Below, piece after piece: positions 1 to 60,265 of a stretch of 60,265 bases of DNA. Each line of letters opens with the position of its first letter. The stretch's first letter is position 1. The position numbers and the translations under genes were made by a program. The notes beneath the pieces were generated by a model that had not been told where the DNA came from, searched no databases, and saw only the letters and a program-made list of their open reading frames with translations. The DNA is from Actinomycetales bacterium (GTDB lineage Bacteria > Actinomycetota > Actinomycetes > Actinomycetales > Kineosporiaceae): the NCBI GenBank assembly GCA_012719445.1, contig JAAYAH010000056.1:1-60265 (forward strand). The letters run 5' to 3'.

Positions 1-175
1 CAAGAACGCCAAACGCGCCGAAAAGGCCCTCACCGTGTTGCGCACGTACCCCGAGACCCACGACTGGACCATCTCCGACCAGGGGATCCACGACAACTAC
101 ACCGCCATGATGGCCAAGGCTGAACTCGGTGACCCCTCGGCGATGGCCTATCAGGTCCAGGTGAACTGCTCGTGA
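1..175 (+). CDS. 3' end of an unknown gene, cut by the window edge
   Basis: Only the last 57 or so codons are present; the frame opens at base 2 and stops with TGA at 173-175. The visible C-terminus ends in GDPSAMAYQVQVNCS and has one cysteine two residues before the stop. No domain is recognised. Its TGA overlaps the GTG start of the next gene (GTGA), so it is very probably translationally coupled to the MacAB-like export operon that follows, and may be a substrate or accessory part of it. Function is unknown. Confidence 0.6.
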   Translation, partial: KNAKRAEKALTVLRTYPETHDWTISDQGIHDNYTAMMAKAELGDPSAMAYQVQVNCS

Positions 176-1110
176 CCCCTCCGGCAACGCCGGGACACCG
201 GAGGCCGTCCCTGCAGCGGGTGTCGGCGGTCCTCCTGGTCAGCGTTGCCCTGGCCACCGGCTGCGGTCAGCAGACAGACCGCGAGCCGCTCCCCGGGGTG
301 TCCACGGGCAACCCGGCGGCCGCGCCGGTGACCGTGGGACGGGGAACCGTGGTATCGGTGCTCACCGTCGACGGGACCGTCCTGGCGACCCCCGAGTACG
401 TGGTCACCGCCCGGTCCCGAGCGATCCTGCACCACCGGGCAGGGCTGCAGCCGGGACAACGGATCAAGGCTGGGGACACGCTCGGCTGGCAGGACGGCAG
501 GCCGGTGACCGCCCCGGTGGACGGAGCCTTCGTCCGTTGGCTGGTCTTCCACCGGATGCGGGTCGTCTCCGGGGCCCCGATCGCGGTGCTGCGCTACGGC
601 GGGTACGGCATCGAGGCAGAGGTTCCCGCCACCCGCGCCTACCGGCTGTACGCGGGGCCCCGGACGGCGAGAGCACAGGTGACCGGTGGTCCGGGACCGA
701 CGACATGCCGGGTGGTCCCCCACGTCGCGGTGGGCAGGAGCACGACGTCAGGGGCCGGCCGGCAGGCGGCCCCGCAGGACGACGAGGCCGGCGCCGCGGA
801 CGGTGCGACGGGTGAGCGGCCGTACCCGGTCCTGTGCCTGCTGCCGGAGCGGGCCCGGGTGCTGGCCGGGCTCCCGGCCCTGGTCGGCCTCAACACCGGC
901 GAGCGCAAGAACGTGCTGACCCTCCCGGTGACCGCTGTCGCGGGTCAGGCCGACAAGGGCATGGTGACCAGGGTGGTCGGTGACCGCCTCGTGGAGACCC
1001 CCGTCGTGCTGGGTCTCAGCGACGGGGTGCAGGTGGAGATCGAGAAAGGGCTGAAGGAGGGGGATCAGGTGCTCCCCGACGGGCCGAACCTGCGGGTCAG
1101 CGCCCGGTGA
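172..1110 (+). CDS. Lipoprotein adaptor of a MacA/HlyD-like export system
   Basis: 312 residues with GTG start, chosen because it overlaps the preceding stop by 4 bases. Residues 18-31 are a hydrophobic export segment ending in a lipobox-like ALATGC, so the mature protein is probably lipid-anchored at Cys31 outside the membrane. The body has the layout of a periplasmic adaptor (membrane fusion) protein: a short biotin/lipoyl-like region (about 60-130, GDTLGWQDGRPVTAPVDG) and a C-terminal beta domain (about 240-312) with a VVLGLSDGVQVEIEKGLKEG stretch typical of the family. It lacks a long coiled-coil hairpin, as expected for a one-membrane cell. Followed by ATPase and permease genes with 4-base overlaps, it should be the extracytoplasmic partner of that transporter. 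The substrate is unknown. Confidence 0.75.
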   Translation: MTPPATPGHRRPSLQRVSAVLLVSVALATGCGQQTDREPLPGVSTGNPAAAPVTVGRGTVVSVLTVDGTVLATPEYVVTARSRAILHHRAGLQPGQRIKAGDTLGWQDGRPVTAPVDGAFVRWLVFHRMRVVSGAPIAVLRYGGYGIEAEVPATRAYRLYAGPRTARAQVTGGPGPTTCRVVPHVAVGRSTTSGAGRQAAPQDDEAGAADGATGERPYPVLCLLPERARVLAGLPALVGLNTGERKNVLTLPVTAVAGQADKGMVTRVVGDRLVETPVVLGLSDGVQVEIEKGLKEGDQVLPDGPNLRVSAR

Positions 1111-1838
1111 CGGCCCCGATCATCGAAGCGACCGGGCTCCGGCGCCGGGTGACGCTTCCGGGTCGACGCAGCCTGGAGATCCTCCGCGGGGTCGACCTGT
1201 CGGTGGGCCCCGGTGAGTCGGTCGCCGTGGTCGGCCGGTCCGGCTCCGGGAAGACGACGCTCCTCGCCATGCTCGGACTGCTCACGCCGATCTCCGAGGG
1301 CAGGCTGACCCTCCTGGGCCAGGACGTCAGCGATGCCGGTGACCGGCGCAGGGCCAGGCTGCGCAACCGGCACCTCGGGTTCGTCTTCCAGTCCTACTCC
1401 CTGGTGCGCCACCTCAACGCCTACCGGAACGTCGAACTCCCCCTGCGGTACGGCCTCCCGGTCGGCAGGCGGGAACGACGGCGACGGGTGACCGAGGTGC
1501 TGGATCTGGTGCAGTTGGGAGACCGTGCCCGCAGCAGGCCACGCCATCTGTCCGGCGGCGAGCAGCAGCGGGTGGCCATCGCCCGGGCCCTGGTCCGACA
1601 GCCTGACGTCCTGCTGGCCGACGAACCGACCGGCGCCCTGGACGTCGACACCGCCGGTCAGGTCCTCGACGCGCTCAGGGAGGCGGCGAGGCAACGACGG
1701 TGCGCCCTGGTCGTGGTGACCCATGACCCCCAGATCGCCGCAGGCATGTCACGCGTCGTCCGGCTGGAGGACGGCCGTCTGGTCGAGGGGACGGCGGTGG
1801 ATCCGGCGGACCGGCTGGTGGGAGGTCGGCGGGCATGA
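1107..1838 (+). CDS. ABC transporter ATP-binding protein, MacB/LolD type
   Basis: 243 residues with a complete nucleotide-binding domain: Walker [10 protein letters not shown] (about residue 45), Q-loop near FVFQSYS, signature [15 protein letters not shown], Walker [13 protein letters not shown] and the switch histidine in VVVTHDPQ. The signature and the ADEPTGALD form are those of MacB/LolD/FtsE-type ATPases, which drive mechanotransmission rather than classical substrate import. GTG start overlaps the adaptor stop (GTGA), and the stop overlaps the permease start (ATGA), so the three genes form one translationally coupled unit. It should energise the FtsX-type permease encoded next. Very confident of family; the transported or extruded molecule is not evident. 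Confidence 0.92.
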
Positions 1839-3037
1839 GGGGGTTCCGGGCCGTGGCCCACGGGCTGTCGGAGCTGCGAGCCCACCCGTGGCGGGCGGCG
1901 CTCTCGGGGGTGAGTCTGTGCGTCGGCGTCCTCGCCGTCGTCGCGATCTTCACCGTGGGTGCCATCACCGCCGACGTGTTCGTCGCCGTCACCGAACAGC
2001 GTGACGGCCGGCGCCTCACCGCGATGGGTTCGCTCGACCTCGACCGACCGACCCCCGCCGATCTCCAGGCCGTGCTGGACGCCGGGACACCGGTCACCGA
2101 CGCGGGCGGCGGCGTGGCGCTCATCGCAGCGAGCAAGTACCGCACCGGCCTGGGGTACCCAGACCAGGTGCCCCGACACGTCCCACTCACCGGACAGCCG
2201 ATCCAACTGGTGGCCGGTCGGCTCGACACGGTGCGACGGTTGCCGTTGGTGGACGGCCGGTGGCCGGACCCACGCCGGGAGGTCCCGGTGGAGACCATCC
2301 TCAACCAGAACGCCGCCGCCCACTGGGGAGGCGTCGGCACGACGCTGGCCCTGCTGGCCACGCGCGACCAGCCTCCCGTGACCACGGTGGTGGTGGGGAT
2401 CGTGGCCGACGGGCTGGGCGAGAACAACGTCTACGTGTCCATGCCTGCTCTGCTCGCCGCCCGGCCCACGGTGCTGGACGAGGCCGAGCTGCAGCTCTAC
2501 CTCCACCACCCCACAGCGGGGTTGGCCCAGCTCACCCGGGTGGCCGACGCGATGGCGGCGGCCGGAGGCGGCAGCCTCGTCGAACGGAAGCTGAACCGGG
2601 CCGATCACGTCGACGAGTTGCTCGGACAGCTCCGGGCCCAACAGACGGCGTTCCTCGCGGTCGGCGTCCTCGCCCTGATCATCTCCGCCCTCGGCATCCT
2701 CAACATCGGACTGGCCAGCGTCGGCGAACGGGCGAGGGAACTGGTCATCCGACGCGCGATCGGCGCCACCCGCGCCGGGTTGATGGGGCAGATGCTCGTG
2801 GCATCGGTCGTCATCGGTCTGGTCGCGGCGGCACTGGCCTGCGGGCTCGCGGTCCTCGGGGTCGAGTGGTGGGTACCGCGCCGGGTGGATCCCATGACCG
2901 CGATCCGCCCGCCCACTCTCCCCTGGACGGCTGCGACGTGGGGACTCGTTGCCGCAACGACGACGACCCTGCTCGGTTCCCTGATCCCTGCCGTCGTCGC
3001 TGCCCGACTCGACGTCGCGTCCGCCCTACGAGACTGA
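1835..3037 (+). CDS. FtsX/MacB-type ABC transporter permease
   Basis: 400 residues. One transmembrane helix near residues 20-45 is followed by a large extracytoplasmic MacB-PCD-type domain (about 50-265) and three more helices (about 270-395), the four-helix plan of the FtsX/MacB family. ATGA overlap with the ATPase gene. In two-membrane bacteria MacB works with MacA and TolC. In Gram-positives the same architecture exports peptides or antibiotics, or senses envelope stress. A convergent acyltransferase gene lies 45 bp downstream, so this is the last gene of the operon. Confidence 0.88.
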   Translation: MRGFRAVAHGLSELRAHPWRAALSGVSLCVGVLAVVAIFTVGAITADVFVAVTEQRDGRRLTAMGSLDLDRPTPADLQAVLDAGTPVTDAGGGVALIAASKYRTGLGYPDQVPRHVPLTGQPIQLVAGRLDTVRRLPLVDGRWPDPRREVPVETILNQNAAAHWGGVGTTLALLATRDQPPVTTVVVGIVADGLGENNVYVSMPALLAARPTVLDEAELQLYLHHPTAGLAQLTRVADAMAAAGGGSLVERKLNRADHVDELLGQLRAQQTAFLAVGVLALIISALGILNIGLASVGERARELVIRRAIGATRAGLMGQMLVASVVIGLVAAALACGLAVLGVEWWVPRRVDPMTAIRPPTLPWTAATWGLVAATTTTLLGSLIPAVVAARLDVASALRD

Positions 3038-3082
3038 CCGGCCGCATCCCCTCGGCCGGAGACCGTCATCTGCCGGAGAACG

Positions 3083-4243
3083 TCACCTGCCGAAGACCGA
3101 GGACCGGCGCATCAGCAGCGCGTACAGGGTCTGCTGGATGGTGCGCCGCACCTGGTCGGCCAGTTCGAAGACGAGCATCGGGTCCTCGGCCGCCTTCTCC
3201 CCGTACTCCTCGGTGTGCACCGGTGGGCTGAACTCGATGAGCCACTTGCTCGGCAGCGGGACCAGGCCGAGCGGCCCGAGCCACGGCCAGGTCGGGGTCA
3301 CCGGGAGGTAGGGCAGCCCGAGCAGCCGGGCGGTCGCGGGCATGTTCCCGATGATCGGGTAGGTCTCCTCGGCGCCGACGATGGAGCACGGCACGATCGG
3401 GGCCCTGGTCCGCATCGCCGCGGAGACGAACCCGCCCCTGCCGAAGCGCTGCAACTTGTACCGCTCGCTGAACGGCTTGCCGACGCCCTTGAAGCCCTCC
3501 GGCCACACGCCGACGACGCTGCCGCCCGCGAGCAGCCGCTCGGCGTCGGCGTTCGTGGCCAGCGTCGCCCCGCTCTTGCGCGCGAGCTCACCGACGACGG
3601 GAGCGCGGAAGACCAGGTCCGCCCCGAGCGGCCGCAGGTGCCGGTGCTTCGGGTGCTCGTCGAAGACGGCCACCTGGGTCATCAGCGCGTCGAGGGCGAT
3701 CGCGCCGGAGTGGTTGGCGACGACGAGGGCCGCGCCGTCGTCCGGCACGTTCTCGATCCCGCTGACCTCGACCCGGAACCAGGCCCGGTACAGCGGGCGC
3801 AGGGCTGCGATGAGGACCCGCTCGGTCAGCTCCCGGTCGAACCCGAACTCGTCGACCTCGTACTCCCCGGTGAGCCGACGCCTGGCGAAGGCGAGGAACT
3901 CGGCCAGGGCCTCCGGGACCGCGTCGGCCGACGCACCGCCGCCGTCACCCGATCCGGGGTCCGCCCCGTCCCGGGCGTCGGCACCCGCCCCGGTTCCCGT
4001 TCCGGCCGTCCCGGGGTCCTCCGCCCCGCCCGACGCCTCGTCGCCGACCTTCGCCGCAGCCCCCGCCCCGGACCCCGACCCGGGCCTCGATCCGGATCGC
4101 GTCCCGGTCGTCGTGGGGCCCTCCGTGCCCCCGGTCACGGTGACGGTGAGGACCTCCTCGAGCACGGTGCGGGTCTGCTCCACCGCGCTGCGCATCGCGG
4201 CGAGGCCGTCGATCCCCAGTGCCGTCAGCAGGCTCTCCGTCAT
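3083..4243 (-). CDS. PlsC-type lysophospholipid acyltransferase family protein (Rv0502-like)
   Basis: 386 residues. The acyltransferase domain occupies about 145-386 with the catalytic block VVANHSGAIALD (an HX6D spacing common in the actinobacterial branch) and the acceptor-site motif VWPEGFKGVGKP. It should transfer acyl groups to a lysophospholipid or related acceptor at the inner membrane face. Residues about 35-110 are a Gly/Ser/Thr/Ala-rich low-complexity linker absent from most family members and probably disordered. The ATG start overlaps the stop of the upstream SDR gene by 4 bases (ATGA), and the same pair is adjacent in mycobacteria (Rv0501-Rv0502). The acyl acceptor is not known. 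Confidence 0.85.
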   Translation of the reverse strand: MTESLLTALGIDGLAAMRSAVEQTRTVLEEVLTVTVTGGTEGPTTTGTRSGSRPGSGSGAGAAAKVGDEASGGAEDPGTAGTGTGAGADARDGADPGSGDGGGASADAVPEALAEFLAFARRRLTGEYEVDEFGFDRELTERVLIAALRPLYRAWFRVEVSGIENVPDDGAALVVANHSGAIALDALMTQVAVFDEHPKHRHLRPLGADLVFRAPVVGELARKSGATLATNADAERLLAGGSVVGVWPEGFKGVGKPFSERYKLQRFGRGGFVSAAMRTRAPIVPCSIVGAEETYPIIGNMPATARLLGLPYLPVTPTWPWLGPLGLVPLPSKWLIEFSPPVHTEEYGEKAAEDPMLVFELADQVRRTIQQTLYALLMRRSSVFGR

Positions 4244-5322
4244 CGCCCGGCTCCGTCTCCGGCCCGGACCCCGGTCGCGACCCGGGCCTCACCCGCCGTC
4301 ACCGGGGCCGTGAACCGGCCCAGGAGGTCGAGGATCCGCCGCTCCGCCGTGGCGACGGAACCGCTGGACAGCGGGCCGCACAGGCAGGCGGCCTCGACGA
4401 AGTCGGCGAAGGCGTCCCGGGAGGTGAGCTTCGGCTCGAACCCGAGCACCGTCCGCATCCGGGTGGTGTCCAGCCCCCGCCCGTGCCGGAGGAACCGCAC
4501 CGCGTCGACGGACAGGTCACCGGAGCCGAAGCGGCGGAGCACCCGGCCGACGGCCCCGGTCAGCGGCGGCGGCACCGGCGCGGCGGGCCGCCCGGTCATC
4601 CGGACCACCTGGCTGAGCAGGAGGACGCCGTCCCCCGCGACGTTCACGGTGCCGGTCACGGTGCCGGTCGTGGCCAGGTGCAGCGCGGCGACGGCGTCGT
4701 CGACGTGCAGGAACTGCAGCCTCGGGTCGAACCCGAGCACGGTGGGGACGGCCGGGAGGGAGAGGTGCCGGGTGAGCGGGGTGACGATCCCCGGGCCCAC
4801 GACATCGGCCAGCCGCAGGGTGACCACCCCGACGTCGGGTCGGCGCCGGGAGAACCCGCGCACGTCCCCCTCGACCTCGATGCAGTCCCTCCCCCACCCG
4901 GACACCGGCATCACCTTGGCAACGGTGTCCTCGGTGAACAGGGCCGGGTCCCGGGGGCTCGCCCCGTACACCGCGGCGGAGGACGCCACCACCAGCCGCC
5001 GCAGGCCCTCGGCCTTCTGGCAGGCCGCGAGCAGGTGGAAGCTGCCGATGACGTTGGCCTCCCTGACCGCCACCCGACCGCGACCACCGGGAGGGGACGG
5101 CGCGAGGTGGGCGACGACGACCGTGTCGACGGCCGCTCCGGCGAACACCCGCGCGACGTCGCGGAGATCGGCGCGGACGACGTCGACACCGACGGGAGGG
5201 GAGGGCGGCGTGGCGACGTCGACACCGATGACCCGGTCAACCCCCGCCTCGGCGGCGAGGGCCTGGGCCAGGAGCCGGCCGACGCATCCGGACACGCCGG
5301 TGACGAGCACCACACGTCCCAT
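4240..5322 (-). CDS. NAD-dependent epimerase/dehydratase, extended SDR (Rv0501/GalE2-like)
   Basis: 360 residues from the ATG at 5322, which has an AGGGGGG ribosome-binding site just upstream; an in-frame extension to 5481 is composition-like non-coding sequence. The N-terminal Rossmann motif is TGVSGCVGRLLAQ (GxxGxxG), and the protein shows the extended SDR fold with an SSAAVYG strand. The usual active-site YxxxK is not clearly present, so catalysis is uncertain. It resembles the mycobacterial GalE2 group annotated as UDP-sugar epimerase on weak evidence. Translationally coupled to the downstream acyltransferase, which suggests a shared envelope-lipid or glycolipid role. Confidence 0.82.
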   Translation of the reverse strand: MGRVVLVTGVSGCVGRLLAQALAAEAGVDRVIGVDVATPPSPPVGVDVVRADLRDVARVFAGAAVDTVVVAHLAPSPPGGRGRVAVREANVIGSFHLLAACQKAEGLRRLVVASSAAVYGASPRDPALFTEDTVAKVMPVSGWGRDCIEVEGDVRGFSRRRPDVGVVTLRLADVVGPGIVTPLTRHLSLPAVPTVLGFDPRLQFLHVDDAVAALHLATTGTVTGTVNVAGDGVLLLSQVVRMTGRPAAPVPPPLTGAVGRVLRRFGSGDLSVDAVRFLRHGRGLDTTRMRTVLGFEPKLTSRDAFADFVEAACLCGPLSSGSVATAERRILDLLGRFTAPVTAGEARVATGVRAGDGAGR

Positions 5323-5526
5323 GGACCCCCCTGGTGGGTAGCTGGTCCGACGCCACCGACCGTGGCTTCCGGTCGGCGGGGCACCCGTGGACCGGGCGGT
5401 CGGCGAGGCTGCTACCAGGGGAACGATCCTACGCGGCGAGGGGTGCCGGATCCGGGAGGACGACGCCGGCGTCCACGGCACGACCCGACCCCGGGCCGCC
5501 GGGGCGGGCCAACCGGGGGGATGTCG

Positions 5527-5547
5527 GGGCGGGCCGACGGCCCGCCC
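5527..5547 (-). terminator. Hairpin downstream of the bS22 gene
   Basis: A perfect 9-bp inverted repeat, GGGCGGGCC-GAC-GGCCCGCCC, lies 6 bases past the bS22 stop codon. There is no U-tract, which is normal for actinobacterial hairpin terminators. Probably ends the bS22 transcript. Confidence 0.55.
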
Positions 5548-5553
5548 TCCGGG

Positions 5554-5652
5554 TCACTTCTTGTTGCGCCGCTGGTGACGCGTCTTGCGCAGGAGCTTGC
5601 GGTGCTTCTTCTTGGCCATGCGCTTACGGCGCTTCTTGATGACGGAGCCCAC
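5554..5652 (-). CDS. 30S ribosomal protein bS22 (AURKAIP1/COX24-domain)
   Basis: 32 residues, extremely basic: starts GSVIKKRRKRMAKKKHRK and ends RHQRRNKK. This is the small actinobacterial 30S subunit protein bS22 found near the decoding centre (Rv0500B in M. tuberculosis). The GTG at 5652 is the start, with GAGGA about 5 bases upstream; a longer frame reads on with no support. It sits between an SDR gene and an excisionase-type HTH gene, the same order as in mycobacteria. On the minus strand a candidate -10 (TACTCT, 5800-5805) would give it its own promoter and a leader of about 140 bases. Confidence 0.93.
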   Translation of the reverse strand: MGSVIKKRRKRMAKKKHRKLLRKTRHQRRNKK

Positions 5653-5849
5653 GGGTCCTCGCAGTTCGTGTGTCGGTGCCGCCACCGGCGCGCCGGCAGC
5701 GACGACCCGGCCGTCCCGCACACGGGCGGGGGCGGCTGGTGGTGTATCGGTCGTGGTGCGGCACCTGGCACGAGCACGGCCGGCACCGGTCCGCGGATCA
5801 GAGTACAGGCGTCCGGGAACCCGGACGGCCGGGGCGTCTCGCCGAGGGG

Positions 5850-6038
5850 TCAACCGGCGTCGACGTAGGACTCCCTGAGGTAGACGTCGACCGCCTGCTC
5901 GGGGACCCGGAACGAGCGGCCGACCCGGACCGCCGGCAGCTCACCGGAGTGCACCAGTCGGTAGACGGTCATCTTGGACACACGCATGATTGCGGCGACC
6001 TCGGCCACCGTCAGGAACCGCACGTCGAAGTCAGGCAT
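5850..6038 (-). CDS. Small excisionase/MerR-type helix-turn-helix protein (Rv0500A-like)
   Basis: 62 residues, almost entirely one HTH_17 (excisionase-like) domain: LTVAEVAAIMRVSKMTVYRL forms the helix-turn-helix and VGRSFRVPEQAVDVYL the wing and last helix. It should bind DNA, probably as a dimer. Mycobacteria carry the same gene between proC and the bS22 gene. Here proC has been separated and lies about 10 kb downstream. The target site and role are unknown; no integrase or prophage is nearby, so it is more likely a resident regulator than an excisionase. Confidence 0.88.
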   Translation of the reverse strand: MPDFDVRFLTVAEVAAIMRVSKMTVYRLVHSGELPAVRVGRSFRVPEQAVDVYLRESYVDAG

Positions 6039-6377
6039 CGCGCACCGCTTTCTCGCCGTGGAGACCCGTGCCGCCGGCTTTCCGGCCCGGCGCTCACCGC
6101 CATGCCCTCGTCACGATAGGGGCAGGTGTGACGCCTGGGAAAGCCCGGCCGTCGCCGGTGCCCCCTGCGGAGCAGGCGGAGAACCCGACCGGACGGTCGC
6201 GTCACCCCCCGCTGCCGCCGACGTCGGTCCGTTCACCGGGCACCTCCGGCGGCGGAGACACGACCGGATCGAGACGACCGACCGAAATGGTATACGGTCA
6301 GTTGCCTGTCCGCCGCGCTCCGTTTATGCGGAGGGGTACGACACCTCCCGGCGGAGGGGGTACGACACATCCAGGGG
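6039..6377. other. 339-bp divergent intergenic region
   Basis: Separates the HTH gene (minus) from the phosphatase gene (plus) and should hold both promoters. The part near the phosphatase is less GC-rich and contains GGTATACGG (near 6289) and a 17/18-bp direct repeat at 6328-6368. No convincing -35/-10 pair or small gene was found in the remainder. Confidence 0.5.
6328..6368 (+). repeat. Imperfect direct repeat upstream of the phosphatase gene
   Basis: GCGGAGGGGTACGACAC (6328-6344) recurs as GCGGAGGGGGTACGACAC (6351-6368), one extra G, with a 23-bp period (about two helical turns). It ends about 10-15 bp before the GTG start, so it could be a tandem operator or an altered leader. Confidence 0.6.
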
Positions 6378-8426
6378 GTGCCTGTGGTCCCCGACAACCT
6401 GACCGCCTGCGGTCGCCCCGGTGGTGCCCCGGCCGCCGCCGTCGGGCCGGTCGGCCTGCCCCGGTCCGCCGGGGTTGTCTGCGTCCTCGTCGGCATCGCA
6501 GGGCTCAGCTGCTGGCTGCTCCAACTCGACCCGTTGCGACGGGTCGAGCCCCACCTGCCGCTCATGCGTCCGCCTGCCGCCGCGTGCTGCCTGCTCGTCG
6601 GCGTCGCGCTGCTCTCCCTCGACCGGGACGAGGACCGTGACCGGGACAGCGGCTACGGCTGGCGGCTGCGCCGGCGCGGCACGCTCGCCGCCGGGGCCGC
6701 GGGCCTGGCCGCCGGGGCCAACCTGGTGCTGCTCGGGACCGAGCCGGGAGTCAGCAGGCGCCTGTTCCCGGAGGCGGCGGGGATCGACTCCTTCCCGAGG
6801 CTGATGACCGGCACCGGAGCGGTCGGGGCGTGCCTGGTGGCGGTCGCCCTGCTCACCCTCGGCACCAGGCGGCGATCCGTCGCCCAGCCCTTCGCCCTCG
6901 TCTCGCTGGGTACGGCCTTCGTCGGGCTCCTCGCCGCCCTCTACGACGTGCGCTCGGTGAGCTCGGTCCCGCTCCGCACCATCATGTCCGTCCCCACCGC
7001 GGTGTTCCTCGCCGTCGCGTCCGTCGGGGTGCTCGCGGTGGTGCCCGGTGGCGTCCTGCCCCGGATCGCGGCCGGATCGGGGTCAGGGTCGCTGCTCGCC
7101 CGCCGGCTGCTGCCGGTCGCCGCCAGTCTGCCGCTCATCGGCGGGCTGTGCTCCTACGGCCGGTCGGCCGGATGGTACGGGGCGAGCACCGAGATGGCGC
7201 TCATGGTGATCGCCTCGGTGTCACTGCTGCTGGCCAGCGTGTGGCGGGCGTCGGTGGCGGTGGAGCAGGCCGACGCGGCGTACCGGCGGGCGCAGGAGGA
7301 GCTGCGCGCAGCCGAGGCCAGCACCGCCCGCGAGTTCCAGCGGGTGCTGCTGCCGGCGACCCTGCCCCGGATGCCCGGGATCGAGACCGTGGCCCGCTAC
7401 GTGCCCGCGGGTGACGACGCCGTCGGCGGGGACTGGTACGACGTGCTGCCCCTGCCCCGCGGCGGGGTCGGCCTGGTCATGGGCGACGTCGAGGGCCACA
7501 GCGCCACCGCCGCAGTGATCATGGCCCAGGCCCGCAACGTGCTGCGCGCCTACGCCGCCGAGGGACACTCCCCCGGCGACGTGCTGTCCAACCTCAACCG
7601 GTTCGTCAGCGACCACACCGACTGCCTGATCACCTGCTGCTACCTCCACCTCGACCCCGCCGCCCGGGTGGTCACCGCGGTCACCGCCGGACACCCCGCC
7701 CCGATCGTGCTCACCGACGACGGCGGCCGCCACCTGCCCGTGCACACCGGCCTGCCGCTGGGCGTCGACGCCGCCGAGCGCTACGAGGAACGCACCACGG
7801 TCCTGGAACCACGCTCCCGGCTGGTCCTCTACACCGACGGCCTGATCGACGAACGCTCCCTGATCACCGACCCGGACGAGCTCCTCGCCGTGGCCACCGC
7901 TCTGGACACCGGCACCGCCCCGGACACCGGCACCGCCGCCGCGATCGCCGACGCCCTGGTCCGACGCTCGCCCGACCAGCCGTCCTTCCCCGACGACACC
8001 GCCGTGCTCGTCGCCTGCCTCGACCAGCGGCAGCCCGACGACACCCCCGGCACCGCGACCAGGGTGCTGGCCTCGGCCCCCGCCGCGGCTCCGGCCGCCC
8101 GGCGCTTCGTCCACGACGTCCTCACCGGCTGGGGCCTGACCCCGCTGCAGGACGTCGCCGAACTGCTGGCCAGCGAACTGGTCACGAACGCCATCCTGCA
8201 CACCGGCGGCGAGGTCCGGCTCACCCTCGCCCAGCCCGGTCCGGACACCCTGCGCATCGGCGTCCACGACGACAGCGACCGCCCGGCTCGGATCGGCTCC
8301 CCGCGTCCCGACGACATCGGCGGCCGCGGTCTGACCATCGTCGACGCCCTCGCCGACGGCTGGTGGATCGATCCCTCCCCTGCCGGAGGCAAGACCGTCT
8401 GGCTCGAGCTCACCGGCAGGAGCTGA
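6378..8426 (+). CDS. Membrane-bound PP2C/SpoIIE phosphatase with C-terminal anti-sigma-type kinase domain
   Basis: About 680 residues. The N-terminal 310 residues hold about eight transmembrane helices, then a short coiled-coil linker (QEELRAAEASTAREFQRVL). The SpoIIE phosphatase domain follows (about 320-540) with metal-binding aspartates in GGDWYD, GDVEGHS, YTDGLID and DDTAVLV. A HATPase_c_2 domain occupies about 565-682, with N box ELVTNAILHT and G boxes VHDDSDRPA and GGRGLTIVDALADGWW. Such proteins act in partner switching: the phosphatase dephosphorylates an anti-anti-sigma factor and the kinase domain phosphorylates one. The GTG at 6384 fits the AGGGGG better than the one at 6378. Ends 10 bp from a convergent helicase gene. 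Confidence 0.88.
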   Translation: MPVVPDNLTACGRPGGAPAAAVGPVGLPRSAGVVCVLVGIAGLSCWLLQLDPLRRVEPHLPLMRPPAAACCLLVGVALLSLDRDEDRDRDSGYGWRLRRRGTLAAGAAGLAAGANLVLLGTEPGVSRRLFPEAAGIDSFPRLMTGTGAVGACLVAVALLTLGTRRRSVAQPFALVSLGTAFVGLLAALYDVRSVSSVPLRTIMSVPTAVFLAVASVGVLAVVPGGVLPRIAAGSGSGSLLARRLLPVAASLPLIGGLCSYGRSAGWYGASTEMALMVIASVSLLLASVWRASVAVEQADAAYRRAQEELRAAEASTAREFQRVLLPATLPRMPGIETVARYVPAGDDAVGGDWYDVLPLPRGGVGLVMGDVEGHSATAAVIMAQARNVLRAYAAEGHSPGDVLSNLNRFVSDHTDCLITCCYLHLDPAARVVTAVTAGHPAPIVLTDDGGRHLPVHTGLPLGVDAAERYEERTTVLEPRSRLVLYTDGLIDERSLITDPDELLAVATALDTGTAPDTGTAAAIADALVRRSPDQPSFPDDTAVLVACLDQRQPDDTPGTATRVLASAPAAAPAARRFVHDVLTGWGLTPLQDVAELLASELVTNAILHTGGEVRLTLAQPGPDTLRIGVHDDSDRPARIGSPRPDDIGGRGLTIVDALADGWWIDPSPAGGKTVWLELTGRS

Positions 8427-8436
8427 GAGCGCCGGG

Positions 8437-10689
8437 TCAGGCGTCGGCGAGGGCGGAGCCCAGCCGCTCCCGCTCCAGGGCGACGATCTGGCGGGCCAGG
8501 TCGGCCTCGGTGAGGTCGAGGGCCTCCGGGCTGCACTCGGCGAGGTCGCTGCGCCGGGCGTAGGAGTCGAACAGCTCCGACTTGGCGCCGAGGATCTCCA
8601 GCATCCGCTCGTCGACGCTGTCGGCGATGAGCAGCCGGTGCACCTGGACCTTCCGGACCTGCCCCATCCGGTGCGCCCTGGCGACGGCCTGGGCCTCCAT
8701 GGTGGGTTTCACCTGCGGCTCGCAGATGACGACCACCGAGGCGGCCTGCATGTTGACGCCGACCCCTCCGGCGAGGATCTGACTGACCAGGACGGCGTGC
8801 CCATCCGCGGCCGAGAAGGCGTCGACCAGGTCCTGCCGCTCGGTCGCCGGGACGTCCCCGGTCAGCGGTCCGAACGCCAGGGAGCCCAGGGCCCGGCACA
8901 CGGTGTCGAGCACGTCCCGGAAGTAGGAGAAGACGACGACCTTGCGCCCGTTGACCCCGGCCTCCTCCACGATCTCCAGCAGCCGGCCCAGCTTCGCCGA
9001 GGTCTTCGGACTGCCGGCCGCGAAGGCCGCCCTGCGCATGGCCATGAAGTTCTCCGCGACCACGGCGTCCCGGTAGGCGGCGCGGTCCGCCCGGCTGAAC
9101 TCCTCCCACTCCTCGACCTCGACCAGCTCCGGCAGCTCCGAGAGCACGTCCTCCTGGTTGCGCCGCAGGTAGGCCGGCGCGACGACGCGGCGGAAGGCGT
9201 CGGCCCCCGTCACGTCGTCGTCGGCGTCGAGACCGAGCCCCAGTTCGGGCTGCAGGTAGTCCACCAGGCGCCGGAACTCCTCCACCCGGTTCTCCATCGG
9301 GGTGCCGGTGAGGAACAGCACCCGGTCCACCCGGTCGGCGAGCGCCGCGACCGAGCGGGACCGCTGGGTCCCCGGGTTCTTCACGTAGTGCGCCTCGTCG
9401 ACGACGAGCATCGCGATCGGGACGCCGTCCATGGCCTCGGTCAGCCGGCGCAGCGCCTCGAAGGTGGTCACGGCGACCCCGCCGTCGCGCACCCAGGTGC
9501 CGACGGCGGCGTCCCTGCCACTGCCGTGCAGTCGGTGCGCGGTCAGCGCGCTGCGCGAGGCGATCTCCCGGGTCCAGTTGACCAGGACGCTCGCCGGGCA
9601 GACCACGAGGAAGTGGGTGCTCCCGGTCGCACGGAGATGGCTCAGCGCGGCGATGGCCTGGACGGTCTTGCCGAGCCCCATCTCGTCGCCGAGGATCACC
9701 CGGCGCTGGGCCAGCGCGAACCTGGCCCCGAAGGACTGGTACCCGCGCAGCGCCACCCGCCGGTACCGGCCGTCCAGGTCCTGCCGGCGGACCCGGTCGG
9801 CGATGTCCGCGGGCAGGAACCCCTCGGCGGCGCCTGCGTCCCGCAGCAGGCCGACGACCTGCTCCAGGACGCCGTAGTACTCCGGGGAACGGCGCTGGAA
9901 GTCCCGCCACACCCCCGCGCGGTCGGGACCGGGCCGGGCCAGCACCGCCTCGACCTCGTCGAACCGGCTCCGGATCCTGGTGACGTCGGCCCACGCCGTC
10001 CAGCGCTGGAGCTGCACCAGGGCCGCGTGCACCCTGGCCGCGCGCGAGGCGGAGGCCAGCAGCATGCGCAGCCTGCTGCTGGCGGGAGCGGCCGCCTCGA
10101 GGGCCGGGGGCAGCTCCCGGGCCATCGGCCGGGTCTCCGCCGTCAGGTCCGCCGTTGCCCGCTCCACCGTGTCCCGGCGGTGCACGGCCTGGAGCAGGGC
10201 GGTGCTGCGGTCGTTGGCCGGGTCGAGATCGATCCGTACCGTCAGCCGCTCCTCGACGGCCTCCGCCAGCCGGCGGACGGCCTCCCTGACCCGGAGCACC
10301 CCGCCGCGACCGACCTCCGGTGCCCCGTCGAGCACCCCGCCGAGGGTGTCGTCGGAGACCTCCTCCACCTGCCCGACGCTGAGGTAGCCCGCGGCCTCGA
10401 GGGCGTCCACGAGCGGGCCGATCCCGGGCCGGGATCCGGTGCGGCGCCTGCCGTCCGCCCGACCGCGAGCCGCGCGCCCACGGTCGGTGGGCCTCTGGTC
10501 GGTGGGCCCGGGGTCGGCGTCCAGCAACCGGGCGACCGGCAGCGCGGCGAGCTCCCGCCGGACCAGCTCGGAGCGCAGGGCCGCGTGAGCCTCCCGGACG
10601 GCGTCAGCCGCCAGCGAGCGCTCCTCGGCGACGTGCTGCACCCGGCCGTGCAGCTCCCGAGCCCTGGCCAGCAGGGCACGGGCCTGCAC
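8437..10689 (-). CDS. SNF2-family DEAH-box helicase
   Basis: About 750 residues from a GTG at 10689. The helicase core is intact: Walker A GDEMGLGKTVQ, DEAH box VVDEAHYVKN, motif III LTGTPMENRVEE, and motifs V/VI in QILAGGVGVNM and ARAHRMGQVRKVQ. SNF2 proteins translocate on double-stranded DNA using ATP; bacterial ones are linked to repair or transcription recycling. The N-terminal 230 residues carry an HhH-like LVDALEAAGYLSVGQVEE. The start is uncertain: 10689 lacks a ribosome-binding site, whereas an ATG at 10855 in another frame has an excellent one. The same frame upstream of 10689 is Arg/Ser/Pro-rich and looks non-coding. Confidence 0.85.
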   Translation of the reverse strand: MQARALLARARELHGRVQHVAEERSLAADAVREAHAALRSELVRRELAALPVARLLDADPGPTDQRPTDRGRAARGRADGRRRTGSRPGIGPLVDALEAAGYLSVGQVEEVSDDTLGGVLDGAPEVGRGGVLRVREAVRRLAEAVEERLTVRIDLDPANDRSTALLQAVHRRDTVERATADLTAETRPMARELPPALEAAAPASSRLRMLLASASRAARVHAALVQLQRWTAWADVTRIRSRFDEVEAVLARPGPDRAGVWRDFQRRSPEYYGVLEQVVGLLRDAGAAEGFLPADIADRVRRQDLDGRYRRVALRGYQSFGARFALAQRRVILGDEMGLGKTVQAIAALSHLRATGSTHFLVVCPASVLVNWTREIASRSALTAHRLHGSGRDAAVGTWVRDGGVAVTTFEALRRLTEAMDGVPIAMLVVDEAHYVKNPGTQRSRSVAALADRVDRVLFLTGTPMENRVEEFRRLVDYLQPELGLGLDADDDVTGADAFRRVVAPAYLRRNQEDVLSELPELVEVEEWEEFSRADRAAYRDAVVAENFMAMRRAAFAAGSPKTSAKLGRLLEIVEEAGVNGRKVVVFSYFRDVLDTVCRALGSLAFGPLTGDVPATERQDLVDAFSAADGHAVLVSQILAGGVGVNMQAASVVVICEPQVKPTMEAQAVARAHRMGQVRKVQVHRLLIADSVDERMLEILGAKSELFDSYARRSDLAECSPEALDLTEADLARQIVALERERLGSALADA

Positions 10690-10855
10690 GGGTGAGGTGC
10701 GCCGCGGCGACCGAGGGGGGCTCGGGAGGAAGCCCGGGGATCGGCTGCTGCCCAGGGACCGCACCGGGGGTCGGCGGCTGCCCGGGGACCGGCCCGGGGA
10801 TCCGTCCCGGGGCTGCTCCCGAGCGCGAGGTCGCGGCAGCGGTGCGCTGTGCCAT
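10690..10855 (-). other. Possible out-of-frame N-terminus of the helicase gene
   Basis: An ATG at 10855 preceded by GGAGGGAGACC opens a frame beginning MAQRTAAATSRSG and continuing with a Pro/Gly/Gln linker (PGPVPGQPPTPGAVPGQ), a believable protein start. It is one frame away from the helicase and overlaps its beginning. A one-base indel in the G6 run at 10715-10720 would join the two. No other gene is present between 10690 and 11056. Confidence 0.4.
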
Positions 10856-10890
10856 GGTCTCCCTCCCTGCCGCCGGTGCCAGAACCCCGA

Positions 10891-10949
10891 TCCTGGTGAA
10901 CTCAGTCCTGGTGACCCCGTCCTGGTGAACTCAGTCCTGGTGAACTCGG
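10891..10949. repeat. Four tandem copies of a 14-15 bp unit
   Basis: TCCTGGTGAACTCAG at 10891, a variant ending ACCCCG at 10906, an exact copy at 10920, and TCCTGGTGAACTCGG at 10935. It lies upstream of the helicase gene and downstream of the deacetylase gene. Non-coding as far as can be seen. Confidence 0.7.
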
Positions 10950-10986
10950 TCCGTCCGGTGCCCGGCCGCCTCCGCACCGGACCGGG

Positions 10987-11034
10987 CGGACGGGTCGGAC
11001 CGGTCGAACGGATCGGACGGGTCGGACCGGTCGA
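10987..11034. repeat. 21-bp exact direct repeat
   Basis: CGGACGGGTCGGACCGGTCGA occurs at 10987-11007 and 11014-11034, a 27-bp period. Together with the TCCTGGTGA repeats it fills most of the gap between the helicase and deacetylase genes. Confidence 0.7.
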
Positions 11035-11056
11035 TGATGCCCGACCCCGCCGACCC

Positions 11057-12250
11057 TCAGCCGGCGAGGGGGTCGAGGCCGTGCCGCGGGAACACCGCGT
11101 GCCGGGTCTCGGCGACGGCCCGGTCGACGGCGTCCGACGGGTCACCCCCGCCGGACCACTCCCGCCAGCTCACCGGTGCGCCGTCGGTCATGAACCGCGG
11201 GGCCCGGAGCCCGAACAGCTCCCGCACGTGCCGCCGCCACGGTTCCGGGACCTCGGCGGACGGCTCGACGGCGTGGTGCGCCGCGATGCCGACCAGGTGC
11301 GCCCAGGCCCGGGGCACGACCTCGACCACCGCGTACCCGCCGCCGCCGACGCCGACCCAGCGACCGGCGCACAGCTCGTGGGCCAGTTCGTGCACGGCGA
11401 TGCCGACGGCGCGCTGGGCGTCGACGGACAGCGTCAGATGCCCGAGCGGGTCGAGCTCGTGGGTGTCGCACCCGTGCTGGCTGATCAGGATCTGCGGCTG
11501 GAAGGCCCTGACCAGCGGCGGGACGACGGCGTGGAAGGCACGCAGCCACCCGGCGTCGCCGGTGCCGGGGGGCAGGGCCACGTTGACGGCCGTCCCCTCG
11601 GCCCCCGGGCCGCCGAGCTGACCCGGATGCCCCGACCCGGGGAAGAGCGCCTCCCCGGTCTCGTGCAGGGACACGGTGAGCACCCGGGGGTCGTCCCAGA
11701 AGATCCGCTCCATGCCATCGCCGTGGTGCACGTCGACGTCGACGTAGGCGACCCGCTGCGCCCCGGCCCGGAGCAGGGCCCGCACCGCGATCGCGAGGTC
11801 GTTGTACACGCAGAAGCCGCTGGCCCGCTCCGGCATGGCGTGGTGCATCCCGCCGGCGATGTTGATCCCGTGCCCGGCCTCGCCGTTCCACACCGCCAGG
11901 GCGACGTCGAGGGTGCCGCCGACGATGCGCGCGCTCGCCTCGTGCATGCCGCGGAAGACGGGGACGTCGTCGGTGCCGAGCCCGAAGGCTCCGGCAGCCC
12001 TCCCCGCCCGCGACCGCCCCCCGACCGAGGCCGCCCGGACCGCCTCCAGGTAGGGCTCGGTGTGCACCGTGGCCAGTACCGGGTCCGGTACCGGGTCGGC
12101 GTCGGTGACGTGGACGCCCGCGTGGGACAGCAGGCCGAGCTCCCGACACAGCCGGGTGGTCAGCTCGAGGCGGTCGGGGGTCATCGGGTGGCCCGGTCCG
12201 AAGTCGTACCGGGCGAGGGAGTCGTTCCAGACGAACCGCAGCGCCTCCAC
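11057..12250 (-). CDS. acuC: AcuC-type histone-deacetylase-fold deacetylase
   Basis: 397 residues from a GTG at 12250 (VEALRFVWNDS), matching the usual start and length of actinobacterial AcuC. The zinc hydrolase fold is intact: YVDVDVHHGDGMERIFW carries metal-binding Asp/His, SLHETGEALFPGSGH the glycine-rich loop, and SQHGCDTHELDPLGHL the second Asp. AcuC removes acetyl groups from lysine, classically reactivating acetyl-CoA synthetase; here neither acs nor a Pat acetylase is adjacent, so the substrate is inferred. Divergent from ktrA across about 160 bp. Longer in-frame extensions upstream overlap the divergent promoter region and look non-coding. Confidence 0.9.
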   Translation of the reverse strand: MEALRFVWNDSLARYDFGPGHPMTPDRLELTTRLCRELGLLSHAGVHVTDADPVPDPVLATVHTEPYLEAVRAASVGGRSRAGRAAGAFGLGTDDVPVFRGMHEASARIVGGTLDVALAVWNGEAGHGINIAGGMHHAMPERASGFCVYNDLAIAVRALLRAGAQRVAYVDVDVHHGDGMERIFWDDPRVLTVSLHETGEALFPGSGHPGQLGGPGAEGTAVNVALPPGTGDAGWLRAFHAVVPPLVRAFQPQILISQHGCDTHELDPLGHLTLSVDAQRAVGIAVHELAHELCAGRWVGVGGGGYAVVEVVPRAWAHLVGIAAHHAVEPSAEVPEPWRRHVRELFGLRAPRFMTDGAPVSWREWSGGGDPSDAVDRAVAETRHAVFPRHGLDPLAG

Positions 12251-12409
12251 AGGGCCACGGTAACCGGGTCGCCCCGGATCGGCCCGGGGATTAGCCCGGT
12301 CGCCCCAGACGGTGCCGGTCGTCCCAGCCGGTCGCCGTCGTCGCCGTTGGGCCGGTCGGGCACGATGGGGGGCGCTGGTGGGGATGTGGGAGCCGGGAGG
12401 CCGACCGAC

Positions 12410-13078
12410 ATGAGCGTGAAGAGCCCCTATGGGGGGCCGGTCCTGGTCTGCGGACTGGGCCGGTTCGGTGCGGCGACCGCGGCAGCCCTGGCCCGGCTGG
12501 GCTACGAGGTGCTCGCGATCGACCGCGACTCCAAGATCGTCCAGGACTGGTCGGACCGGCTCGCCCACGTCGTCGAGGCGGACACCACCGACATCGACGT
12601 GCTCAGGGAGCTCGGCTGCGCCGACTTCCGGGTCGCCGTCGTCGGGATCGCCACCTCGATCGAGTCGAGCGTGCTCACCTGCGCCAACCTCGTCGATCTG
12701 CGCGTGGACCAGGTGTGGTCCAAGGCGATGAGCCCGGCCCACGGCAAGATCCTGTCCCGGATCGGCGTCCACCACGTGATCTACCCGGAGGCGTCGACGG
12801 CGGAGCGGGTGGCCCGGCTGGTCAACGGCCGGATGCTGGACTACATGGAGTTCGACGACGGCTTCGCCATCGTCAAGATGCGACCACCGAAGGAGACGCA
12901 GGGGTTCACCCTGGCGCAGTCCCAGATCCGCAAGAAGTACGGCGTGACCGTGGTCGGAGTGAAGAGCGCGGGCGAGGAGTTCACCTACGCCTCCCCGGAG
13001 ACCCTGGTGAGCAGCCACGACGTGCTCATCGTCAGCGGCCACTCCGAACTCGTCGAGCGGTTCGCCTCCCGGCCGTAG
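12410..13078 (+). CDS. KtrA/TrkA-type RCK regulatory subunit of potassium uptake
   Basis: 222 residues, ATG preceded by GGGAGG. The N-terminal RCK_N domain (about 8-125) has the dinucleotide fold CGLGRFGAATAAAL with acidic loop IDRDSKIV. A TrkA_C domain (about 140-220) follows, with QIRKKYGVTVVGVK. It should form an octameric ring gating the membrane subunit in response to ATP/ADP or NAD(H), and perhaps c-di-AMP, which binds TrkA_C domains in several Gram-positives. A c-di-AMP synthase gene (disA) lies 19 kb away, so that link is possible but unproven. The channel gene starts 5 bp after the stop. Confidence 0.92.
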   Translation: MSVKSPYGGPVLVCGLGRFGAATAAALARLGYEVLAIDRDSKIVQDWSDRLAHVVEADTTDIDVLRELGCADFRVAVVGIATSIESSVLTCANLVDLRVDQVWSKAMSPAHGKILSRIGVHHVIYPEASTAERVARLVNGRMLDYMEFDDGFAIVKMRPPKETQGFTLAQSQIRKKYGVTVVGVKSAGEEFTYASPETLVSSHDVLIVSGHSELVERFASRP

Positions 13079-13082
13079 ACCG

Positions 13083-14492
13083 ATGGACACCCACCGCCTG
13101 ACGGCGTCACGGCCCAAGGGCCGGCTGCGCCGGACCCGTGACCGCCTCCGCCGGCTCGCCCTCGGGCGGGGGCGGACGTTGTGGCATCCCGCCCAGTTCG
13201 GCGTCGCGGCCCCCACCGCGCTGACGCTCGTCGGCACCGTCCTGCTCATGCTGCCGGTCGCCGCGCGCAGCGGCCGGAGCGATCCGTCGACGGCGTTGTT
13301 CACCTCGGCGTCGACGGTCTCGCTGACCGGCTTCGCCGTCGTGGACACGGGTACCTACTGGAGCCCGTTCGGTCAGGCGGTGCTGCTGCTCCTGATGGAG
13401 GTCGCGGGCCTCGGTGTGATGGTCTTCGCCTCTCTGCTCGGCCTGCTGGTCATGGGCAGGCTGGGGCTCCGGTCCCGGCTGACGCCCTGGACCGACACGA
13501 CGACGATCAACTCGCAGCAGATCATGGTGGTGATCGTCGGAGTGGTCCGGATCGCGCTGGCGGTCCAGGCCGCCGCCTGGGCCACGCTCACCGCGCGGCT
13601 CTGGCTGAGGTACGACATCCCCTTCGGCAGGGCCGTCTACGAGGGGCTGTTCCACGCCGTCTCCGCCTTCACCAACGCCGGGATCAGCCTGTGGCCGGGG
13701 GACCCGATCCCGTACACCGACGACCCGCTGATCCTGCTGCCCCTCGCGATCACCCTCGTCGTCGGTGGCCTGGGGTACCCGGTGCTGCACGAGGTGTTCC
13801 GGTCCCGCGGACCGCAGGGCTGGTCGCTGCACACCCGGCTCAGCCTGGTCGTGACGGCGATCCTGCTCGTCCTGGGACCCATCGCGGTGATCTTCACCGA
13901 GTGGGACAACCCCGACACCCTCGGCGCCCTCGAGCCGGCACACCGGGCGCTGGCCGGCTGGTTCAACGCGGTCTCCTCACGATCGGCCGGGTTCGCCGGC
14001 TTCGACTACGGGGAGGCGGAGCCGGCCACCCGGTTCACCACGATCATTCTGATGATCATCGGTGTGGCGAGCGGGAGCACCGGGGGCGGGCTCAAGGTGA
14101 CCACCGTCGCCGTGCTCGTGCTCGCGGTCCACGCCGAGGCGCGGGGGAGGGACGACGTCGAGGCCTTCGGGCGGCGGATCTCGCCGGCGACGGTGCGGCA
14201 GGCGCTGGCCATCGGGATGGCGGCGACGCTGGTCCTCGCGGTCGCGACGTTCGCCCTGCTGGAGATGACGACGCTCGACCTGGAGACCGCCCTGTCCGAG
14301 ACCACGGCGGCGTTCTCGACCGTCGGCCTGTCGACCGGCGTCGTCGCGCAGCTCCCCGGGGCAGGCCAGGCCGTGCTGGTCCTGCTCATGTACCTCGGGT
14401 TCGTCGGGCCGATCACCCTGGCCAGCATCATGGCGCTGCGCCACACCCGGCGTTCCTACACCTACCCGGAGGCCCGCCCGATCGTCGGCTGA
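13083..14492 (+). CDS. TrkH/KtrB family potassium uptake channel subunit
   Basis: 469 residues, four repeated M1-P-M2 units. The four pore-loop filters are visible: STVSLTGFAVVDTG (about 78-92), SAFTNAGISLW (about 198), SSRSAGFAGFDYG (about 300) and TAAFSTVGLSTG (about 410), each keeping the central glycine. It forms a K+ (or Na+/K+) channel dimer sitting on the KtrA ring. Starts 5 bp after ktrA, so the pair is one operon. The 3' end of the gene, including the stop codon, is repeated once in tandem just downstream with drift. Confidence 0.92.
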   Translation: MDTHRLTASRPKGRLRRTRDRLRRLALGRGRTLWHPAQFGVAAPTALTLVGTVLLMLPVAARSGRSDPSTALFTSASTVSLTGFAVVDTGTYWSPFGQAVLLLLMEVAGLGVMVFASLLGLLVMGRLGLRSRLTPWTDTTTINSQQIMVVIVGVVRIALAVQAAAWATLTARLWLRYDIPFGRAVYEGLFHAVSAFTNAGISLWPGDPIPYTDDPLILLPLAITLVVGGLGYPVLHEVFRSRGPQGWSLHTRLSLVVTAILLVLGPIAVIFTEWDNPDTLGALEPAHRALAGWFNAVSSRSAGFAGFDYGEAEPATRFTTIILMIIGVASGSTGGGLKVTTVAVLVLAVHAEARGRDDVEAFGRRISPATVRQALAIGMAATLVLAVATFALLEMTTLDLETALSETTAAFSTVGLSTGVVAQLPGAGQAVLVLLMYLGFVGPITLASIMALRHTRRSYTYPEARPIVG

Positions 14493-14533
14493 GCGGCCAC
14501 CCGGAGACCTGCCCGGTCGTCGGCCGAGCGGCC
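14464..14533 (+). repeat. 35-bp tandem duplication covering the end of the TrkH gene
   Basis: Two adjacent 35-bp units (14464-14498 and 14499-14533) match at 31 of 35 positions. Unit 1 contains the gene's last codons and TGA stop; in unit 2 the TGA has become CGA. The second copy lies outside the gene. Confidence 0.75.
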
Positions 14534-14637
14534 TCCCGGTACCCCGGCGATCCCCGGCCGCTACCCTGTGCCGGCCGCCGCCGTCGCCCACCGGGCACCG
14601 CGGCCGCGTGGCGCACAGGGACGACGGGGAGAACGGG

Positions 14638-15618
14638 ATGACGGGGATGTCGGGGCTCGAGGTCGGCACGTTCGACGACAGGTACCAGGAGCAGGCGGCC
14701 GCGATGGTCGCCGCCTCCTTCGCGCGGCTGAGGAGCACGGTGCCGGTGCTCCCGGGCACCCTCGAACTGCCCGATGCCGTCGCAGGGCTGCTCGACCAGC
14801 TCCTCTCGGACCGCCGCGGCGTCATGGCGACCCGGGACGGCCGGCTGGTCGGCTTCCTCGGCTGGTACGTCATCGAGGGGTTCCGGGACACCGACCGCAC
14901 CGCCGCGCTCTGCCCCGCCTGGGGACACGCGACGACCGGCCCCGACCGGGAGGCCGTCTACCGGGCCCTCTACCGCGAGGCCTCGGCGGAGTGGTCGCGG
15001 ACCGGATGCCGGACCCACGCCGTCGCGGTCCTCGCCGACGACGACGTCGCGCGGCGGACCTGGTTCTGGCTGGGGTTCGGGCTCACCGTCGTCGACGCGA
15101 TCCGAGCCACCACCTCCCTCGGCGAGGGCCAGTGCCCTGCCGTCCCGGACGGCGTGACCCTCCGGCGGGCGGTCCCCGAGGACGCCGCGACCATCCTCAC
15201 CCTGGAGAACGAGCACTGGCGGCACTACACCCAACCGCCGATGTTCATGCCGGTCACGCTGCCCCTCGACCCGGCGGAGATCGAGACCGTCCTCTCCGGG
15301 GCCGTCTCCGGGTACTGGCTGGCGACCTGCGACGGCGAGCCCGCGGGCTTCCTCCGGTTCGAGCCGGTCGCGCAGGGGGCGACGGAGCTCGTCGCCTCCG
15401 CGACCACCATCGCGATCACCGGGGCGTACGTCCGGCCGTCCCGTCGCGGGCGCGGGATCGCGACGGCGCTGCTGGACGCCTCGCTCCGGGACTACGCGGG
15501 CCGCGGGTACACCCGCTGCTCGACGGACTTCGAGTCGTTCAACCCGGAGGCGGCGAGCTTCTGGCCGCGGTACTTCACCCCGGTCTGCCTGTCGATGACC
15601 CGGGTCCCCGAGGCCTGA
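14638..15618 (+). CDS. Tandem-domain GNAT acetyltransferase
   Basis: 326 residues from the ATG at 14638 (GGGGAGA 6 bp upstream); an in-frame GTG at 14608 is an alternative. Two GNAT folds are joined: a degenerate N-terminal one (about 1-165, GVMATRDGRLVGFLGWYV, without a clear acetyl-CoA motif) and an intact C-terminal one (about 170-326) with VRPSRRGRGIATALLDASL, the pyrophosphate-binding loop. The double layout resembles mycothiol synthase MshD, but the sequence is not close enough to call that. Stands alone on the plus strand. Substrate unknown. Confidence 0.82.
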   Translation: MTGMSGLEVGTFDDRYQEQAAAMVAASFARLRSTVPVLPGTLELPDAVAGLLDQLLSDRRGVMATRDGRLVGFLGWYVIEGFRDTDRTAALCPAWGHATTGPDREAVYRALYREASAEWSRTGCRTHAVAVLADDDVARRTWFWLGFGLTVVDAIRATTSLGEGQCPAVPDGVTLRRAVPEDAATILTLENEHWRHYTQPPMFMPVTLPLDPAEIETVLSGAVSGYWLATCDGEPAGFLRFEPVAQGATELVASATTIAITGAYVRPSRRGRGIATALLDASLRDYAGRGYTRCSTDFESFNPEAASFWPRYFTPVCLSMTRVPEA

Positions 15619-15652
15619 TCCGGGGGGCGGTACCCCCCAGGCCCGGACGATG

Positions 15653-15704
15653 GTCGGTCGGTCCAGGTCGGTCGGTCCAGGTCGGTCGGTCCAGGTCGGT
15701 CCAG
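15653..15704 (+). repeat. Tandem repeat, 14-bp unit
   Basis: GTCGGTCGGTCCAG is present three times exactly (15653-15694), followed by a 10-bp partial copy GTCGGTCCAG (15695-15704). It lies between the convergent GNAT and proC genes. Confidence 0.85.
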
Positions 15705-15733
15705 GTCAGGCGGCCCGGTGGGCGTCGACCGGC

Positions 15734-16534
15734 TCAGGTCAGGCGGCCCCGGGACCGGTCCCGGGCGGCCTCCAGCGCGGCCAGGAACGCGCCCCGGACG
15801 GCGTGCGTGTCCAGTTGACGCAGCGCGGCGGCCGTCGTCCCGCCGGGACTGGTCACCCGCTCCCGGAGCAGCGCCGGATGGGTCCCGGTCTCGTCGAGCA
15901 TGGTCGCCGCCCCGAGCAGGGTCTGCACGGTCAGCTCCGTCGCCACCGGACGGGCCAGCCCCAGCATCACCCCGGCCTCGATCATCGCCTCGGCGACGTA
16001 GAAGACGTACGCGGGCCCCGATCCGCTGACCGCCGTCACCGCGTCCTGCTGGTGCTCGGGCACCCGGACCACCCCGCCGGTCGGCGTCAGCAGGGCCTCG
16101 GCCCGGTCCAGGTGCTCCTCGCGGCAGGCGGCGCCTCCGGAGATCGCCGCTATACCCCGGTTCACCAGGGCGGGCGTGTTCGGCATCACCCGGACCACCG
16201 CCACCCCGGCCGGCAGGTGCTCCTCGACGGCCGCGGTGGTGATCCCGGCCGCGACGCAGACCACGAGGACGTCGGGACGCACCCGGTCCCGGATCTCGTC
16301 GAGCAGGGCGCCCACGTCGCCGGGCTTGACGGCGATCACCAGCGTGTCGGCCGTCGCCGCGGCCTCGGCGTTACCGAGGAGGCGGACCCCGTGCCGCTCG
16401 GCGACCTCGGTCGCCCGTCGGGCCACCCGCTCCGCGACGACCACGTCCTCGGCGGGGTACCCGGTGCGCAGCAACCCGGCGAGCAGGGCCTCCCCCATGA
16501 CGCCGACCCCGAGGAACGCGACCGTGTCACCCAT
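15734..16534 (-). CDS. proC: Pyrroline-5-carboxylate reductase
   Basis: 266 residues, normal for ProC. Last step of proline synthesis: reduces 1-pyrroline-5-carboxylate to proline with NAD(P)H in the cytoplasm. N-terminal Rossmann motif FLGVGVMGEALLAGLL; C-terminal signature region SGSGPAYVFYVAEAMIEAG and TSPGGTTAAALRQLD. The ATG at 16534 (MGDTVAF) is preceded by GGAAGG; longer in-frame sequence is non-coding in character. A proline dehydrogenase-like gene ends 32 bp upstream on the same strand. In mycobacteria proC neighbours the HTH and bS22 genes; here a 10-kb block intervenes. Confidence 0.95.
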   Translation of the reverse strand: MGDTVAFLGVGVMGEALLAGLLRTGYPAEDVVVAERVARRATEVAERHGVRLLGNAEAAATADTLVIAVKPGDVGALLDEIRDRVRPDVLVVCVAAGITTAAVEEHLPAGVAVVRVMPNTPALVNRGIAAISGGAACREEHLDRAEALLTPTGGVVRVPEHQQDAVTAVSGSGPAYVFYVAEAMIEAGVMLGLARPVATELTVQTLLGAATMLDETGTHPALLRERVTSPGGTTAAALRQLDTHAVRGAFLAALEAARDRSRGRLT

Positions 16535-16566
16535 CCGAACCACCCTTCCGGCCGCCCCTGCGGCCG

Positions 16567-17631
16567 TCATCGCCCTCGCCTGCGGAGGATCGAGGCGGCG
16601 CTCGCGGGACGCTCCGCCGTCCGCCGCAGCAGGTAGCCGTACCACGCCGTACCGTAGGGGACCCGCACCCGGACCCGCTCCCCGGCGTCCAGCAGGCGGG
16701 CCCTGATCCCGGACTGGACCCCGTGCGGGAGCTGGTACTCGTAGGAGTCGCCGGCCCGGCTCCACTGGGCGGCCAGGGCTCCGGCGAGGTCGATCAGCCG
16801 CGGGTCGTGCGTCGCGACCATGGGATAGCCGCCACCGGCCATCAGGCTGCGCAGGCAGCGCACGTAGGAGCGGTCGACGTCCAGCCGCGAACCGTAGACG
16901 AGCGCGGGCGGGGCGACGCCGGTCCCCGGCGCGAGCCGCACCCTGGCCCTTGCCGCGGCGAGCTCACGGCAGTCCGCCTCGCTGCGACGGAGATGGGCCT
17001 GCACGGTCACCCCGACGGACGGGATCGCGGGGCGGAGCTCGCGGACGACGGTGAGCATCCGGTCCACGTCGGCGTGGTCGGTGGCCTCGAAGGTGACCGT
17101 GACTCCGACGGCCGCTGCGGCGTCGCAGATGGTCCGCGCCCTGGCGAGGACGACATCCTGCCCGTCCCCGGCGTTCTCGGCCTCCCACGGGCTCACGCCG
17201 GACCACGGGCTCCCCGCGTCCCCGGCCTGTTCCGCGGCCCCGGTGTCCCCGGCGACGGCGTCGACGGCGTCCCCGTCGACAGCGTCGGCGACGGCGTCGG
17301 CCCGGCCCTCCAGCACGCCGAACCGCACCGAGACATCGGCGACCCCGGGAGCGTCGTCGCCCGCGAGACCGGCGGCTGCGAGCAGCCGGATCGCGTCGAG
17401 GTAGCGGGTGGTCGGGTCGGTGGCCGGGCCCTGGCGCGGGTCGAGGTCGCCCACGTGGTCGACGGTGACGAGCAGCCCGGTGGCCGCCAGCTCCACGGCG
17501 ACCCCGACGGCGTCCTCGACCCGTTCCCCGACGACCAGCCGACGGGCGAACCCACCCGCGAACGGCACCCGCTGGGCGAACCGGCCCACCCCGGCGTTCC
17601 TGGAGGCCCTCAGCAGGGTGTGACGCAGCAC
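16567..17631 (-). CDS. Proline dehydrogenase-like protein with an altered active site
   Basis: 354 residues from the GTG at 17631 (GGAGG 8 bp upstream). The C-terminal half matches monofunctional proline dehydrogenases: SYVRCLRSLMAGGGYPMVATHDP (about 255-277), RVRVPYGTAWYGY (about 321-333) and the flavin/substrate motif RRTAERP (336-342). Two features are odd. The conserved RLxKGAY strand, whose lysine contacts the substrate carboxylate in E. coli PutA, reads RLAPGTG (232-238). Residues about 110-157 are an Ala/Asp/Gly/Val-rich low-complexity insertion. It may be a divergent enzyme with another substrate, or a decaying gene. Upstream of proC on the same strand, so possibly co-transcribed. Confidence 0.75.
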   Translation of the reverse strand: MLRHTLLRASRNAGVGRFAQRVPFAGGFARRLVVGERVEDAVGVAVELAATGLLVTVDHVGDLDPRQGPATDPTTRYLDAIRLLAAAGLAGDDAPGVADVSVRFGVLEGRADAVADAVDGDAVDAVAGDTGAAEQAGDAGSPWSGVSPWEAENAGDGQDVVLARARTICDAAAAVGVTVTFEATDHADVDRMLTVVRELRPAIPSVGVTVQAHLRRSEADCRELAAARARVRLAPGTGVAPPALVYGSRLDVDRSYVRCLRSLMAGGGYPMVATHDPRLIDLAGALAAQWSRAGDSYEYQLPHGVQSGIRARLLDAGERVRVRVPYGTAWYGYLLRRTAERPASAASILRRRGR

Positions 17632-17783
17632 GGGCTCTGCCTCCGCTCCGACGGTCCGGGCTGCCGCCGGACTCCGACGATCACGACTCCGGACGGTGCT
17701 ACCGGACGCGGGAAGGCTACGCTCCCGGACCGCCGAAGCCGCAGCGCCTCGCCACGGCCCGGCGGGGCTCCGGCTGCCACGAC

Positions 17784-17797
17784 TACAGTTCTGGCTC
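17784..17797 (+). promoter_or_regulatory. Candidate -10 of a leaderless methyltransferase transcript
   Basis: TACAGT (17784-17789) ends 8 bp before the GTG start codon and no ribosome-binding site is present, the layout of actinobacterial leaderless genes. No good -35 is seen. Confidence 0.4.
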
Positions 17798-18646
17798 GTG
17801 CCGACCACTCCGGACCCCGTCCCCGAGGCTCCCGTTCGCGCGGCTCCGCCCGGCGGCAGGGCCCTCGCCGTCGCCAAGCGGCTCGCCGAGCACGCCCTGT
17901 GGACCAGGGTCGCCGTCCAGCGCCGGTGGGAGTCACGCCGCGGCGGGGAGCGGTCCCGCCCGGCCCCCTGCCCGCCGACCGACGTGCTCGGCCGCCGGGC
18001 CGACTGGGAGGCCGCCGTCGCCGAGTGCCGTCGGCTGCGCCTGCCGCTGCACCACGACCGGCCGAAGAACTGGGACGCGCTGGGCGCCGTCGCCACGGTG
18101 CTCGACCTGTGCCGGGTGCCCTCCCGACCGGGCGGGCTCGCGGTGCTCGACGCCGGCAGCGCCCGCTACTCCCCCGTCCTGCCCTGGCTGCGGCTGTACG
18201 GGCTGGGCGACCTGGTCGGGAACAACCTGGAGTTCGGGACGGACGTGCGCCGGGACGGCGTGCTGTTCCGGTACGGCGACATCACCGCCACCGACTTCCC
18301 CGACGGCCGGTTCGACGCGGTGACCTGCATGAGCGTCATCGAGCACGGGGTGCCGCTGGAGCCGTTCCTCGCCGAGTCGGCCCGGATCCTCGCCCCGGGC
18401 GGGGTGCTCGTGGTCTCCACCGACTACGACCAGGACCCTCCGGACACCACCGGGATCACCATGTACGGGCAGCAGGTGCACATCTTCTCGCCGGACGAGA
18501 TCCGCGACCTGGTCGCGACGGCCGGGCGCCACGGCCTCGCCCTCGTCGGCGAACTCGCCCTCGACCACGCCGAGCGCCCGGTGCACTGGAAGCGCACCGG
18601 GCTCGACTACACCTTCCTCCGGCTGACCTTCCGCAGGGCCGGCTGA
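17798..18646 (+). CDS. Class I SAM-dependent methyltransferase
   Basis: 282 residues from the GTG at 17798. A methyltransferase_11/25-type Rossmann fold lies at about 115-240: motif I VLDAGSARYSP, an acidic motif II region NNLEFGTD, motif IV DAVTCMSVIEHG and motif VI APGGVLVVSTDY. The first 75 residues are Arg-rich and include RPKNWDALGAV, often seen in enzymes acting on sugars or lipids. Divergent from the proline dehydrogenase-like gene across about 165 bp. Substrate unknown. Confidence 0.85.
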   Translation: MPTTPDPVPEAPVRAAPPGGRALAVAKRLAEHALWTRVAVQRRWESRRGGERSRPAPCPPTDVLGRRADWEAAVAECRRLRLPLHHDRPKNWDALGAVATVLDLCRVPSRPGGLAVLDAGSARYSPVLPWLRLYGLGDLVGNNLEFGTDVRRDGVLFRYGDITATDFPDGRFDAVTCMSVIEHGVPLEPFLAESARILAPGGVLVVSTDYDQDPPDTTGITMYGQQVHIFSPDEIRDLVATAGRHGLALVGELALDHAERPVHWKRTGLDYTFLRLTFRRAG

Positions 18647-18974
18647 GGCCCCGCCGAGATCGGGCGTCACCGTGACCACCGGGGCCGTGCCACCGGGTTC
18701 TGTCGGCGGGGCGTCCGGCACTCGCGCCGATTGACCCGGGACGGGGTCTATCTCCAGTTCACGTCTTCGTGACGAGCTCATGACTTCTTGCAGACCCGAT
18801 CGAATCTGCTCGAGTCGGTGCCACCGGTGGACGGAGGGGCATACCGTTCGCTGACGCGACCGCCTGCCATCCGTCAACTCACGACGCAGCGACCGGGTGT
18901 GTACGAGAGAGAACGCCCTGGGGCTCGGGGCACCACGACGGGGACGAGGAGCCACAACGGAGAGGAAACACCGG
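18647..18974 (+). other. 328-bp intergenic region before the protease gene
   Basis: No coding potential was seen. It holds the inverted repeats TCACG-TCTT-CGTGA (18759-18772) and CCACCGGTGG (18821-18830) and a lone TTGACC (18731). It probably contains the protease promoter, but no clear -35/-10 pair can be assigned. The base composition is less GC-rich than the surroundings. Confidence 0.45.
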
Positions 18975-20361
18975 ATGAGAACCCCGTGGAGACTGGCGAG
19001 CATGTCGTTCGCTGCTGCCGCCCTCGTTGCGTCGATCGGAGCCGGCACCGCCGATGCCGTGGACAGCCCCGACCCCACCGGGAACCCCCCCCGACGTGGA
19101 GGTCGACGGCAGTCCGCCCGGTCGCGTGAGACTCCTGACCCCGGAGCAGGCGCTGGCCCGGGACACCGAGGAACTGGCCAAGACAGACGGCATCTCGCTC
19201 GCCGAGGCGCGCCACCGCATGGCGTTCCAGGAGAGGGTCGACACGTATCTCCAGTCCGTCCCCACGGATGTCATGGAGAACTCGTTCGCCGGGGGTGAGT
19301 TCACCTTCTCGTCCACCACCGGCTCCACGGCTGTCATGCACTTCAAGGACGACGTCCCCGCTGCGGCGAAGAGAGGCGCTCCGACCGGCCTCCGGCTCCG
19401 CGGAGGCGCGAAGTACTCGCTGAACGAGATGTCGGCCCGACAGAACGCGGCCCACCAGGCGATCGTCGATCTCGGATTCACCGAGGTCACCTCGTCCGCC
19501 GACGCGATCACACAGAAGATCACCGTCAATGTGGCGCAGCGACCGGACCGCCCGGGCCTGCGCGGGGAGAAGCTTCGCACCGCGGCTCTCGACTCGCTGG
19601 CGCACCCCAGGAGACAGACCACCATGGGCGCCCGCCTCGGGAGCCCGTCCATCGCGAACGAGGCAACACCCGTCTCCATGACCAGGAAGGAACTCGTGCT
19701 GAGGGAGCACCCGGCGGGAACCCGACTCTTCCGGCCGACGCATGGCTACGGCGGTGCAGGTGCCCTCGTCGACGGCGTGCAGGCCTGCACCACCGGATTC
19801 GTCGTCCGCCGCAACAGCGACGGCGTCGAGGGTGTGACGACAGCCGGACACTGCGAGAGAGTCACGGCCATCGAGGAGAACAACGCGAGTGGCGGCGTCA
19901 ACCTGACGTTCCCGGCACCGTTCGCCAAGGAACACATCGGAGTCGACGGTGACATAGAATGGCACACCACGACGCACGACGACTTCCCGAGGTTCTGGGC
20001 CGACACCGGAACCCTGCGATCGGTGACAGGCCGCAAGAAAGCGAATACCTATTTCGTTGGTGAGTACGTCTGCAAGTACGGACGCGTCGGCGGGTTGTCG
20101 TGCGGGCATATCGTGTCGCTGTCCAGATCCGCCACCCTGCCCGGGGAGGGGATAGATCTGTACACCGCGCAGAACATGATCGGGGTGGACTATGACGAGG
20201 TCGAGGTCGAGTACGGCGACAGCGGCGGTCCGTGGTTCGTGAACAACACCGCGTACGGAATACTCTCCGGATACACCAACGACGGTAATGGCTGCGTTAT
20301 CACCTTCTCCAAGATCCAGCTCGTCGAAAAACGGTTCGGAGTGACCGTCGAACGTGCGTGA
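18975..20361 (+). CDS. Secreted S1-family (streptogrisin-like) serine protease, frame broken at a C8 tract
   Basis: The ATG at 18975 follows AGAGGA and opens a clear signal peptide (MRTPWRLASMSFAAAALVAS, cleavage after GTADA). At the run of eight C (19085-19092) this frame departs; all the rest, to 20361, is in the frame one base further on. With seven C the product would be one preproprotease of about 461 residues: signal, a propeptide of about 200 residues, then a trypsin-like domain with TTAGHC (His), GDIEW (Asp) and EYGDSGGPW (Ser), and paired cysteines as in alpha-lytic protease relatives. More A/T-ending codons than its neighbours suggests transfer. It could be a true pseudogene, phase-variable, or a base-calling error. 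Confidence 0.75.
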
Positions 20362-20363
20362 CC

Positions 20364-20407
20364 GGTGAGGGGGTGACACCCTCCGTCTCGGGTGTCACCC
20401 CCTCACC
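20364..20407. terminator. Perfect 18-bp hairpin between convergent genes
   Basis: GGTGAGGGGGTGACACCC (20364-20381) is the exact reverse complement of 20390-20407, with an 8-base loop. It begins 3 bp after the protease stop codon and ends 23 bp before the stop of the convergent FIST gene, so it can serve as a two-way terminator. No U-tract on either side. Confidence 0.8.
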
Positions 20408-20429
20408 CCGTTGTGCCCGACCCGGGACC

Positions 20430-21743
20430 TCACAGGGCCACCGCGGCGATGGTGGCGTTGTGGAAGCCGAAGGCGCTGGTCGTGCGGGCGAACTCGCCGT
20501 AGGTGTAGAAGCCGAACGTCGGCACGTCGCCCGCCGCGGCCTGGAGCCGGGACGCCTCCTCGTGCTGGCGGTCCCGGAGCATCTCCAGCCGGGCGACGCA
20601 ACTGAAGGCGAGGACGACGCCGGGCCGGTAGGCGCCGAAGGGCTGGGGGCCGAGGGCGAACCGGTACCGGGTGCCGGGGCGGTCCCCGGTCCCGGACCGG
20701 TACCCGGCCACCCCCGAGCCGGTGACGTCACCGCCGGCCAGCGCCCCGCCGACGACCCGCTCGCAGACCCCGAGCAGGTCGTCCTGCCCGCAGCTCATGA
20801 TCTGGATGGCGCAGAAGGGCGGCAGCGGCGCGAAGGTCCTGATCTCGCCGTCCGGATCGACGAAGACCCCGCGCAGGATCTGGACGCCGTCCCGGTCGAC
20901 GATGCCGAAGCAGCGGCCGACCTCCCCGAGCCGGACCACCCGCCCCGCCGCGTGCCGACCCCCGACCTCGACGGACACCAGGTCCCCCGGCTCCTCGGCC
21001 GCCCTGAGGTGCTCGGCGAAGACCTCCTTCGCCGGTCGCCCGCCGATGGTCCGCACGACCTGGCCGTCGACGTCGGTCACCAACTGCGGCAGGCCGAGCG
21101 GCCGCCAGCCGTGACCACGGACCACGGACAGGGGCCGGGCCGACCCGACCCACACGGCGACGGCGGCGTCGGTGAGCACCTGGTCCCCGCAGAACACGTA
21201 GGTGTCGCGCATCAGCCGGTCGTCGCTGGCTGTCCCGCCGACGACGGGCACCGCGGTCCCGGTCACCCGGTGGATGCCGTTGAGCAGCTCCTGCAGGTCG
21301 TAGCTGATCCCGCAGGACAGCAGCAGCATCCCGGCGAACGGCGACTCCACGGCGCCGACGGCCCGGCGCGCGGCGGTGGCGAGGATCCGCCCGGCGTCGA
21401 ACGGGTCGCTGCCCACGCCGCGGACCGCGGCGACCCCGAACCGGTACGGCCCGCCGCCCAGGGCGAGCACGGCGACCCCACGATCGGGCGGGGTGAGGGT
21501 GCCCCCGTGGAAGTGACCGCTGCTCGACGCCCCGATCAGGGAGGTGCCGCCCCCGACCCGGAAGCTCTCCCGCACCAGGGTGGGCAGGTCGTAGCGCACG
21601 CTGGCGTACACGACGAGCAGGTCGGGCCGACCGCCGGGGAACCGGCTCAGAGCGTCGGTCACCGCGGCCCGGCCTGCGGCGGCCGGATCGGCCAGCTCGC
21701 TGGTTCCGATCGCGGCCTGCAGCCGGCTCACCATCGGCGCCAC
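20430..21743 (-). CDS. FIST-domain sensor protein
   Basis: 437 residues with a FIST_N domain (about 45-235; GGTSLIGASSSGHFHGG and SPFAGMLLLSCG) and a FIST_C domain (about 240-400; CAIQIMSCGQDDL). FIST domains are thought to bind small ligands such as amino acids and usually sit in front of signalling outputs. Here there is no kinase, GGDEF or methyl-accepting domain, so it would be a free sensor, or the partner of one elsewhere. No signal peptide. GTG at 21743 is the longest start and ATG at 21734 is equally possible. Monocistronic, with a strong terminator just downstream. Confidence 0.8.
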   Translation of the reverse strand: MAPMVSRLQAAIGTSELADPAAAGRAAVTDALSRFPGGRPDLLVVYASVRYDLPTLVRESFRVGGGTSLIGASSSGHFHGGTLTPPDRGVAVLALGGGPYRFGVAAVRGVGSDPFDAGRILATAARRAVGAVESPFAGMLLLSCGISYDLQELLNGIHRVTGTAVPVVGGTASDDRLMRDTYVFCGDQVLTDAAVAVWVGSARPLSVVRGHGWRPLGLPQLVTDVDGQVVRTIGGRPAKEVFAEHLRAAEEPGDLVSVEVGGRHAAGRVVRLGEVGRCFGIVDRDGVQILRGVFVDPDGEIRTFAPLPPFCAIQIMSCGQDDLLGVCERVVGGALAGGDVTGSGVAGYRSGTGDRPGTRYRFALGPQPFGAYRPGVVLAFSCVARLEMLRDRQHEEASRLQAAAGDVPTFGFYTYGEFARTTSAFGFHNATIAAVAL

Positions 21744-22017
21744 CGGAGCCGGATGGTCGGGAGATGCGCGCCCGAACCGGCGCGTGTCCCGGTCATCGCA
21801 CGATCGTAGTCACGTTGCGTGCTCAGCATCACCCTTATCGTGAAGGAAATGCCCTCTCGGCGCATCCGTCACGGTTGCCGGGATCCACGGCTCCCGGGTG
21901 GGGACGCCGGGCGAGCGGCGGGTGGGACGTGGGGTGGGCCGTCGGCGGCACGGCGGGCGGTTGACGAGTCCCCGGCCGGGGCGGAACGGTGGGCGCCGAC
22001 ACGAGGAGGAATCCGAC

Positions 22018-23016
22018 ATGCGCACCGTGCGGGCGATGGGGCGGCGCGATCTCCGTCTGGTCGAGGTTCCGGACCCGGTACCGGGGCCGGGCGAGGTCAC
22101 GGTCGCGGTGCTGGCCAGCGGCATCTGCGGCTCGGACGCCTGGTTCTGGGACGTCGCCGAGCCGACCGACACCGTCGCCGGGCACGAGGTCGCCGGCGTG
22201 GTCGTCGCGCTCGGGCCGGGGACCAGCCGGCTGCGCCGGGGTGACAGGGTCGCAGTGAACAACGTCCGCGGCTGCGGGACCTGCACGTCCTGCCTCGAGG
22301 GCGACTTCGTGCGGTGCGCCGACGGGATCGTCCACATGGGGCACGGATTCTCCGAGCTGGTCGCCGTCCCGGAGCGCAACTGCCTGCCGCTGGCGGACGG
22401 GATCGGGTTCGAGGCCGGGTGCCTGCTGTTCGACACCTGGGGCACCCCGTTCGCCGCGCTGGAGAAGGCCGGGGCGGCCGCGGGGGACACGATCGCGGTG
22501 CTCGGCTGCGGCCCGATCGGGCTGGCGGCCGTCTCGCTCGCGACCCTGCGCGGGGCGAGAGCGATCGGGGTCGACCCCCTCGCGGTCCGCAGGGACGCCG
22601 CCCGGCGGGCCGGGGCCGTTGCGGCCGTCGACCCCGGGGCGGATGCGGCCGCCCGCCTGCTCGACCTCACCGGCGGCGCCGGGGTCGACGTCGCCCTGGA
22701 GTGCTCCGCCCAGGCCGCGGCCTACCACCTCGCCCTCGCCGCGCTGCGGATCGGCGGGACCCTGGTGACCCTCGGCGAGGGGGCCGTGGTCGAGCTGAGG
22801 CCGAGCGAGGCGCTGATCCCCCGGCAGCTCCGGATCCTCGGCTCGCTGTACACGAGCATGCCGCAGGGTGCGCGGGTGCAGCAGCTCGTCTCCGGGCGGC
22901 ACGTCGACGCGCTGGCCTTCACCACGCACCGGTTCTCCCTCGCCGAGCTGCCCTCGACCTTCGGTGCGGTCGTCGAGCACCGCGACGGCGTCCTCAAGGC
23001 ACTGGTCCTCCCCTGA
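22018..23016 (+). CDS. Zinc-dependent alcohol dehydrogenase (MDR family)
   Basis: 332 residues; the ATG at 22018 has GAGGAGGA 8 bp upstream, which rules out the longer in-frame start at 21898. Catalytic zinc ligands are in ASGICGSD and AGHEVAG. The structural zinc cluster is in VRGCGTCTSCLEGDFVRC (four cysteines). The cofactor fold is VLGCGPIGLAAVSLA followed by an acidic IGVDP, favouring NAD(H). It should oxidise an alcohol or polyol, or reduce an aldehyde. The layout resembles threonine/sorbitol dehydrogenase-type members, but the substrate cannot be named. Single gene, convergent with the ABC-2 permease 65 bp downstream. Confidence 0.88.
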   Translation: MRTVRAMGRRDLRLVEVPDPVPGPGEVTVAVLASGICGSDAWFWDVAEPTDTVAGHEVAGVVVALGPGTSRLRRGDRVAVNNVRGCGTCTSCLEGDFVRCADGIVHMGHGFSELVAVPERNCLPLADGIGFEAGCLLFDTWGTPFAALEKAGAAAGDTIAVLGCGPIGLAAVSLATLRGARAIGVDPLAVRRDAARRAGAVAAVDPGADAAARLLDLTGGAGVDVALECSAQAAAYHLALAALRIGGTLVTLGEGAVVELRPSEALIPRQLRILGSLYTSMPQGARVQQLVSGRHVDALAFTTHRFSLAELPSTFGAVVEHRDGVLKALVLP

Positions 23017-23081
23017 GGCCCGGTCGCGACGGGGGACCGGGCCTCGGAGGAGGACGCGGGTGACTCGGGGCGTGCCGCGGG

Positions 23082-23834
23082 TCAGGGCGTGCGGCGGCGC
23101 AGGGTCGCCGCGCCGAGGACGACCCCGGCGACGACGAAGCCGAGCACGACGAGCATGTCCAGCAGGACATCGCCGGTGGCATCGGCCTTCGTCGTGATGG
23201 TCGTCATCGCGTCGACGGCGTAGGACAGCGGCAGCAGGTCGGAGAACTGCCGGAGCCCCTCCGGCAGCTCGTCCCGGGGCCCGAACAGCCCGCAGAGCAG
23301 GAACTGCGGCAGCACGAAGGCCGGCATGAACTGGACCGCCTGGAACTCGGTGACGGCGAAGGCGCTGACGAACAGCCCCAGCGCCGACCCGAGCAGGGCG
23401 TCCATGACAGCGACCACCAGCAGCAGCCAGACCGGCCCCCTGACGTCGAGCCCGAGCACGTAGACCGCGAACCCGCAGGCGACGGTGGCCTGGACGGCGG
23501 CGACGACGCCGAAGGCGATGGCGTACCCGGCGATGAGGTCGCCCTTGCCGAGTGGCAGGGTCAGCAGCCGTTCCAGGGTCCCGGACTGACGCTCGCGCAG
23601 GGTGGCGATGCTGGTGACCAGGAAGATCACGACGAAGGGGAAGATCCCCAGCAGCGGTCCGCCGATCTGGTCGAACAGGTTGCCGCCAGCCATCGTCTTG
23701 GTGTCGGCGAAGATCCAGGCACCAAGTCCGAGCAGCACGCAGGGCACGATGAGGAGCAGCGCGATCGTGCGGCGGTCGTGCCGGATCTGGCCCAGCACCC
23801 TGGCCGCGGTCGCGAGGGTGAGTCGAGGGCTCAT
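23082..23834 (-). CDS. ABC-2 type transporter permease
   Basis: 250 residues with six transmembrane helices in the ABC-2 pattern (about 20-40, 60-80, 105-130, 135-160, 170-190, 225-245) and the family-typical LRERQSGTLERLLTLPLGKG segment before the third helix. Membrane part of the exporter whose ATPase gene overlaps it by 4 bases (ATGA). Likely exports a drug, lipid or peptide under control of the TetR protein encoded upstream. Convergent with the dehydrogenase gene. Confidence 0.9.
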   Translation of the reverse strand: MSPRLTLATAARVLGQIRHDRRTIALLLIVPCVLLGLGAWIFADTKTMAGGNLFDQIGGPLLGIFPFVVIFLVTSIATLRERQSGTLERLLTLPLGKGDLIAGYAIAFGVVAAVQATVACGFAVYVLGLDVRGPVWLLLVVAVMDALLGSALGLFVSAFAVTEFQAVQFMPAFVLPQFLLCGLFGPRDELPEGLRQFSDLLPLSYAVDAMTTITTKADATGDVLLDMLVVLGFVVAGVVLGAATLRRRTP

Positions 23835-24658
23835 CGGGTGGCCTCCTTCGAGCTCACCGGGTCCGGGACGTGGTCTGCGGGTGTCCCGGCGGACGCCGCG
23901 CCGGCTGCCGCTGCGGCGGCGTTCGCCCGGTCGACGAGGGTGAGGAAGGCCTGCTCCGCGTCCTTCGCCCCGGTCGCCCCGAGCACCTCCGCCAGCGTGC
24001 CGTCGGCGAGCATAAGCCCGGCCCGCATGAGCAGGATGTGGTCGCAGCGCACCGCCTCGTCCATGACGTGACTGGAGATCAGCAGGGTCACCCCGCCCTC
24101 GGCGAGCCGGTGGAAGATGTCCCAGAGGTCACGCCGGAGCACCGGGTCGAGGCCGACCGTCGGCTCGTCGAGCACCAGCACCTCCGGGGTGCCGACCAGG
24201 GCCGCGGCGAGGGAGACCCGGGAACGCTGGCCGCCGGAGAGCGTGTCGACCCGGGAGCCGGCGTGGTCGGCGAGCGAGACGAGGTCGACCACCCGGGCGA
24301 CCTCGTCACCGACGGCCTTGCGCGGGGTGCCCACGACGGCGGCGAAGTAGCGCAGGTTCTCCTCGATCGTGAGGTCGCCGTAGACGCTCGGCGCCTGGGT
24401 CAGGTAGCCGACCCGGTGCCGCAGTTCGGGGCCTCCCGCCGGGAGGTCGAGCACCCTGACGTCGCCGGAGGCGATCTTCTGGACGCCGACGACGCAGCGC
24501 ATGAGCGTGGTCTTCCCGCAGCCGCTCGGCCCGAGCAGACCGACCACCTGCCCGCGGGGGATGTCAAGGGTCAGGCCGGGGATCACGGTCCGCCCGCCCC
24601 GGATGACGCGAAGGTCCCGGACGCGGATCGCCGGGACCACACCCTCGTTTTTCACCAT
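23831..24658 (-). CDS. ABC transporter ATP-binding protein (DrrA-like exporter)
   Basis: 275 residues from the ATG at 24658. Walker A GPSGCGKTT, signature LSGGQRSRVSLAAAL, Walker B VLVLDEPTVGLDP and switch His in LLISSHVMDEA give a complete exporter ATPase of the CcmA/DrrA type. No ribosome-binding site precedes the ATG. A promoter (TTGCCC, 17 bp, TAGTTT) lies so close that the transcript probably begins at the start codon. The same site is covered by a palindrome that suits a TetR dimer. Stop overlaps the permease start. Confidence 0.92.
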   Translation of the reverse strand: MVKNEGVVPAIRVRDLRVIRGGRTVIPGLTLDIPRGQVVGLLGPSGCGKTTLMRCVVGVQKIASGDVRVLDLPAGGPELRHRVGYLTQAPSVYGDLTIEENLRYFAAVVGTPRKAVGDEVARVVDLVSLADHAGSRVDTLSGGQRSRVSLAAALVGTPEVLVLDEPTVGLDPVLRRDLWDIFHRLAEGGVTLLISSHVMDEAVRCDHILLMRAGLMLADGTLAEVLGATGAKDAEQAFLTLVDRANAAAAAAGAASAGTPADHVPDPVSSKEATR

Positions 24659-24694
24659 GCGATGAAAACTAGTCCCCGGCCCGGCCGAGGGCAA
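24649..24694 (-). promoter_or_regulatory. Leaderless promoter of the ABC exporter with overlapping TetR-type operator
   Basis: On the minus strand a -35 TTGCCC (24689-24694) and -10 TAGTTT (24666-24671) are exactly 17 bp apart, and the -10 ends 7 bp before the ATG at 24658. A palindrome with 6-bp arms TTTTCA/TGAAAA and an 8-bp centre (24649-24668) spans the -10 and the start codon. It sits in the 61-bp gap after the tetR-type gene. A repressor bound there would block the promoter. Confidence 0.6.
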
Positions 24695-24719
24695 GCATGA
24701 TCGCGCCATGTCACCCGAG

Positions 24720-25445
24720 TCACTCCCCGGGACCGGCCCCCGCACCGGGATCGACCCCATCCCCCATGCCGGGATCGGCTCCGGCCCCAGCACCGGCTCC
24801 GGCCCCAGCACCGGCTCCGGCCCCAGCACCGGGTCCGGCGCCGGGCAGGGGCCCGGCGAGGTAGCGCTGCACGGTCGGGGCGAGATGCCGGACCAGGTCC
24901 TCGACGGTCGCGGAGGCCAGCGGCTCGACCTCCAGGACATAGCGGGCCATGGCCGCGCCGATCAGCTGGGACCCGGTCAGCGCCGCCCGCAGGTCGGGGT
25001 CTCCGACCTGCAACGTGCGGGCGGCCGTCGCGAAGACCTGACGGGTCAAGAAGTCCCTGATCATGTTCACCGCCTCGGCGGTGGTGGCAACGGACGAGAT
25101 CAGGGCGCGGAGCCGGTCCCGGCCGTCCGGGGTGTCCCAGACGGTGAAGAAGAACCGCACCACCCGCTCACCGATGCGGTCGGGCTCGCCACCGGTGAGG
25201 TTGAGGATGATCTGCTGCGGGGTCACCGGGATGTCCAGGGCCGCGCTGAACAGGTCGTCCTTGCCGTCGAAGTAGTGGTGGACCAGGCGGGGGTCGACCC
25301 CGGCCGCCCTGGCGATCCCGCGCAGCGTCGTCCCGTCGTAGCCGTTGGCCGCGAACTCAGCCCTTGCCGCGGCGACGATGTCCCCGCGCGCGTCCTCCCC
25401 TGCCGGACGCCGCCCGCGGGAGCGCGGTCGCTCCCGCGCGGTCAT
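24720..25445 (-). CDS. TetR/AcrR family regulator of the ABC exporter
   Basis: 241 residues. N-terminal TetR HTH (about 20-70): [20 protein letters not shown] and [20 protein letters not shown]. The C-terminal ligand-binding region (about 80-205) is of the type with [12 protein letters not shown] and [14 protein letters not shown]. The last 35 residues are a Gly/Ala/Pro tail coded by an 18-bp tandem repeat. ATG overlaps the stop of the isomerase gene (ATGA), so it is made from that transcript. Its likely target is the palindrome in front of the exporter genes just downstream. Inducer unknown. Confidence 0.88.
24777..24830. repeat. Three exact copies of an 18-bp unit inside the TetR gene
   Basis: GGCTCCGGCCCCAGCACC is repeated three times head to tail, with degenerate copies on either side. 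It encodes the Gly-Ala tail of the regulator. The unit is a multiple of three, so copy number can change without frameshift. Confidence 0.85.
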
Positions 25446-26584
25446 GACCGGTCGCCGTCCCAGATCGATCGGAACGACCGCGCCGGGGACGCGGACAGGG
25501 CCTCCGCCCGCGACGAGCCCGACCGCAGGTGCCCGGCTCCGGCCACGGCGTCCTGGGCGGCGACCAGCCCGCCGTCGAGGACGACGACCGGGCCGGGATC
25601 GGGGTGCGGATCGGTCGGCGGGGCACTCGGCGCGTCGGGACCTGGCAGCCGGACCGGCCCGGTGAGGGGGTCGACGTCCGGGGTGCCGACAGTCACCGGG
25701 ACCGGCCCGGTGAGGGGATCGACGTCGGGGGTGCCGACGGCCAGGTGCTGCCGGGCGAAGGCGAGGGACTCGGCGAGGTCCTCCTCGCGCTCGGCCCGCG
25801 ACCGGCACCGCCTGGTGTTGATCTCGACGACGACCGTCCCGTCGAAGGACCGCTCGGCGAGCAACCCGAGCACCTCCGCGCAGGGCACCGTCCCACGACC
25901 GGGCACCAGGTGCTCGTCCTTGGCCGAGCCGAGGCTGTCCCCGAGGTGGACGTGGGCCAGCCGGGGTCCCAGGTCGCGGGCCATCTCCACGGCGTCGACG
26001 CCGGCGGTCGCGGTGTGGGAGAGATCGAGGGTGACGTAGTCGTACCCGAACGGCCGGGGGTCCCAGCCGGGCAGGTAGGCCTGCACCGACCTGGCCCCGG
26101 CCCGCCAGGGGTACATGTTCTCCACCGCGACGCCCACCTGGAACCTGCGCTCCAGGTCGGCTATCCCCTCGGCGAAGGCCTCCGCGTACTCCCGCTGCCA
26201 GCGGAACGGGGGGTGCACGACGACGACCCCGGCCCCCAGCGAGACGGCGGTCCGGCAGGTCCGCTCCAGCTTCGCCCACGGCTCCCGCCCCCACACCCGC
26301 TGGGTGACCAGCAGCGTCGGCGCGTGCACCGCGAGCACCGGCACGTCGTAGTGCAGGGACAGCCGGGCCAGAGCGGCGGCGTCCTGGCTGATCGCGTCCG
26401 TCCAGACCATGAGCTCGACGCCGTCGTAGCCGAGCCTCGCGGCGATGGCGAAGGCGTCGGCGCAGGTCTCCGGGTAGACCGACGCGGTCGACAGGGCCAC
26501 CCGCGCCCTCGACCCCGGCCCGCCCCGCCCGCGCGCGCTCGCCGCGGAGTCCGCGGAGTCCTCGGCGCGCACGTGGCTGGACAT
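25442..26584 (-). CDS. Sugar phosphate isomerase/epimerase, TIM barrel (Rv0498-like)
   Basis: 380 residues from the ATG at 26584. An AP-endonuclease-2-type barrel covers about 28-285, with metal-ligand motifs [55 protein letters not shown] and VVVEINTRR. Such proteins isomerise sugars or inositol derivatives using a divalent metal. The C-terminal 95 residues lie outside the barrel, are Pro/Asp/Gly-rich and contain the duplicated segment [13 protein letters not shown]. In mycobacteria the homologue lies near proC. Here it heads a unit with the TetR regulator (ATGA overlap). Divergent from a methyltransferase gene. Exact substrate unknown. Confidence 0.85.
25652..25738. repeat. 39-bp near-exact direct repeat inside the isomerase gene
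   Basis: Copies at 25652-25690 and 25700-25738 begin GACCGGCCCGGTGAGGGG and differ at only a few positions. They code for the repeated [13 protein letters not shown] of the C-terminal tail. Confidence 0.8.
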
Positions 26585-26632
26585 GGATGACAGGCTAGCC
26601 GCGCCGGGCACGGGCGGCGTGGAGGAGGCGCG

Positions 26633-27322
26633 GTGGCGGACGGGGTGATCCCAAGCCCGAACATCTGGAACGCCCCGGCCGTGTACGAACTGGAGAACCG
26701 GGGGGTCGACCCGGACGGGGTGATCGAGACGGCCATGCGGGCCGTGCGGTCGCCGGACGGCGCCTGCGTGCTCGACATCGGCTGCGGGAGCGGGTTCCAC
26801 CTGCCCCGGTTCGCGGCGACGGCGGCCCGGGTCATCGGCGTGGAGCCGCATCCGCCGCTACGCGAGCTCGCCGGGCGCAGGGTCCGCGGTCTGACGAACG
26901 TCGAGGTCAGGGCGGGGACGGCGCAGGCGCTGCCGGTCGCGGACGCGAGCGTCGACGTCACGCACGCCCGGTGGGCGTACTTCTTCGGGCCGGGCTGCGA
27001 GCCGGGCCTGCGCGAGCTGTCCCGGGTGGTCCGCCGGGGCGGGGCGGCCTTCGTCGTCGACAACGACGCGACCCGGTCGACGTTCGGCGCCTGGTTCCGC
27101 CGCGCGCTGCCCGACTACGACCCGGCCGCCGTGGAACGGTTCTGGGCCAGGAACGGCTGGTCCCGGATGTCCCTCGACATCCGGTGGGAGCAGCCCACCA
27201 GGACCGACTTCGAGCGCGTCGTCCGGATCGAGTTCACGGCGGAACAGGCCGACCGCATCCTCGCCGAGCACGCCGGGACAGCGGTGGACTACGCGGTCAA
27301 CCTGTTCTGGCGGACCTTCTGA
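26633..27322 (+). CDS. Class I SAM-dependent methyltransferase
   Basis: 229 residues, GTG start with GGAGGAGG about 5 bp upstream. A methyltransferase_11 fold shows motif [16 protein letters not shown] (about 44-58), acidic residue in VIGVEPH, motif [15 protein letters not shown] and a late [13 protein letters not shown]. The N-terminal [17 protein letters not shown] block is shared with a group of small actinobacterial methyltransferases of unknown substrate. Divergent from the isomerase gene across 48 bp, so both may share control. Confidence 0.87.
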
Positions 27323-27346
27323 CCTCCCGTGCTCAGGTGCCCTCGA

Positions 27347-27394
27347 GAGGTGCAGGGTCTCCGGTGGTGGGAGCCCCCGCAAACCCTGCACCTC
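27347..27394 (+). terminator. 12-bp inverted repeat after the methyltransferase gene
   Basis: GAGGTGCAGGGT (27347-27358) pairs perfectly with ACCCTGCACCTC (27383-27394) around a 24-base loop that itself contains a CTCC/GGAG mini-stem. Located 24 bp after the stop. It could be a terminator or a protein-binding site for the next gene. Confidence 0.5.
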
Positions 27395-27429
27395 GCCCTG
27401 GTCCCGATGGCGAGAGGTTCCGTGGCGTG

Positions 27430-27464
27430 CTGGGCACTGCTCCGTACTCTGGAGCAGTGCCCAG
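27430..27464 (+). promoter_or_regulatory. 14-bp perfect hairpin spanning the S9 peptidase start codon
   Basis: CTGGGCACTGCTCC (27430-27443), 7-base loop GTACTCT, then the exact complement (27451-27464). The right arm contains the GTG start (27457). The loop contains a candidate -10 (TACTCT, 27445-27450) 6 bp from the GTG, so the mRNA may be leaderless and the repeat an operator. Confidence 0.6.
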
Positions 27465-29304
27465 TCACGAGGAGACCCTCCCCCTGAGCCGACCCACCGC
27501 CCCCGGGGACACCGGCTTCCGAGCCTTCGTCCCCGAGCGGCGGTTCCACCCCACGGTCGCCTTCTCCCCCGACGGCACCCTGATCGCCTACTCCACCAAC
27601 GTGTCGGGGCAGTTCAACCTCTGGGTCACCGACCTGGCCGGGCAGGCCCGGCAGCTCACCGACTACACCGAGAACGCCGTCCGCGACGTCGCGTTCTCCC
27701 CCGACGGCACGACGCTGGTCTTCGCCGCCGACCACCACGGCAACGAGCAGCACCAGCTCTACCTCGTCCCGGTCGGCGGCGGGGCCCCCGAACGGCTCAC
27801 CGACACCCCGGACCGCCAGTTCGACCTCGCCGCGGCCCCGTTCTCCCCCGACGGACGGTTCCTCGTCCACACCGGCAACGACCGTGACGAGCGGTGCAAG
27901 GACGTGATCCTGCGCGACCTGCGCACCGGCGGGTCCTCCCGGATCGAGACCACGCCCGGCCTGTGGCACGCCTGCTCGGTCTCCCCGGACGGGCGGTGGC
28001 TGCTGGTCCTCCGGGCGAACGGCAACACCGACACCGACCTGCACCTGGTCGACCTGCACCGCCCCGATCCCGTCCTCACCCCGGTCACCGCGCACGAGGG
28101 CGAGATCAGCCACCGGTCGGGACCGTGGACCGCCGACTCCTCCGGCTTCCACCTGCGCTCCGACGAGGGCGGCGAGTTCCACGCACTGCGTCTCCGCTCC
28201 CTGACCGGCGAGACGACCACCGTCGACGCGCCGGGCTGGGACGTCGAGGGCGTCGTCGGCTCCCGGGACGCCTCCACCCTCGCCTGGCTGGTCAACGAGG
28301 GCGGGGTCTCCCGGCTGAGGGTGCGCCGGGACGGCGTCGACGTCCCGGTTCCCGACCTGCCCGCTGGGAGGGTGCTGGCGCTCGACCTGTCCGCCGACGG
28401 GACGAGGGCCGCCGTGCTGGTGTGCACCGCGACCCGGCCGACCGACCTGGTGATCGTCGACGTCGAGGCTGGGACGGCGACCTACCTCACCGACAGCCGT
28501 CCCCCCGCGCTGCTGTCCACGCCGGTGGTGCGCCCCGAGCCGATCACCTACCGGACCCACGACGGTCTCGCCGTCCCGGCCTGGCTGTACCGACCGGCGG
28601 GTGAGGGGCCGTTCCCGTTCCTGCTGTCGGTGCACGGAGGACCGGAGACGCAGGAGCGGCCCGACTACCCCTACTCGGGGCTCTACCAGTACCTGCTCTC
28701 CCGGGGGATCGGCGTGCTGGCGCCCAACGTCCGGGGATCCACCGGGTACGGCAAGGGCTACCAGCGCCGGATCCACCGGGACTGGGGCGGCGCGGAGCTG
28801 GGCGACCTCGAACACGCCGTGCTCCACCTGCACGACAGCGGCGTCGCGGACCCCGCGCGGATCGCCGTCTTCGGCGCCTCCTTCGGCGGGTTCGCCGCCC
28901 TGTCCTGCCTGTCCCGGCTGCCCGGGTACTGGGCCGCCGGGGTGTCGGTGGTGGGGCCGTCGAACCTGGTGACCCTGGCCCGCTCGGTCCCGCCCACCTG
29001 GCGCTCGCTGATGGCCTCCTGGATCGGCGATCCGGACACCGAGGCCGAGTTCCTGCTGGAGCGCTCGCCGATCACCTACGCGGACCGGATCGTCGCCCCG
29101 CTGATGGTGGTCCAGGGCGCGAACGATCCCCGGGTCGCCAGGGCGGAGAGCGACCAGATCGTCGAGGCGCTGCGCGGGCGGGGTGTCGAGGTCCGCTACG
29201 ACGTGTACCCGGACGAGGGGCACGGCTTCACCGACCGGGCCAACGAGATCCGTGCCCTGAACGACGTCGCCGACTTCCTGGTGGAGCACCTGCTGCGGGC
29301 GTGA
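27457..29304 (+). CDS. S9 family serine peptidase (prolyl oligopeptidase-type)
   Basis: 615 residues, no signal peptide, so cytoplasmic. An N-terminal seven-bladed beta-propeller (about 20-345) carries repeated VAFSPDG, APFSPDG and SVSPDGRW blades. The C-terminal alpha/beta hydrolase (about 360-615) has nucleophile Ser in FGASFGGFAAL, Asp in QGANDPRVAR and His in PDEGHGF. It should cleave short peptides, probably after proline or acyl-amino acids. The GTG at 27457 is the only sensible start and lies within a perfect hairpin. Single gene. Confidence 0.9.
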   Translation: MPSHEETLPLSRPTAPGDTGFRAFVPERRFHPTVAFSPDGTLIAYSTNVSGQFNLWVTDLAGQARQLTDYTENAVRDVAFSPDGTTLVFAADHHGNEQHQLYLVPVGGGAPERLTDTPDRQFDLAAAPFSPDGRFLVHTGNDRDERCKDVILRDLRTGGSSRIETTPGLWHACSVSPDGRWLLVLRANGNTDTDLHLVDLHRPDPVLTPVTAHEGEISHRSGPWTADSSGFHLRSDEGGEFHALRLRSLTGETTTVDAPGWDVEGVVGSRDASTLAWLVNEGGVSRLRVRRDGVDVPVPDLPAGRVLALDLSADGTRAAVLVCTATRPTDLVIVDVEAGTATYLTDSRPPALLSTPVVRPEPITYRTHDGLAVPAWLYRPAGEGPFPFLLSVHGGPETQERPDYPYSGLYQYLLSRGIGVLAPNVRGSTGYGKGYQRRIHRDWGGAELGDLEHAVLHLHDSGVADPARIAVFGASFGGFAALSCLSRLPGYWAAGVSVVGPSNLVTLARSVPPTWRSLMASWIGDPDTEAEFLLERSPITYADRIVAPLMVVQGANDPRVARAESDQIVEALRGRGVEVRYDVYPDEGHGFTDRANEIRALNDVADFLVEHLLRA

Positions 29305-29482
29305 CGGGCACCACCCTCGGTGAACCGGCACCCCTGATGGTCGCAGCCGTCCGGGGAACCCCCCTGATCAGCCCTTTCGGCGATGTTCCGGTACGGCCAT
29401 CCTGGGAGGCCCCACGACAGCACCGGAAGGACCGGCGCCCGAGGACCGGCGCCCGAGGTCGGCACGGAGGATCGAGGTCGCC

Positions 29483-30568
29483 ATGGGCAGCAGGACGCGT
29501 CGCATCCCGGGCCGCGGGATCGCCGTCGGCCTGCTGTGCCTCGCGACGGCCGCGTGCTCCGCGGACGGCGGGCCCGGCGCGGGTGACCTGACCGCCCCCG
29601 CGGCGTCCACCGCGGCGTCCCCCGCCCTCGGCGAGGCGACCGGGACGGCGACCGGCTCCACGACCCGGACGGCCACCAGGAGCACCGCGCCGGCCGCGGC
29701 GTCCTCGGCGCGGCTCGGCCGCAACGGCTCCCTCGGCGGGCGGCGCCCGTTCCCGGCGACCAACCCGTGGAACACCCGGGTCGACTCCGCTCCGGTCGAC
29801 CCGAACTCCGCGAAGCTGATCACCTCCATCGGCCGGACCGGCCGTCTCCACCCGGACTTCGGGGCCGACTGGAACGGCGGACCGTTCGGCATCCCCTACG
29901 TCGTGGTGAGCGGCCGCCAGAAGAAGGTGCCGGTGTCCTTCGACTACGCCGACGAGAGCGACAGGGGGCCGTACCCGATCCCGGCGAAGGCGCCCGTCGA
30001 GCCCGGGTCGGACCGGCACGTCCTGGTCCTCGACCGGGACTCCTGGACGCTGTACGAGCTGTGGAACGCCCGGCGGGTCGACGGCGGTGCCCGGTGGCGC
30101 GCCGGGTCGGGGGCCGTCTTCGACCTGTCCACCAACCGGCTCCGCCCGGCGGGCTGGACCAGCGCGGACGCCGCGGGGCTGCCGATCCTGCCCGGGCTCG
30201 TGCGCTACGACGAGGTCGCCGCGGGGGAGATCCGGCACGCGCTGCGGTTCACCGTCAGCGAGACCCGCCGGGCCTACGTCACGCCGGCCCGGCACGCCGC
30301 CAGCGACGCCACCGATCCGAACCTGCCGCCGATGGGGATGCGGGTGCGGCTGAAGGCGAGCTACGACATCTCGTCCTACCCGCGCAGCGCCCGGGTCGTC
30401 CTCACCGCGCTGAAGCGGTACGGGATGATCGTCGCCGACAACGGCAGCGACTGGTACCTCTCCGGGACGGCGGACGCACGCTGGAACGACGACGCCATGA
30501 ACACCCTGAAGCGGGTGCCGGGCAGCGCCTTCGAGGTGGTCCGGATGGGCAGGGTCACCACGGGCTGA
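29483..30568 (+). CDS. Lipoprotein of unknown function
   Basis: 361 residues. Residues 12-25 form a lipoprotein signal ending in the lipobox-like LATAAC (Cys25). A Thr/Ala/Ser-rich linker (about 30-80) would span the cell wall. The globular part (about 85-361) has the motifs FPATNPWNTRVDSAP, HPDFGADWNG, GIPYVVV, WTLYELWNA and LKRYGMIVADNGSDWYL. I recognise these as recurring in secreted proteins of soil bacteria and eukaryotes without known activity. The tryptophan and aspartate richness suggests carbohydrate binding or hydrolysis, but this is a guess. Confidence 0.75.
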   Translation: MGSRTRRIPGRGIAVGLLCLATAACSADGGPGAGDLTAPAASTAASPALGEATGTATGSTTRTATRSTAPAAASSARLGRNGSLGGRRPFPATNPWNTRVDSAPVDPNSAKLITSIGRTGRLHPDFGADWNGGPFGIPYVVVSGRQKKVPVSFDYADESDRGPYPIPAKAPVEPGSDRHVLVLDRDSWTLYELWNARRVDGGARWRAGSGAVFDLSTNRLRPAGWTSADAAGLPILPGLVRYDEVAAGEIRHALRFTVSETRRAYVTPARHAASDATDPNLPPMGMRVRLKASYDISSYPRSARVVLTALKRYGMIVADNGSDWYLSGTADARWNDDAMNTLKRVPGSAFEVVRMGRVTTG

Positions 30569-30700
30569 CGCTCCACGACGACGACGGCGCCCTCGGCCGG
30601 CTGCTGTCCTCGCCGGCATCCGGTCTCGCTGTCCTCGCCCTCGGCCGGTCGCTGCCTCGCCCTCGGCTGCTGTCGGTACCACCGCCTAGGGTCACCTGAC

Positions 30701-32137
30701 GTGACCACCTCCTCGCGTCCCCCCACCGCTCCCCGCCCTCCGGCGGGCACCAGAGCGTCCGGCTCCGGGCGCAAGGGGTCGCGGGCCGACCGGCCCGCGT
30801 TCCGCTGCGCCGAGTGCGGCTGGACGACGCCGCGCTGGGTGGGTCGCTGCGGGGAGTGCCAGGCCTGGGGCACGGTCGAGGAGGTGGGCGACCGGCCGGT
30901 CGGGCTGACCGTCGCCCGCACGGTGCCCTCCCCCGCCGTCCCGATCGCCGACGTGACCGCCGAGGCCGCCGCCACCTGGCCGAGCGGCGTCTCCGAGCTC
31001 GACCGGGTGCTGGGCGGCGGGCTGGTCGGCGGGGCCGTCGTCCTGCTCGCCGGGGAGCCGGGGGCGGGAAAGTCGACGCTGCTGCTCGACGTCGCCTCCC
31101 GGGCGGCGCAGCAGGGGCGGACGGTCCTCTACGTCACCGGGGAGGAGTCCGCGGCCCAGGTGCGGCTGCGGGCGGAGCGGATCGGGGCGCTGCGGCCACG
31201 GCTGCTGCTCGCCGCGGAGACCGACCTGGCGACCGTCCTCGGTCACGTCGAGCAGACCCTGCCGGACCTGCTCGTCGTCGACTCGGTGCAGACGGTGGCC
31301 AGCGACGCGGTCGACGGCGCGCCCGGCAACGTCAGCCAGGTGCGCGAGGTCGCGGGCTCACTGATCCGGGTGGCCAAGGCGCGGGGCATGACGACGGTCT
31401 TGGTCGGGCACGTCACCAAGGACGGCGGGATCGCCGGGCCGCGGGTGCTGGAGCACCTGGTGGACGTGGTGTGCCACTTCGAGGGCGACCGGCACTCGCG
31501 GCTGCGGCTGCTGCGGGCGGTGAAGAACCGGTACGGGCCGACGGACGAGGTGGGCTGCTTCGACCTGACCGACACCGGGATCACCGGCCTCGCCGACCCC
31601 AGCGGGCTGTTCCTGTCCCGGCACGCCGAGCCGGTCCCGGGGACCTGCGTGACGGTCACCCTGGAGGGCAGGCGGCCGCTGCTCACCGAGATCCAGGCGC
31701 TCGTCGCGCCGAGCGCGCTGGCCCAGCCGCGGCGGGCCACCTCGGGGCTGGAGTCGGCCCGGGTGGCGATGGTGCTGGCGGTGCTGGAGCGCCGGGCGCG
31801 GATGCGGCTGAGCGACCGGGACGTCTACACGGCGACCGTCGGCGGGGTGCGGGTCGGCGAGCCGTCGGCGGATCTCGCGGTCGCCCTGGCGGTGGCCAGC
31901 AGCGCCTACGACCGGCCGCTGCTGCCCGGGGCGGTGGCCGTGGGCGAGATCGGCCTCGCGGGTGAGGTCCGTCACGTGACCGGGGTGGGCAGGCGGCTGG
32001 CCGAGGCCGCCCGGCTGGGGTTCACCACCGCGGTGGTTCCCACCGGGGCAAGTGTGCCCGTCCCGGAGGGGATGCGGGTGATCCAGGTCGCGGACCTGCG
32101 GACAGCGCTGTCCCGGGCGACCACCCCACCGGAGTGA
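30701..32137 (+). CDS. radA: DNA repair protein RadA (Sms)
   Basis: 478 residues. Order of parts: zinc finger with Cys36, Cys39, Cys50, Cys53 (CAECG, CGEC), RecA-like ATPase with Walker A GEPGAGKST, the family-specific KNRYG motif (VKNRYGPTDEVG), and a C-terminal Lon-protease-like domain (about 320-470). RadA is a branch-migration helicase acting with RecA in recombination. GTG start without a ribosome-binding site; a TAGGGT lies 8 bp upstream, so the transcript may be leaderless. It is followed by disA, as in many actinobacteria, but 368 bp apart, so disA has its own promoter. Confidence 0.96.
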   Translation: MTTSSRPPTAPRPPAGTRASGSGRKGSRADRPAFRCAECGWTTPRWVGRCGECQAWGTVEEVGDRPVGLTVARTVPSPAVPIADVTAEAAATWPSGVSELDRVLGGGLVGGAVVLLAGEPGAGKSTLLLDVASRAAQQGRTVLYVTGEESAAQVRLRAERIGALRPRLLLAAETDLATVLGHVEQTLPDLLVVDSVQTVASDAVDGAPGNVSQVREVAGSLIRVAKARGMTTVLVGHVTKDGGIAGPRVLEHLVDVVCHFEGDRHSRLRLLRAVKNRYGPTDEVGCFDLTDTGITGLADPSGLFLSRHAEPVPGTCVTVTLEGRRPLLTEIQALVAPSALAQPRRATSGLESARVAMVLAVLERRARMRLSDRDVYTATVGGVRVGEPSADLAVALAVASSAYDRPLLPGAVAVGEIGLAGEVRHVTGVGRRLAEAARLGFTTAVVPTGASVPVPEGMRVIQVADLRTALSRATTPPE

Positions 32138-32505
32138 GGGCGACCCGCACAGGTGCCGGTGCCCCGGCGCCGGAGTGGGGGCCTGGCCCCGCCGGAGCGG
32201 TGAACTCGCCCCGCCGGAGTGAGATCTCGGCACCTGCCCGGCCACGTTTCCCCGTTACGGGTACGGGTATCTTCGCGATCCGCTCGACGGAACCCCGGTC
32301 CGGCAGGGGATGATGGGACATGCGTTGTGCTCACGGCGGGACAGGCGACCGCGGATCGCGCCATGCGACGCGTTCGTCGCACACCGCGCGTGACTTCCCG
32401 ACCCGATCAGTAGACTTGCGGTGATCTGCTGTGACGGCAGCGTCCTTTGGACGGCGCAACTCGCCGCGGATCATGATCGATGTCCGCCGAGCGGGGGGTC
32501 AACCC
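32138..32505 (+). other. 368-bp intergenic region between radA and disA
   Basis: The first 100 bp repeat CGCCGGAG-type segments and carry a GGTGCCG/CGGCACC pair that may form the radA terminator. A stress-sigma promoter lies at 32246-32270. A second candidate -10, TAGACT, is at 32411-32416. No gene is seen. An in-frame extension of disA to 32431 (ATG at 32473) is possible but lacks support. Confidence 0.5.
32246..32270 (+). promoter_or_regulatory. SigB/SigF-type promoter upstream of disA
   Basis: GTTT (32246-32249), a 15-bp spacer, then GGGTAT (32265-32270): an exact match to the actinobacterial general-stress sigma consensus (GTTT-N15-17-GGGTAT). Transcription would start near 32278, about 230 bp before the disA GTG. 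Confidence 0.65.
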
Positions 32506-33588
32506 GTGGCCACAGAGCGCTCCGCAGAGGAGATGCTGCGAGCCACCCTTGCCGCTGTCGCGCCCGGCACCGAGCTGCGTGACGGCCTGGAACGCATCCT
32601 GAGGGGACGCACGGGGGCGCTCATCGTCCTCGGCTACGACAAGCCCGTCGAGGAGATCTGCACCGGGGGGTTCCCGCTCGACATCGAGTTCTCCGCCACC
32701 CGGTTGCGCGAGCTGGCCAAGATGGACGGCGCCATCGTCATGGACCGGGAGATCAGCCGGATCGTGCGGGCCGCCGTCCAGCTCGTCCCGGACCCCTCGA
32801 TCGAGACCAGCGAGTCCGGCACCCGGCACCGCACCGCGGAGCGGGTGGCCAAGCAGACCGGGCACCCGGTGGTGTCGGTCAGCCAGTCCATGCACATCGT
32901 CGCGCTGTACGTCGCGGGGCGCCGGTACGTGCTGGAGGGCTCGGACGCCATCCTCGCCAAGGCGAACCAGGCGCTGGCCACCCTGGAGCGGTACAAGGCC
33001 CGGCTGGACGAGGTCACCGGCACCCTCTCCGCACTGGAGATCGAGGACCTGGTGACGGTCCGGGACGTGTCGATCGTCGTGCAGCGGCTGGAGATGGTGC
33101 GCCGCATCTCGGAGGAGATCGCGCACTACGTCGTCGAGCTGGGCACCGACGGCCGGCTGCTGGCCCTGCAGCTCGACGAGCTCATCGGCGGCGTCAGCCA
33201 CGACCGCGAGCTGGTGATCCGCGACTACCTCGACGCGGCGCGGCGCGAGCGGAGCATGGTCGACGTGCTCACCGACCTCGCCGACGTCCCGGCGACGGAA
33301 CTGGTGGACCTCACCGCGATGGCCAGGGTGCTCGGTTTCACCATCACCAACGACTCCCTGGACGGCGCGGTCAGCCCCAAGGGCTACCGGCTGCTCAACA
33401 AGGTCCCCCGGCTGCCCGGCGCCATCATCGAGCGACTGGTGGACCACTTCGGCGATCTGCAGAAGCTGCTGGCGGCCAACCTCGACGACCTGATGACCGT
33501 CGAGGGCGTCGGCGAGCAACGCGCCCGTGCCGTCCGCGAGGGCCTCTCCCGCCTCGCCGAGTCCAGCATTCTCGAACGCTACGTCTGA
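32506..33588 (+). CDS. disA: DNA integrity scanning diadenylate cyclase DisA
   Basis: 360 residues from the GTG at 32506, preceded by AGCGGGGGG at a good distance and matching the length of mycobacterial DisA. The N-terminal DAC domain (about 10-145) carries the catalytic DGA (KMDGAIVM) and the RHR motif (GTRHRTAER). A helical spine follows, then a C-terminal HhH DNA-binding domain ([22 protein letters not shown], about 325-350). It makes c-di-AMP from two ATP and is inhibited by branched DNA, in keeping with its neighbour radA. c-di-AMP commonly controls K+ uptake, and a KtrAB pair is encoded elsewhere in this window. Confidence 0.96.
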
Positions 33589-33633
33589 CGGGCTCGCCTC
33601 CCGGGACTCCCGTCCGCCGGACCGCCCCGCCGG

Positions 33634-34410
33634 TCAGCGCACCGTCCGCTGACGGAGTTCCATCGCTTTCGCCGCCCGGCGACGGTCCGGGGACGCGACG
33701 TCGACGGGGGCACCGGCGCCACGACCCGCCCTGGACCGCCAACCGCGGATCCGGTCCGCCACCTCCGTCAACCGTCCGTCGCCCGGAGGGACGTCGATGA
33801 AGAACAACGACTCATCCGGCGACGGGTCGTCGCCGCCCCACCGGACGACGCCCTCGAGCTCCGCAAGGACGTCCCTGACCACGGCCAGTTCCAGGGGGCG
33901 CAGGTTGCCCGACGTCCCGACCGGGCAGTGCCCGGGGCGGATGCGCACCGCGGTCCCGGATGCGAGGGCCGACTCCGGCAGCCGGCCGTCGACCTTCCCC
34001 GGGGGGCGCCATCCGACGACCTCGCCTTGACGCAGCTCGTCGACCTCGTAGTGGAACCGGCGGATCAGGTGGACGAGGACGACCTCGACCTCGCCGACCC
34101 GGACCTGCACGCCGTCCAGGCGGGTCCCGGTCACCGGGCGGGTGTAGATGCTGCCGTGGTCGTCGGCGACCTTCTCCAGCTCCCAACCGTTCGTCGACGT
34201 CCGGCCGGTCAGGGTTTTGGCGTGCCGTTCGCGCAGCCGCCGCACCTCGGGCGGCTCGGCCCGCCGTCCGGGCCAGGGTGGCGGGGTCGGGACGGCGTGT
34301 GCCGGCCCGGCGAGCAGTCCCGGCGCCGAGGCCGCAGCCCCGACGACGGCGACACGGGTGAGGAAGTGCCTGCGGGACAACGGCCGGCGCGGCTGACGCT
34401 GGGAGTTCAT
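33634..34410 (-). CDS. Tat-exported M15/VanY-like protein lacking the zinc ligands
   Basis: 258 residues. A twin-arginine signal (LSRRHFLTRVAVVGAAASAP) directs folded export, with cleavage near AHA-VP. Residues about 90-225 follow the VanY/M15_4 carboxypeptidase pattern: a strand-rich core, SALASGTAVRIRPGHCPVG, a long helix and VVRWGGDDPSPDESLFFID. The zinc motif SxHxxGxAxD reads S147-A-L149-A-S-G-T-A-V-R156, and the later DExHFE reads DESLFF (199-204). All three expected ligands (His, Asp, His) are therefore replaced. It is probably a non-catalytic wall-binding protein. Downstream of the DUF1906 gene by 61 bp on the same strand and convergent with disA. Confidence 0.7.
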   Translation of the reverse strand: MNSQRQPRRPLSRRHFLTRVAVVGAAASAPGLLAGPAHAVPTPPPWPGRRAEPPEVRRLRERHAKTLTGRTSTNGWELEKVADDHGSIYTRPVTGTRLDGVQVRVGEVEVVLVHLIRRFHYEVDELRQGEVVGWRPPGKVDGRLPESALASGTAVRIRPGHCPVGTSGNLRPLELAVVRDVLAELEGVVRWGGDDPSPDESLFFIDVPPGDGRLTEVADRIRGWRSRAGRGAGAPVDVASPDRRRAAKAMELRQRTVR

Positions 34411-34471
34411 GGGACGTCCTCTCCGGTGAGGGGGCTGGGGACGGCGGGGCAGCGGACTGGGTGAGGTGCCG

Positions 34472-36757
34472 TCAGGCGTGCCGGGAGATGCCGTTGTACT
34501 TCTCGAAGATGTGGTAGAGGGCCATCCGTCGGCCGGCGTGCAACTCCGCCACGTCGTTCCATCCCTGGTACCGGCGCAGGATCTGGAAGACCTCCGACTC
34601 GGTGTAGTCCAGCGCCATGGGCCTCATGTCGGTCTCCCCGTCGGGCGAGTTGGAGCCCCCGGGTTTGCCGTCCGCGCCCCACAGGTGAATCAGTGCGACG
34701 GTCTGCAGGGCGAACTCCTCGTCCTGGACCTGTTTCCACATGTCGTAGAGGTCGCTGTCGTTGTCGGGGTCGAAGGTGCGGATCGGTCCGGTGACGTAGC
34801 CACGCTGGATGCAGTGGTTCCAGGCCCGGATCGCGGCGTTACCGGTGATCTGGGCGATCCCGGTCGACGGGTCACGTACTCCGCCCGCTTCGCACACGTC
34901 GCCGAGACCGCCGGCGTGGCACAGCTCGACCAGGGCGTCCTTCCCCTCGTCCTCGATCCCGATGTGCCGCATCTCCCAGTAGACCGTGGTCTGGATCAGC
35001 GCCTTGCGCATGTCGTACCTGCGCGACAGGTTCGTGATGAGCTCGTCGTGCTCGACGACGGCGGTGTTGAAGCAGCCCAGGTGCGTGTACCTGAGCAGCC
35101 CCCCGTCGTTCGGGAACCCGATCGACTCCATGTACTTGCCGATGTCGAGGCGCAGGGCGTCGACGAAGCCGCAGTCGAGCCGGGTGTCGGGGACGAGCCG
35201 GCGGGGCGGGTCGAAGGTGTTCTGTCCCCGGTCGCGTCCGGAGGCGATGCAGTTGTCGATCTCGATGGCGCCGTCCCCTGATCCGACCGTGCGGGTGACG
35301 AACTGGTCGTAGGCCCAGTCCTGCGGGAGCGGGTATCCCAGGTTCCCGGAGTACCCGGAGCAGAGGTCGGCCACGAAGCTCGCCGTCGAGTGCCCGGCCG
35401 CCGCGATGCGGGAGCAGACGTTGCGCGGCCCGTAGACGCCGACCAGGTAGGGATCGCCTGCGTCGGCCATCGAGTCCTCGATCCCCTTGAAGTGCGGGAG
35501 GACGTTCGAGGTGACCTCGCCGTCGAGGGCGTCGAAGTCCACCGCGAAGAAGATCCGGGTCCCGTTCCGGAACCCGTGGTCCTTCGCGGCGTTCATCGCC
35601 GCGTACCCGGCGGCCCTGCCCAGCGCGTAGGAGAAGCAGGACGCGTCGTTGCTGACGGTCTGGTAGATGGGGAAGCAGCGCAGCCCCTGCTCGGCGATGA
35701 CGGCCAGTTCGCCCGGCTGGATCATCTTCTCCGGGAGCCTGATCGGGTTGACGCAGGTGAGGTACCGGCCCACCACGGAGATCCCCTCGGCCTTCAGGGC
35801 GGCGGCCCTGGCCGGGGTGATCCGGGTGATCCCGTCGCAGGCCGTGCCCTTCCTGGTCTGGTCCCCGTAGGAGACCAGCAGCGACGCCCAGGTCGCGAAG
35901 TCCCCGGTGCCGTTGACGGGCAGGCCGACGAAGGACTGGAACGCGCGGACCTCCTCGGCGAGCCGGGACCCGAACGACCGGGTGAAGGCCACCGGCTGCC
36001 CGTTGAGGACCATCGCCCCAGAGAACAGGTTCACCCACGTGCCCAGCGATCCGGAGGAGACGGTCCTGGCCTTCAGCCCGGTCCTGGTCGCCGGGCCGAA
36101 CACCCCGTTCGCCACCCCGTCGACCATCCCGAGCTCGTACTGGATCGCCAGGAGCAGGGACTTGGCCACATCGCGGGAGTGACGGCCGTCGCACGGGATG
36201 ACGAAGAAGTCCCTGCGGTCCAGGTAGCGGCCGTTCAGCCACTGCTGGACGGCGCGGACGGCCTCGGTCCCCGAGCCGACGGTGACGTAGGCGTCCATGG
36301 TCAACAGGCCCTTGAACACCTTCGGGGTCAGGCCGCCGCCCGGATCGGTGTCCACCACTCCCATGTCGGTCTTCAGATCGAGAACCCCGGCCTCAACCCC
36401 CGAGCCGTAGACCCCCTCGAAATGCCCGATGACCGTCCCGCCCACGTCTGCCTCCGCGACGAAGACCCCGCCGCGGTAGCCCTTGCAGTAGAGGGCTGCC
36501 TGGATGATGCGGCAGAAGTCCTCGGAGGGGACCGTGCTCCGGTTCAGCACCGGGTACCTCGATGTGAGGGTGGACAGCGTCGTCGGACCGAAGTTGTCGG
36601 AGAGCGCCGTGATCCCCAGCTCCCACTGCAGTGCCCGGGTGAGGGCGTGCATGACGCTCCACCCGGTGCGCCCGTTCTCCTCGACGGTCATACCGATCCG
36701 GTCTCCGTAGACGGAGTTCACGAACCGCTGCGCCTGTCTCACCATGGGGTCGCCCAC
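34472..36757 (-). CDS. DUF1906 (Rv2525c-type glycoside hydrolase-like) multidomain protein
   Basis: 761 residues; the GTG at 36757 has AAAGGA 6 bp upstream. Residues 1-300 contain repeated peptidoglycan-binding-like units (ALQWELGI..NFGPTT and AIQYELGM..GVFGPATRTGL share one pattern). Residues about 305-505 form a DUF1906 TIM barrel related to GH25 (GISVVGRYLTC, FFAVDFDALD, VGVYGPRNVC, DLCSGYSGNLGYP, IEIDN). The last 220 residues are an unassigned helical domain. No signal peptide, Tat motif or transmembrane helix is visible, odd for a wall-acting enzyme. A hairpin separates it from the DUF2690 gene upstream. Role is probably in wall remodelling or as an exported effector. Confidence 0.78.
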   Translation of the reverse strand: MGDPMVRQAQRFVNSVYGDRIGMTVEENGRTGWSVMHALTRALQWELGITALSDNFGPTTLSTLTSRYPVLNRSTVPSEDFCRIIQAALYCKGYRGGVFVAEADVGGTVIGHFEGVYGSGVEAGVLDLKTDMGVVDTDPGGGLTPKVFKGLLTMDAYVTVGSGTEAVRAVQQWLNGRYLDRRDFFVIPCDGRHSRDVAKSLLLAIQYELGMVDGVANGVFGPATRTGLKARTVSSGSLGTWVNLFSGAMVLNGQPVAFTRSFGSRLAEEVRAFQSFVGLPVNGTGDFATWASLLVSYGDQTRKGTACDGITRITPARAAALKAEGISVVGRYLTCVNPIRLPEKMIQPGELAVIAEQGLRCFPIYQTVSNDASCFSYALGRAAGYAAMNAAKDHGFRNGTRIFFAVDFDALDGEVTSNVLPHFKGIEDSMADAGDPYLVGVYGPRNVCSRIAAAGHSTASFVADLCSGYSGNLGYPLPQDWAYDQFVTRTVGSGDGAIEIDNCIASGRDRGQNTFDPPRRLVPDTRLDCGFVDALRLDIGKYMESIGFPNDGGLLRYTHLGCFNTAVVEHDELITNLSRRYDMRKALIQTTVYWEMRHIGIEDEGKDALVELCHAGGLGDVCEAGGVRDPSTGIAQITGNAAIRAWNHCIQRGYVTGPIRTFDPDNDSDLYDMWKQVQDEEFALQTVALIHLWGADGKPGGSNSPDGETDMRPMALDYTESEVFQILRRYQGWNDVAELHAGRRMALYHIFEKYNGISRHA

Positions 36758-36773
36758 GGGAATCCTTTCTACG

Positions 36774-36806
36774 AACGGGGTGCACCCCGCTGAGGTGCAC
36801 CCCGTT
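36774..36806 (-). terminator. 13-bp perfect hairpin between DUF2690 and DUF1906 genes
   Basis: AACGGGGTGCACC (36774-36786), loop CCGCTGA, exact complement (36794-36806). It lies between the stop of one minus-strand gene and the start of the next, so it may terminate or attenuate transcription into the DUF1906 gene. Confidence 0.6.
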
Positions 36807-36834
36807 GCGGTGTGCCGACGTGCGGAGCCTGGCC

Positions 36835-37308
36835 TCAGATCGAGAACGACGACGTGCGCCAGATACTGGTCACACAGCATCTGGGATTCAGCATCCCGCG
36901 GACCTGGAGGGTGTTGGACGCGGTTCCCCCCACCATCTTCGTCCACCCCGAGGTGCTGATATCGGCTCTCACCGACGAGGCGATGATCCAGTACGCACTC
37001 CGGTACGGGGGCTTGACCAGCTTCTCGATGGCAATCTCGTCAGGCCCCGTCCCCCGATTCTGGAGGGTGTACCTGACCCACGCGGCATCGCAGATCGAGG
37101 AGTAGCGGAGTTCGAACCTCACGCCGTTGGCCGTGCGGTCATCGAGATTCTTGACTTTGGCGTCGCATCCGGTGGCATGCGGGTCGAGAAGGTTGCACGA
37201 GGCCCCGGAGCAGGTCGCTGCCTGCGCGGGAAGGGCCACACCCGGGCCGGCGACCGCGGCGGCGATGGCGAATGCCGCAGCGACCGCGACGAGACGGGAT
37301 CTGGACAT
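36835..37308 (-). CDS. Secreted DUF2690-domain protein
   Basis: 157 residues; ATG at 37308 with GAGAGGA about 9 bp upstream. The signal peptide is SRSRLVAVAAAFAIAAAVAG with likely cleavage after PAQA-A. The mature part begins TCSGASCNLLDPHATGC, the hallmark of DUF2690 (cysteines spaced for disulfides), followed by VRFELRYSSICDAAWVRY. Such domains occur in secreted or wall-associated actinobacterial proteins of unknown function. The codon choice is less GC-rich than average. Downstream of a SARP-type regulator and upstream of the DUF1906 gene. Confidence 0.82.
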   Translation of the reverse strand: MSRSRLVAVAAAFAIAAAVAGPGVALPAQAATCSGASCNLLDPHATGCDAKVKNLDDRTANGVRFELRYSSICDAAWVRYTLQNRGTGPDEIAIEKLVKPPYRSAYWIIASSVRADISTSGWTKMVGGTASNTLQVRGMLNPRCCVTSIWRTSSFSI

Positions 37309-37448
37309 GGATCGAGACGTCCTCTCATCGGTGGACGGCCGCCTGTCGGAACCCCTGCGGCCGTGCACCAGTCAAGGCGGACGGTCTGGTGAGGACTTGG
37401 CAGAAACCTTGCAGCCACCCGGCCTGTTGTCAGGAGCGCTGCGACCGG

Positions 37449-40400
37449 TCAGGACAGCGACCGGCAGGTGACGAGCCCTGCCACGGCCCGTTCCTCCTCG
37501 GCACGGTCCCCGATGCTCCTGGCGAGGTCGAGGGCTCTGGTGAACAGGTCGACGGCCTCGGCGACGACCGCTCCCCTGCCGACGGCCTGGGCACCGCCGA
37601 CGGCCGGAACACCGCCTGCCCGTTCGACCAACAGCTCCCCGAGGTCGTTCGAGGCCGTTGCCAGCACCTCCCGGTGACCGGTGCGTTCCGCGAGGTCCAT
37701 GGCCCCGCGCAGTCCCGTGGCGGCCAGCTCGTACTGTCCTCCCCGCCGACGGGCACCGGCGAGGAGGACGGAGGCCTTCAGCCGGGCGAGCACGTCCCCG
37801 CCGCCGGAGGAGAGGGCCAGCACCGAGGTGAGCTGATCGACGGCGTCGCCGACCCGACCGGCGGCCATGAGGACGCTCCCGAGGCTCGTCCTGGCCGACA
37901 CCTCCAGCTCGGTGTTGGCCAGGTCGAGGGCGAGGTCGAGCGCCTGCCGGTAGCAGGTCTCCGCCGCCGTGACGTCCCCGGCCGTCTGGTGGACCCGGCC
38001 CAGGCTGTTGAGCACCTTCCCCTCGTGGGTGCGGTGTCCCGCCCCGCGGACCAGGTCGAGCGCCTCCCGGTGGTGGGCCACCGCCGAGGCGTACTCACCG
38101 CGGCGCATCTGGACCATACCGAGGCTGCCGAGCAGGATGCCGAGCGAGCTGGGGTTGCCGACCTCCCGGCACAGGTCGATGGCCTCGCGGAGATGGGCGT
38201 ACGACCGGTCGAGGTCCCCGATGCGCTCGTAGATGTGCCCAATGTTGTTGAGCGCGACCACCTCGCCGTCCCGGGAGCCCGCGGCCCGGTTCAGGTCCAG
38301 GGACCGCCGCAACGACGCGATCCCCTCCTCCGGGTGCCCGGTCAGCGCCTGGAGGGTGCCGAGGTTGCCCGCCGCCCTCGCCCGCGACCACGGGTCGGCC
38401 GCCTCGGCCCCCAGGTCCTCCGCCCGGCGGAGGCAGTCCTCCGCGGTGTCGTAGTGCCCGTACTGCTGGTGGATCAGGGCGAGGTCGACGAGGCCGTGCG
38501 CCTGGGCCGGCAGGTGCCCGAGGTCGCCCGCCGCCCGCACCCCCAGGTCGTACAGCTTCAGCGCGTCGGCCAGGTGACCGCCGCCTTCGAGATAGCGGGA
38601 CATCGCCATCACCAGCCGGACGACGTGCACCGCCCGGCCGCGCCGGGAGGCGAGTCCGACGAGACCGACGGACGCGGGCAGCCCGGCGTCGAACCAGGCG
38701 AGCGCCTCGTCGCGGTTCTCCGGGTGCCACGGCGACGAGGGCTGATCGGCCCTGCCGGGGGCGGGGGGCTGCGGGGACGCCTGCGGACCGGACGGCGTCG
38801 CCAGGTCGAGTCCGGGCAGCCGCCGGAGCTGTCCCGAGCCGTGCAGGACCGCAGCGGCGGCGTCGGCCATGGCGACGGAGACGTCCAGGAGCCGGTCGAG
38901 TGCCGCGTCGCGTTCCTGCCCGGACTCCTGGAGGACGACGAGCTCCCCGGCGTAGGCCCGGAGCAGATCGTGCATGCCGAACCGCCCGGAGCCCGTCGGC
39001 TGGACGAGATGCGCCTCGGTGAGCGCGCGGAGCGCCTGGTCCGCCCGGGTGGGGTGGACCCCGGCGAGGGCCGCCGCGCCGTGCACGTCGAGGTCGGGGC
39101 CGGGGTGCAGGCCGAGCAGCCGGAACATGCGCGCGACGTGGGGTGCGAGGTTCCGGTAGGACCAGGAGAGGACGGCGCGGACCGCGGTCCGGTCCTCGAC
39201 GTACCGGCCCAGCACGTTCAGGCGGTCGTGCTCGTCGCGCAGTTCCGCCACCAGGTCGGCGAGGCTCCGGTCCTCGCGTGCCCGCGCGAGCTCCGCCGCG
39301 ACGCGGAGCGCCAGCGGGAGGCGGGCGCAGTGGACGGCGAGGGCGTCGGCCTGGGCAGGGTCCTCGTCGACCCGGCGGCCGAGCAGGGAACGCAGCAGGA
39401 CCATGGACTCGGCGGCGGACATGAGCCGGAGGTTCACCCGGTCCGCGCCCTCCCGCACCACCAGCCCGGTCAGCGTCTCCCGGCTGGTGACCAGCACCGT
39501 GGACGGCCCGCTGCCCGGCAGCAGCGGCCTGACCTGCTCCTCCGACGACGCGTTGTCCAGCACCACCAGCATCCGACGGCGGGCGATCTCGGTGCGGTAG
39601 CGGGCCGCCCGGTCGGCCGCGCCGGAGGGGATGTCCTGGTGACGGATCCCCATCGCCCTGAGGAACCCCTCGAGGACCTCGCCGGGGTCGACGGGGTGGG
39701 CGGGGTCGAACCCCCGCAGGTCGACGAAGAGCTGTCCGTCGGGGAACTCCCCGGCCCCGGCGGCTCGATGGGCCCAGTGGACGACCAGGGCCGTCTTGCC
39801 GACCCCCGCCGTCCCGGTGACGACGCACAGCACGGCGCCCCCGTCGCCGTGGCCGGGGAGCAGGTCGTCGAGGAGTGCGAGTTCCGCCGTCCGACCGCTG
39901 AAGACCCTCGGGCCGATGGGGAGCTGGGCGGGAACCGCCCCGCCCGGGCGCTCCCCCGGCCGCGTCGTCTTCGGCCGGACGGGTTCGCGCACGGCCTCCG
40001 AGGTCATCCGGAGCAGGGATCCGTGGAGCTCGCGCAGCCGGGCACCGGGGTCGACGCCCAGGTCCTCGGCCAGCCGGACACGGGTCTCCTCGAAGCAGTT
40101 CAGCGCCTCAGGTACCCGGCCGGTCGCCGCGAGGGCGCGCATCAGAGCGCCGGTGAGCGGTTCGACCAGGGGATGGGCCCGACGCAGGGCGGTGAGCCGG
40201 GTGACCACCTCGGCGGCGTGCCCGAGGTCGACGGCGAGGTCGGCCCAGGCGATGCAGGCGTCCAGGTGCTCCTGGACGAGCGTCCGGCGCAGGTCGGCGG
40301 CCCAGCGCCCGGGCAGACCGGCGAGGGGGACGCCGTCGCACATGGCGATCGCCCCGTCGAGGACCTGGTACCTGGCCCGCACGTCCCCGGCCCCGCGCGC

Positions 40401-40772
40401 CGCCACCACGAGCCGCCGGAACTCGTGGACGTCGACGGCGGACCGGTCGAGGGTCACCACGTACCCGCCCGTCCGGCGGGCGACGGTCACCGGACCGGAC
40501 CCGGGGCCGGGTCGGGGGACCCCGCGCAGCAGTCCGCGCAGCCGGGACACGTGGCTGTACAGGATCTCCGGGACGTCGCCGGGCGGCTCGTCGCCCCAGA
40601 CCGCCTCGGCGAGCCTGCGGTCGGAGACCACCGTCCCGGCGTCCATCAGCAGCGAGGCCAGCAGGATCTGGGGTTTCGGTCCGCAGGGCGGCGGATCCGG
40701 CGTACCGGCGATCCGCAGCTCACCCAGCAGCCTGAACCGGTCCACGTTCCTCCCACGCACCGTCGACCGCAC
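37449..40772 (-). CDS. AfsR/SARP-family regulator (OmpR-type DNA-binding, BTAD, NB-ARC, TPR)
   Basis: About 1107 residues. Order: winged-helix DNA-binding domain (about 10-95, LLASLLMDAGTVVSDRRLAE), BTAD (about 100-245), NB-ARC ATPase (about 285-530) with P-loop GTAGVGKTALVVHW and RMLVVLDNASSEEQV, then about eight tetratricopeptide repeats (from about 690) such as ALNNIGHIYERIGDLDRSY. These STAND-type activators bind direct repeats and switch on secondary metabolism or development. No biosynthetic cluster adjoins it; the nearest genes are wall-related and mutY. GTG at 40745 (VDRFRLLGE) is a possible later start, since GGGAGG lies just before it. Divergent from mutY. Confidence 0.88.
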   Translation of the reverse strand: MRSTVRGRNVDRFRLLGELRIAGTPDPPPCGPKPQILLASLLMDAGTVVSDRRLAEAVWGDEPPGDVPEILYSHVSRLRGLLRGVPRPGPGSGPVTVARRTGGYVVTLDRSAVDVHEFRRLVVAARGAGDVRARYQVLDGAIAMCDGVPLAGLPGRWAADLRRTLVQEHLDACIAWADLAVDLGHAAEVVTRLTALRRAHPLVEPLTGALMRALAATGRVPEALNCFEETRVRLAEDLGVDPGARLRELHGSLLRMTSEAVREPVRPKTTRPGERPGGAVPAQLPIGPRVFSGRTAELALLDDLLPGHGDGGAVLCVVTGTAGVGKTALVVHWAHRAAGAGEFPDGQLFVDLRGFDPAHPVDPGEVLEGFLRAMGIRHQDIPSGAADRAARYRTEIARRRMLVVLDNASSEEQVRPLLPGSGPSTVLVTSRETLTGLVVREGADRVNLRLMSAAESMVLLRSLLGRRVDEDPAQADALAVHCARLPLALRVAAELARAREDRSLADLVAELRDEHDRLNVLGRYVEDRTAVRAVLSWSYRNLAPHVARMFRLLGLHPGPDLDVHGAAALAGVHPTRADQALRALTEAHLVQPTGSGRFGMHDLLRAYAGELVVLQESGQERDAALDRLLDVSVAMADAAAAVLHGSGQLRRLPGLDLATPSGPQASPQPPAPGRADQPSSPWHPENRDEALAWFDAGLPASVGLVGLASRRGRAVHVVRLVMAMSRYLEGGGHLADALKLYDLGVRAAGDLGHLPAQAHGLVDLALIHQQYGHYDTAEDCLRRAEDLGAEAADPWSRARAAGNLGTLQALTGHPEEGIASLRRSLDLNRAAGSRDGEVVALNNIGHIYERIGDLDRSYAHLREAIDLCREVGNPSSLGILLGSLGMVQMRRGEYASAVAHHREALDLVRGAGHRTHEGKVLNSLGRVHQTAGDVTAAETCYRQALDLALDLANTELEVSARTSLGSVLMAAGRVGDAVDQLTSVLALSSGGGDVLARLKASVLLAGARRRGGQYELAATGLRGAMDLAERTGHREVLATASNDLGELLVERAGGVPAVGGAQAVGRGAVVAEAVDLFTRALDLARSIGDRAEEERAVAGLVTCRSLS

Positions 40773-40938
40773 CGAGACCAGACGTGATGCGATCGCCCGG
40801 GCCTGAGCCGTCGGGACGAACGGGGCATGACGGTACGACTCCAGCAGTGTGCCCGAGGGACCGGGACCGTCGACACCCGGGTGGATCCCGCCGTCCCGCG
40901 GCGACGACGTCGGCAGCGGCCGTCATCATGGGTGGTTG

Positions 40939-41931
40939 ATGCCTCATCATCCGCTGCACGAGCCCGTGCTCGCCTGGTACGCCGCCGACGCCCGCGACCT
41001 CCCGTGGCGTCGCCCCGGACGGACCCCGTGGGGGGTGCTGGTCAGCGAGGTGATGCTGCAGCAGACGCCGGTGTCCCGGGTGCTGCCCGCCTGGACGGCG
41101 TGGACGGCACGCTGGCCCGACCCGGCGGCACTGGCAGCCGAGCCCGCGGCCGAGGCGATCCGGATGTGGGACCGGCTGGGGTACCCGCGTCGGGCGCTGC
41201 GCCTGCACGAGGCCGCCGGGGTCATGGTCGACCGGCACGGCGGGGAGGTCCCGCGCGACCACGCCGACCTGCTGGCCCTGCCGGGGGTCGGCGCCTACAC
41301 CGCCGCGGCCGTCGCGTCGTTCGCGTTCGGGCAACGGCATCCCGTGGTGGACACCAACGTCCGCCGACTGCTCGCCCGCGCCGTCACCGGCGAGGCCCAG
41401 GCCGCGCCGTCCCTGACCGCGGCCGAGACCCGGCTCGCCGGGGAACTGGTCCCCGACGCCCCGGGGACCGCGGCCCGCTGGGCCGTCGCCGCCATGGAGC
41501 TCGGCGCCCTCGTCTGCACGGCGCGCTCGCCCCGGTGCGGCGGCTGCCCGGTGCGGGACCTGTGCCGGTGGCGACGGCTCGGCGCTCCGGAGGCCACCGG
41601 ACCGCGGCGACGGGCACAGGGTTATGCCGGGACGGACCGCTACGTCCGCGGCCTGCTGCTCGCCGCGCTGCGGTCGGCCACCGCCCCGCTGACCGCCGCC
41701 GCACTCGTCGATCTGGTCCCGGACGCCGTCCTCCGCGACCCTCTGCAACGGGACCGGGCCCTGGACGGGCTGGTGGCCGACGGGCTCGTGGACCCGCTGC
41801 CCCGGAACCGGTTCCAGCTTCCGGGGCTCAGCGCGCCGACGGTTTCCGTGCCGGAGAACCCGGTTCCGAAGGTTCCCGCACCGACCCCGGTTGACTCGAC
41901 CGTCGCCGGGGAATCCTCGTGGAAACGGTAG
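40939..41931 (+). CDS. mutY: A/G-specific adenine glycosylase MutY
   Basis: 330 residues. Removes adenine mispaired with 8-oxoguanine. The HhH-GPD core is complete: catalytic Glu37 in VSEVMLQQT, the hairpin LLALPGVGAYTAAAV, catalytic Asp138 in VVDTNVRR, and a 4Fe-4S cluster at Cys193, 200, 203, 209 (C-X6-C-X2-C-X5-C). A shortened C-terminal domain replaces the usual NUDIX-like part, ending in a Pro/Thr-rich tail. The ATG at 40939 is chosen over upstream starts because it fits the family N-terminus. Near radA-disA, as in other actinobacteria, but with a 7-kb block inserted between. Confidence 0.94.
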   Translation: MPHHPLHEPVLAWYAADARDLPWRRPGRTPWGVLVSEVMLQQTPVSRVLPAWTAWTARWPDPAALAAEPAAEAIRMWDRLGYPRRALRLHEAAGVMVDRHGGEVPRDHADLLALPGVGAYTAAAVASFAFGQRHPVVDTNVRRLLARAVTGEAQAAPSLTAAETRLAGELVPDAPGTAARWAVAAMELGALVCTARSPRCGGCPVRDLCRWRRLGAPEATGPRRRAQGYAGTDRYVRGLLLAALRSATAPLTAAALVDLVPDAVLRDPLQRDRALDGLVADGLVDPLPRNRFQLPGLSAPTVSVPENPVPKVPAPTPVDSTVAGESSWKR

Positions 41932-42034
41932 CCGCCCGAGGGTCCGCTCCGACCGGCGCGACCGCGGCCTCGTGGGTCGGCACCTGCCCGTCGCCGGAAC
42001 CCGCCGGTGACGAGCCCCGGAGGAGGTGCTGATC

Positions 42035-42568
42035 GTGCCACCACACTGCGACTCCCTGGACGGCCCGGTCGTCATGGCCGCCGTCCGCGCACTGGACGCG
42101 GGCGAGGTGAACCTCGTCCTCCCCTACGTGCCCCTCGACGGCGAGGACGAGGTCCGGGACGCCTTCGCCCGGGTGTGTGCCGCGCGAACCGTCCCCGAGG
42201 TCCGCGACCTCGCCGACCAGTACTTCTTCGAGACCGTCGTCCGGATCCACCGGGCGGGTGAGGGCGCGCCGTACACCGGCCTGAGACCGGCAGGCCTCGG
42301 CGAGGGTCCGGTGATCCCGGTGGCGAGACGAGCCGTGACCGGCGGGTCGGCCGAGGAGCTGGTCACGGTGCTCTCCGACCTGCTCCGAGAGGAGGTCGCC
42401 CGCCGGTTCCAGCGGGTCATGGAGCTCCGGCAGCACGCCGACGGCCCGGTTCCCCTGGCGAGGGAGTACGTCGAGGCCGTGCTCGGGCTGCAGGTGTGGT
42501 CCCACCAGCTCCACCTCGCCATGGCCGCCGATCCGCACGGCGACCACGGCCACGCGCCGCTCCAGTGA
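42035..42568 (+). CDS. DUF6448 family protein
   Basis: 177 residues from the GTG at 42035 (GGAGGAGG 8 bp upstream). Starts PPHCDSLDGPVV and contains EVNLVLPYVPLDGEDEVRDAF and FFETVVRIHRAGEGAPYTGL, the pattern of the DUF6448 family found across bacteria. No signal peptide. The conserved His, Cys and Asp near the N-terminus, His in RIHRAGEG and HQLHLAMA near the end could bind a metal, but activity is unknown. About 100 bp after mutY on the same strand. Confidence 0.8.
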   Translation: MPPHCDSLDGPVVMAAVRALDAGEVNLVLPYVPLDGEDEVRDAFARVCAARTVPEVRDLADQYFFETVVRIHRAGEGAPYTGLRPAGLGEGPVIPVARRAVTGGSAEELVTVLSDLLREEVARRFQRVMELRQHADGPVPLAREYVEAVLGLQVWSHQLHLAMAADPHGDHGHAPLQ

Positions 42569-42619
42569 GGCCCCGGAGCGACACCGACGCACCGCTCCGG
42601 TGACGCCCCCACCACGCAC

Positions 42620-44140
42620 CTACCCGCGGAGGGCGACCCCGCCCGCCGGCACGACCCCGGCGATCCGGTGGACCGCCTCGCGCAGGCGGTCCGGCGGGTG
42701 GGCGGCGTAGCCGAGCACGAGCCCCGGCGGCCCGGGAGCCAGGCGGTGCCAGGACAGGGGATGGACCCGCACGCCCACCTCGCGGACCCGGGCGGCCAGC
42801 GCGCCGTCGTCCACGCCCTCACCGAGCCAGGGCAGCAGGAGGAGCAGGTGCAGCCCGGCGGCCACGCCCTCGACGCGTGCCCGGGGCAGGTGCTCGCGCA
42901 GGGCTGCCAGCACGGCGTCCCTGCGGAGGCGGTGCCGTGAGCGCACCAGGCGGAGGTGGCGGTCGAGGGCACCGGTCGCGATGAGGTGGGCGAGCACGAG
43001 CTGCGGCAGGACGGCGCCGGCGATGTCGCTGGCGTACCGCGCCCGGAGCAGGTCGGCGTGCAGGTGGCGCGGCGGGACCAGCCAGCCGAGCCGCAGCCCG
43101 GGGGCGAGGGTCTTGGACGTGCTGCCGGTGTGCGCGATGTGATCGGGAGCCGACGCCTGCAGCGCCGGTACCGGAGGCCGGTCGTAGCGGTGCTCGGCGT
43201 CGTAGTCGTCCTCGATGACCAGCCGCCCCTCGCGCGCCCAGGCGAGCAGGTCCCGGCGCCGCCGGGGGGCCAGGACGACACCGGTCGGGAACTGGTGGGC
43301 CGGGGTCAGCAACGCCGCCGCGGCACCCGTGCCGGTGAGCTCGCCGACGCGGAGACCATCGCCGTCCACGGGGACGCCGACCGGCCGCAGGCCCCAGTGC
43401 TGCAACTCCTGCCGGGCGCCGAGGGACCCGGGATCCTCCACGGCGATGGTGTCCGCACCCCGGGCGCGCAGGGTCTGCGCGAGCAGCGCGAGCGCCTGGG
43501 CGACCCCGGCGACGACGAGGATGTGCTCGGGGTCGGCGCGCAGTCCCCTGGTGCGGGCCAGCCACCCCGCCAGCTGCCGCCGCAGCCGGGGGTCACCCCT
43601 CGGGTCGCCGTAGCCGAGCGACCCCGCCGTGGTGTCGCGCAGCACCGCTCGCTCGGCCCGGAGCCACGCGGCGCGGGGGAAGGCGGAGAGGTCCGGGAGG
43701 CCGGGAGAGAGGTCCAGCTCGACGGGCTCCGACCACGACGACGGCAGCGGGAGGACCGGGGGACCGGCGGGAGCCGGCGGAACGGCGCCCGCGGAGGGAA
43801 CGGGGAGCGCCGAGGACGGAGAGGGACGGGGCTCGCGGAGGTGGCCGGCCATCGCCGTGATCACTGTTCCGTGTCCGACGCGCCCCTCGGCCAGCCCCTC
43901 GTCCCGGAGCCGCTGGTAGGCCTCGACGACGACCCCCCGGGAGACCCCGAGGTCCTGGGCGAGGGTGCGGGTGGCGGGCAGCGGCGATCCCGGCCGCAGC
44001 CGCCCGTCGGCGATCGCGGACCGCAGCCCCTCGACCAGCCAGCGCGTCACCCCACGGGCCGGAGCCGTCTGCCGGTCGAGCTGCAGGAAGTCGGCGCCGC
44101 TGCCGCTCCCCGGGGTCGGGTGCTCGCTCTCGTCGCTCAT
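42620..44140 (-). CDS. MocR/PdxR-type GntR regulator with aminotransferase-like domain
   Basis: About 506 residues. N-terminal GntR winged helix (about 20-90): PLPATRTLAQDLGVSRGVVV followed by EAYQRLRDEGL. The rest is an aspartate-aminotransferase fold (about 135-500) with the PLP lysine expected in HTGSTSKTLAPGLRLGWL. These regulators sense PLP and an amine, and control PLP synthesis, GABA or transporter genes. A likely target is the divergent EamA transporter 50 bp away; GGTCCA recurs twice in the gap (near 44143 and 44181). In-frame ATGs at 44152 and 44155 are alternative starts; none has a ribosome-binding site. Confidence 0.88.
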   Translation of the reverse strand: MSDESEHPTPGSGSGADFLQLDRQTAPARGVTRWLVEGLRSAIADGRLRPGSPLPATRTLAQDLGVSRGVVVEAYQRLRDEGLAEGRVGHGTVITAMAGHLREPRPSPSSALPVPSAGAVPPAPAGPPVLPLPSSWSEPVELDLSPGLPDLSAFPRAAWLRAERAVLRDTTAGSLGYGDPRGDPRLRRQLAGWLARTRGLRADPEHILVVAGVAQALALLAQTLRARGADTIAVEDPGSLGARQELQHWGLRPVGVPVDGDGLRVGELTGTGAAAALLTPAHQFPTGVVLAPRRRRDLLAWAREGRLVIEDDYDAEHRYDRPPVPALQASAPDHIAHTGSTSKTLAPGLRLGWLVPPRHLHADLLRARYASDIAGAVLPQLVLAHLIATGALDRHLRLVRSRHRLRRDAVLAALREHLPRARVEGVAAGLHLLLLLPWLGEGVDDGALAARVREVGVRVHPLSWHRLAPGPPGLVLGYAAHPPDRLREAVHRIAGVVPAGGVALRG

Positions 44141-44190
44141 GATGGTCCACATCATCGAGCACGGATTGGCCCTGTCACCAGGTCCAAACG

Positions 44191-45159
44191 GTGACGACCA
44201 TGGCGTCCGTGACCACGACGACGGGACCGACGACGAGCCCGACGGCCGCCGGCCCCGCGCCGGGACCGAAGAGCGCAGGTCCGGCGAGCGCAGGTCCGGC
44301 GGTCGCGGGAGCTGTGGCGATGGCCTTCGTCGGCGGCAGCGTCGCCGTGTCGTCGGTCCTCGCCGACGCGCCGGTGCTGACCGCCCAGGCCGCCCGCTAC
44401 GCCGCCGCCTGCCTCGCACTGACGGTGACCGCCCGAGTCGTCCGCCGGGCGCCGACACCCCTGCCCGTCCCCCGGGGGCGGGAGTGGCTGTGGCTGCTCG
44501 GCGTCACCGGCAGCGGCCTGGTGCTGTTCAACCTGGCCCTGGTGCACGGCACCAGCCACGCCGAGCCCGCGATCCTCGGGGTGGCCGTCTCCTGCGTGCC
44601 CCTGGTCCTCGCGGTGCTCGGTCCTGCGGCCCACGGCAGGCGACCCGATCCCCGGGTGCTCCTCGCCGCGGCGACGGTGACGGTCGGCGGGGCCCTGGTC
44701 TACGGGCACGGTCGCTGCGACGCCGTCGGGCTCGGCTTCGCGGTGACGGTGCTGTGCTGCGAGGCGGGGTTCACCCTGTTCGCCGTGCCGCTGCTGGACC
44801 GGCTGGGGCCGTGGGGAGTCTCGGTGCACACCACCTGGCTCGCCGCCGTCGCCTTCACCGGACTGGCCCTGGTCGCCGAGGGACCCGACGCGCTGACCGC
44901 CCTGGGCCCCGACGACCTGCTGGCCGTCGGCTACCTGGCCGCCGGGGTCACCGCCCTGGCGTTCGTGCTGTGGTACTCCTGCGTCGCGGGTCTCGGGCCC
45001 GGCAGGGCGGGTCTGCTCTCGGGAGTCGCCCCGGTCACGGCCACCGCCGTCGGGGTGCTGCTCGGTGAGACGTCGCCCCGGCCGCTGGTGTGGCTCGGGG
45101 TCGGCGTCGTGGCCGGCGGGCTCGCCCTCGGCCTGTCCGGGCAGCGGCACCCGTCCTGA
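44191..45159 (+). CDS. EamA/DMT-family transporter
   Basis: 322 residues, ten predicted transmembrane helices in two EamA halves (about 38-165 and 170-320), the drug/metabolite transporter plan. The first 30 residues are Pro/Ala/Thr-rich and cytoplasmic. A later ATG at 44200 is also possible. Divergent from a MocR regulator, a common pairing in which the regulator controls an amino-acid or metabolite exporter. Substrate unknown. Ends 35 bp before the ABC-2 genes. Confidence 0.88.
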   Translation: MTTMASVTTTTGPTTSPTAAGPAPGPKSAGPASAGPAVAGAVAMAFVGGSVAVSSVLADAPVLTAQAARYAAACLALTVTARVVRRAPTPLPVPRGREWLWLLGVTGSGLVLFNLALVHGTSHAEPAILGVAVSCVPLVLAVLGPAAHGRRPDPRVLLAAATVTVGGALVYGHGRCDAVGLGFAVTVLCCEAGFTLFAVPLLDRLGPWGVSVHTTWLAAVAFTGLALVAEGPDALTALGPDDLLAVGYLAAGVTALAFVLWYSCVAGLGPGRAGLLSGVAPVTATAVGVLLGETSPRPLVWLGVGVVAGGLALGLSGQRHPS

Positions 45160-45194
45160 GCTCCGGCGGCGGCCGGTGTTAGGGTCCGTTCCTC

Positions 45195-45992
45195 GTGCGA
45201 GGGTGGGTCGCTCTGGTCGTGGCCGGGTTCCGGCGATACGCGACCTATCGCGTGGCGACCGCGGCGTCGGCCTTCACCAACACGGTGTTCGGGCTGCTGC
45301 GCGCCAGCATCACCGTCGCCACCGTCGGCGCGGCCGGCGGCACCCTGGCCGGGTACGACGCCAGGACCGTGGCCACCTACGCCTGGCTCACCCAGGCGCT
45401 CATCGGTCCCGTGCAGGTGTTCCAGTGGACCGAGCTCGCCCAGCAGGTGCGCACCGGGGCCGTCGCGGTCGACCTCGTCCGGCCGATGGACCTGCAGGCC
45501 CAGTACCTGGCCACCAACCTCGGCCGGGCCGCGTACATGCTGCTCCCCCGCGGGCTGCCGCCGCTGCTGGTCGGCGCGCTCACCTTCGGGCTGACCCTGC
45601 CGACCGACGTCTGGCCATGGGCTGCCGGGGCGGTCAGCGTCCTCCTCGCCGTGCAGATCTCCTTCGCCTGCCAGTTCCTGGTCAACCTCGCCGCCTTCTG
45701 GCTGCTGGAGATCCGCGGCGTGATGATCCTCTACGTGGTGACCAGCGGGGTGCTCTGCGGGCTGTACCTCCCGGTGCATTGGTTCCCGCCGTGGCTGTCG
45801 ACCCTCGCGGCGGCCACCCCGTTCCCCTCCATGCTGCAGACCCCGGTCGACCTGCTCACCGGGCGGCTGGCCACGCCGTCCGCCGCGGTCGGCGCCCTCG
45901 CCGTCCAGCTGGCCTGGGCCGTCGGCATGCTCGCGCTCGGGCGGCTGGTGCTGGCCGTCGCGACCCGCCGGCTGGTGGTGCAGGGTGGCTGA
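45195..45992 (+). CDS. ABC-2 family permease, first of two
   Basis: 265 residues with six transmembrane helices and a cytoplasmic N-terminus FRRYATYRVATAASAFTNTVFG; it matches the ABC-2 subgroup often called DUF990. The segment AVDLVRPMDLQAQYLATNLG before the third helix is typical. Overlaps the second permease by 8 bases, so the two are made together and probably form a heterodimer with the ATPase encoded next. An exporter of unknown substrate. Confidence 0.88.
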   Translation: MRGWVALVVAGFRRYATYRVATAASAFTNTVFGLLRASITVATVGAAGGTLAGYDARTVATYAWLTQALIGPVQVFQWTELAQQVRTGAVAVDLVRPMDLQAQYLATNLGRAAYMLLPRGLPPLLVGALTFGLTLPTDVWPWAAGAVSVLLAVQISFACQFLVNLAAFWLLEIRGVMILYVVTSGVLCGLYLPVHWFPPWLSTLAAATPFPSMLQTPVDLLTGRLATPSAAVGALAVQLAWAVGMLALGRLVLAVATRRLVVQGG

Positions 45993-46812
45993 GGCACGGG
46001 CTCCGGAGCGCCCCGGCGCCTGGCAGGCCTACCGGGTCGTGCTCGGCTCGCGGCTGCGTGCCCAGAGCAGCTACCGGGCCTCCTTCGTCCTGGACGTCCT
46101 CGGCAGCGGGGCCATCACCCTCGTCGAGTTCAGCGAGGTCTACGTCATCTTCCACAACGTGCCGGTGCTCGGCGGGCTGGACTTCCGCGCCGCGGCCCTG
46201 GTCTACGCCCTCGCCGCCCTCTCCTTCTCCCTCGGTGACCTGCTGACCGGAGACATCGACCGGATCCCGGTCTACGTGCGGTCCGGGAACCTCGACACCC
46301 TGCTGGTCCGCCCGCTCCCGCTGCTCGCCCAACTGGTCACCGGGGACGTGCAGCTCCGCCGACTCGGCCGGGTCCTGGTCGCCCTCGGCATCCTCGCCGT
46401 GGTGCTGCCCGCCGTGGACGTCGCCTGGTCTCCGGCCCGGGTCGGGCTGCTCGCGATGACCCCGCTCGCCGGGGCGATGGTGTTCTCCGGGCTCTTCGTC
46501 GCCGTGGGCGGCGCCCAGTTCTGGCTGGTCGAGGGCGGCGAGTTCGCGAACGCGTTCACCTACGGGAGCTCCTACGCCGCCTCGTTCTCGCCGGCTGTGC
46601 TCACCCTGCCGCTGCGGCTGCTGTTCAGCTTCGTGCTACCCGCGGCGTTCACCGGGTACCTGCCCGCGATCGCCCTGCTCGGGCTGCCGGGGCCGCCGTG
46701 GCTGCCCGCCTGGCTGGGCTGGCTGACCCCGGTTGCAGGCGTCCTCACCTGGGCCGCCGCGCTCGCCCTGTGGCGGCTCGGGGTCCGTCGGTACACCGGA
46801 GCGGGAGGGTGA
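45985..46812 (+). CDS. ABC-2 family permease, second of two
   Basis: 275 residues, about six transmembrane helices, with VYVRSGNLDTLLVRPLPLL and YGSSYAASFSPAVLTLPLRL as family blocks. Start overlaps the previous gene by 8 bases; the ATPase gene begins 4 bp after its stop. The paired unequal permeases plus one ATPase match the YadGH/DUF990-type exporters of actinobacteria. Confidence 0.88.
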   Translation: MAEARAPERPGAWQAYRVVLGSRLRAQSSYRASFVLDVLGSGAITLVEFSEVYVIFHNVPVLGGLDFRAAALVYALAALSFSLGDLLTGDIDRIPVYVRSGNLDTLLVRPLPLLAQLVTGDVQLRRLGRVLVALGILAVVLPAVDVAWSPARVGLLAMTPLAGAMVFSGLFVAVGGAQFWLVEGGEFANAFTYGSSYAASFSPAVLTLPLRLLFSFVLPAAFTGYLPAIALLGLPGPPWLPAWLGWLTPVAGVLTWAAALALWRLGVRRYTGAGG

Positions 46813-46816
46813 ACCC

Positions 46817-47821
46817 ATGAGGGAGCAATCGAGGGGGGCCGGTGGCGGCACCGGACCCGCCATCGCGCTCGACGCCCTGACCCGGGAGTTCGTCGTGCAC
46901 CGGCGGGTCGGCCGGTTCCGCAGGCGCCGGGACGTCGTCACCGCCGTCGCCGGGGTCGGCTTCACCGTCGAGCCCGGCGAGTCCGTCGGGTACATCGGCG
47001 CGAACGGGGCGGGCAAGTCGACGACCATCAAGATGCTCACCGGCATCCTCACCCCGACCTCGGGCACGGTGCGCACCTGCGGCCTGCGCCCGGTGCCCCA
47101 GCGCAGGACCCTGGCCCGGCGGATCGGGGTGGTGTTCGGCCAGCGCACCCAGCTGTGGTGGGACCTGCCGTTGGCCGACTCGCTGCGGATCCTCGCCGCG
47201 ATCCACCGGCTGCCGGCCTCGGTGTGGCGGCCGCGCCGCGACGAGCTCGTCGAGCGCCTGGAGCTGGGCCGGCTGCTGGAGGTCCCGGTCCGCCAGCTCT
47301 CCCTCGGCGAGCGGATGCGCGGCGACCTCGCCGCCGCGCTGCTGCACTCGCCGTCCCTGCTGGTTCTCGACGAGCCGACGATCGGCCTCGACGTGCTGAG
47401 CAAGGAACGGCTGCGCACCTTCCTCCGCGAGGAGCAACGGCTGCACCACCGCACCCTGCTGCTCACCACCCACGACATGGACGACGTGCAGCGGCTGTGC
47501 GACCGGCTGCTCGTCGTCGACCACGGGCGGCTCGTCTACGACGGCGACCTGGCCGGGCTGGTGCACCGGGTCGGCGCCCGGCGGGTGCTCGTCGTCGACC
47601 TCGTGGAGCGGGCCGCGCCGCTGACGGACGTCCCGGGGACGGACCTCATGGGCGTCGAGGCGAGCGGGCTGCGCCAGCGGCTCGCCTTCGTCCCGGGCAC
47701 GACGACCGCCGCCGAGGTGCTCGCGGCGGTGTCGACCCGGGTCGAGGTGCGCGACCTGTCGGTCGAGGAGCCGGACATCGAGGACGTCGTCCGCCGCCTC
47801 TACCTGACCTCCGTCCGCTGA
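46817..47821 (+). CDS. ABC transporter ATP-binding protein of the ABC-2 exporter
   Basis: 334 residues; ATG at 46817 with GGGAGG 8 bp upstream. Walker A GANGAGKSTTIKM, Q-loop VVFGQRTQLWWDLP, signature LSLGERMRGDLAAAL (LSLGE variant, typical of this subgroup), Walker B LLVLDEPTIGLD and switch His in LLTTHDMDD. A C-terminal 80-residue regulatory domain follows. Last of the three-gene exporter operon. Confidence 0.93.
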   Translation: MREQSRGAGGGTGPAIALDALTREFVVHRRVGRFRRRRDVVTAVAGVGFTVEPGESVGYIGANGAGKSTTIKMLTGILTPTSGTVRTCGLRPVPQRRTLARRIGVVFGQRTQLWWDLPLADSLRILAAIHRLPASVWRPRRDELVERLELGRLLEVPVRQLSLGERMRGDLAAALLHSPSLLVLDEPTIGLDVLSKERLRTFLREEQRLHHRTLLLTTHDMDDVQRLCDRLLVVDHGRLVYDGDLAGLVHRVGARRVLVVDLVERAAPLTDVPGTDLMGVEASGLRQRLAFVPGTTTAAEVLAAVSTRVEVRDLSVEEPDIEDVVRRLYLTSVR

Positions 47822-47889
47822 CCGCCGCCCGGGAGGAACGGATCACAGGTTCTCGGGTTGTCCGGGCAGGAGCCGCGCATCCGTGGACA

Positions 47890-48477
47890 ATGCTGCCCAT
47901 GGTTCAGGAGAACGGCGGGGCCCCGCCGAACCGCCCGGCTCCCCCACCGGTGATCGGCGGTCCGGTCTCCCCAGGGGGCATCCCGCGGGACGTCGGCGCG
48001 GCCGAACTCCCCCCCGGCAACCCTCCCGCCCGTCCGGCCCGGCTGTCCGACCTGGACGAGGTGCTGAGGCTGGCCTCGGTCATGTACGCCGCCATGGGCA
48101 TGGAGACCGACGACGACTGGTGGCGCACCGCAGCCGAGGAGCTGCGGACCCGGCTCGGCCGGGACGTCGCCGTCTACGTCGTGGACAGCCCGGACCGGCG
48201 CGGCGAGCTGGCGGCCAGCGGCGCCGGGCTCATCGCGCGTCGGCTGCCCGGCCCGGCCAATCCCGGCGCCCTCGTCGGCTACGTGCAGTGGGTGGCGACC
48301 GATCCGCAGTGGCGCCGCAACGGCTTCGCCGGCACGGTGCTCACCTCGCTGCTGTCCTGGTTCGAGTCCAGGGACGTGCTCACCGTCGAGCTGCACGCCA
48401 CCGAGGACGGCGAGGAGCTCTACCGCTCCCTCGGCTTCGACGACGACGGCCCGGCTGCCCTCCGCCGCAGGCGCTGA
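47890..48477 (+). CDS. GNAT family N-acetyltransferase
   Basis: 195 residues. The first 45 are Pro/Gly-rich and probably disordered. The GNAT fold follows (about 50-195) with QWVATDPQWRRNGFAGTVLT, the acetyl-CoA loop, and ELYRSLGFDDDG near the end. ATG at 47899 is an alternative start. Stands after the exporter operon and is convergent with the exopolysaccharide gene group. Substrate unknown. Confidence 0.85.
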   Translation: MLPMVQENGGAPPNRPAPPPVIGGPVSPGGIPRDVGAAELPPGNPPARPARLSDLDEVLRLASVMYAAMGMETDDDWWRTAAEELRTRLGRDVAVYVVDSPDRRGELAASGAGLIARRLPGPANPGALVGYVQWVATDPQWRRNGFAGTVLTSLLSWFESRDVLTVELHATEDGEELYRSLGFDDDGPAALRRRR

Positions 48478-48525
48478 GACACCTCGCCGCGGCGCTGAGG
48501 GGCACGCCCCCACCGCAGCCGCGGG

Positions 48526-49188
48526 TCAACCGATGCCGAGCGGCAGCCGGTCCCACGGGTTCGCCCCGCCCGCCCTGGTGACGCACACGATCCCGGCTCC
48601 TGCACGGCGTGCCCTTCCGGCGACCAGGGCCGACGTGACCGGCGCCGGGACCGAGTGCACCAGGTGGCACACGGCGGGCACCGGCAGCGAGCGGACCCAC
48701 TCCGGCGGCCGGTGCCGGCGGTGCTCGCGCCACGGCCCCTCGAAGGTCACCAGGACGTCGGCGAGAGCGGCGTACCCGGGGTCCGGAACGGTGCCGTGGT
48801 TGCCGACGACCCGGTCGGCCCCGCCCTCCCGGAGCAGGGCCACCAGCATCCGGTGCCGGTCCAGACCCTCCGGTCCCGCCGCGACCCGGTCGAGGAAGAC
48901 CCCGGTGACGCCGTACCACTCGCGGAACCGGTCGGCGCCCAGGAGCACCTCCCCCGTCGCCCGGTCGCCGTACCCGGTGTCGAGGTAGCCCACCACGGGC
49001 GCCCCGGCCCGCCGCAGCCGGGCGACGGTGGCGGCGTACACCGGATCCGGCTCGCTCCCGGGCCCGTCGGCGACGTTGAGCACGACGAACCCGGAGCCGA
49101 GCGCCGCCCGCGCCAACCGGTCCCAGGCCAGGGGGTCCAACGCGGGGTGGAAGTACGCGGGCACGGCCCGGCCGACAGCGGCGCTCAT
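48526..49188 (-). CDS. Spherulin-4 (GH135-like) polysaccharide hydrolase family protein
   Basis: 220 residues. A small TIM barrel of the spherulation-specific family 4: AVPAYFHPALDP (strand 1), VVLNVADGPGSEPDPVY, GAPVVGYLDTGYGDR and FREWYGVTGVFLDRV. The fungal member Sph3 is a GH135 hydrolase needed for galactosaminogalactan. In that family the strand after the arginine-rich turn usually reads FFDE; here it is FLDR (Asp100, Arg101), so activity may differ. No signal peptide is visible, so it could trim polymer inside, or be inactive. ATGA overlap with the epimerase gene upstream. Last gene of the seven-gene group. Confidence 0.8.
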   Translation of the reverse strand: MSAAVGRAVPAYFHPALDPLAWDRLARAALGSGFVVLNVADGPGSEPDPVYAATVARLRRAGAPVVGYLDTGYGDRATGEVLLGADRFREWYGVTGVFLDRVAAGPEGLDRHRMLVALLREGGADRVVGNHGTVPDPGYAALADVLVTFEGPWREHRRHRPPEWVRSLPVPAVCHLVHSVPAPVTSALVAGRARRAGAGIVCVTRAGGANPWDRLPLGIG

Positions 49189-50099
49189 CCCCGCCCTCCC
49201 ACCGGAGGCATCGGGCGGAGGGCGTCGGCGACGGCGACCTCCAGCGGGCAGCGGACCCGCCAGTCGAGCAGGCGGGCCGCCAGGGTGACATCGGCGCGCT
49301 GCCAGGTCACCGCCGCGGAACGCGCGGAGTCCCCGGCGTCCTCGTGCCCGGTCCTCTCGACCAGCCGGCCCCGGTGCCCGGCCTGGTCGCGCAACAGGTT
49401 CACCACGTCCCGCACCTGGCGTGCCCTTCCCTCGGCGAGGTTGACGATCCGCTCCGGGACGGCGCGGATCCCGGCCGCGCGCGCGACCGCCGTCCCGATG
49501 TCGACGGCGGGGACGAAGTCCCGCCAGGCGTCGAGCGACCCCACGACGACGTCCGCGTCCGGCCCCGCGGAGGCGAGCTGCCGGACGATGGCGCCCAGCA
49601 GGGTCGAGGGGGGCTGCCCCGCCCCGACGGGGTTGAACACCCGGAGCACCAGCCCGTCGACGTCCCCGCGGTCGGAGGCCTCCAGCAGGATCCGGGTCGC
49701 CGCGAGCTTCGCCTGGCCGTACGGCCCCGCCGGGGCGGGCGGGTCGGACTCCCCGACGTCGTGGCCCCACGGCGTCGGCCCGTACTCCGCCGCCGACCCG
49801 AGGTGCACCAGCCGGACCCCGGGGACGGCGAGGGCACAGGCCCGGACCAGGCACTCCATGACGCCGGCGTTGTGACCGAGCAGCTCGGTCGGCGAGCCGG
49901 TGGTCAGGCCCGCCGCGGTGACGACGACGCCGGGCCTGCTCGCCCTGAGCATCGCGGCGACCCGCGTCACCGGGGCCGCGGCCAGGTCGAGGTCGGGGCG
50001 GTCCGGCCCCACCTCCACCACGTACCCGGACCGGTCGAGGGCAGCGACGACGTGCCGGCCGAGGAACCCGTGCCCGCCGAGGACGAGGACCCTCCTCAC
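49185..50099 (-). CDS. NAD-dependent epimerase/reductase, extended SDR
   Basis: 304 residues, GTG start overlapping the nucleotidyltransferase stop by 4 bases. Rossmann motif VLVLGGHGFLGRHVVAAL; active-site region SAAEYG and PYGQAKLAATR (the YxxxK equivalent is YGQAK). Likely converts a nucleotide-activated sugar (epimerisation or keto reduction) in the pathway encoded around it. Stop overlaps the spherulin-4 gene. Confidence 0.86.
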   Translation of the reverse strand: MRRVLVLGGHGFLGRHVVAALDRSGYVVEVGPDRPDLDLAAAPVTRVAAMLRASRPGVVVTAAGLTTGSPTELLGHNAGVMECLVRACALAVPGVRLVHLGSAAEYGPTPWGHDVGESDPPAPAGPYGQAKLAATRILLEASDRGDVDGLVLRVFNPVGAGQPPSTLLGAIVRQLASAGPDADVVVGSLDAWRDFVPAVDIGTAVARAAGIRAVPERIVNLAEGRARQVRDVVNLLRDQAGHRGRLVERTGHEDAGDSARSAAVTWQRADVTLAARLLDWRVRCPLEVAVADALRPMPPVGGRG

Positions 50100-50881
50100 G
50101 CGTCCACCCGGAGCTCCGCCGCGACCGGCTCCGGAAGCACGATCACCCGGGACCCCTGGCCGGGGTCGTCGGGGGGCGGCAGCAGGAACGGGCGCAGCCG
50201 GTCGAACTCCTGGTTGGCGCGGTCGTAGTCGTCGGGCCGGCCGATGTCGAGCCAGTAGCCGGAGAAGGGGTAGCTGCTCGGCGGGGTGCGCCGGGCGAGC
50301 AGGTCGAGGACCAGGTCGTCGAACCCGAACGGCCGCCCGGGCAGGTAGGACCGCAGGGCCGCGACCCTGACCCCGTAGACGCCCATGCTCACCCGGTAGT
50401 TCAGCGCGGGCTTCTCCCGGAAGCCGGTGACCGTCGAGCACTCGACGTCGAGCACCCCGAAGTCGATCCGGACCGACCGCTCGTAGGTGGCGATGGTCAG
50501 CGGGGACCCGGATCGCTCGTGCTCGCTGAGCAGCTCCGCGTAGTGCAGGTCGGTGAGCACGTCGCCGTTCATCACCAGGACGTTCTCCGGCAGGCCGTCG
50601 AGGATCCGCAGCACCGGCCCGATCGTCCCGAGCGGGGAGTTCTCCTCGACGTAGTCGACGCGCAGCCCCCACCGGGAGCCGTCGCCGACGAAGGACCGGA
50701 TGAGGTGCCCGAGGTAGCCGATGGCGAGGGTCGCGCCGGCGAAGCCCTGCGCGGCGAGCTGGGACAGGACGATCTCGAGGATGGCGTACTCGTCCCCGAT
50801 CGGGACGAGCGGTTTGGGCAACCGGGTCGTGTACGGGCGCAGGCGCACGCCCTTACCTCCCGCGAGGATCACCGCGTGCAT
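50096..50881 (-). CDS. Sugar nucleotidyltransferase
   Basis: 261 residues; ATG at 50881 with GGAGGGAG 6 bp upstream. The GT-A-like fold carries the signature AVILAGGKGVRLRPYTTRLPKP, then NGDVLTDL (metal Asp), GFREKP and GYWLDIGRPDDYDRANQEF, as in glucose-1-phosphate and mannose-1-phosphate nucleotidyltransferases. It should make the NDP-sugar used by the neighbouring SDR enzymes and glycosyltransferase. The base (UTP, GTP or dTTP) cannot be told from sequence. Confidence 0.9.
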   Translation of the reverse strand: MHAVILAGGKGVRLRPYTTRLPKPLVPIGDEYAILEIVLSQLAAQGFAGATLAIGYLGHLIRSFVGDGSRWGLRVDYVEENSPLGTIGPVLRILDGLPENVLVMNGDVLTDLHYAELLSEHERSGSPLTIATYERSVRIDFGVLDVECSTVTGFREKPALNYRVSMGVYGVRVAALRSYLPGRPFGFDDLVLDLLARRTPPSSYPFSGYWLDIGRPDDYDRANQEFDRLRPFLLPPPDDPGQGSRVIVLPEPVAAELRVDA

Positions 50882-50976
50882 GGCCGTCTCCCTCCAAGAC
50901 GTGGACACACCGTGGCTGTCGGGGTCGCCGGGCGGGCCGGAACCGGTCGGCCGAGGCGGGGTCAGATCGCACGGGG

Positions 50977-51984
50977 TCAGATCACATAGGTCCCGGTGCG
51001 GTACCGGGCGAGGTTCTCGGGGTCGCGGAACCAGCCGATGGTCTCGACCAGTCCCTGGGTGAGGTCGTGTCCTGGCGCCCAGCCGGTGGCCTCCCGGAGT
51101 GCTCCGCTGTCGCAGACCAGCCGCTGGACCTCGGACGCGTCGGGCCGGATCCGACGCGGGTCGACGACCACCTCCGCGTCGACATCCATGAGCCGGGCGA
51201 TGGTGCGGACCAGGTCCCCGACGGAGATCTCCCGCCCGGTCCCGGCGTTGAACAGCCGGCCGTGCACGGCGGCGCCGTCCGCGGTGCCGACGGTGAGGAA
51301 GGCCTCGGCGGTGTCCCGGACGAACAGGAAGTCCCTTGTCGGGGTCAGCGCGCCGAGCGCGATCCTGCGGTGCCCCGCGGCCAGCTGGGAGATCACCGTG
51401 GGGATGACGGCGCGCGCCGACTGCCGCGGGCCGAAGGTGTTGAACGGACGGAGGGTCACCACCGGCAGCCCGAAGCTCAGGTGGTAGCTCTCCGCGAGCT
51501 TGTCCGCCGCGACCTTGCTGGCCGCGTACGGGGACTGTGCCTGCAACGGGTGCCGCTCGTCGATGGGCACCGTCCGGGCGGTGCCGTAGGTCTCGCTCGT
51601 CGAGGTGTGCACCACCCGCCCGGTGCCGTGCCGGCGCGCGGCCTCGAGGACGTTGAGGGTTCCGACGACGTTGGTCTCGACGTAGGAACGGGGCGCGACG
51701 TAGGAGTACGGGATGGCGATGAGCGCGGCCAGGTGGAACACCGTGCCGGCCCCGGCGACGAGCCCGTCGACGGAGTCGGGGTCGCGGACGTCGCCGAGCA
51801 CCACCTCGACCCCGGCCATCACCTCCTCGGGCAGGCTGTCCAGCCAGCCGTAGCCGCCGAGGGAGGTGTACAGGGCCATGGCGCGCACCCGGAACCCGTG
51901 CCTCACCAGGCGTTCGACCAGGTGGGAGCCGATGAAGCCGTCCGCACCGGTGACCGCGACGGTCCCCTCGCTCGTACCCGCCAT
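50977..51984 (-). CDS. NAD-dependent sugar 4,6-dehydratase/epimerase (LegB-like SDR)
   Basis: 335 residues from the ATG at 51984 (GAGGAGGA upstream). NAD motif VTGADGFIGSHLVERL; active site STSETYGTA and PYAASKVAADKL (YxxxK). The insert ALYTSLGGYGWLDSLPEEV after strand 2 is typical of the LegB-type UDP-GlcNAc 4,6-dehydratases and related GDP-sugar enzymes, rather than GalE. An amino-sugar nucleotide substrate would fit the polymer pathway, but that is inference. It lies 45 bp after the membrane protein gene and 95 bp before the nucleotidyltransferase. Confidence 0.85.
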   Translation of the reverse strand: MAGTSEGTVAVTGADGFIGSHLVERLVRHGFRVRAMALYTSLGGYGWLDSLPEEVMAGVEVVLGDVRDPDSVDGLVAGAGTVFHLAALIAIPYSYVAPRSYVETNVVGTLNVLEAARRHGTGRVVHTSTSETYGTARTVPIDERHPLQAQSPYAASKVAADKLAESYHLSFGLPVVTLRPFNTFGPRQSARAVIPTVISQLAAGHRRIALGALTPTRDFLFVRDTAEAFLTVGTADGAAVHGRLFNAGTGREISVGDLVRTIARLMDVDAEVVVDPRRIRPDASEVQRLVCDSGALREATGWAPGHDLTQGLVETIGWFRDPENLARYRTGTYVI

Positions 51985-52029
51985 CTCCGGCGTCCTCCTC
52001 TCCCGCCGCGGCACCGCCGCGGCGACTCG

Positions 52030-53499
52030 TCAGCGGTGTCGGGTCGGGTCGGCGACCAGGGCGGTCATCACGACCGCGAGGGTCGCGGCGAGGGCGAGCG
52101 GGGCGACGACCACGTCCTCCCGGGCGCTCCAGCAGGCGGCGACGGCGGTCCCGGTGGCGACGGACCCGGCGAGCGCGGTGACCACCCTCCGGACGGCCCC
52201 GAGCGAGATCCCCAGCAGCGCCAGGTAGAAGCCGAACCCGAGCAGCAGGCCCACGGCGGGCAGCACGGGCTCGCGCAGCACCGCACCGACGTCCCCGCCG
52301 GTGACCGGGGGGACGGCGACCGTGAGCACGACCAGCACCACGACGTAGCAGGCGGCGCCCGCGGCGAGGGTCCGCCGGGCTCCCCCGGCGAACCCGGCCG
52401 GTGTCCCGTGCTCGTCGAGGAGGTCGTGGGCACGACGGCGGAATCGCAGGATCAGCCACTCGGCGACCCCCATGGACCAGGTGAGCGGCAGCAGCCAGGT
52501 GCCGTCCGTGCCGGAGGCCGGGGCCCCGGCCGACGTCGGGAGCACGGCGGGCAGACAGACCATGGTCGCTGCCAGCACTCCGTAGCCGCCGTGCCAGCAG
52601 GCCAGCCAGGCGTCGGCGGTGCTCGGACCCCCCGGACGGCGCCACCTCGGCCTCCGGGTGAGCCACACCGCGACGGCGACGACGACGAGCAGGGACACCG
52701 CGATCCCCCCCGCGCCGACGAGGACCGCGGTGTCCGGTCCGGCGCCGGCCGCGGACGTCGAAGACCGAGCCGTCAGCAACAGCCCAGCGCCCACCAGCCC
52801 CGGCACCAGGGCGAGCAGCACGAGCAGTTCGTGCCCCAGCATGAGCACCACCGCCGCGGCGGGCAGGTACACCACCTGACCGGCCGCGAGCCCCACCGTG
52901 ACCGGCCCGACCCGGCCTCCGCACAGGGCGACGAGCGCGAGCGCTGCGAGGACGGCGACGACCAGCCCGGCCCGGAGCACGGCGCGGGCCCCGGCCCGGT
53001 CACCCCGGCCGTCGAGCAGGTAACCGAGGAAGACCGCGGCCTGGCCGACGGCCCAGCCGAGGGTCAGCGCGAAGACGAGGAGCCAGCGCTCCGCCGGACC
53101 GGTCGCCCCCGGCAGCGCCGCCACGTACACGATGCCGGGACACCCGAAGGCCATCCCCCTGGCGAGGTGCCGGACGGGTCGCTCCCGCCACGGGTTGGTC
53201 GCCCTGCTCCTGGTCCCGGCCAGGCGCCGCGGGGTCGCGGCGAACAGGTGCTCGGCGAGCGCGAAGACGTCGGGGACGCCGTACCGGGCGGCCACGGCCG
53301 TGTCGGTGAAGCCGGCGGCCTCCAGCCCCGCCGCGATCTCGCACGGGTCGACAGCCCGCACGCACAGGTCGTCGAAGCGGCGGGAGAGCTCGGCGAGGGG
53401 TTCCGTCGACCGGCGCTCCACCCCCGACCAGACCGGCGCGGACGTCCGGTCCCGCGGACCGTCCGGGAGGGGGACCTCCAGCACCGAGGGTGCGGTCAC
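52030..53499 (-). CDS. Polytopic membrane protein of the exopolysaccharide group, possible flippase
   Basis: 489 residues; GTG overlaps the glycosyltransferase stop (GTGA). Residues 1-115 are soluble and contain ARYGVPDVFALAEHLF (71-86), a motif shared by a family of actinobacterial membrane proteins. About ten to eleven transmembrane helices follow. Its place directly after a PelF-like glycosyltransferase is that of PelG, the Wzx-like Pel transporter. No clear sequence similarity to PelG is visible, so this is an assignment by position only. Confidence 0.7.
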   Translation of the reverse strand: MTAPSVLEVPLPDGPRDRTSAPVWSGVERRSTEPLAELSRRFDDLCVRAVDPCEIAAGLEAAGFTDTAVAARYGVPDVFALAEHLFAATPRRLAGTRSRATNPWRERPVRHLARGMAFGCPGIVYVAALPGATGPAERWLLVFALTLGWAVGQAAVFLGYLLDGRGDRAGARAVLRAGLVVAVLAALALVALCGGRVGPVTVGLAAGQVVYLPAAAVVLMLGHELLVLLALVPGLVGAGLLLTARSSTSAAGAGPDTAVLVGAGGIAVSLLVVVAVAVWLTRRPRWRRPGGPSTADAWLACWHGGYGVLAATMVCLPAVLPTSAGAPASGTDGTWLLPLTWSMGVAEWLILRFRRRAHDLLDEHGTPAGFAGGARRTLAAGAACYVVVLVVLTVAVPPVTGGDVGAVLREPVLPAVGLLLGFGFYLALLGISLGAVRRVVTALAGSVATGTAVAACWSAREDVVVAPLALAATLAVVMTALVADPTRHR

Positions 53500-55022
53500 G
53501 GCGTCACCATCCCCCGGTCCGCCCGGGCGTCCGGGGTGCCGAGGTCGGCGTAGATGGCCCGGAACGCGTCGATGGAGCGGTCGAGGGTGAACAGCTCCAC
53601 CACCCGGCACCTGGCCCGCGCCGCCAGCCGCCGTCGCCGCGCGTCGTCCGTGAGCAGCGACAGGCAGGCCCTGGCCACCGCCTCCGGCTCCCTCGGCGGC
53701 ACCACGATCCCGGCGTCGCCGACGGCCTCGGCCACCCCGCCGACGTCGCTGGACACGGTGGCCCGCCCCGAGCTCATCGCCTCGATGACCGTGTAGGGGA
53801 ACCCCTCGGAGATGCTGGTGAGCACGACGACGTGCCCGGCGGCGTAGGCGTCCCGGATCGACGGCACCCGGCCCTCGAAGGTCACCGACCCGGTGATCCC
53901 GAGCTCGGCGGCCAGCTCCTCCATCGCCGCGCGGTAGGGCTCGTTCCCCCGCGGGGTCCCGCCGAAGACGCGCAGCCGGACCTCCGGGGCGCGCTCGTGC
54001 ACCAGGGCGAAGGCCCGCAGCATGGTGGCCAGGTCCTTGATCGGGTCGATCCTGCCCACCCAGGCCAGGGTCGGGACCTCCGGCTCGGTGCCGACGAGGG
54101 CGAACTCGTCCGGGTCGACGCCGTTGTACACGGTGCGGATCGCCTCGGCCGGGACGCCGTCGCGCTGCTCCCAGCGCCGGTTGTAGAGGTTGCCCGGGGC
54201 GACGAGCGCCGCCTCGGCGTACACGGTGGCGGTGAGCAGCCGGTAGAACCGCAGCATCACCCACTTGACCGGCCACGGGTACGGGGAGTCGCGGTAGGCG
54301 AGGTAGCGCTCGCGGAGGTAGATCCCGTGCTCCGACAGCACGTACGGGACGCCGTGCCGCCAGGTGGCGGACAGCCCGACCAGCCCGGCGATGCCGTTGG
54401 CCACCAGGTGGACCAGGTCGACCCGGGGCGGCTCCACCGCCAGCGGACGCAGCGCGTGCGCGATGAGCTGGGACGCCGTCACGGCGTCGCCGACCCGCGG
54501 GTACCCGTCGCGGGCCCCGCCCCACTGGTCGGCGGTCTCGTCCGCCGACCAGCGGTCGAGGAGCAGGGTGACGAACTCCGCCGATGTGAGCTCCCGCTCC
54601 ATGTCGTGCCCTGCGGCGATCCGCGACCAGGCGTCGAGGGCCTGCCGGAACACCGGGACGGCCGCGACGGGGTCCGGTGTCAGCAGCGCCTCGACGAACC
54701 GGGTGAGGATGCCGCCGACGACCCCGGCCGGCGGCCTGTCGGGCAGGGTGCGGATCGGCCGGGACCACGGCCACCTCGGGCCGGTCGCCCTCCGCCCGTC
54801 CTGCCCTCCCGGTCGGTCCGGCCACGGCCCCCACAGCGGGACGGTCACCACCCCGGTGACGTTGGGCGGCAGCGCCCAGACGGGGTCCTCTGTCGCGGTC
54901 CCGGTGATGGCGAGGAGCTGGAACTCGTGCTCCGGCATGCCGCGGACCAACTGGTCGCACCACACGCTGACCCCGCCGTGGGCGTGCGGGTAGGTTCCCT
55001 CCGTCACCAGTGCGACGCGCAC
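53496..55022 (-). CDS. PelF-type GT4 glycosyltransferase
   Basis: 508 residues, GTG start. The N-terminus VALVTEGTYPHAHGGVSVWC and the central LSEHGIYLRERYL are hallmarks of PelF (DUF3492-containing GT4 enzymes). The C-terminal GT-B half has the nucleotide-sugar E-x7-E motif SISEGFPYTVIEAMSSGRA and a WVGRIDPIKDL strand. PelF polymerises UDP-GalNAc/GlcNAc in the cytoplasm during Pel synthesis. Here it probably makes the polymer backbone from the NDP-sugar supplied by the downstream genes. Begins 22 bp after the deacetylase stop and overlaps the membrane protein gene. Confidence 0.88.
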   Translation of the reverse strand: MRVALVTEGTYPHAHGGVSVWCDQLVRGMPEHEFQLLAITGTATEDPVWALPPNVTGVVTVPLWGPWPDRPGGQDGRRATGPRWPWSRPIRTLPDRPPAGVVGGILTRFVEALLTPDPVAAVPVFRQALDAWSRIAAGHDMERELTSAEFVTLLLDRWSADETADQWGGARDGYPRVGDAVTASQLIAHALRPLAVEPPRVDLVHLVANGIAGLVGLSATWRHGVPYVLSEHGIYLRERYLAYRDSPYPWPVKWVMLRFYRLLTATVYAEAALVAPGNLYNRRWEQRDGVPAEAIRTVYNGVDPDEFALVGTEPEVPTLAWVGRIDPIKDLATMLRAFALVHERAPEVRLRVFGGTPRGNEPYRAAMEELAAELGITGSVTFEGRVPSIRDAYAAGHVVVLTSISEGFPYTVIEAMSSGRATVSSDVGGVAEAVGDAGIVVPPREPEAVARACLSLLTDDARRRRLAARARCRVVELFTLDRSIDAFRAIYADLGTPDARADRGMVTP

Positions 55023-55044
55023 GTCTGTTGCCCTGTCGCAGTCG

Positions 55045-57117
55045 TCACGGGGTTCCGCCGGTCCGGAGCGTCAGACCCCCCGTGTCGACCGCTGCCCAGG
55101 CCGACCGCGACCCGGCGTAGGGCTCCCCGAACGCCGTCTCGCCCCCTCCGGCCCCGGTCACGACCGTCGTCCCCTCCGGCACGGTGAGCGGGACCTCGAC
55201 GGTGCCGCCCGACGCGCCGGTCTCCAGGTGCAGTACCCCGTCGAGCAGGTAGGCGGTCACCTCGTCCCGGCGCTGCTGCCAGGCGTCCCTGCGGGTCAGC
55301 TCGTCCGCGGCCGCCACCATGCTCACCCGGGTCAGCGGGGCGCTGTCGGCGAGCAGTCCGCGGTACCGGCCGATGACCTCCTCCAGCAGCGGGTAGAGCA
55401 GCCGGTCCTCGGCCAGGTTGGACTGGTGCACGAAGTGCGGACGGGGGTCGTTGCCCAGCACGTGACCGAGCACGATCGCCGCCTGGGCAGGGACGATCAT
55501 CTCCCGGTACGCGCCGGTGCCGAGCGGCTCGATGCAGGTCATCGTGGCCGGGCTGGTCTCGCAGAGCCCGCTGCCGCCGTCGGCCGCCGAGGTGTGGAGG
55601 TGGTTGTACTCGTCGACCTCCTCGACCTCCGTCGCCACGTTGTAGAAGAGGTTGATCGGGTGCCGGGGCAGGGTGACCGCGGTGCCGACCCGGCGCGGCC
55701 AGGGATCCCGGGAGCTGTCCGAGGCCAGCACGGTCACGCCGCGGGCGGCCAGCACCGGGGCCAGCTCCGGATTGTCCTCGGGCTGCTGGGGCCGGAGGAA
55801 CAGCCCGGAGTGCTCGCCGGTGACCAGGGCCCTGGCGTCGGGGCCGATCCCCGACCGCCAGGCCCAGGTGACGTTGTCCCAGATCTCGCTGTCGATCCCC
55901 GCCCGCGGCGTCCAGCGCACCGAGCCGTCGGCAACGGTCTCGCAGCGCCACGGGACGACGGTGACGTCCTGGACGCAGCCGAGGAACAGGTGCGCGTAGG
56001 TGTGGTTGACCCAGCGGCTGTAGTCGGAGCTGTCCCGCAGCGGGATGAGCAGCGGGTCGGTGCCCTGCTCGGCGGCGACGGCGTCGCTGCCGTAGCCGTT
56101 GAAGGCCAGGTCCAGCCCGAAACCGGTGGCGCGCTGCCACGACGCGAGGTGGACGGCGTCGGCAGGGGTCATCCGGATGTCCTGGACCGCGTCGGCCGGG
56201 ACCTCGCCCGCGGGGCAGTCCTCCCCCACGGTGCAGTTCGCCGAGACGCTCCACCGGGCGTCGGCCGAGAGCACGTCGTCGACGTGGACGGAGAGGTAGT
56301 TGCGCTGGTGGCCGAGGTGGACGCCCCGGGTCATCCAGGTGATGATCCCGTGCCCGAGCAGGGCGGCGTGCTGCTGGAACGAGAACTGCGAGAGCGTGAC
56401 CACCAGTTCCTCGCGGCCGCCGTCGTGGGTGTGCACCCCCAGCAGCGAGCCGGTGACGTCCGTCCCGGGGATGGTGGCGCCGACCAGGGTCCGGAAGCTC
56501 GACCCGGCGACCGGGTCGTCGGCACGGGGGACCGCGAGGTAGCCGTAGGTCTCACCGACGGCGGGGTCGACGTCGACGAGGGGAACCTCGCCGCCGAGGT
56601 AGCCGAAGGCACCCGCCAGCCCGTCGGCGGTCACCCGGGCCGTCATCCCGTCGAGCACCCCGGCGAACCCCGGGTCCTGCGGCGGGTTGAGCCCGACGGC
56701 CGGCTGCGGCCAGGTGAAGGCGACGACCCGGCGGATGCCGAAGGTGCGCTCGTAGTCGGCGAGGACCGTCTTCTCCTCCGCCGTCAGGGCGGGCGGGTCC
56801 GCGTCGGGCAGCACCACCGCCTGGTACCGCGCCGTGGGCACGCCGTCCACGGTCGCGCTGAGGACGTCGGCGGTGATCCGCCGCCTGCCGGTGTCACGGG
56901 TGTCCACCCGGGTGAACGGGACCCCCTCCGCCTCCAGCCTGGTGGCGATGGCCTCCTCGGATCCGCCCTCGCTGACGACGAGGACCCGCAGCTCGACGCG
57001 CTGTCCCTCGACCGCGACGGCCGGTGCAGGCACCGCCAGTCCCGTCGCGGCGAGAGCGAGGGCTCCCAGCAGCCGGATCGCCGTCCTCGGAGTGCCTGGT
57101 CTCCCGTTGTCGGCCAT
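55045..57117 (-). CDS. Secreted polysaccharide-deacetylase-like protein (Agd3/CE18-reminiscent)
   Basis: 690 residues from the ATG at 57117 (GGGGG 7 bp upstream). Signal peptide about 1-35 (AIRLLGALALAATGLAVPAP). Residues 40-260 form a Rossmann-like region (LRVLVVSEGGSEEAIATRL, YQAVVLPDAD). A NodB-like metal site follows: HVDD (278-281) and NHTYAH (371-376), the Asp-His-His triad. Near the C-terminus are PHFVHQSNLAEDRLLYPLL and a small beta domain. The long N-terminal domain before an unusual NodB domain recalls fungal Agd3 (CBM87-CE18), which deacetylates galactosaminogalactan. No transmembrane anchor. First gene of the seven-gene group. Confidence 0.75.
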   Translation of the reverse strand: MADNGRPGTPRTAIRLLGALALAATGLAVPAPAVAVEGQRVELRVLVVSEGGSEEAIATRLEAEGVPFTRVDTRDTGRRRITADVLSATVDGVPTARYQAVVLPDADPPALTAEEKTVLADYERTFGIRRVVAFTWPQPAVGLNPPQDPGFAGVLDGMTARVTADGLAGAFGYLGGEVPLVDVDPAVGETYGYLAVPRADDPVAGSSFRTLVGATIPGTDVTGSLLGVHTHDGGREELVVTLSQFSFQQHAALLGHGIITWMTRGVHLGHQRNYLSVHVDDVLSADARWSVSANCTVGEDCPAGEVPADAVQDIRMTPADAVHLASWQRATGFGLDLAFNGYGSDAVAAEQGTDPLLIPLRDSSDYSRWVNHTYAHLFLGCVQDVTVVPWRCETVADGSVRWTPRAGIDSEIWDNVTWAWRSGIGPDARALVTGEHSGLFLRPQQPEDNPELAPVLAARGVTVLASDSSRDPWPRRVGTAVTLPRHPINLFYNVATEVEEVDEYNHLHTSAADGGSGLCETSPATMTCIEPLGTGAYREMIVPAQAAIVLGHVLGNDPRPHFVHQSNLAEDRLLYPLLEEVIGRYRGLLADSAPLTRVSMVAAADELTRRDAWQQRRDEVTAYLLDGVLHLETGASGGTVEVPLTVPEGTTVVTGAGGGETAFGEPYAGSRSAWAAVDTGGLTLRTGGTP

Positions 57118-57190
57118 CGCATGACCCCCGGAATCGCGCGCTCGATCACCCGCCAGGACCGGAGCCGACGACCACGCACGAGAGGCGCTG

Positions 57191-57223
57191 CATGTGTGGT
57201 GACATGCCCCAATTGTGATCACA
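57191..57223. promoter_or_regulatory. Two palindromes in front of the exopolysaccharide genes
   Basis: CATGT-GTGGTG-ACATG (57191-57206) and the perfect TGTGATCACA (57214-57223) lie about 75-105 bp upstream of the deacetylase start, in a 195-bp gap. The second consists of two CRP/FNR-like half-sites without the usual 6-bp spacer. Candidates for operators controlling the group; the promoter elements themselves are unclear. Confidence 0.45.
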
Positions 57224-57312
57224 GGCTAGTGCACGACCAGCGCGATCGGGGGCAAAACGGATGAAGTTGCGGACGGCCGTCACCACGTCAGGAAACGGGC
57301 CGCCGACCCACG

Positions 57313-57828
57313 TCACAACTGGCGGAGCATCCGGGTGTTGCCGAGGGTGTTGGGCTTGACCCGGGCCAGGTCGAGGAACTCCGCGACCCCCTCGTCCATC
57401 GACCTCAGCAGCTCCGCGTAGACCTCGGCCGAGACCGGCAGGCCGTCGAGAGGCCGGAACCCGTGCCTGCCGAAGAAGTCCACCTCGAAGGTGAGGCAGA
57501 ACAGCCGGGACACCCCGAGCTCCTTCGCCTGCAGGACCAGCGCCTCGATGAGCCGGTGCCCCACCCCGCGGCCCCGCCACGAGGGTTCGACGGCGAGGGT
57601 CCTCACCTCGGCGAGGTCCTCCCACAGCACGTGCAGGGCGCCGCAGCCGACGACCGTCTCCCCTGCGACCGCGACCTGGAACTCCTGCACGTCCTCGAAC
57701 AGCGTGACGAGCTCCTTGGCCAGCAGGATCCGCTGCCGCGCGTAGGAGTCGACCAGCCGCGCGACCCCGGGGACGTCGGGCGTCCGTGCCCGCCGCACGA
57801 CGAACTGCGAGCCGGGCACGGCTGTCAC
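57313..57828 (-). CDS. argA: Amino-acid N-acetyltransferase (ArgA-type GNAT, Rv2747-like)
   Basis: 171 residues, a stand-alone GNAT of the short ArgA group that acetylates glutamate for arginine synthesis in actinobacteria. Acetyl-CoA loop VEPSWRGRGVGHRLIEAL, then LGVSRLFCLTFEVDFFGRHGF, the family's characteristic end with a Phe-Gly-Arg-His turn. GTG start at 57828. Lies about 105 bp after clpC on the same strand, beyond a hairpin. Confidence 0.85.
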   Translation of the reverse strand: MTAVPGSQFVVRRARTPDVPGVARLVDSYARQRILLAKELVTLFEDVQEFQVAVAGETVVGCGALHVLWEDLAEVRTLAVEPSWRGRGVGHRLIEALVLQAKELGVSRLFCLTFEVDFFGRHGFRPLDGLPVSAEVYAELLRSMDEGVAEFLDLARVKPNTLGNTRMLRQL

Positions 57829-57882
57829 GAGGCGAAACCCAGGGTGACCATCACGGATCGATTATGACGACCCCGGAACGAC

Positions 57883-57920
57883 GGTGGCGGGCCGGGTGCC
57901 GAGGCACCCGACCCGCCACC
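57883..57920 (-). terminator. Strong hairpin after clpC
   Basis: GGTGGCGGGCCGGGTGCC (57883-57900) and 57903-57920 are reverse complements with one mismatch. The inverted repeat begins 14 bp past the clpC stop. No U-tract. Likely the clpC terminator. Confidence 0.65.
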
Positions 57921-57934
57921 ACGATCCGACGCGG

Positions 57935-60265
57935 TTACTCCTCCGTGCTCGCCGATTCGATCGGCGTCTCGTTGGGGACACCGGAGGCGAGGTCGCTCTT
58001 GGCGGCCCCCTCGAAGGTGAACTTCGCGCTCTCGCCCTCGCCGGTGGCGTCGACGATGACGATCTGCCCCGGCTTGAGCTCGCTGTAGAGAATCTTCTCG
58101 GAGAGCTGGTCCTCGATGTCCCGCTGGATCGTCCGCCGCAGCGGGCGGGCACCGAGCACCGGGTCGTAGCCCTTGATCGCCAGCAGCCTCTTGGACGCGG
58201 GGGTGAGCACGATCCCCATGTCCTTGTCCCGGAGCCGCTCGTCCAGCTTCGCGATCATCAGGTCGACGATCTGGACGATCTCGTCCGGCGAGAGCTGCGG
58301 GAACACGACCGTGTCGTCGACGCGGTTGAGGAACTCCGGCCGGAAGTGCTGCTTGAGCTCGTCGATGACCTTGGCCTTCATCCGCTCGTAGCTGGTCTTC
58401 GTGTCACCGCCGGCCTGGAAGCCCATCTGCACGCCCTTGGCGATGTCCCGGGTGCCCAGGTTCGTGGTCATGATGATGACGGTGTTCTTGAAGTCCACGA
58501 CCCGGCCCTGGCTGTCGGTCAGCCGGCCGTCCTCGAGGATCTGCAGCAGCGAGTTGAAAATGTCGGCGTGGGCCTTCTCGACCTCGTCGAACAGCACCAC
58601 CGAGAACGGACGACGGCGCACCTTCTCGGTGAGCTGACCGCCCTCCTCGTACCCGACGTAGCCGGGTGGTGAGCCGAAGAGCCGGGAGACCGTGTGCTTC
58701 TCCGAGAACTCGCTCATGTCGAGCTGGATGAGCGAGTCCTCGTCACCGAAGAGGAACTCGGCCAGTGCCTTGGCCAACTCGGTCTTCCCGACGCCGGTCG
58801 GCCCGGCGAAGATGAACGATCCGCCGGGGCGCTTCGGATCCTTCAGCCCGGCCCGGGTCCGCCGGATCGCCTGCGAGAGGGCCTTGACCGCCTCGTTCTG
58901 ACCGATGATGCGCTTGTGGAGCTCCTCCTCCATGCGCAGCAGGCGCGAGGACTCCTCCTCGGTCAGCTTGAAGACCGGGATACCCGTCGCGGTCGCGAGG
59001 ACCTCGGCGATGAGCTCCTCGTCGACCTCGGCGACGACGTCCATGTCGCCGGCCTTCCACTGCTTCTCCCGCTCCGCCTTGGCGGACAGCAGCTTCTTCT
59101 CGGCGTCACGCAGCGAGGCCGCTTTCTCGAAGTCCTGCGCGTCGATCGCGGACTCCTTCTCCCGCCGCGTCTGCGCGATCTTCTCGTCGAACTCCCGGAG
59201 ATCCGGGGGCGCGGTCATCCGACGGATCCTCAGTCGCGCGCCCGCCTCGTCGATGAGGTCGATGGCCTTGTCCGGAAGGAAACGGTCGTTCACGTAACGG
59301 TCCGCGAGCGTCGCGGCGGCGACGAGCGCACTGTCCGTGATCGAAACCCGGTGGTGCGCCTCGTACCGGTCCCGGAGACCCTTGAGGATCTCGATGGTGT
59401 GCGACAGCGACGGTTCCTTCACCTGGATCGGCTGGAAACGGCGCTCCAGCGCCGGGTCCTTCTCCACGTGCTTGCGGTACTCGTCGAGAGTCGTCGCCCC
59501 GATGGTCTGCAGCTCTCCCCGCGCCAGCATCGGCTTGAGAATGCTCGCGGCGTCGATCGCACCCTCGGCCGCCCCGGCGCCGACGAGAGTGTGGATCTCG
59601 TCGATGAACAGGATGATGTCACCGCGGGTGCGGATCTCCTTGAGGACCTTCTTCAGCCGCTCCTCGAAGTCCCCGCGGTACCGCGAGCCGGCGACCAGCG
59701 CGCCGAGGTCGAGGGTGTAGAGCTGCTTGTCCTTGAGCGTCTCGGGCACCTCGCCCTTGACGATGCCCTGGGACAGCCCCTCCACGACCGCCGTCTTGCC
59801 GACACCCGGTTCGCCGATGAGCACCGGGTTGTTCTTGGTCCTCCTGGAGAGGACCTGCATGACCCGCTCGATCTCCTTCTCCCGGCCGATCACGGGGTCG
59901 AGCTTGCCCTCCCTCGCGGCCTGGGTGAGGTTGCGGCCGAACTGGTCGAGCACGAGCGAACCGGCCGGGGTGCCCTCGGTCGGGCCGCCCGCCGTCGCCG
60001 GCTCCTTGCCCTGGTACCCCGACAGCAGCTGGATGACCTGCTGCCGCACCCGGTTGAGGTCGGCGCCGAGCTTCACCAGCACCTGGGCTGCGACGCCCTC
60101 GCCCTCCCGGATGAGCCCGAGGAGGATGTGCTCGGTACCGATGTAGTTGTGCCCGAGCTGCAGCGCCTCACGCAGCGAGAGCTCGAGCACCTTCTTCGCC
60201 CGAGGCGTGAACGGGATGTGCCCCGACGGGGCCTGCTGTCCCTGCCCGATGATCTCCTGCACCTG
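57935..60265 (-). CDS. clpC: ATP-dependent Clp protease ATP-binding subunit ClpC, 5' end missing
   Basis: 776 residues are present; the first 75-80 (half of the Clp_N repeat domain) lie beyond the window. Seen in order: second Clp_N repeat ([19 protein letters not shown]), AAA-1 with Walker [14 protein letters not shown] and [12 protein letters not shown], a UVR-containing coiled-coil middle domain ([20 protein letters not shown]), AAA-2 with Walker [15 protein letters not shown] and [11 protein letters not shown], and a C-terminal ClpP-docking region ([20 protein letters not shown]). It unfolds tagged proteins for ClpP1P2 degradation and is essential in mycobacteria. Confidence 0.97.

Follow-up and report, generated by a model that had tools for sequence, protein, structure and literature searches.

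The radA–disA region

The window analyzed here, that is, the whole stretch of DNA of 60,265 bases, contains the disA gene (32506..33588, + strand), which encodes a diadenylate cyclase with DAC, DisA-linker, and HhH domains, recognized by the NF010009 model (530 bits, against a cut-off of 201), with a GTG start codon at 32506. This is the only DisA copy found in the genome. The upstream neighbor, radA (30701..32137, + strand; TIGR00416), is separated from disA by a gap of 368 bp, in which two promoter-like elements can be recognized, referred to here as P1 and P2.

The P2 site, GTTTCCCCGTTACGGGTACGGGTAT (32246..32270, + strand), is a candidate promoter of the SigB/SigF type, with the structure GTTT (−35), 15 nucleotides, and GGGTAT (−10), located 108 bp past radA and 235 nt ahead of disA, and pointing at the latter. 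Promoters of this type, as described in the available parts of two sources (PMC8346170, PMC9847131), have a GTTT (or GNNT) −35 element and a GGGTAT-like −10 element, with 14–16 nt between the GTTT and the GGG, and P2 has this form. An earlier note on this DNA had drawn attention to the fit with the consensus and had placed the motif approximately 230 bp before disA, and both observations hold. P2 is the sole exact match to GTTT-N13-17-GGGTAT in the window, against a mean of 0.00 in 100 shuffles. When the dinucleotides of the gap were shuffled, a forward site of the GTTT-N14-16-GGGTAY type was obtained in 8 of 20,000 sequences, and the GGGTAT version in 5 of 20,000. The loosened pattern GNTT-N14-16-GGGWAY recovers three sites in the window, and the two besides P2 (at 13330 and 41889) are intragenic.

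The P1 element is the hexamer TAGACT (32411..32416, + strand), which appears to be the −10 hexamer of a conserved, probably housekeeping, promoter of disA. The position of the P2 motif implies a start of transcription at about 32278–32281, and thus a predicted leader of about 226 nt (32280..32505, + strand), whereas a transcript from P1 would have a leader of about 82 nt. The long untranslated leader proposed in the earlier note would therefore exist only in the transcripts that start at P2.

The same gap (32138–32505) contains seven GATC words in its 368 nt, in comparison with a window mean of 2.3, with six or more being found in 4.6% of the stretches of the same size. The words GATCA and TGATC flank the TAGACT hexamer, and this cluster could be either the site of a regulator or the product of chance.

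The motif class and the sigma factors of the genome

The genome has 5.4 Mb in 283 contigs, and the gene positions were assigned by a simple, purpose-made gene caller based on codon usage. Three exact GTTT-N14-16-GGGTAT sites are found in it, with none in the reversed control, and all three are intergenic, facing disA, an operon that contains a DUF3618 gene, and the gene of an RsbW-like ATPase. The slightly broader pattern GTTT-N14-16-GGGTAY has 13 sites (one in the reversed control), of which 10 are intergenic and followed by a co-oriented gene within 300 bp, while the other three are intragenic. Shuffled upstream DNA leads to an expectation of 0.47 upstream sites genome-wide, in comparison with the 10 observed (Poisson P about 1e-10), although the shuffle and area estimates, the latter with upstream-type DNA as 6.3% of the oriented bases, are based on five stretches with 115,592 bases (the window and four others), two of which come from the motif-rich contig C80.

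The products of the genes downstream from these sites, as classified by Pfam, include, in addition to DisA, a hemerythrin, the DUF3618/BrkB operon, the RsbW-like ATPase, a small DUF6131 protein, an AI-2E transporter, an iron-containing redox enzyme, and a protein of the CobW/HypB/UreG type. Two targets have no Pfam match, and one of the 10 upstream sites faces a predicted ORF of 43 aa with no Pfam match. When up to one mismatch is permitted, 32 sites are found in the genome, against five in the reversed controls, and, in the 28 of the 30 one-mismatch loci that were available, only 3 of the 21 sites other than GGGTAC have a co-oriented gene within the next 300 bp. The one-mismatch sites without GGGTAC are thus mostly not placed as promoters, and the motif class is narrow. 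A control pattern, TTGT..GGTGAY, was found upstream in 2 of the 30 matches that were classified, from a total of 47, but this pattern is biased toward coding DNA, and the shuffle and area estimates are therefore the better controls. The GTTT-N14-16-GGGTAY class behaves as a promoter class in this genome, and several of its targets are of the stress type.

The genome also encodes two sigma factors of the SigB/SigF/SigG type that score above the curated TIGR02980 cut-off, on contigs C80 and C194, so that a cognate type of sigma factor is present together with P2. The sigma gene on C194 closely follows an RsbW-like gene, the RsbW matches of which fall below the curated cut-offs. Contig C80 (43 kb), which carries 3 of the 13 GTTT-N14-16-GGGTAY sites, has genes for the sigma factor, an RsbW-like ATPase, a STAS protein, an ANTAR/PAS protein, a ferritin-like protein, ChaB, and hemerythrin, as well as the DUF3618/BrkB operon, and looks like a general-stress region. 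Neither sigma gene has a motif site immediately ahead of it in the surrounding stretches that were covered. Given that the motif class is enriched upstream of genes, and that sigma factors of the appropriate type are encoded, a general-stress promoter for disA is probable.

The earlier note also referred to a fusion of a SpoIIE-type phosphatase with an anti-sigma kinase in the window, of the kind that controls such sigma factors. This gene is real (6384..8426, + strand), with a SpoIIE phosphatase domain and an anti-sigma-kinase-like HATPase_c_2 domain identified by Pfam, and a weak match to RsbA_anti_sig, below the cut-off (39 vs. 210 bits). It is located about 24 kb from disA, however, both sigma genes are on other contigs, and nothing was found that links the fusion to disA or to either sigma factor.

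Conservation of the two elements upstream of disA

DisA was present in 24 of the 28 genomes of the search for relatives, including the source genome. The family set consisted of 13 genomes, that is, the present one and 12 others from outside its genus, in which the named members are Kineosporia species. The broader comparison drew on an order-wide and a class-wide sample of disA (96 and 117 matching genomes, respectively), which left out thirteen and three clear matches, respectively, as well as weak matches to the HhH domain alone. Two fragment loci with no disA start were dropped, and loci in which the match began past residue 30 were skipped. The 228 upstream regions were reduced to 220 by the removal of eight duplicates, and included a few from Firmicutes and other non-actinobacteria.

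The TAGACT hexamer, which the earlier note had named as the rival start, is a conserved promoter-like element upstream of disA, to judge from the comparison of sequences. The pattern TA[GC]A[CA]T starts 12–95 nt before disA in all 13 family genomes, and is found no more than 120 nt before the gene in 101 of the 220 regions, in comparison with 5.9 regions on average when the mononucleotides are shuffled. The hexamer thus has the TAnnnT form of a −10 element, and is conserved near the disA start codon. No TTGACA-like −35 element can be recognized at a distance of 16–19 nt from it, as the best candidate in the window matches 2 of 6 positions and none of the 13 family genomes has a better one, and the site was not listed by a general-purpose promoter scan. 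In six genomes of one genus (Kineosporia, according to the named records), TAGACT starts only 12–13 nt ahead of the start codon of disA, so that the mRNA predicted for these genomes would have no leader, or almost none, unlike that of the window, with its leader of about 82 nt.

A site of the P2 type is absent upstream of disA in all 12 family relatives, and the exact GTTT-N14-16-GGGTAT motif is found in none of the 220 distinct regions other than that of the window, so that the conservation in relatives, which the earlier note had proposed as a check and the lack of which it had named as a refutation, was not observed. The loosened motif is not enriched either, with two forward matches in the 220 regions, against three, four, and zero in three controls, and the weak GNNT..GGGTAY matches in other disA regions are scattered in position. 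A conserved stress promoter of disA is rejected on this basis. A loose GCCT-N17-GGGTAY sequence, which is not of the GTTT type, ends 6 nt before the disA start codon in three relatives that belong to a single genus.

The motif itself appears to have a wider distribution. Exact sites number 60 in the 13 family genomes, against eight in the reversed controls. In a separate observation, 12 of these 60 sites are a single word, GTTTACGGCRTGGACTACCAGGGTAT, or a near variant of it, in six genomes, and, in the two loci checked, this type of word lies inside the 16S rRNA gene, on the opposite strand, which makes it a trap for motif counts. The homologues of the hemerythrin (26–39% identity) are preceded, at a distance of 62–111 nt, by a GTTT- or GGTT-N14-16-GGGTAY site in all four of the relatives that have such a homologue, although three of the four belong to one genus (two genera in total), and a second copy in one of these three genomes lacks the site. 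The motif is therefore likely to serve as a functional type of promoter in this family. By contrast, no GTTT-type site was found at the loci of the DUF3618 homologues in 9 of 9 relatives, although this is a weak control, because the loci include no more than about 1.5 kb of upstream sequence, and an operon that starts beyond this point would be missed. A loose site of the GGTT type is present in one of these loci, some 1.35 kb upstream. Single targets of the motif may thus come and go between lineages, and, as the DUF3618 target, too, appears to be subject to turnover, the lack of a site in other genomes is not in itself proof that the site is inert. The disA site would then be specific to its lineage, but not inert for that reason.

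Readings of P2 and comparison with known systems

As P2 is absent from the relatives, whereas the P1 pattern is retained throughout the family, P2 can at most be an added, lineage-specific promoter, rather than the ancestral one. The reading that is favored here, with somewhat better than even confidence, is that P2 functions as a SigB/SigF-type stress promoter of disA, beside the shared housekeeping promoter. In this arrangement, P1 would provide the housekeeping start common to the family, whereas P2 would be read by one of the two SigB/SigF/SigG-type sigma factors. Stress would free this sigma factor from an RsbW-like antagonist, and the firing of P2 would add disA transcripts with the longer leader, which would raise the levels of DisA and, in turn, of c-di-AMP, presumably resetting K+ and turgor. 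The link between c-di-AMP production and the general stress response, the central proposal of the earlier note, is thus retained in part: the enrichment of the motif class upstream of genes, several of them of the stress type (10 of 13 sites, vs. an expectation of about 0.5), and the two sigma factors are in its favor, while the lack of conservation of P2, together with the conservation of TAGACT, is not.

The principal alternative is that P2 is a chance match, silent in the cell, and that disA is transcribed only from TAGACT, perhaps with read-through from radA. The absence of the site from the relatives and the rest of the 220 regions is consistent with this, as are the retention of TA[GC]A[CA]T in every family genome and the small number of exact sites in the genome, and, among the 10 upstream sites, P2 is also the most distant from the gene that it faces (235 nt, in comparison with 22–165 nt for the others). 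A silent P2 is nevertheless considered rather unlikely, given that only about half a site would be expected by chance in all the upstream DNA, where 10 are seen, and that the DUF3618 target, within the limits of that weak control, also seems to turn over. It is very improbable that P2 is active but that its product is a short RNA of its own, or a small peptide encoded in 32280–32420, rather than the disA message, since the two short ATG ORFs of the leader that could favor this (27 codons, ending at 32393, and 34 codons, ending at 32424) have negative codon scores (−0.17 and −0.31 per codon, vs. +0.49 for disA) and are not coding-like, and the leader has no terminator-like site, no Rfam family at the gathering score, and no unusual fold (z-score of 0.28). 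The only match to an RNA family model with E < 1 in the leader, that of the animal microRNA mir-667, was rejected, at 19 bits against a cut-off of 70.

One of the near counterparts of P2 among the systems compared is SCO1089p of Streptomyces coelicolor, a promoter of the SigB-homologue type (SigB/SigL) with the sequence GTTTCC-N13-GGGTAT, which shares with P2 the GTTT −35 element, the GGGTAT −10 element, and the spacing (PMC8346170, in the part available). The name disA is not found in the accessible portion of the S. coelicolor set of SigB-type promoters, the table of which uses SCO numbers (PMC8346170). The sigma dependence of P2 is predicted from its sequence. P2 is probably a SigB/SigF-type promoter on a target for which no such promoter was found in the literature searched on the Actinobacteria.

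A precedent for stress-sigma control near radA exists in Bacillus, where radA is under SigB, and the idea is thus not new in kind. In the ctsR-mcsA-mcsB-clpC-radA operon of B. subtilis, disA comes next after radA. The core SigB set of this species includes ctsR, mcsA, mcsB, clpC, and radA, while disA had no match in the available part of the source (PMC7824861). The likeness is that a general-stress sigma factor transcribes the neighborhood of radA (PMC7824861, in part), but P2, unlike the B. subtilis operon, sits between radA and disA, and would act on disA rather than radA, and the ClpC-type gene of the window is separate, 24 kb away (57935 onward). According to another study (PMC9820435), SigM, an envelope-stress factor of the same species, also induces disA and radA. 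As proposed for P2, this places disA under an alternative, stress-linked sigma factor, but the sigma family and the promoter type are different.

No DasR-like site, with up to three mismatches to a DasR core sequence, is present in the radA–disA gap, while the window as a whole has 25 matches, vs. 14.65 expected. In Saccharopolyspora erythraea, DasR is reported to act as a repressor of disA, and, in S. coelicolor, it binds to DNA ahead of radA/disA (PMC11076491, PMC11323494). These cases are similar in that disA is under transcriptional control in the Actinobacteria, but DasR is a repressor rather than a sigma factor. Beyond DasR, this control is little described in the parts of the literature searched.

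DisA is described as the sole DAC-domain protein of the Actinobacteria, and a disA mutant of Streptomyces is salt-sensitive, with c-di-AMP controlling the osmotic balance, while the level of DisA is reported to remain constant through development in S. venezuelae (PMC10117811, in the portion available). The same portion of this review of c-di-AMP and osmotic stress in Streptomyces gave no match for the expression or transcription of disA, and its passages on sigma factors do not refer to the gene (PMC10117811). The accessible parts of the open-licence literature searched did not describe any control of disA by SigB/SigF in the Actinobacteria, which is no proof of absence.

A direct general-stress promoter, if confirmed, would allow the cell to raise c-di-AMP within its stress program, and would show that such wiring can be gained by a single lineage. 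The chances appear to be even that one lineage of the Kineosporia family has made DisA a member of the SigB/SigF general-stress regulon through the acquisition of a promoter in the radA–disA gap. General stress itself would then raise c-di-AMP in an actinobacterium, and the membership of c-di-AMP synthesis in this regulon would evolve lineage by lineage.

Potassium transport is a classic output of c-di-AMP, and the window that contains disA also encodes a TrkH-type K+ uptake protein (PF02386; 13083–14492, + strand). The only stress-type site near this gene is a loose GCTT-N15-GGGTAC sequence at 13330, inside its coding sequence. Two further genes of the window, both on the − strand, encode a large protein with Rv2525c-like glycoside-hydrolase-like and peptidoglycan-binding domains (34472–36757) and, near disA, a 1098-aa regulator with BTAD, NB-ARC, and TPR domains (37449–40745), which is SARP/AfsR-like by its domain order.
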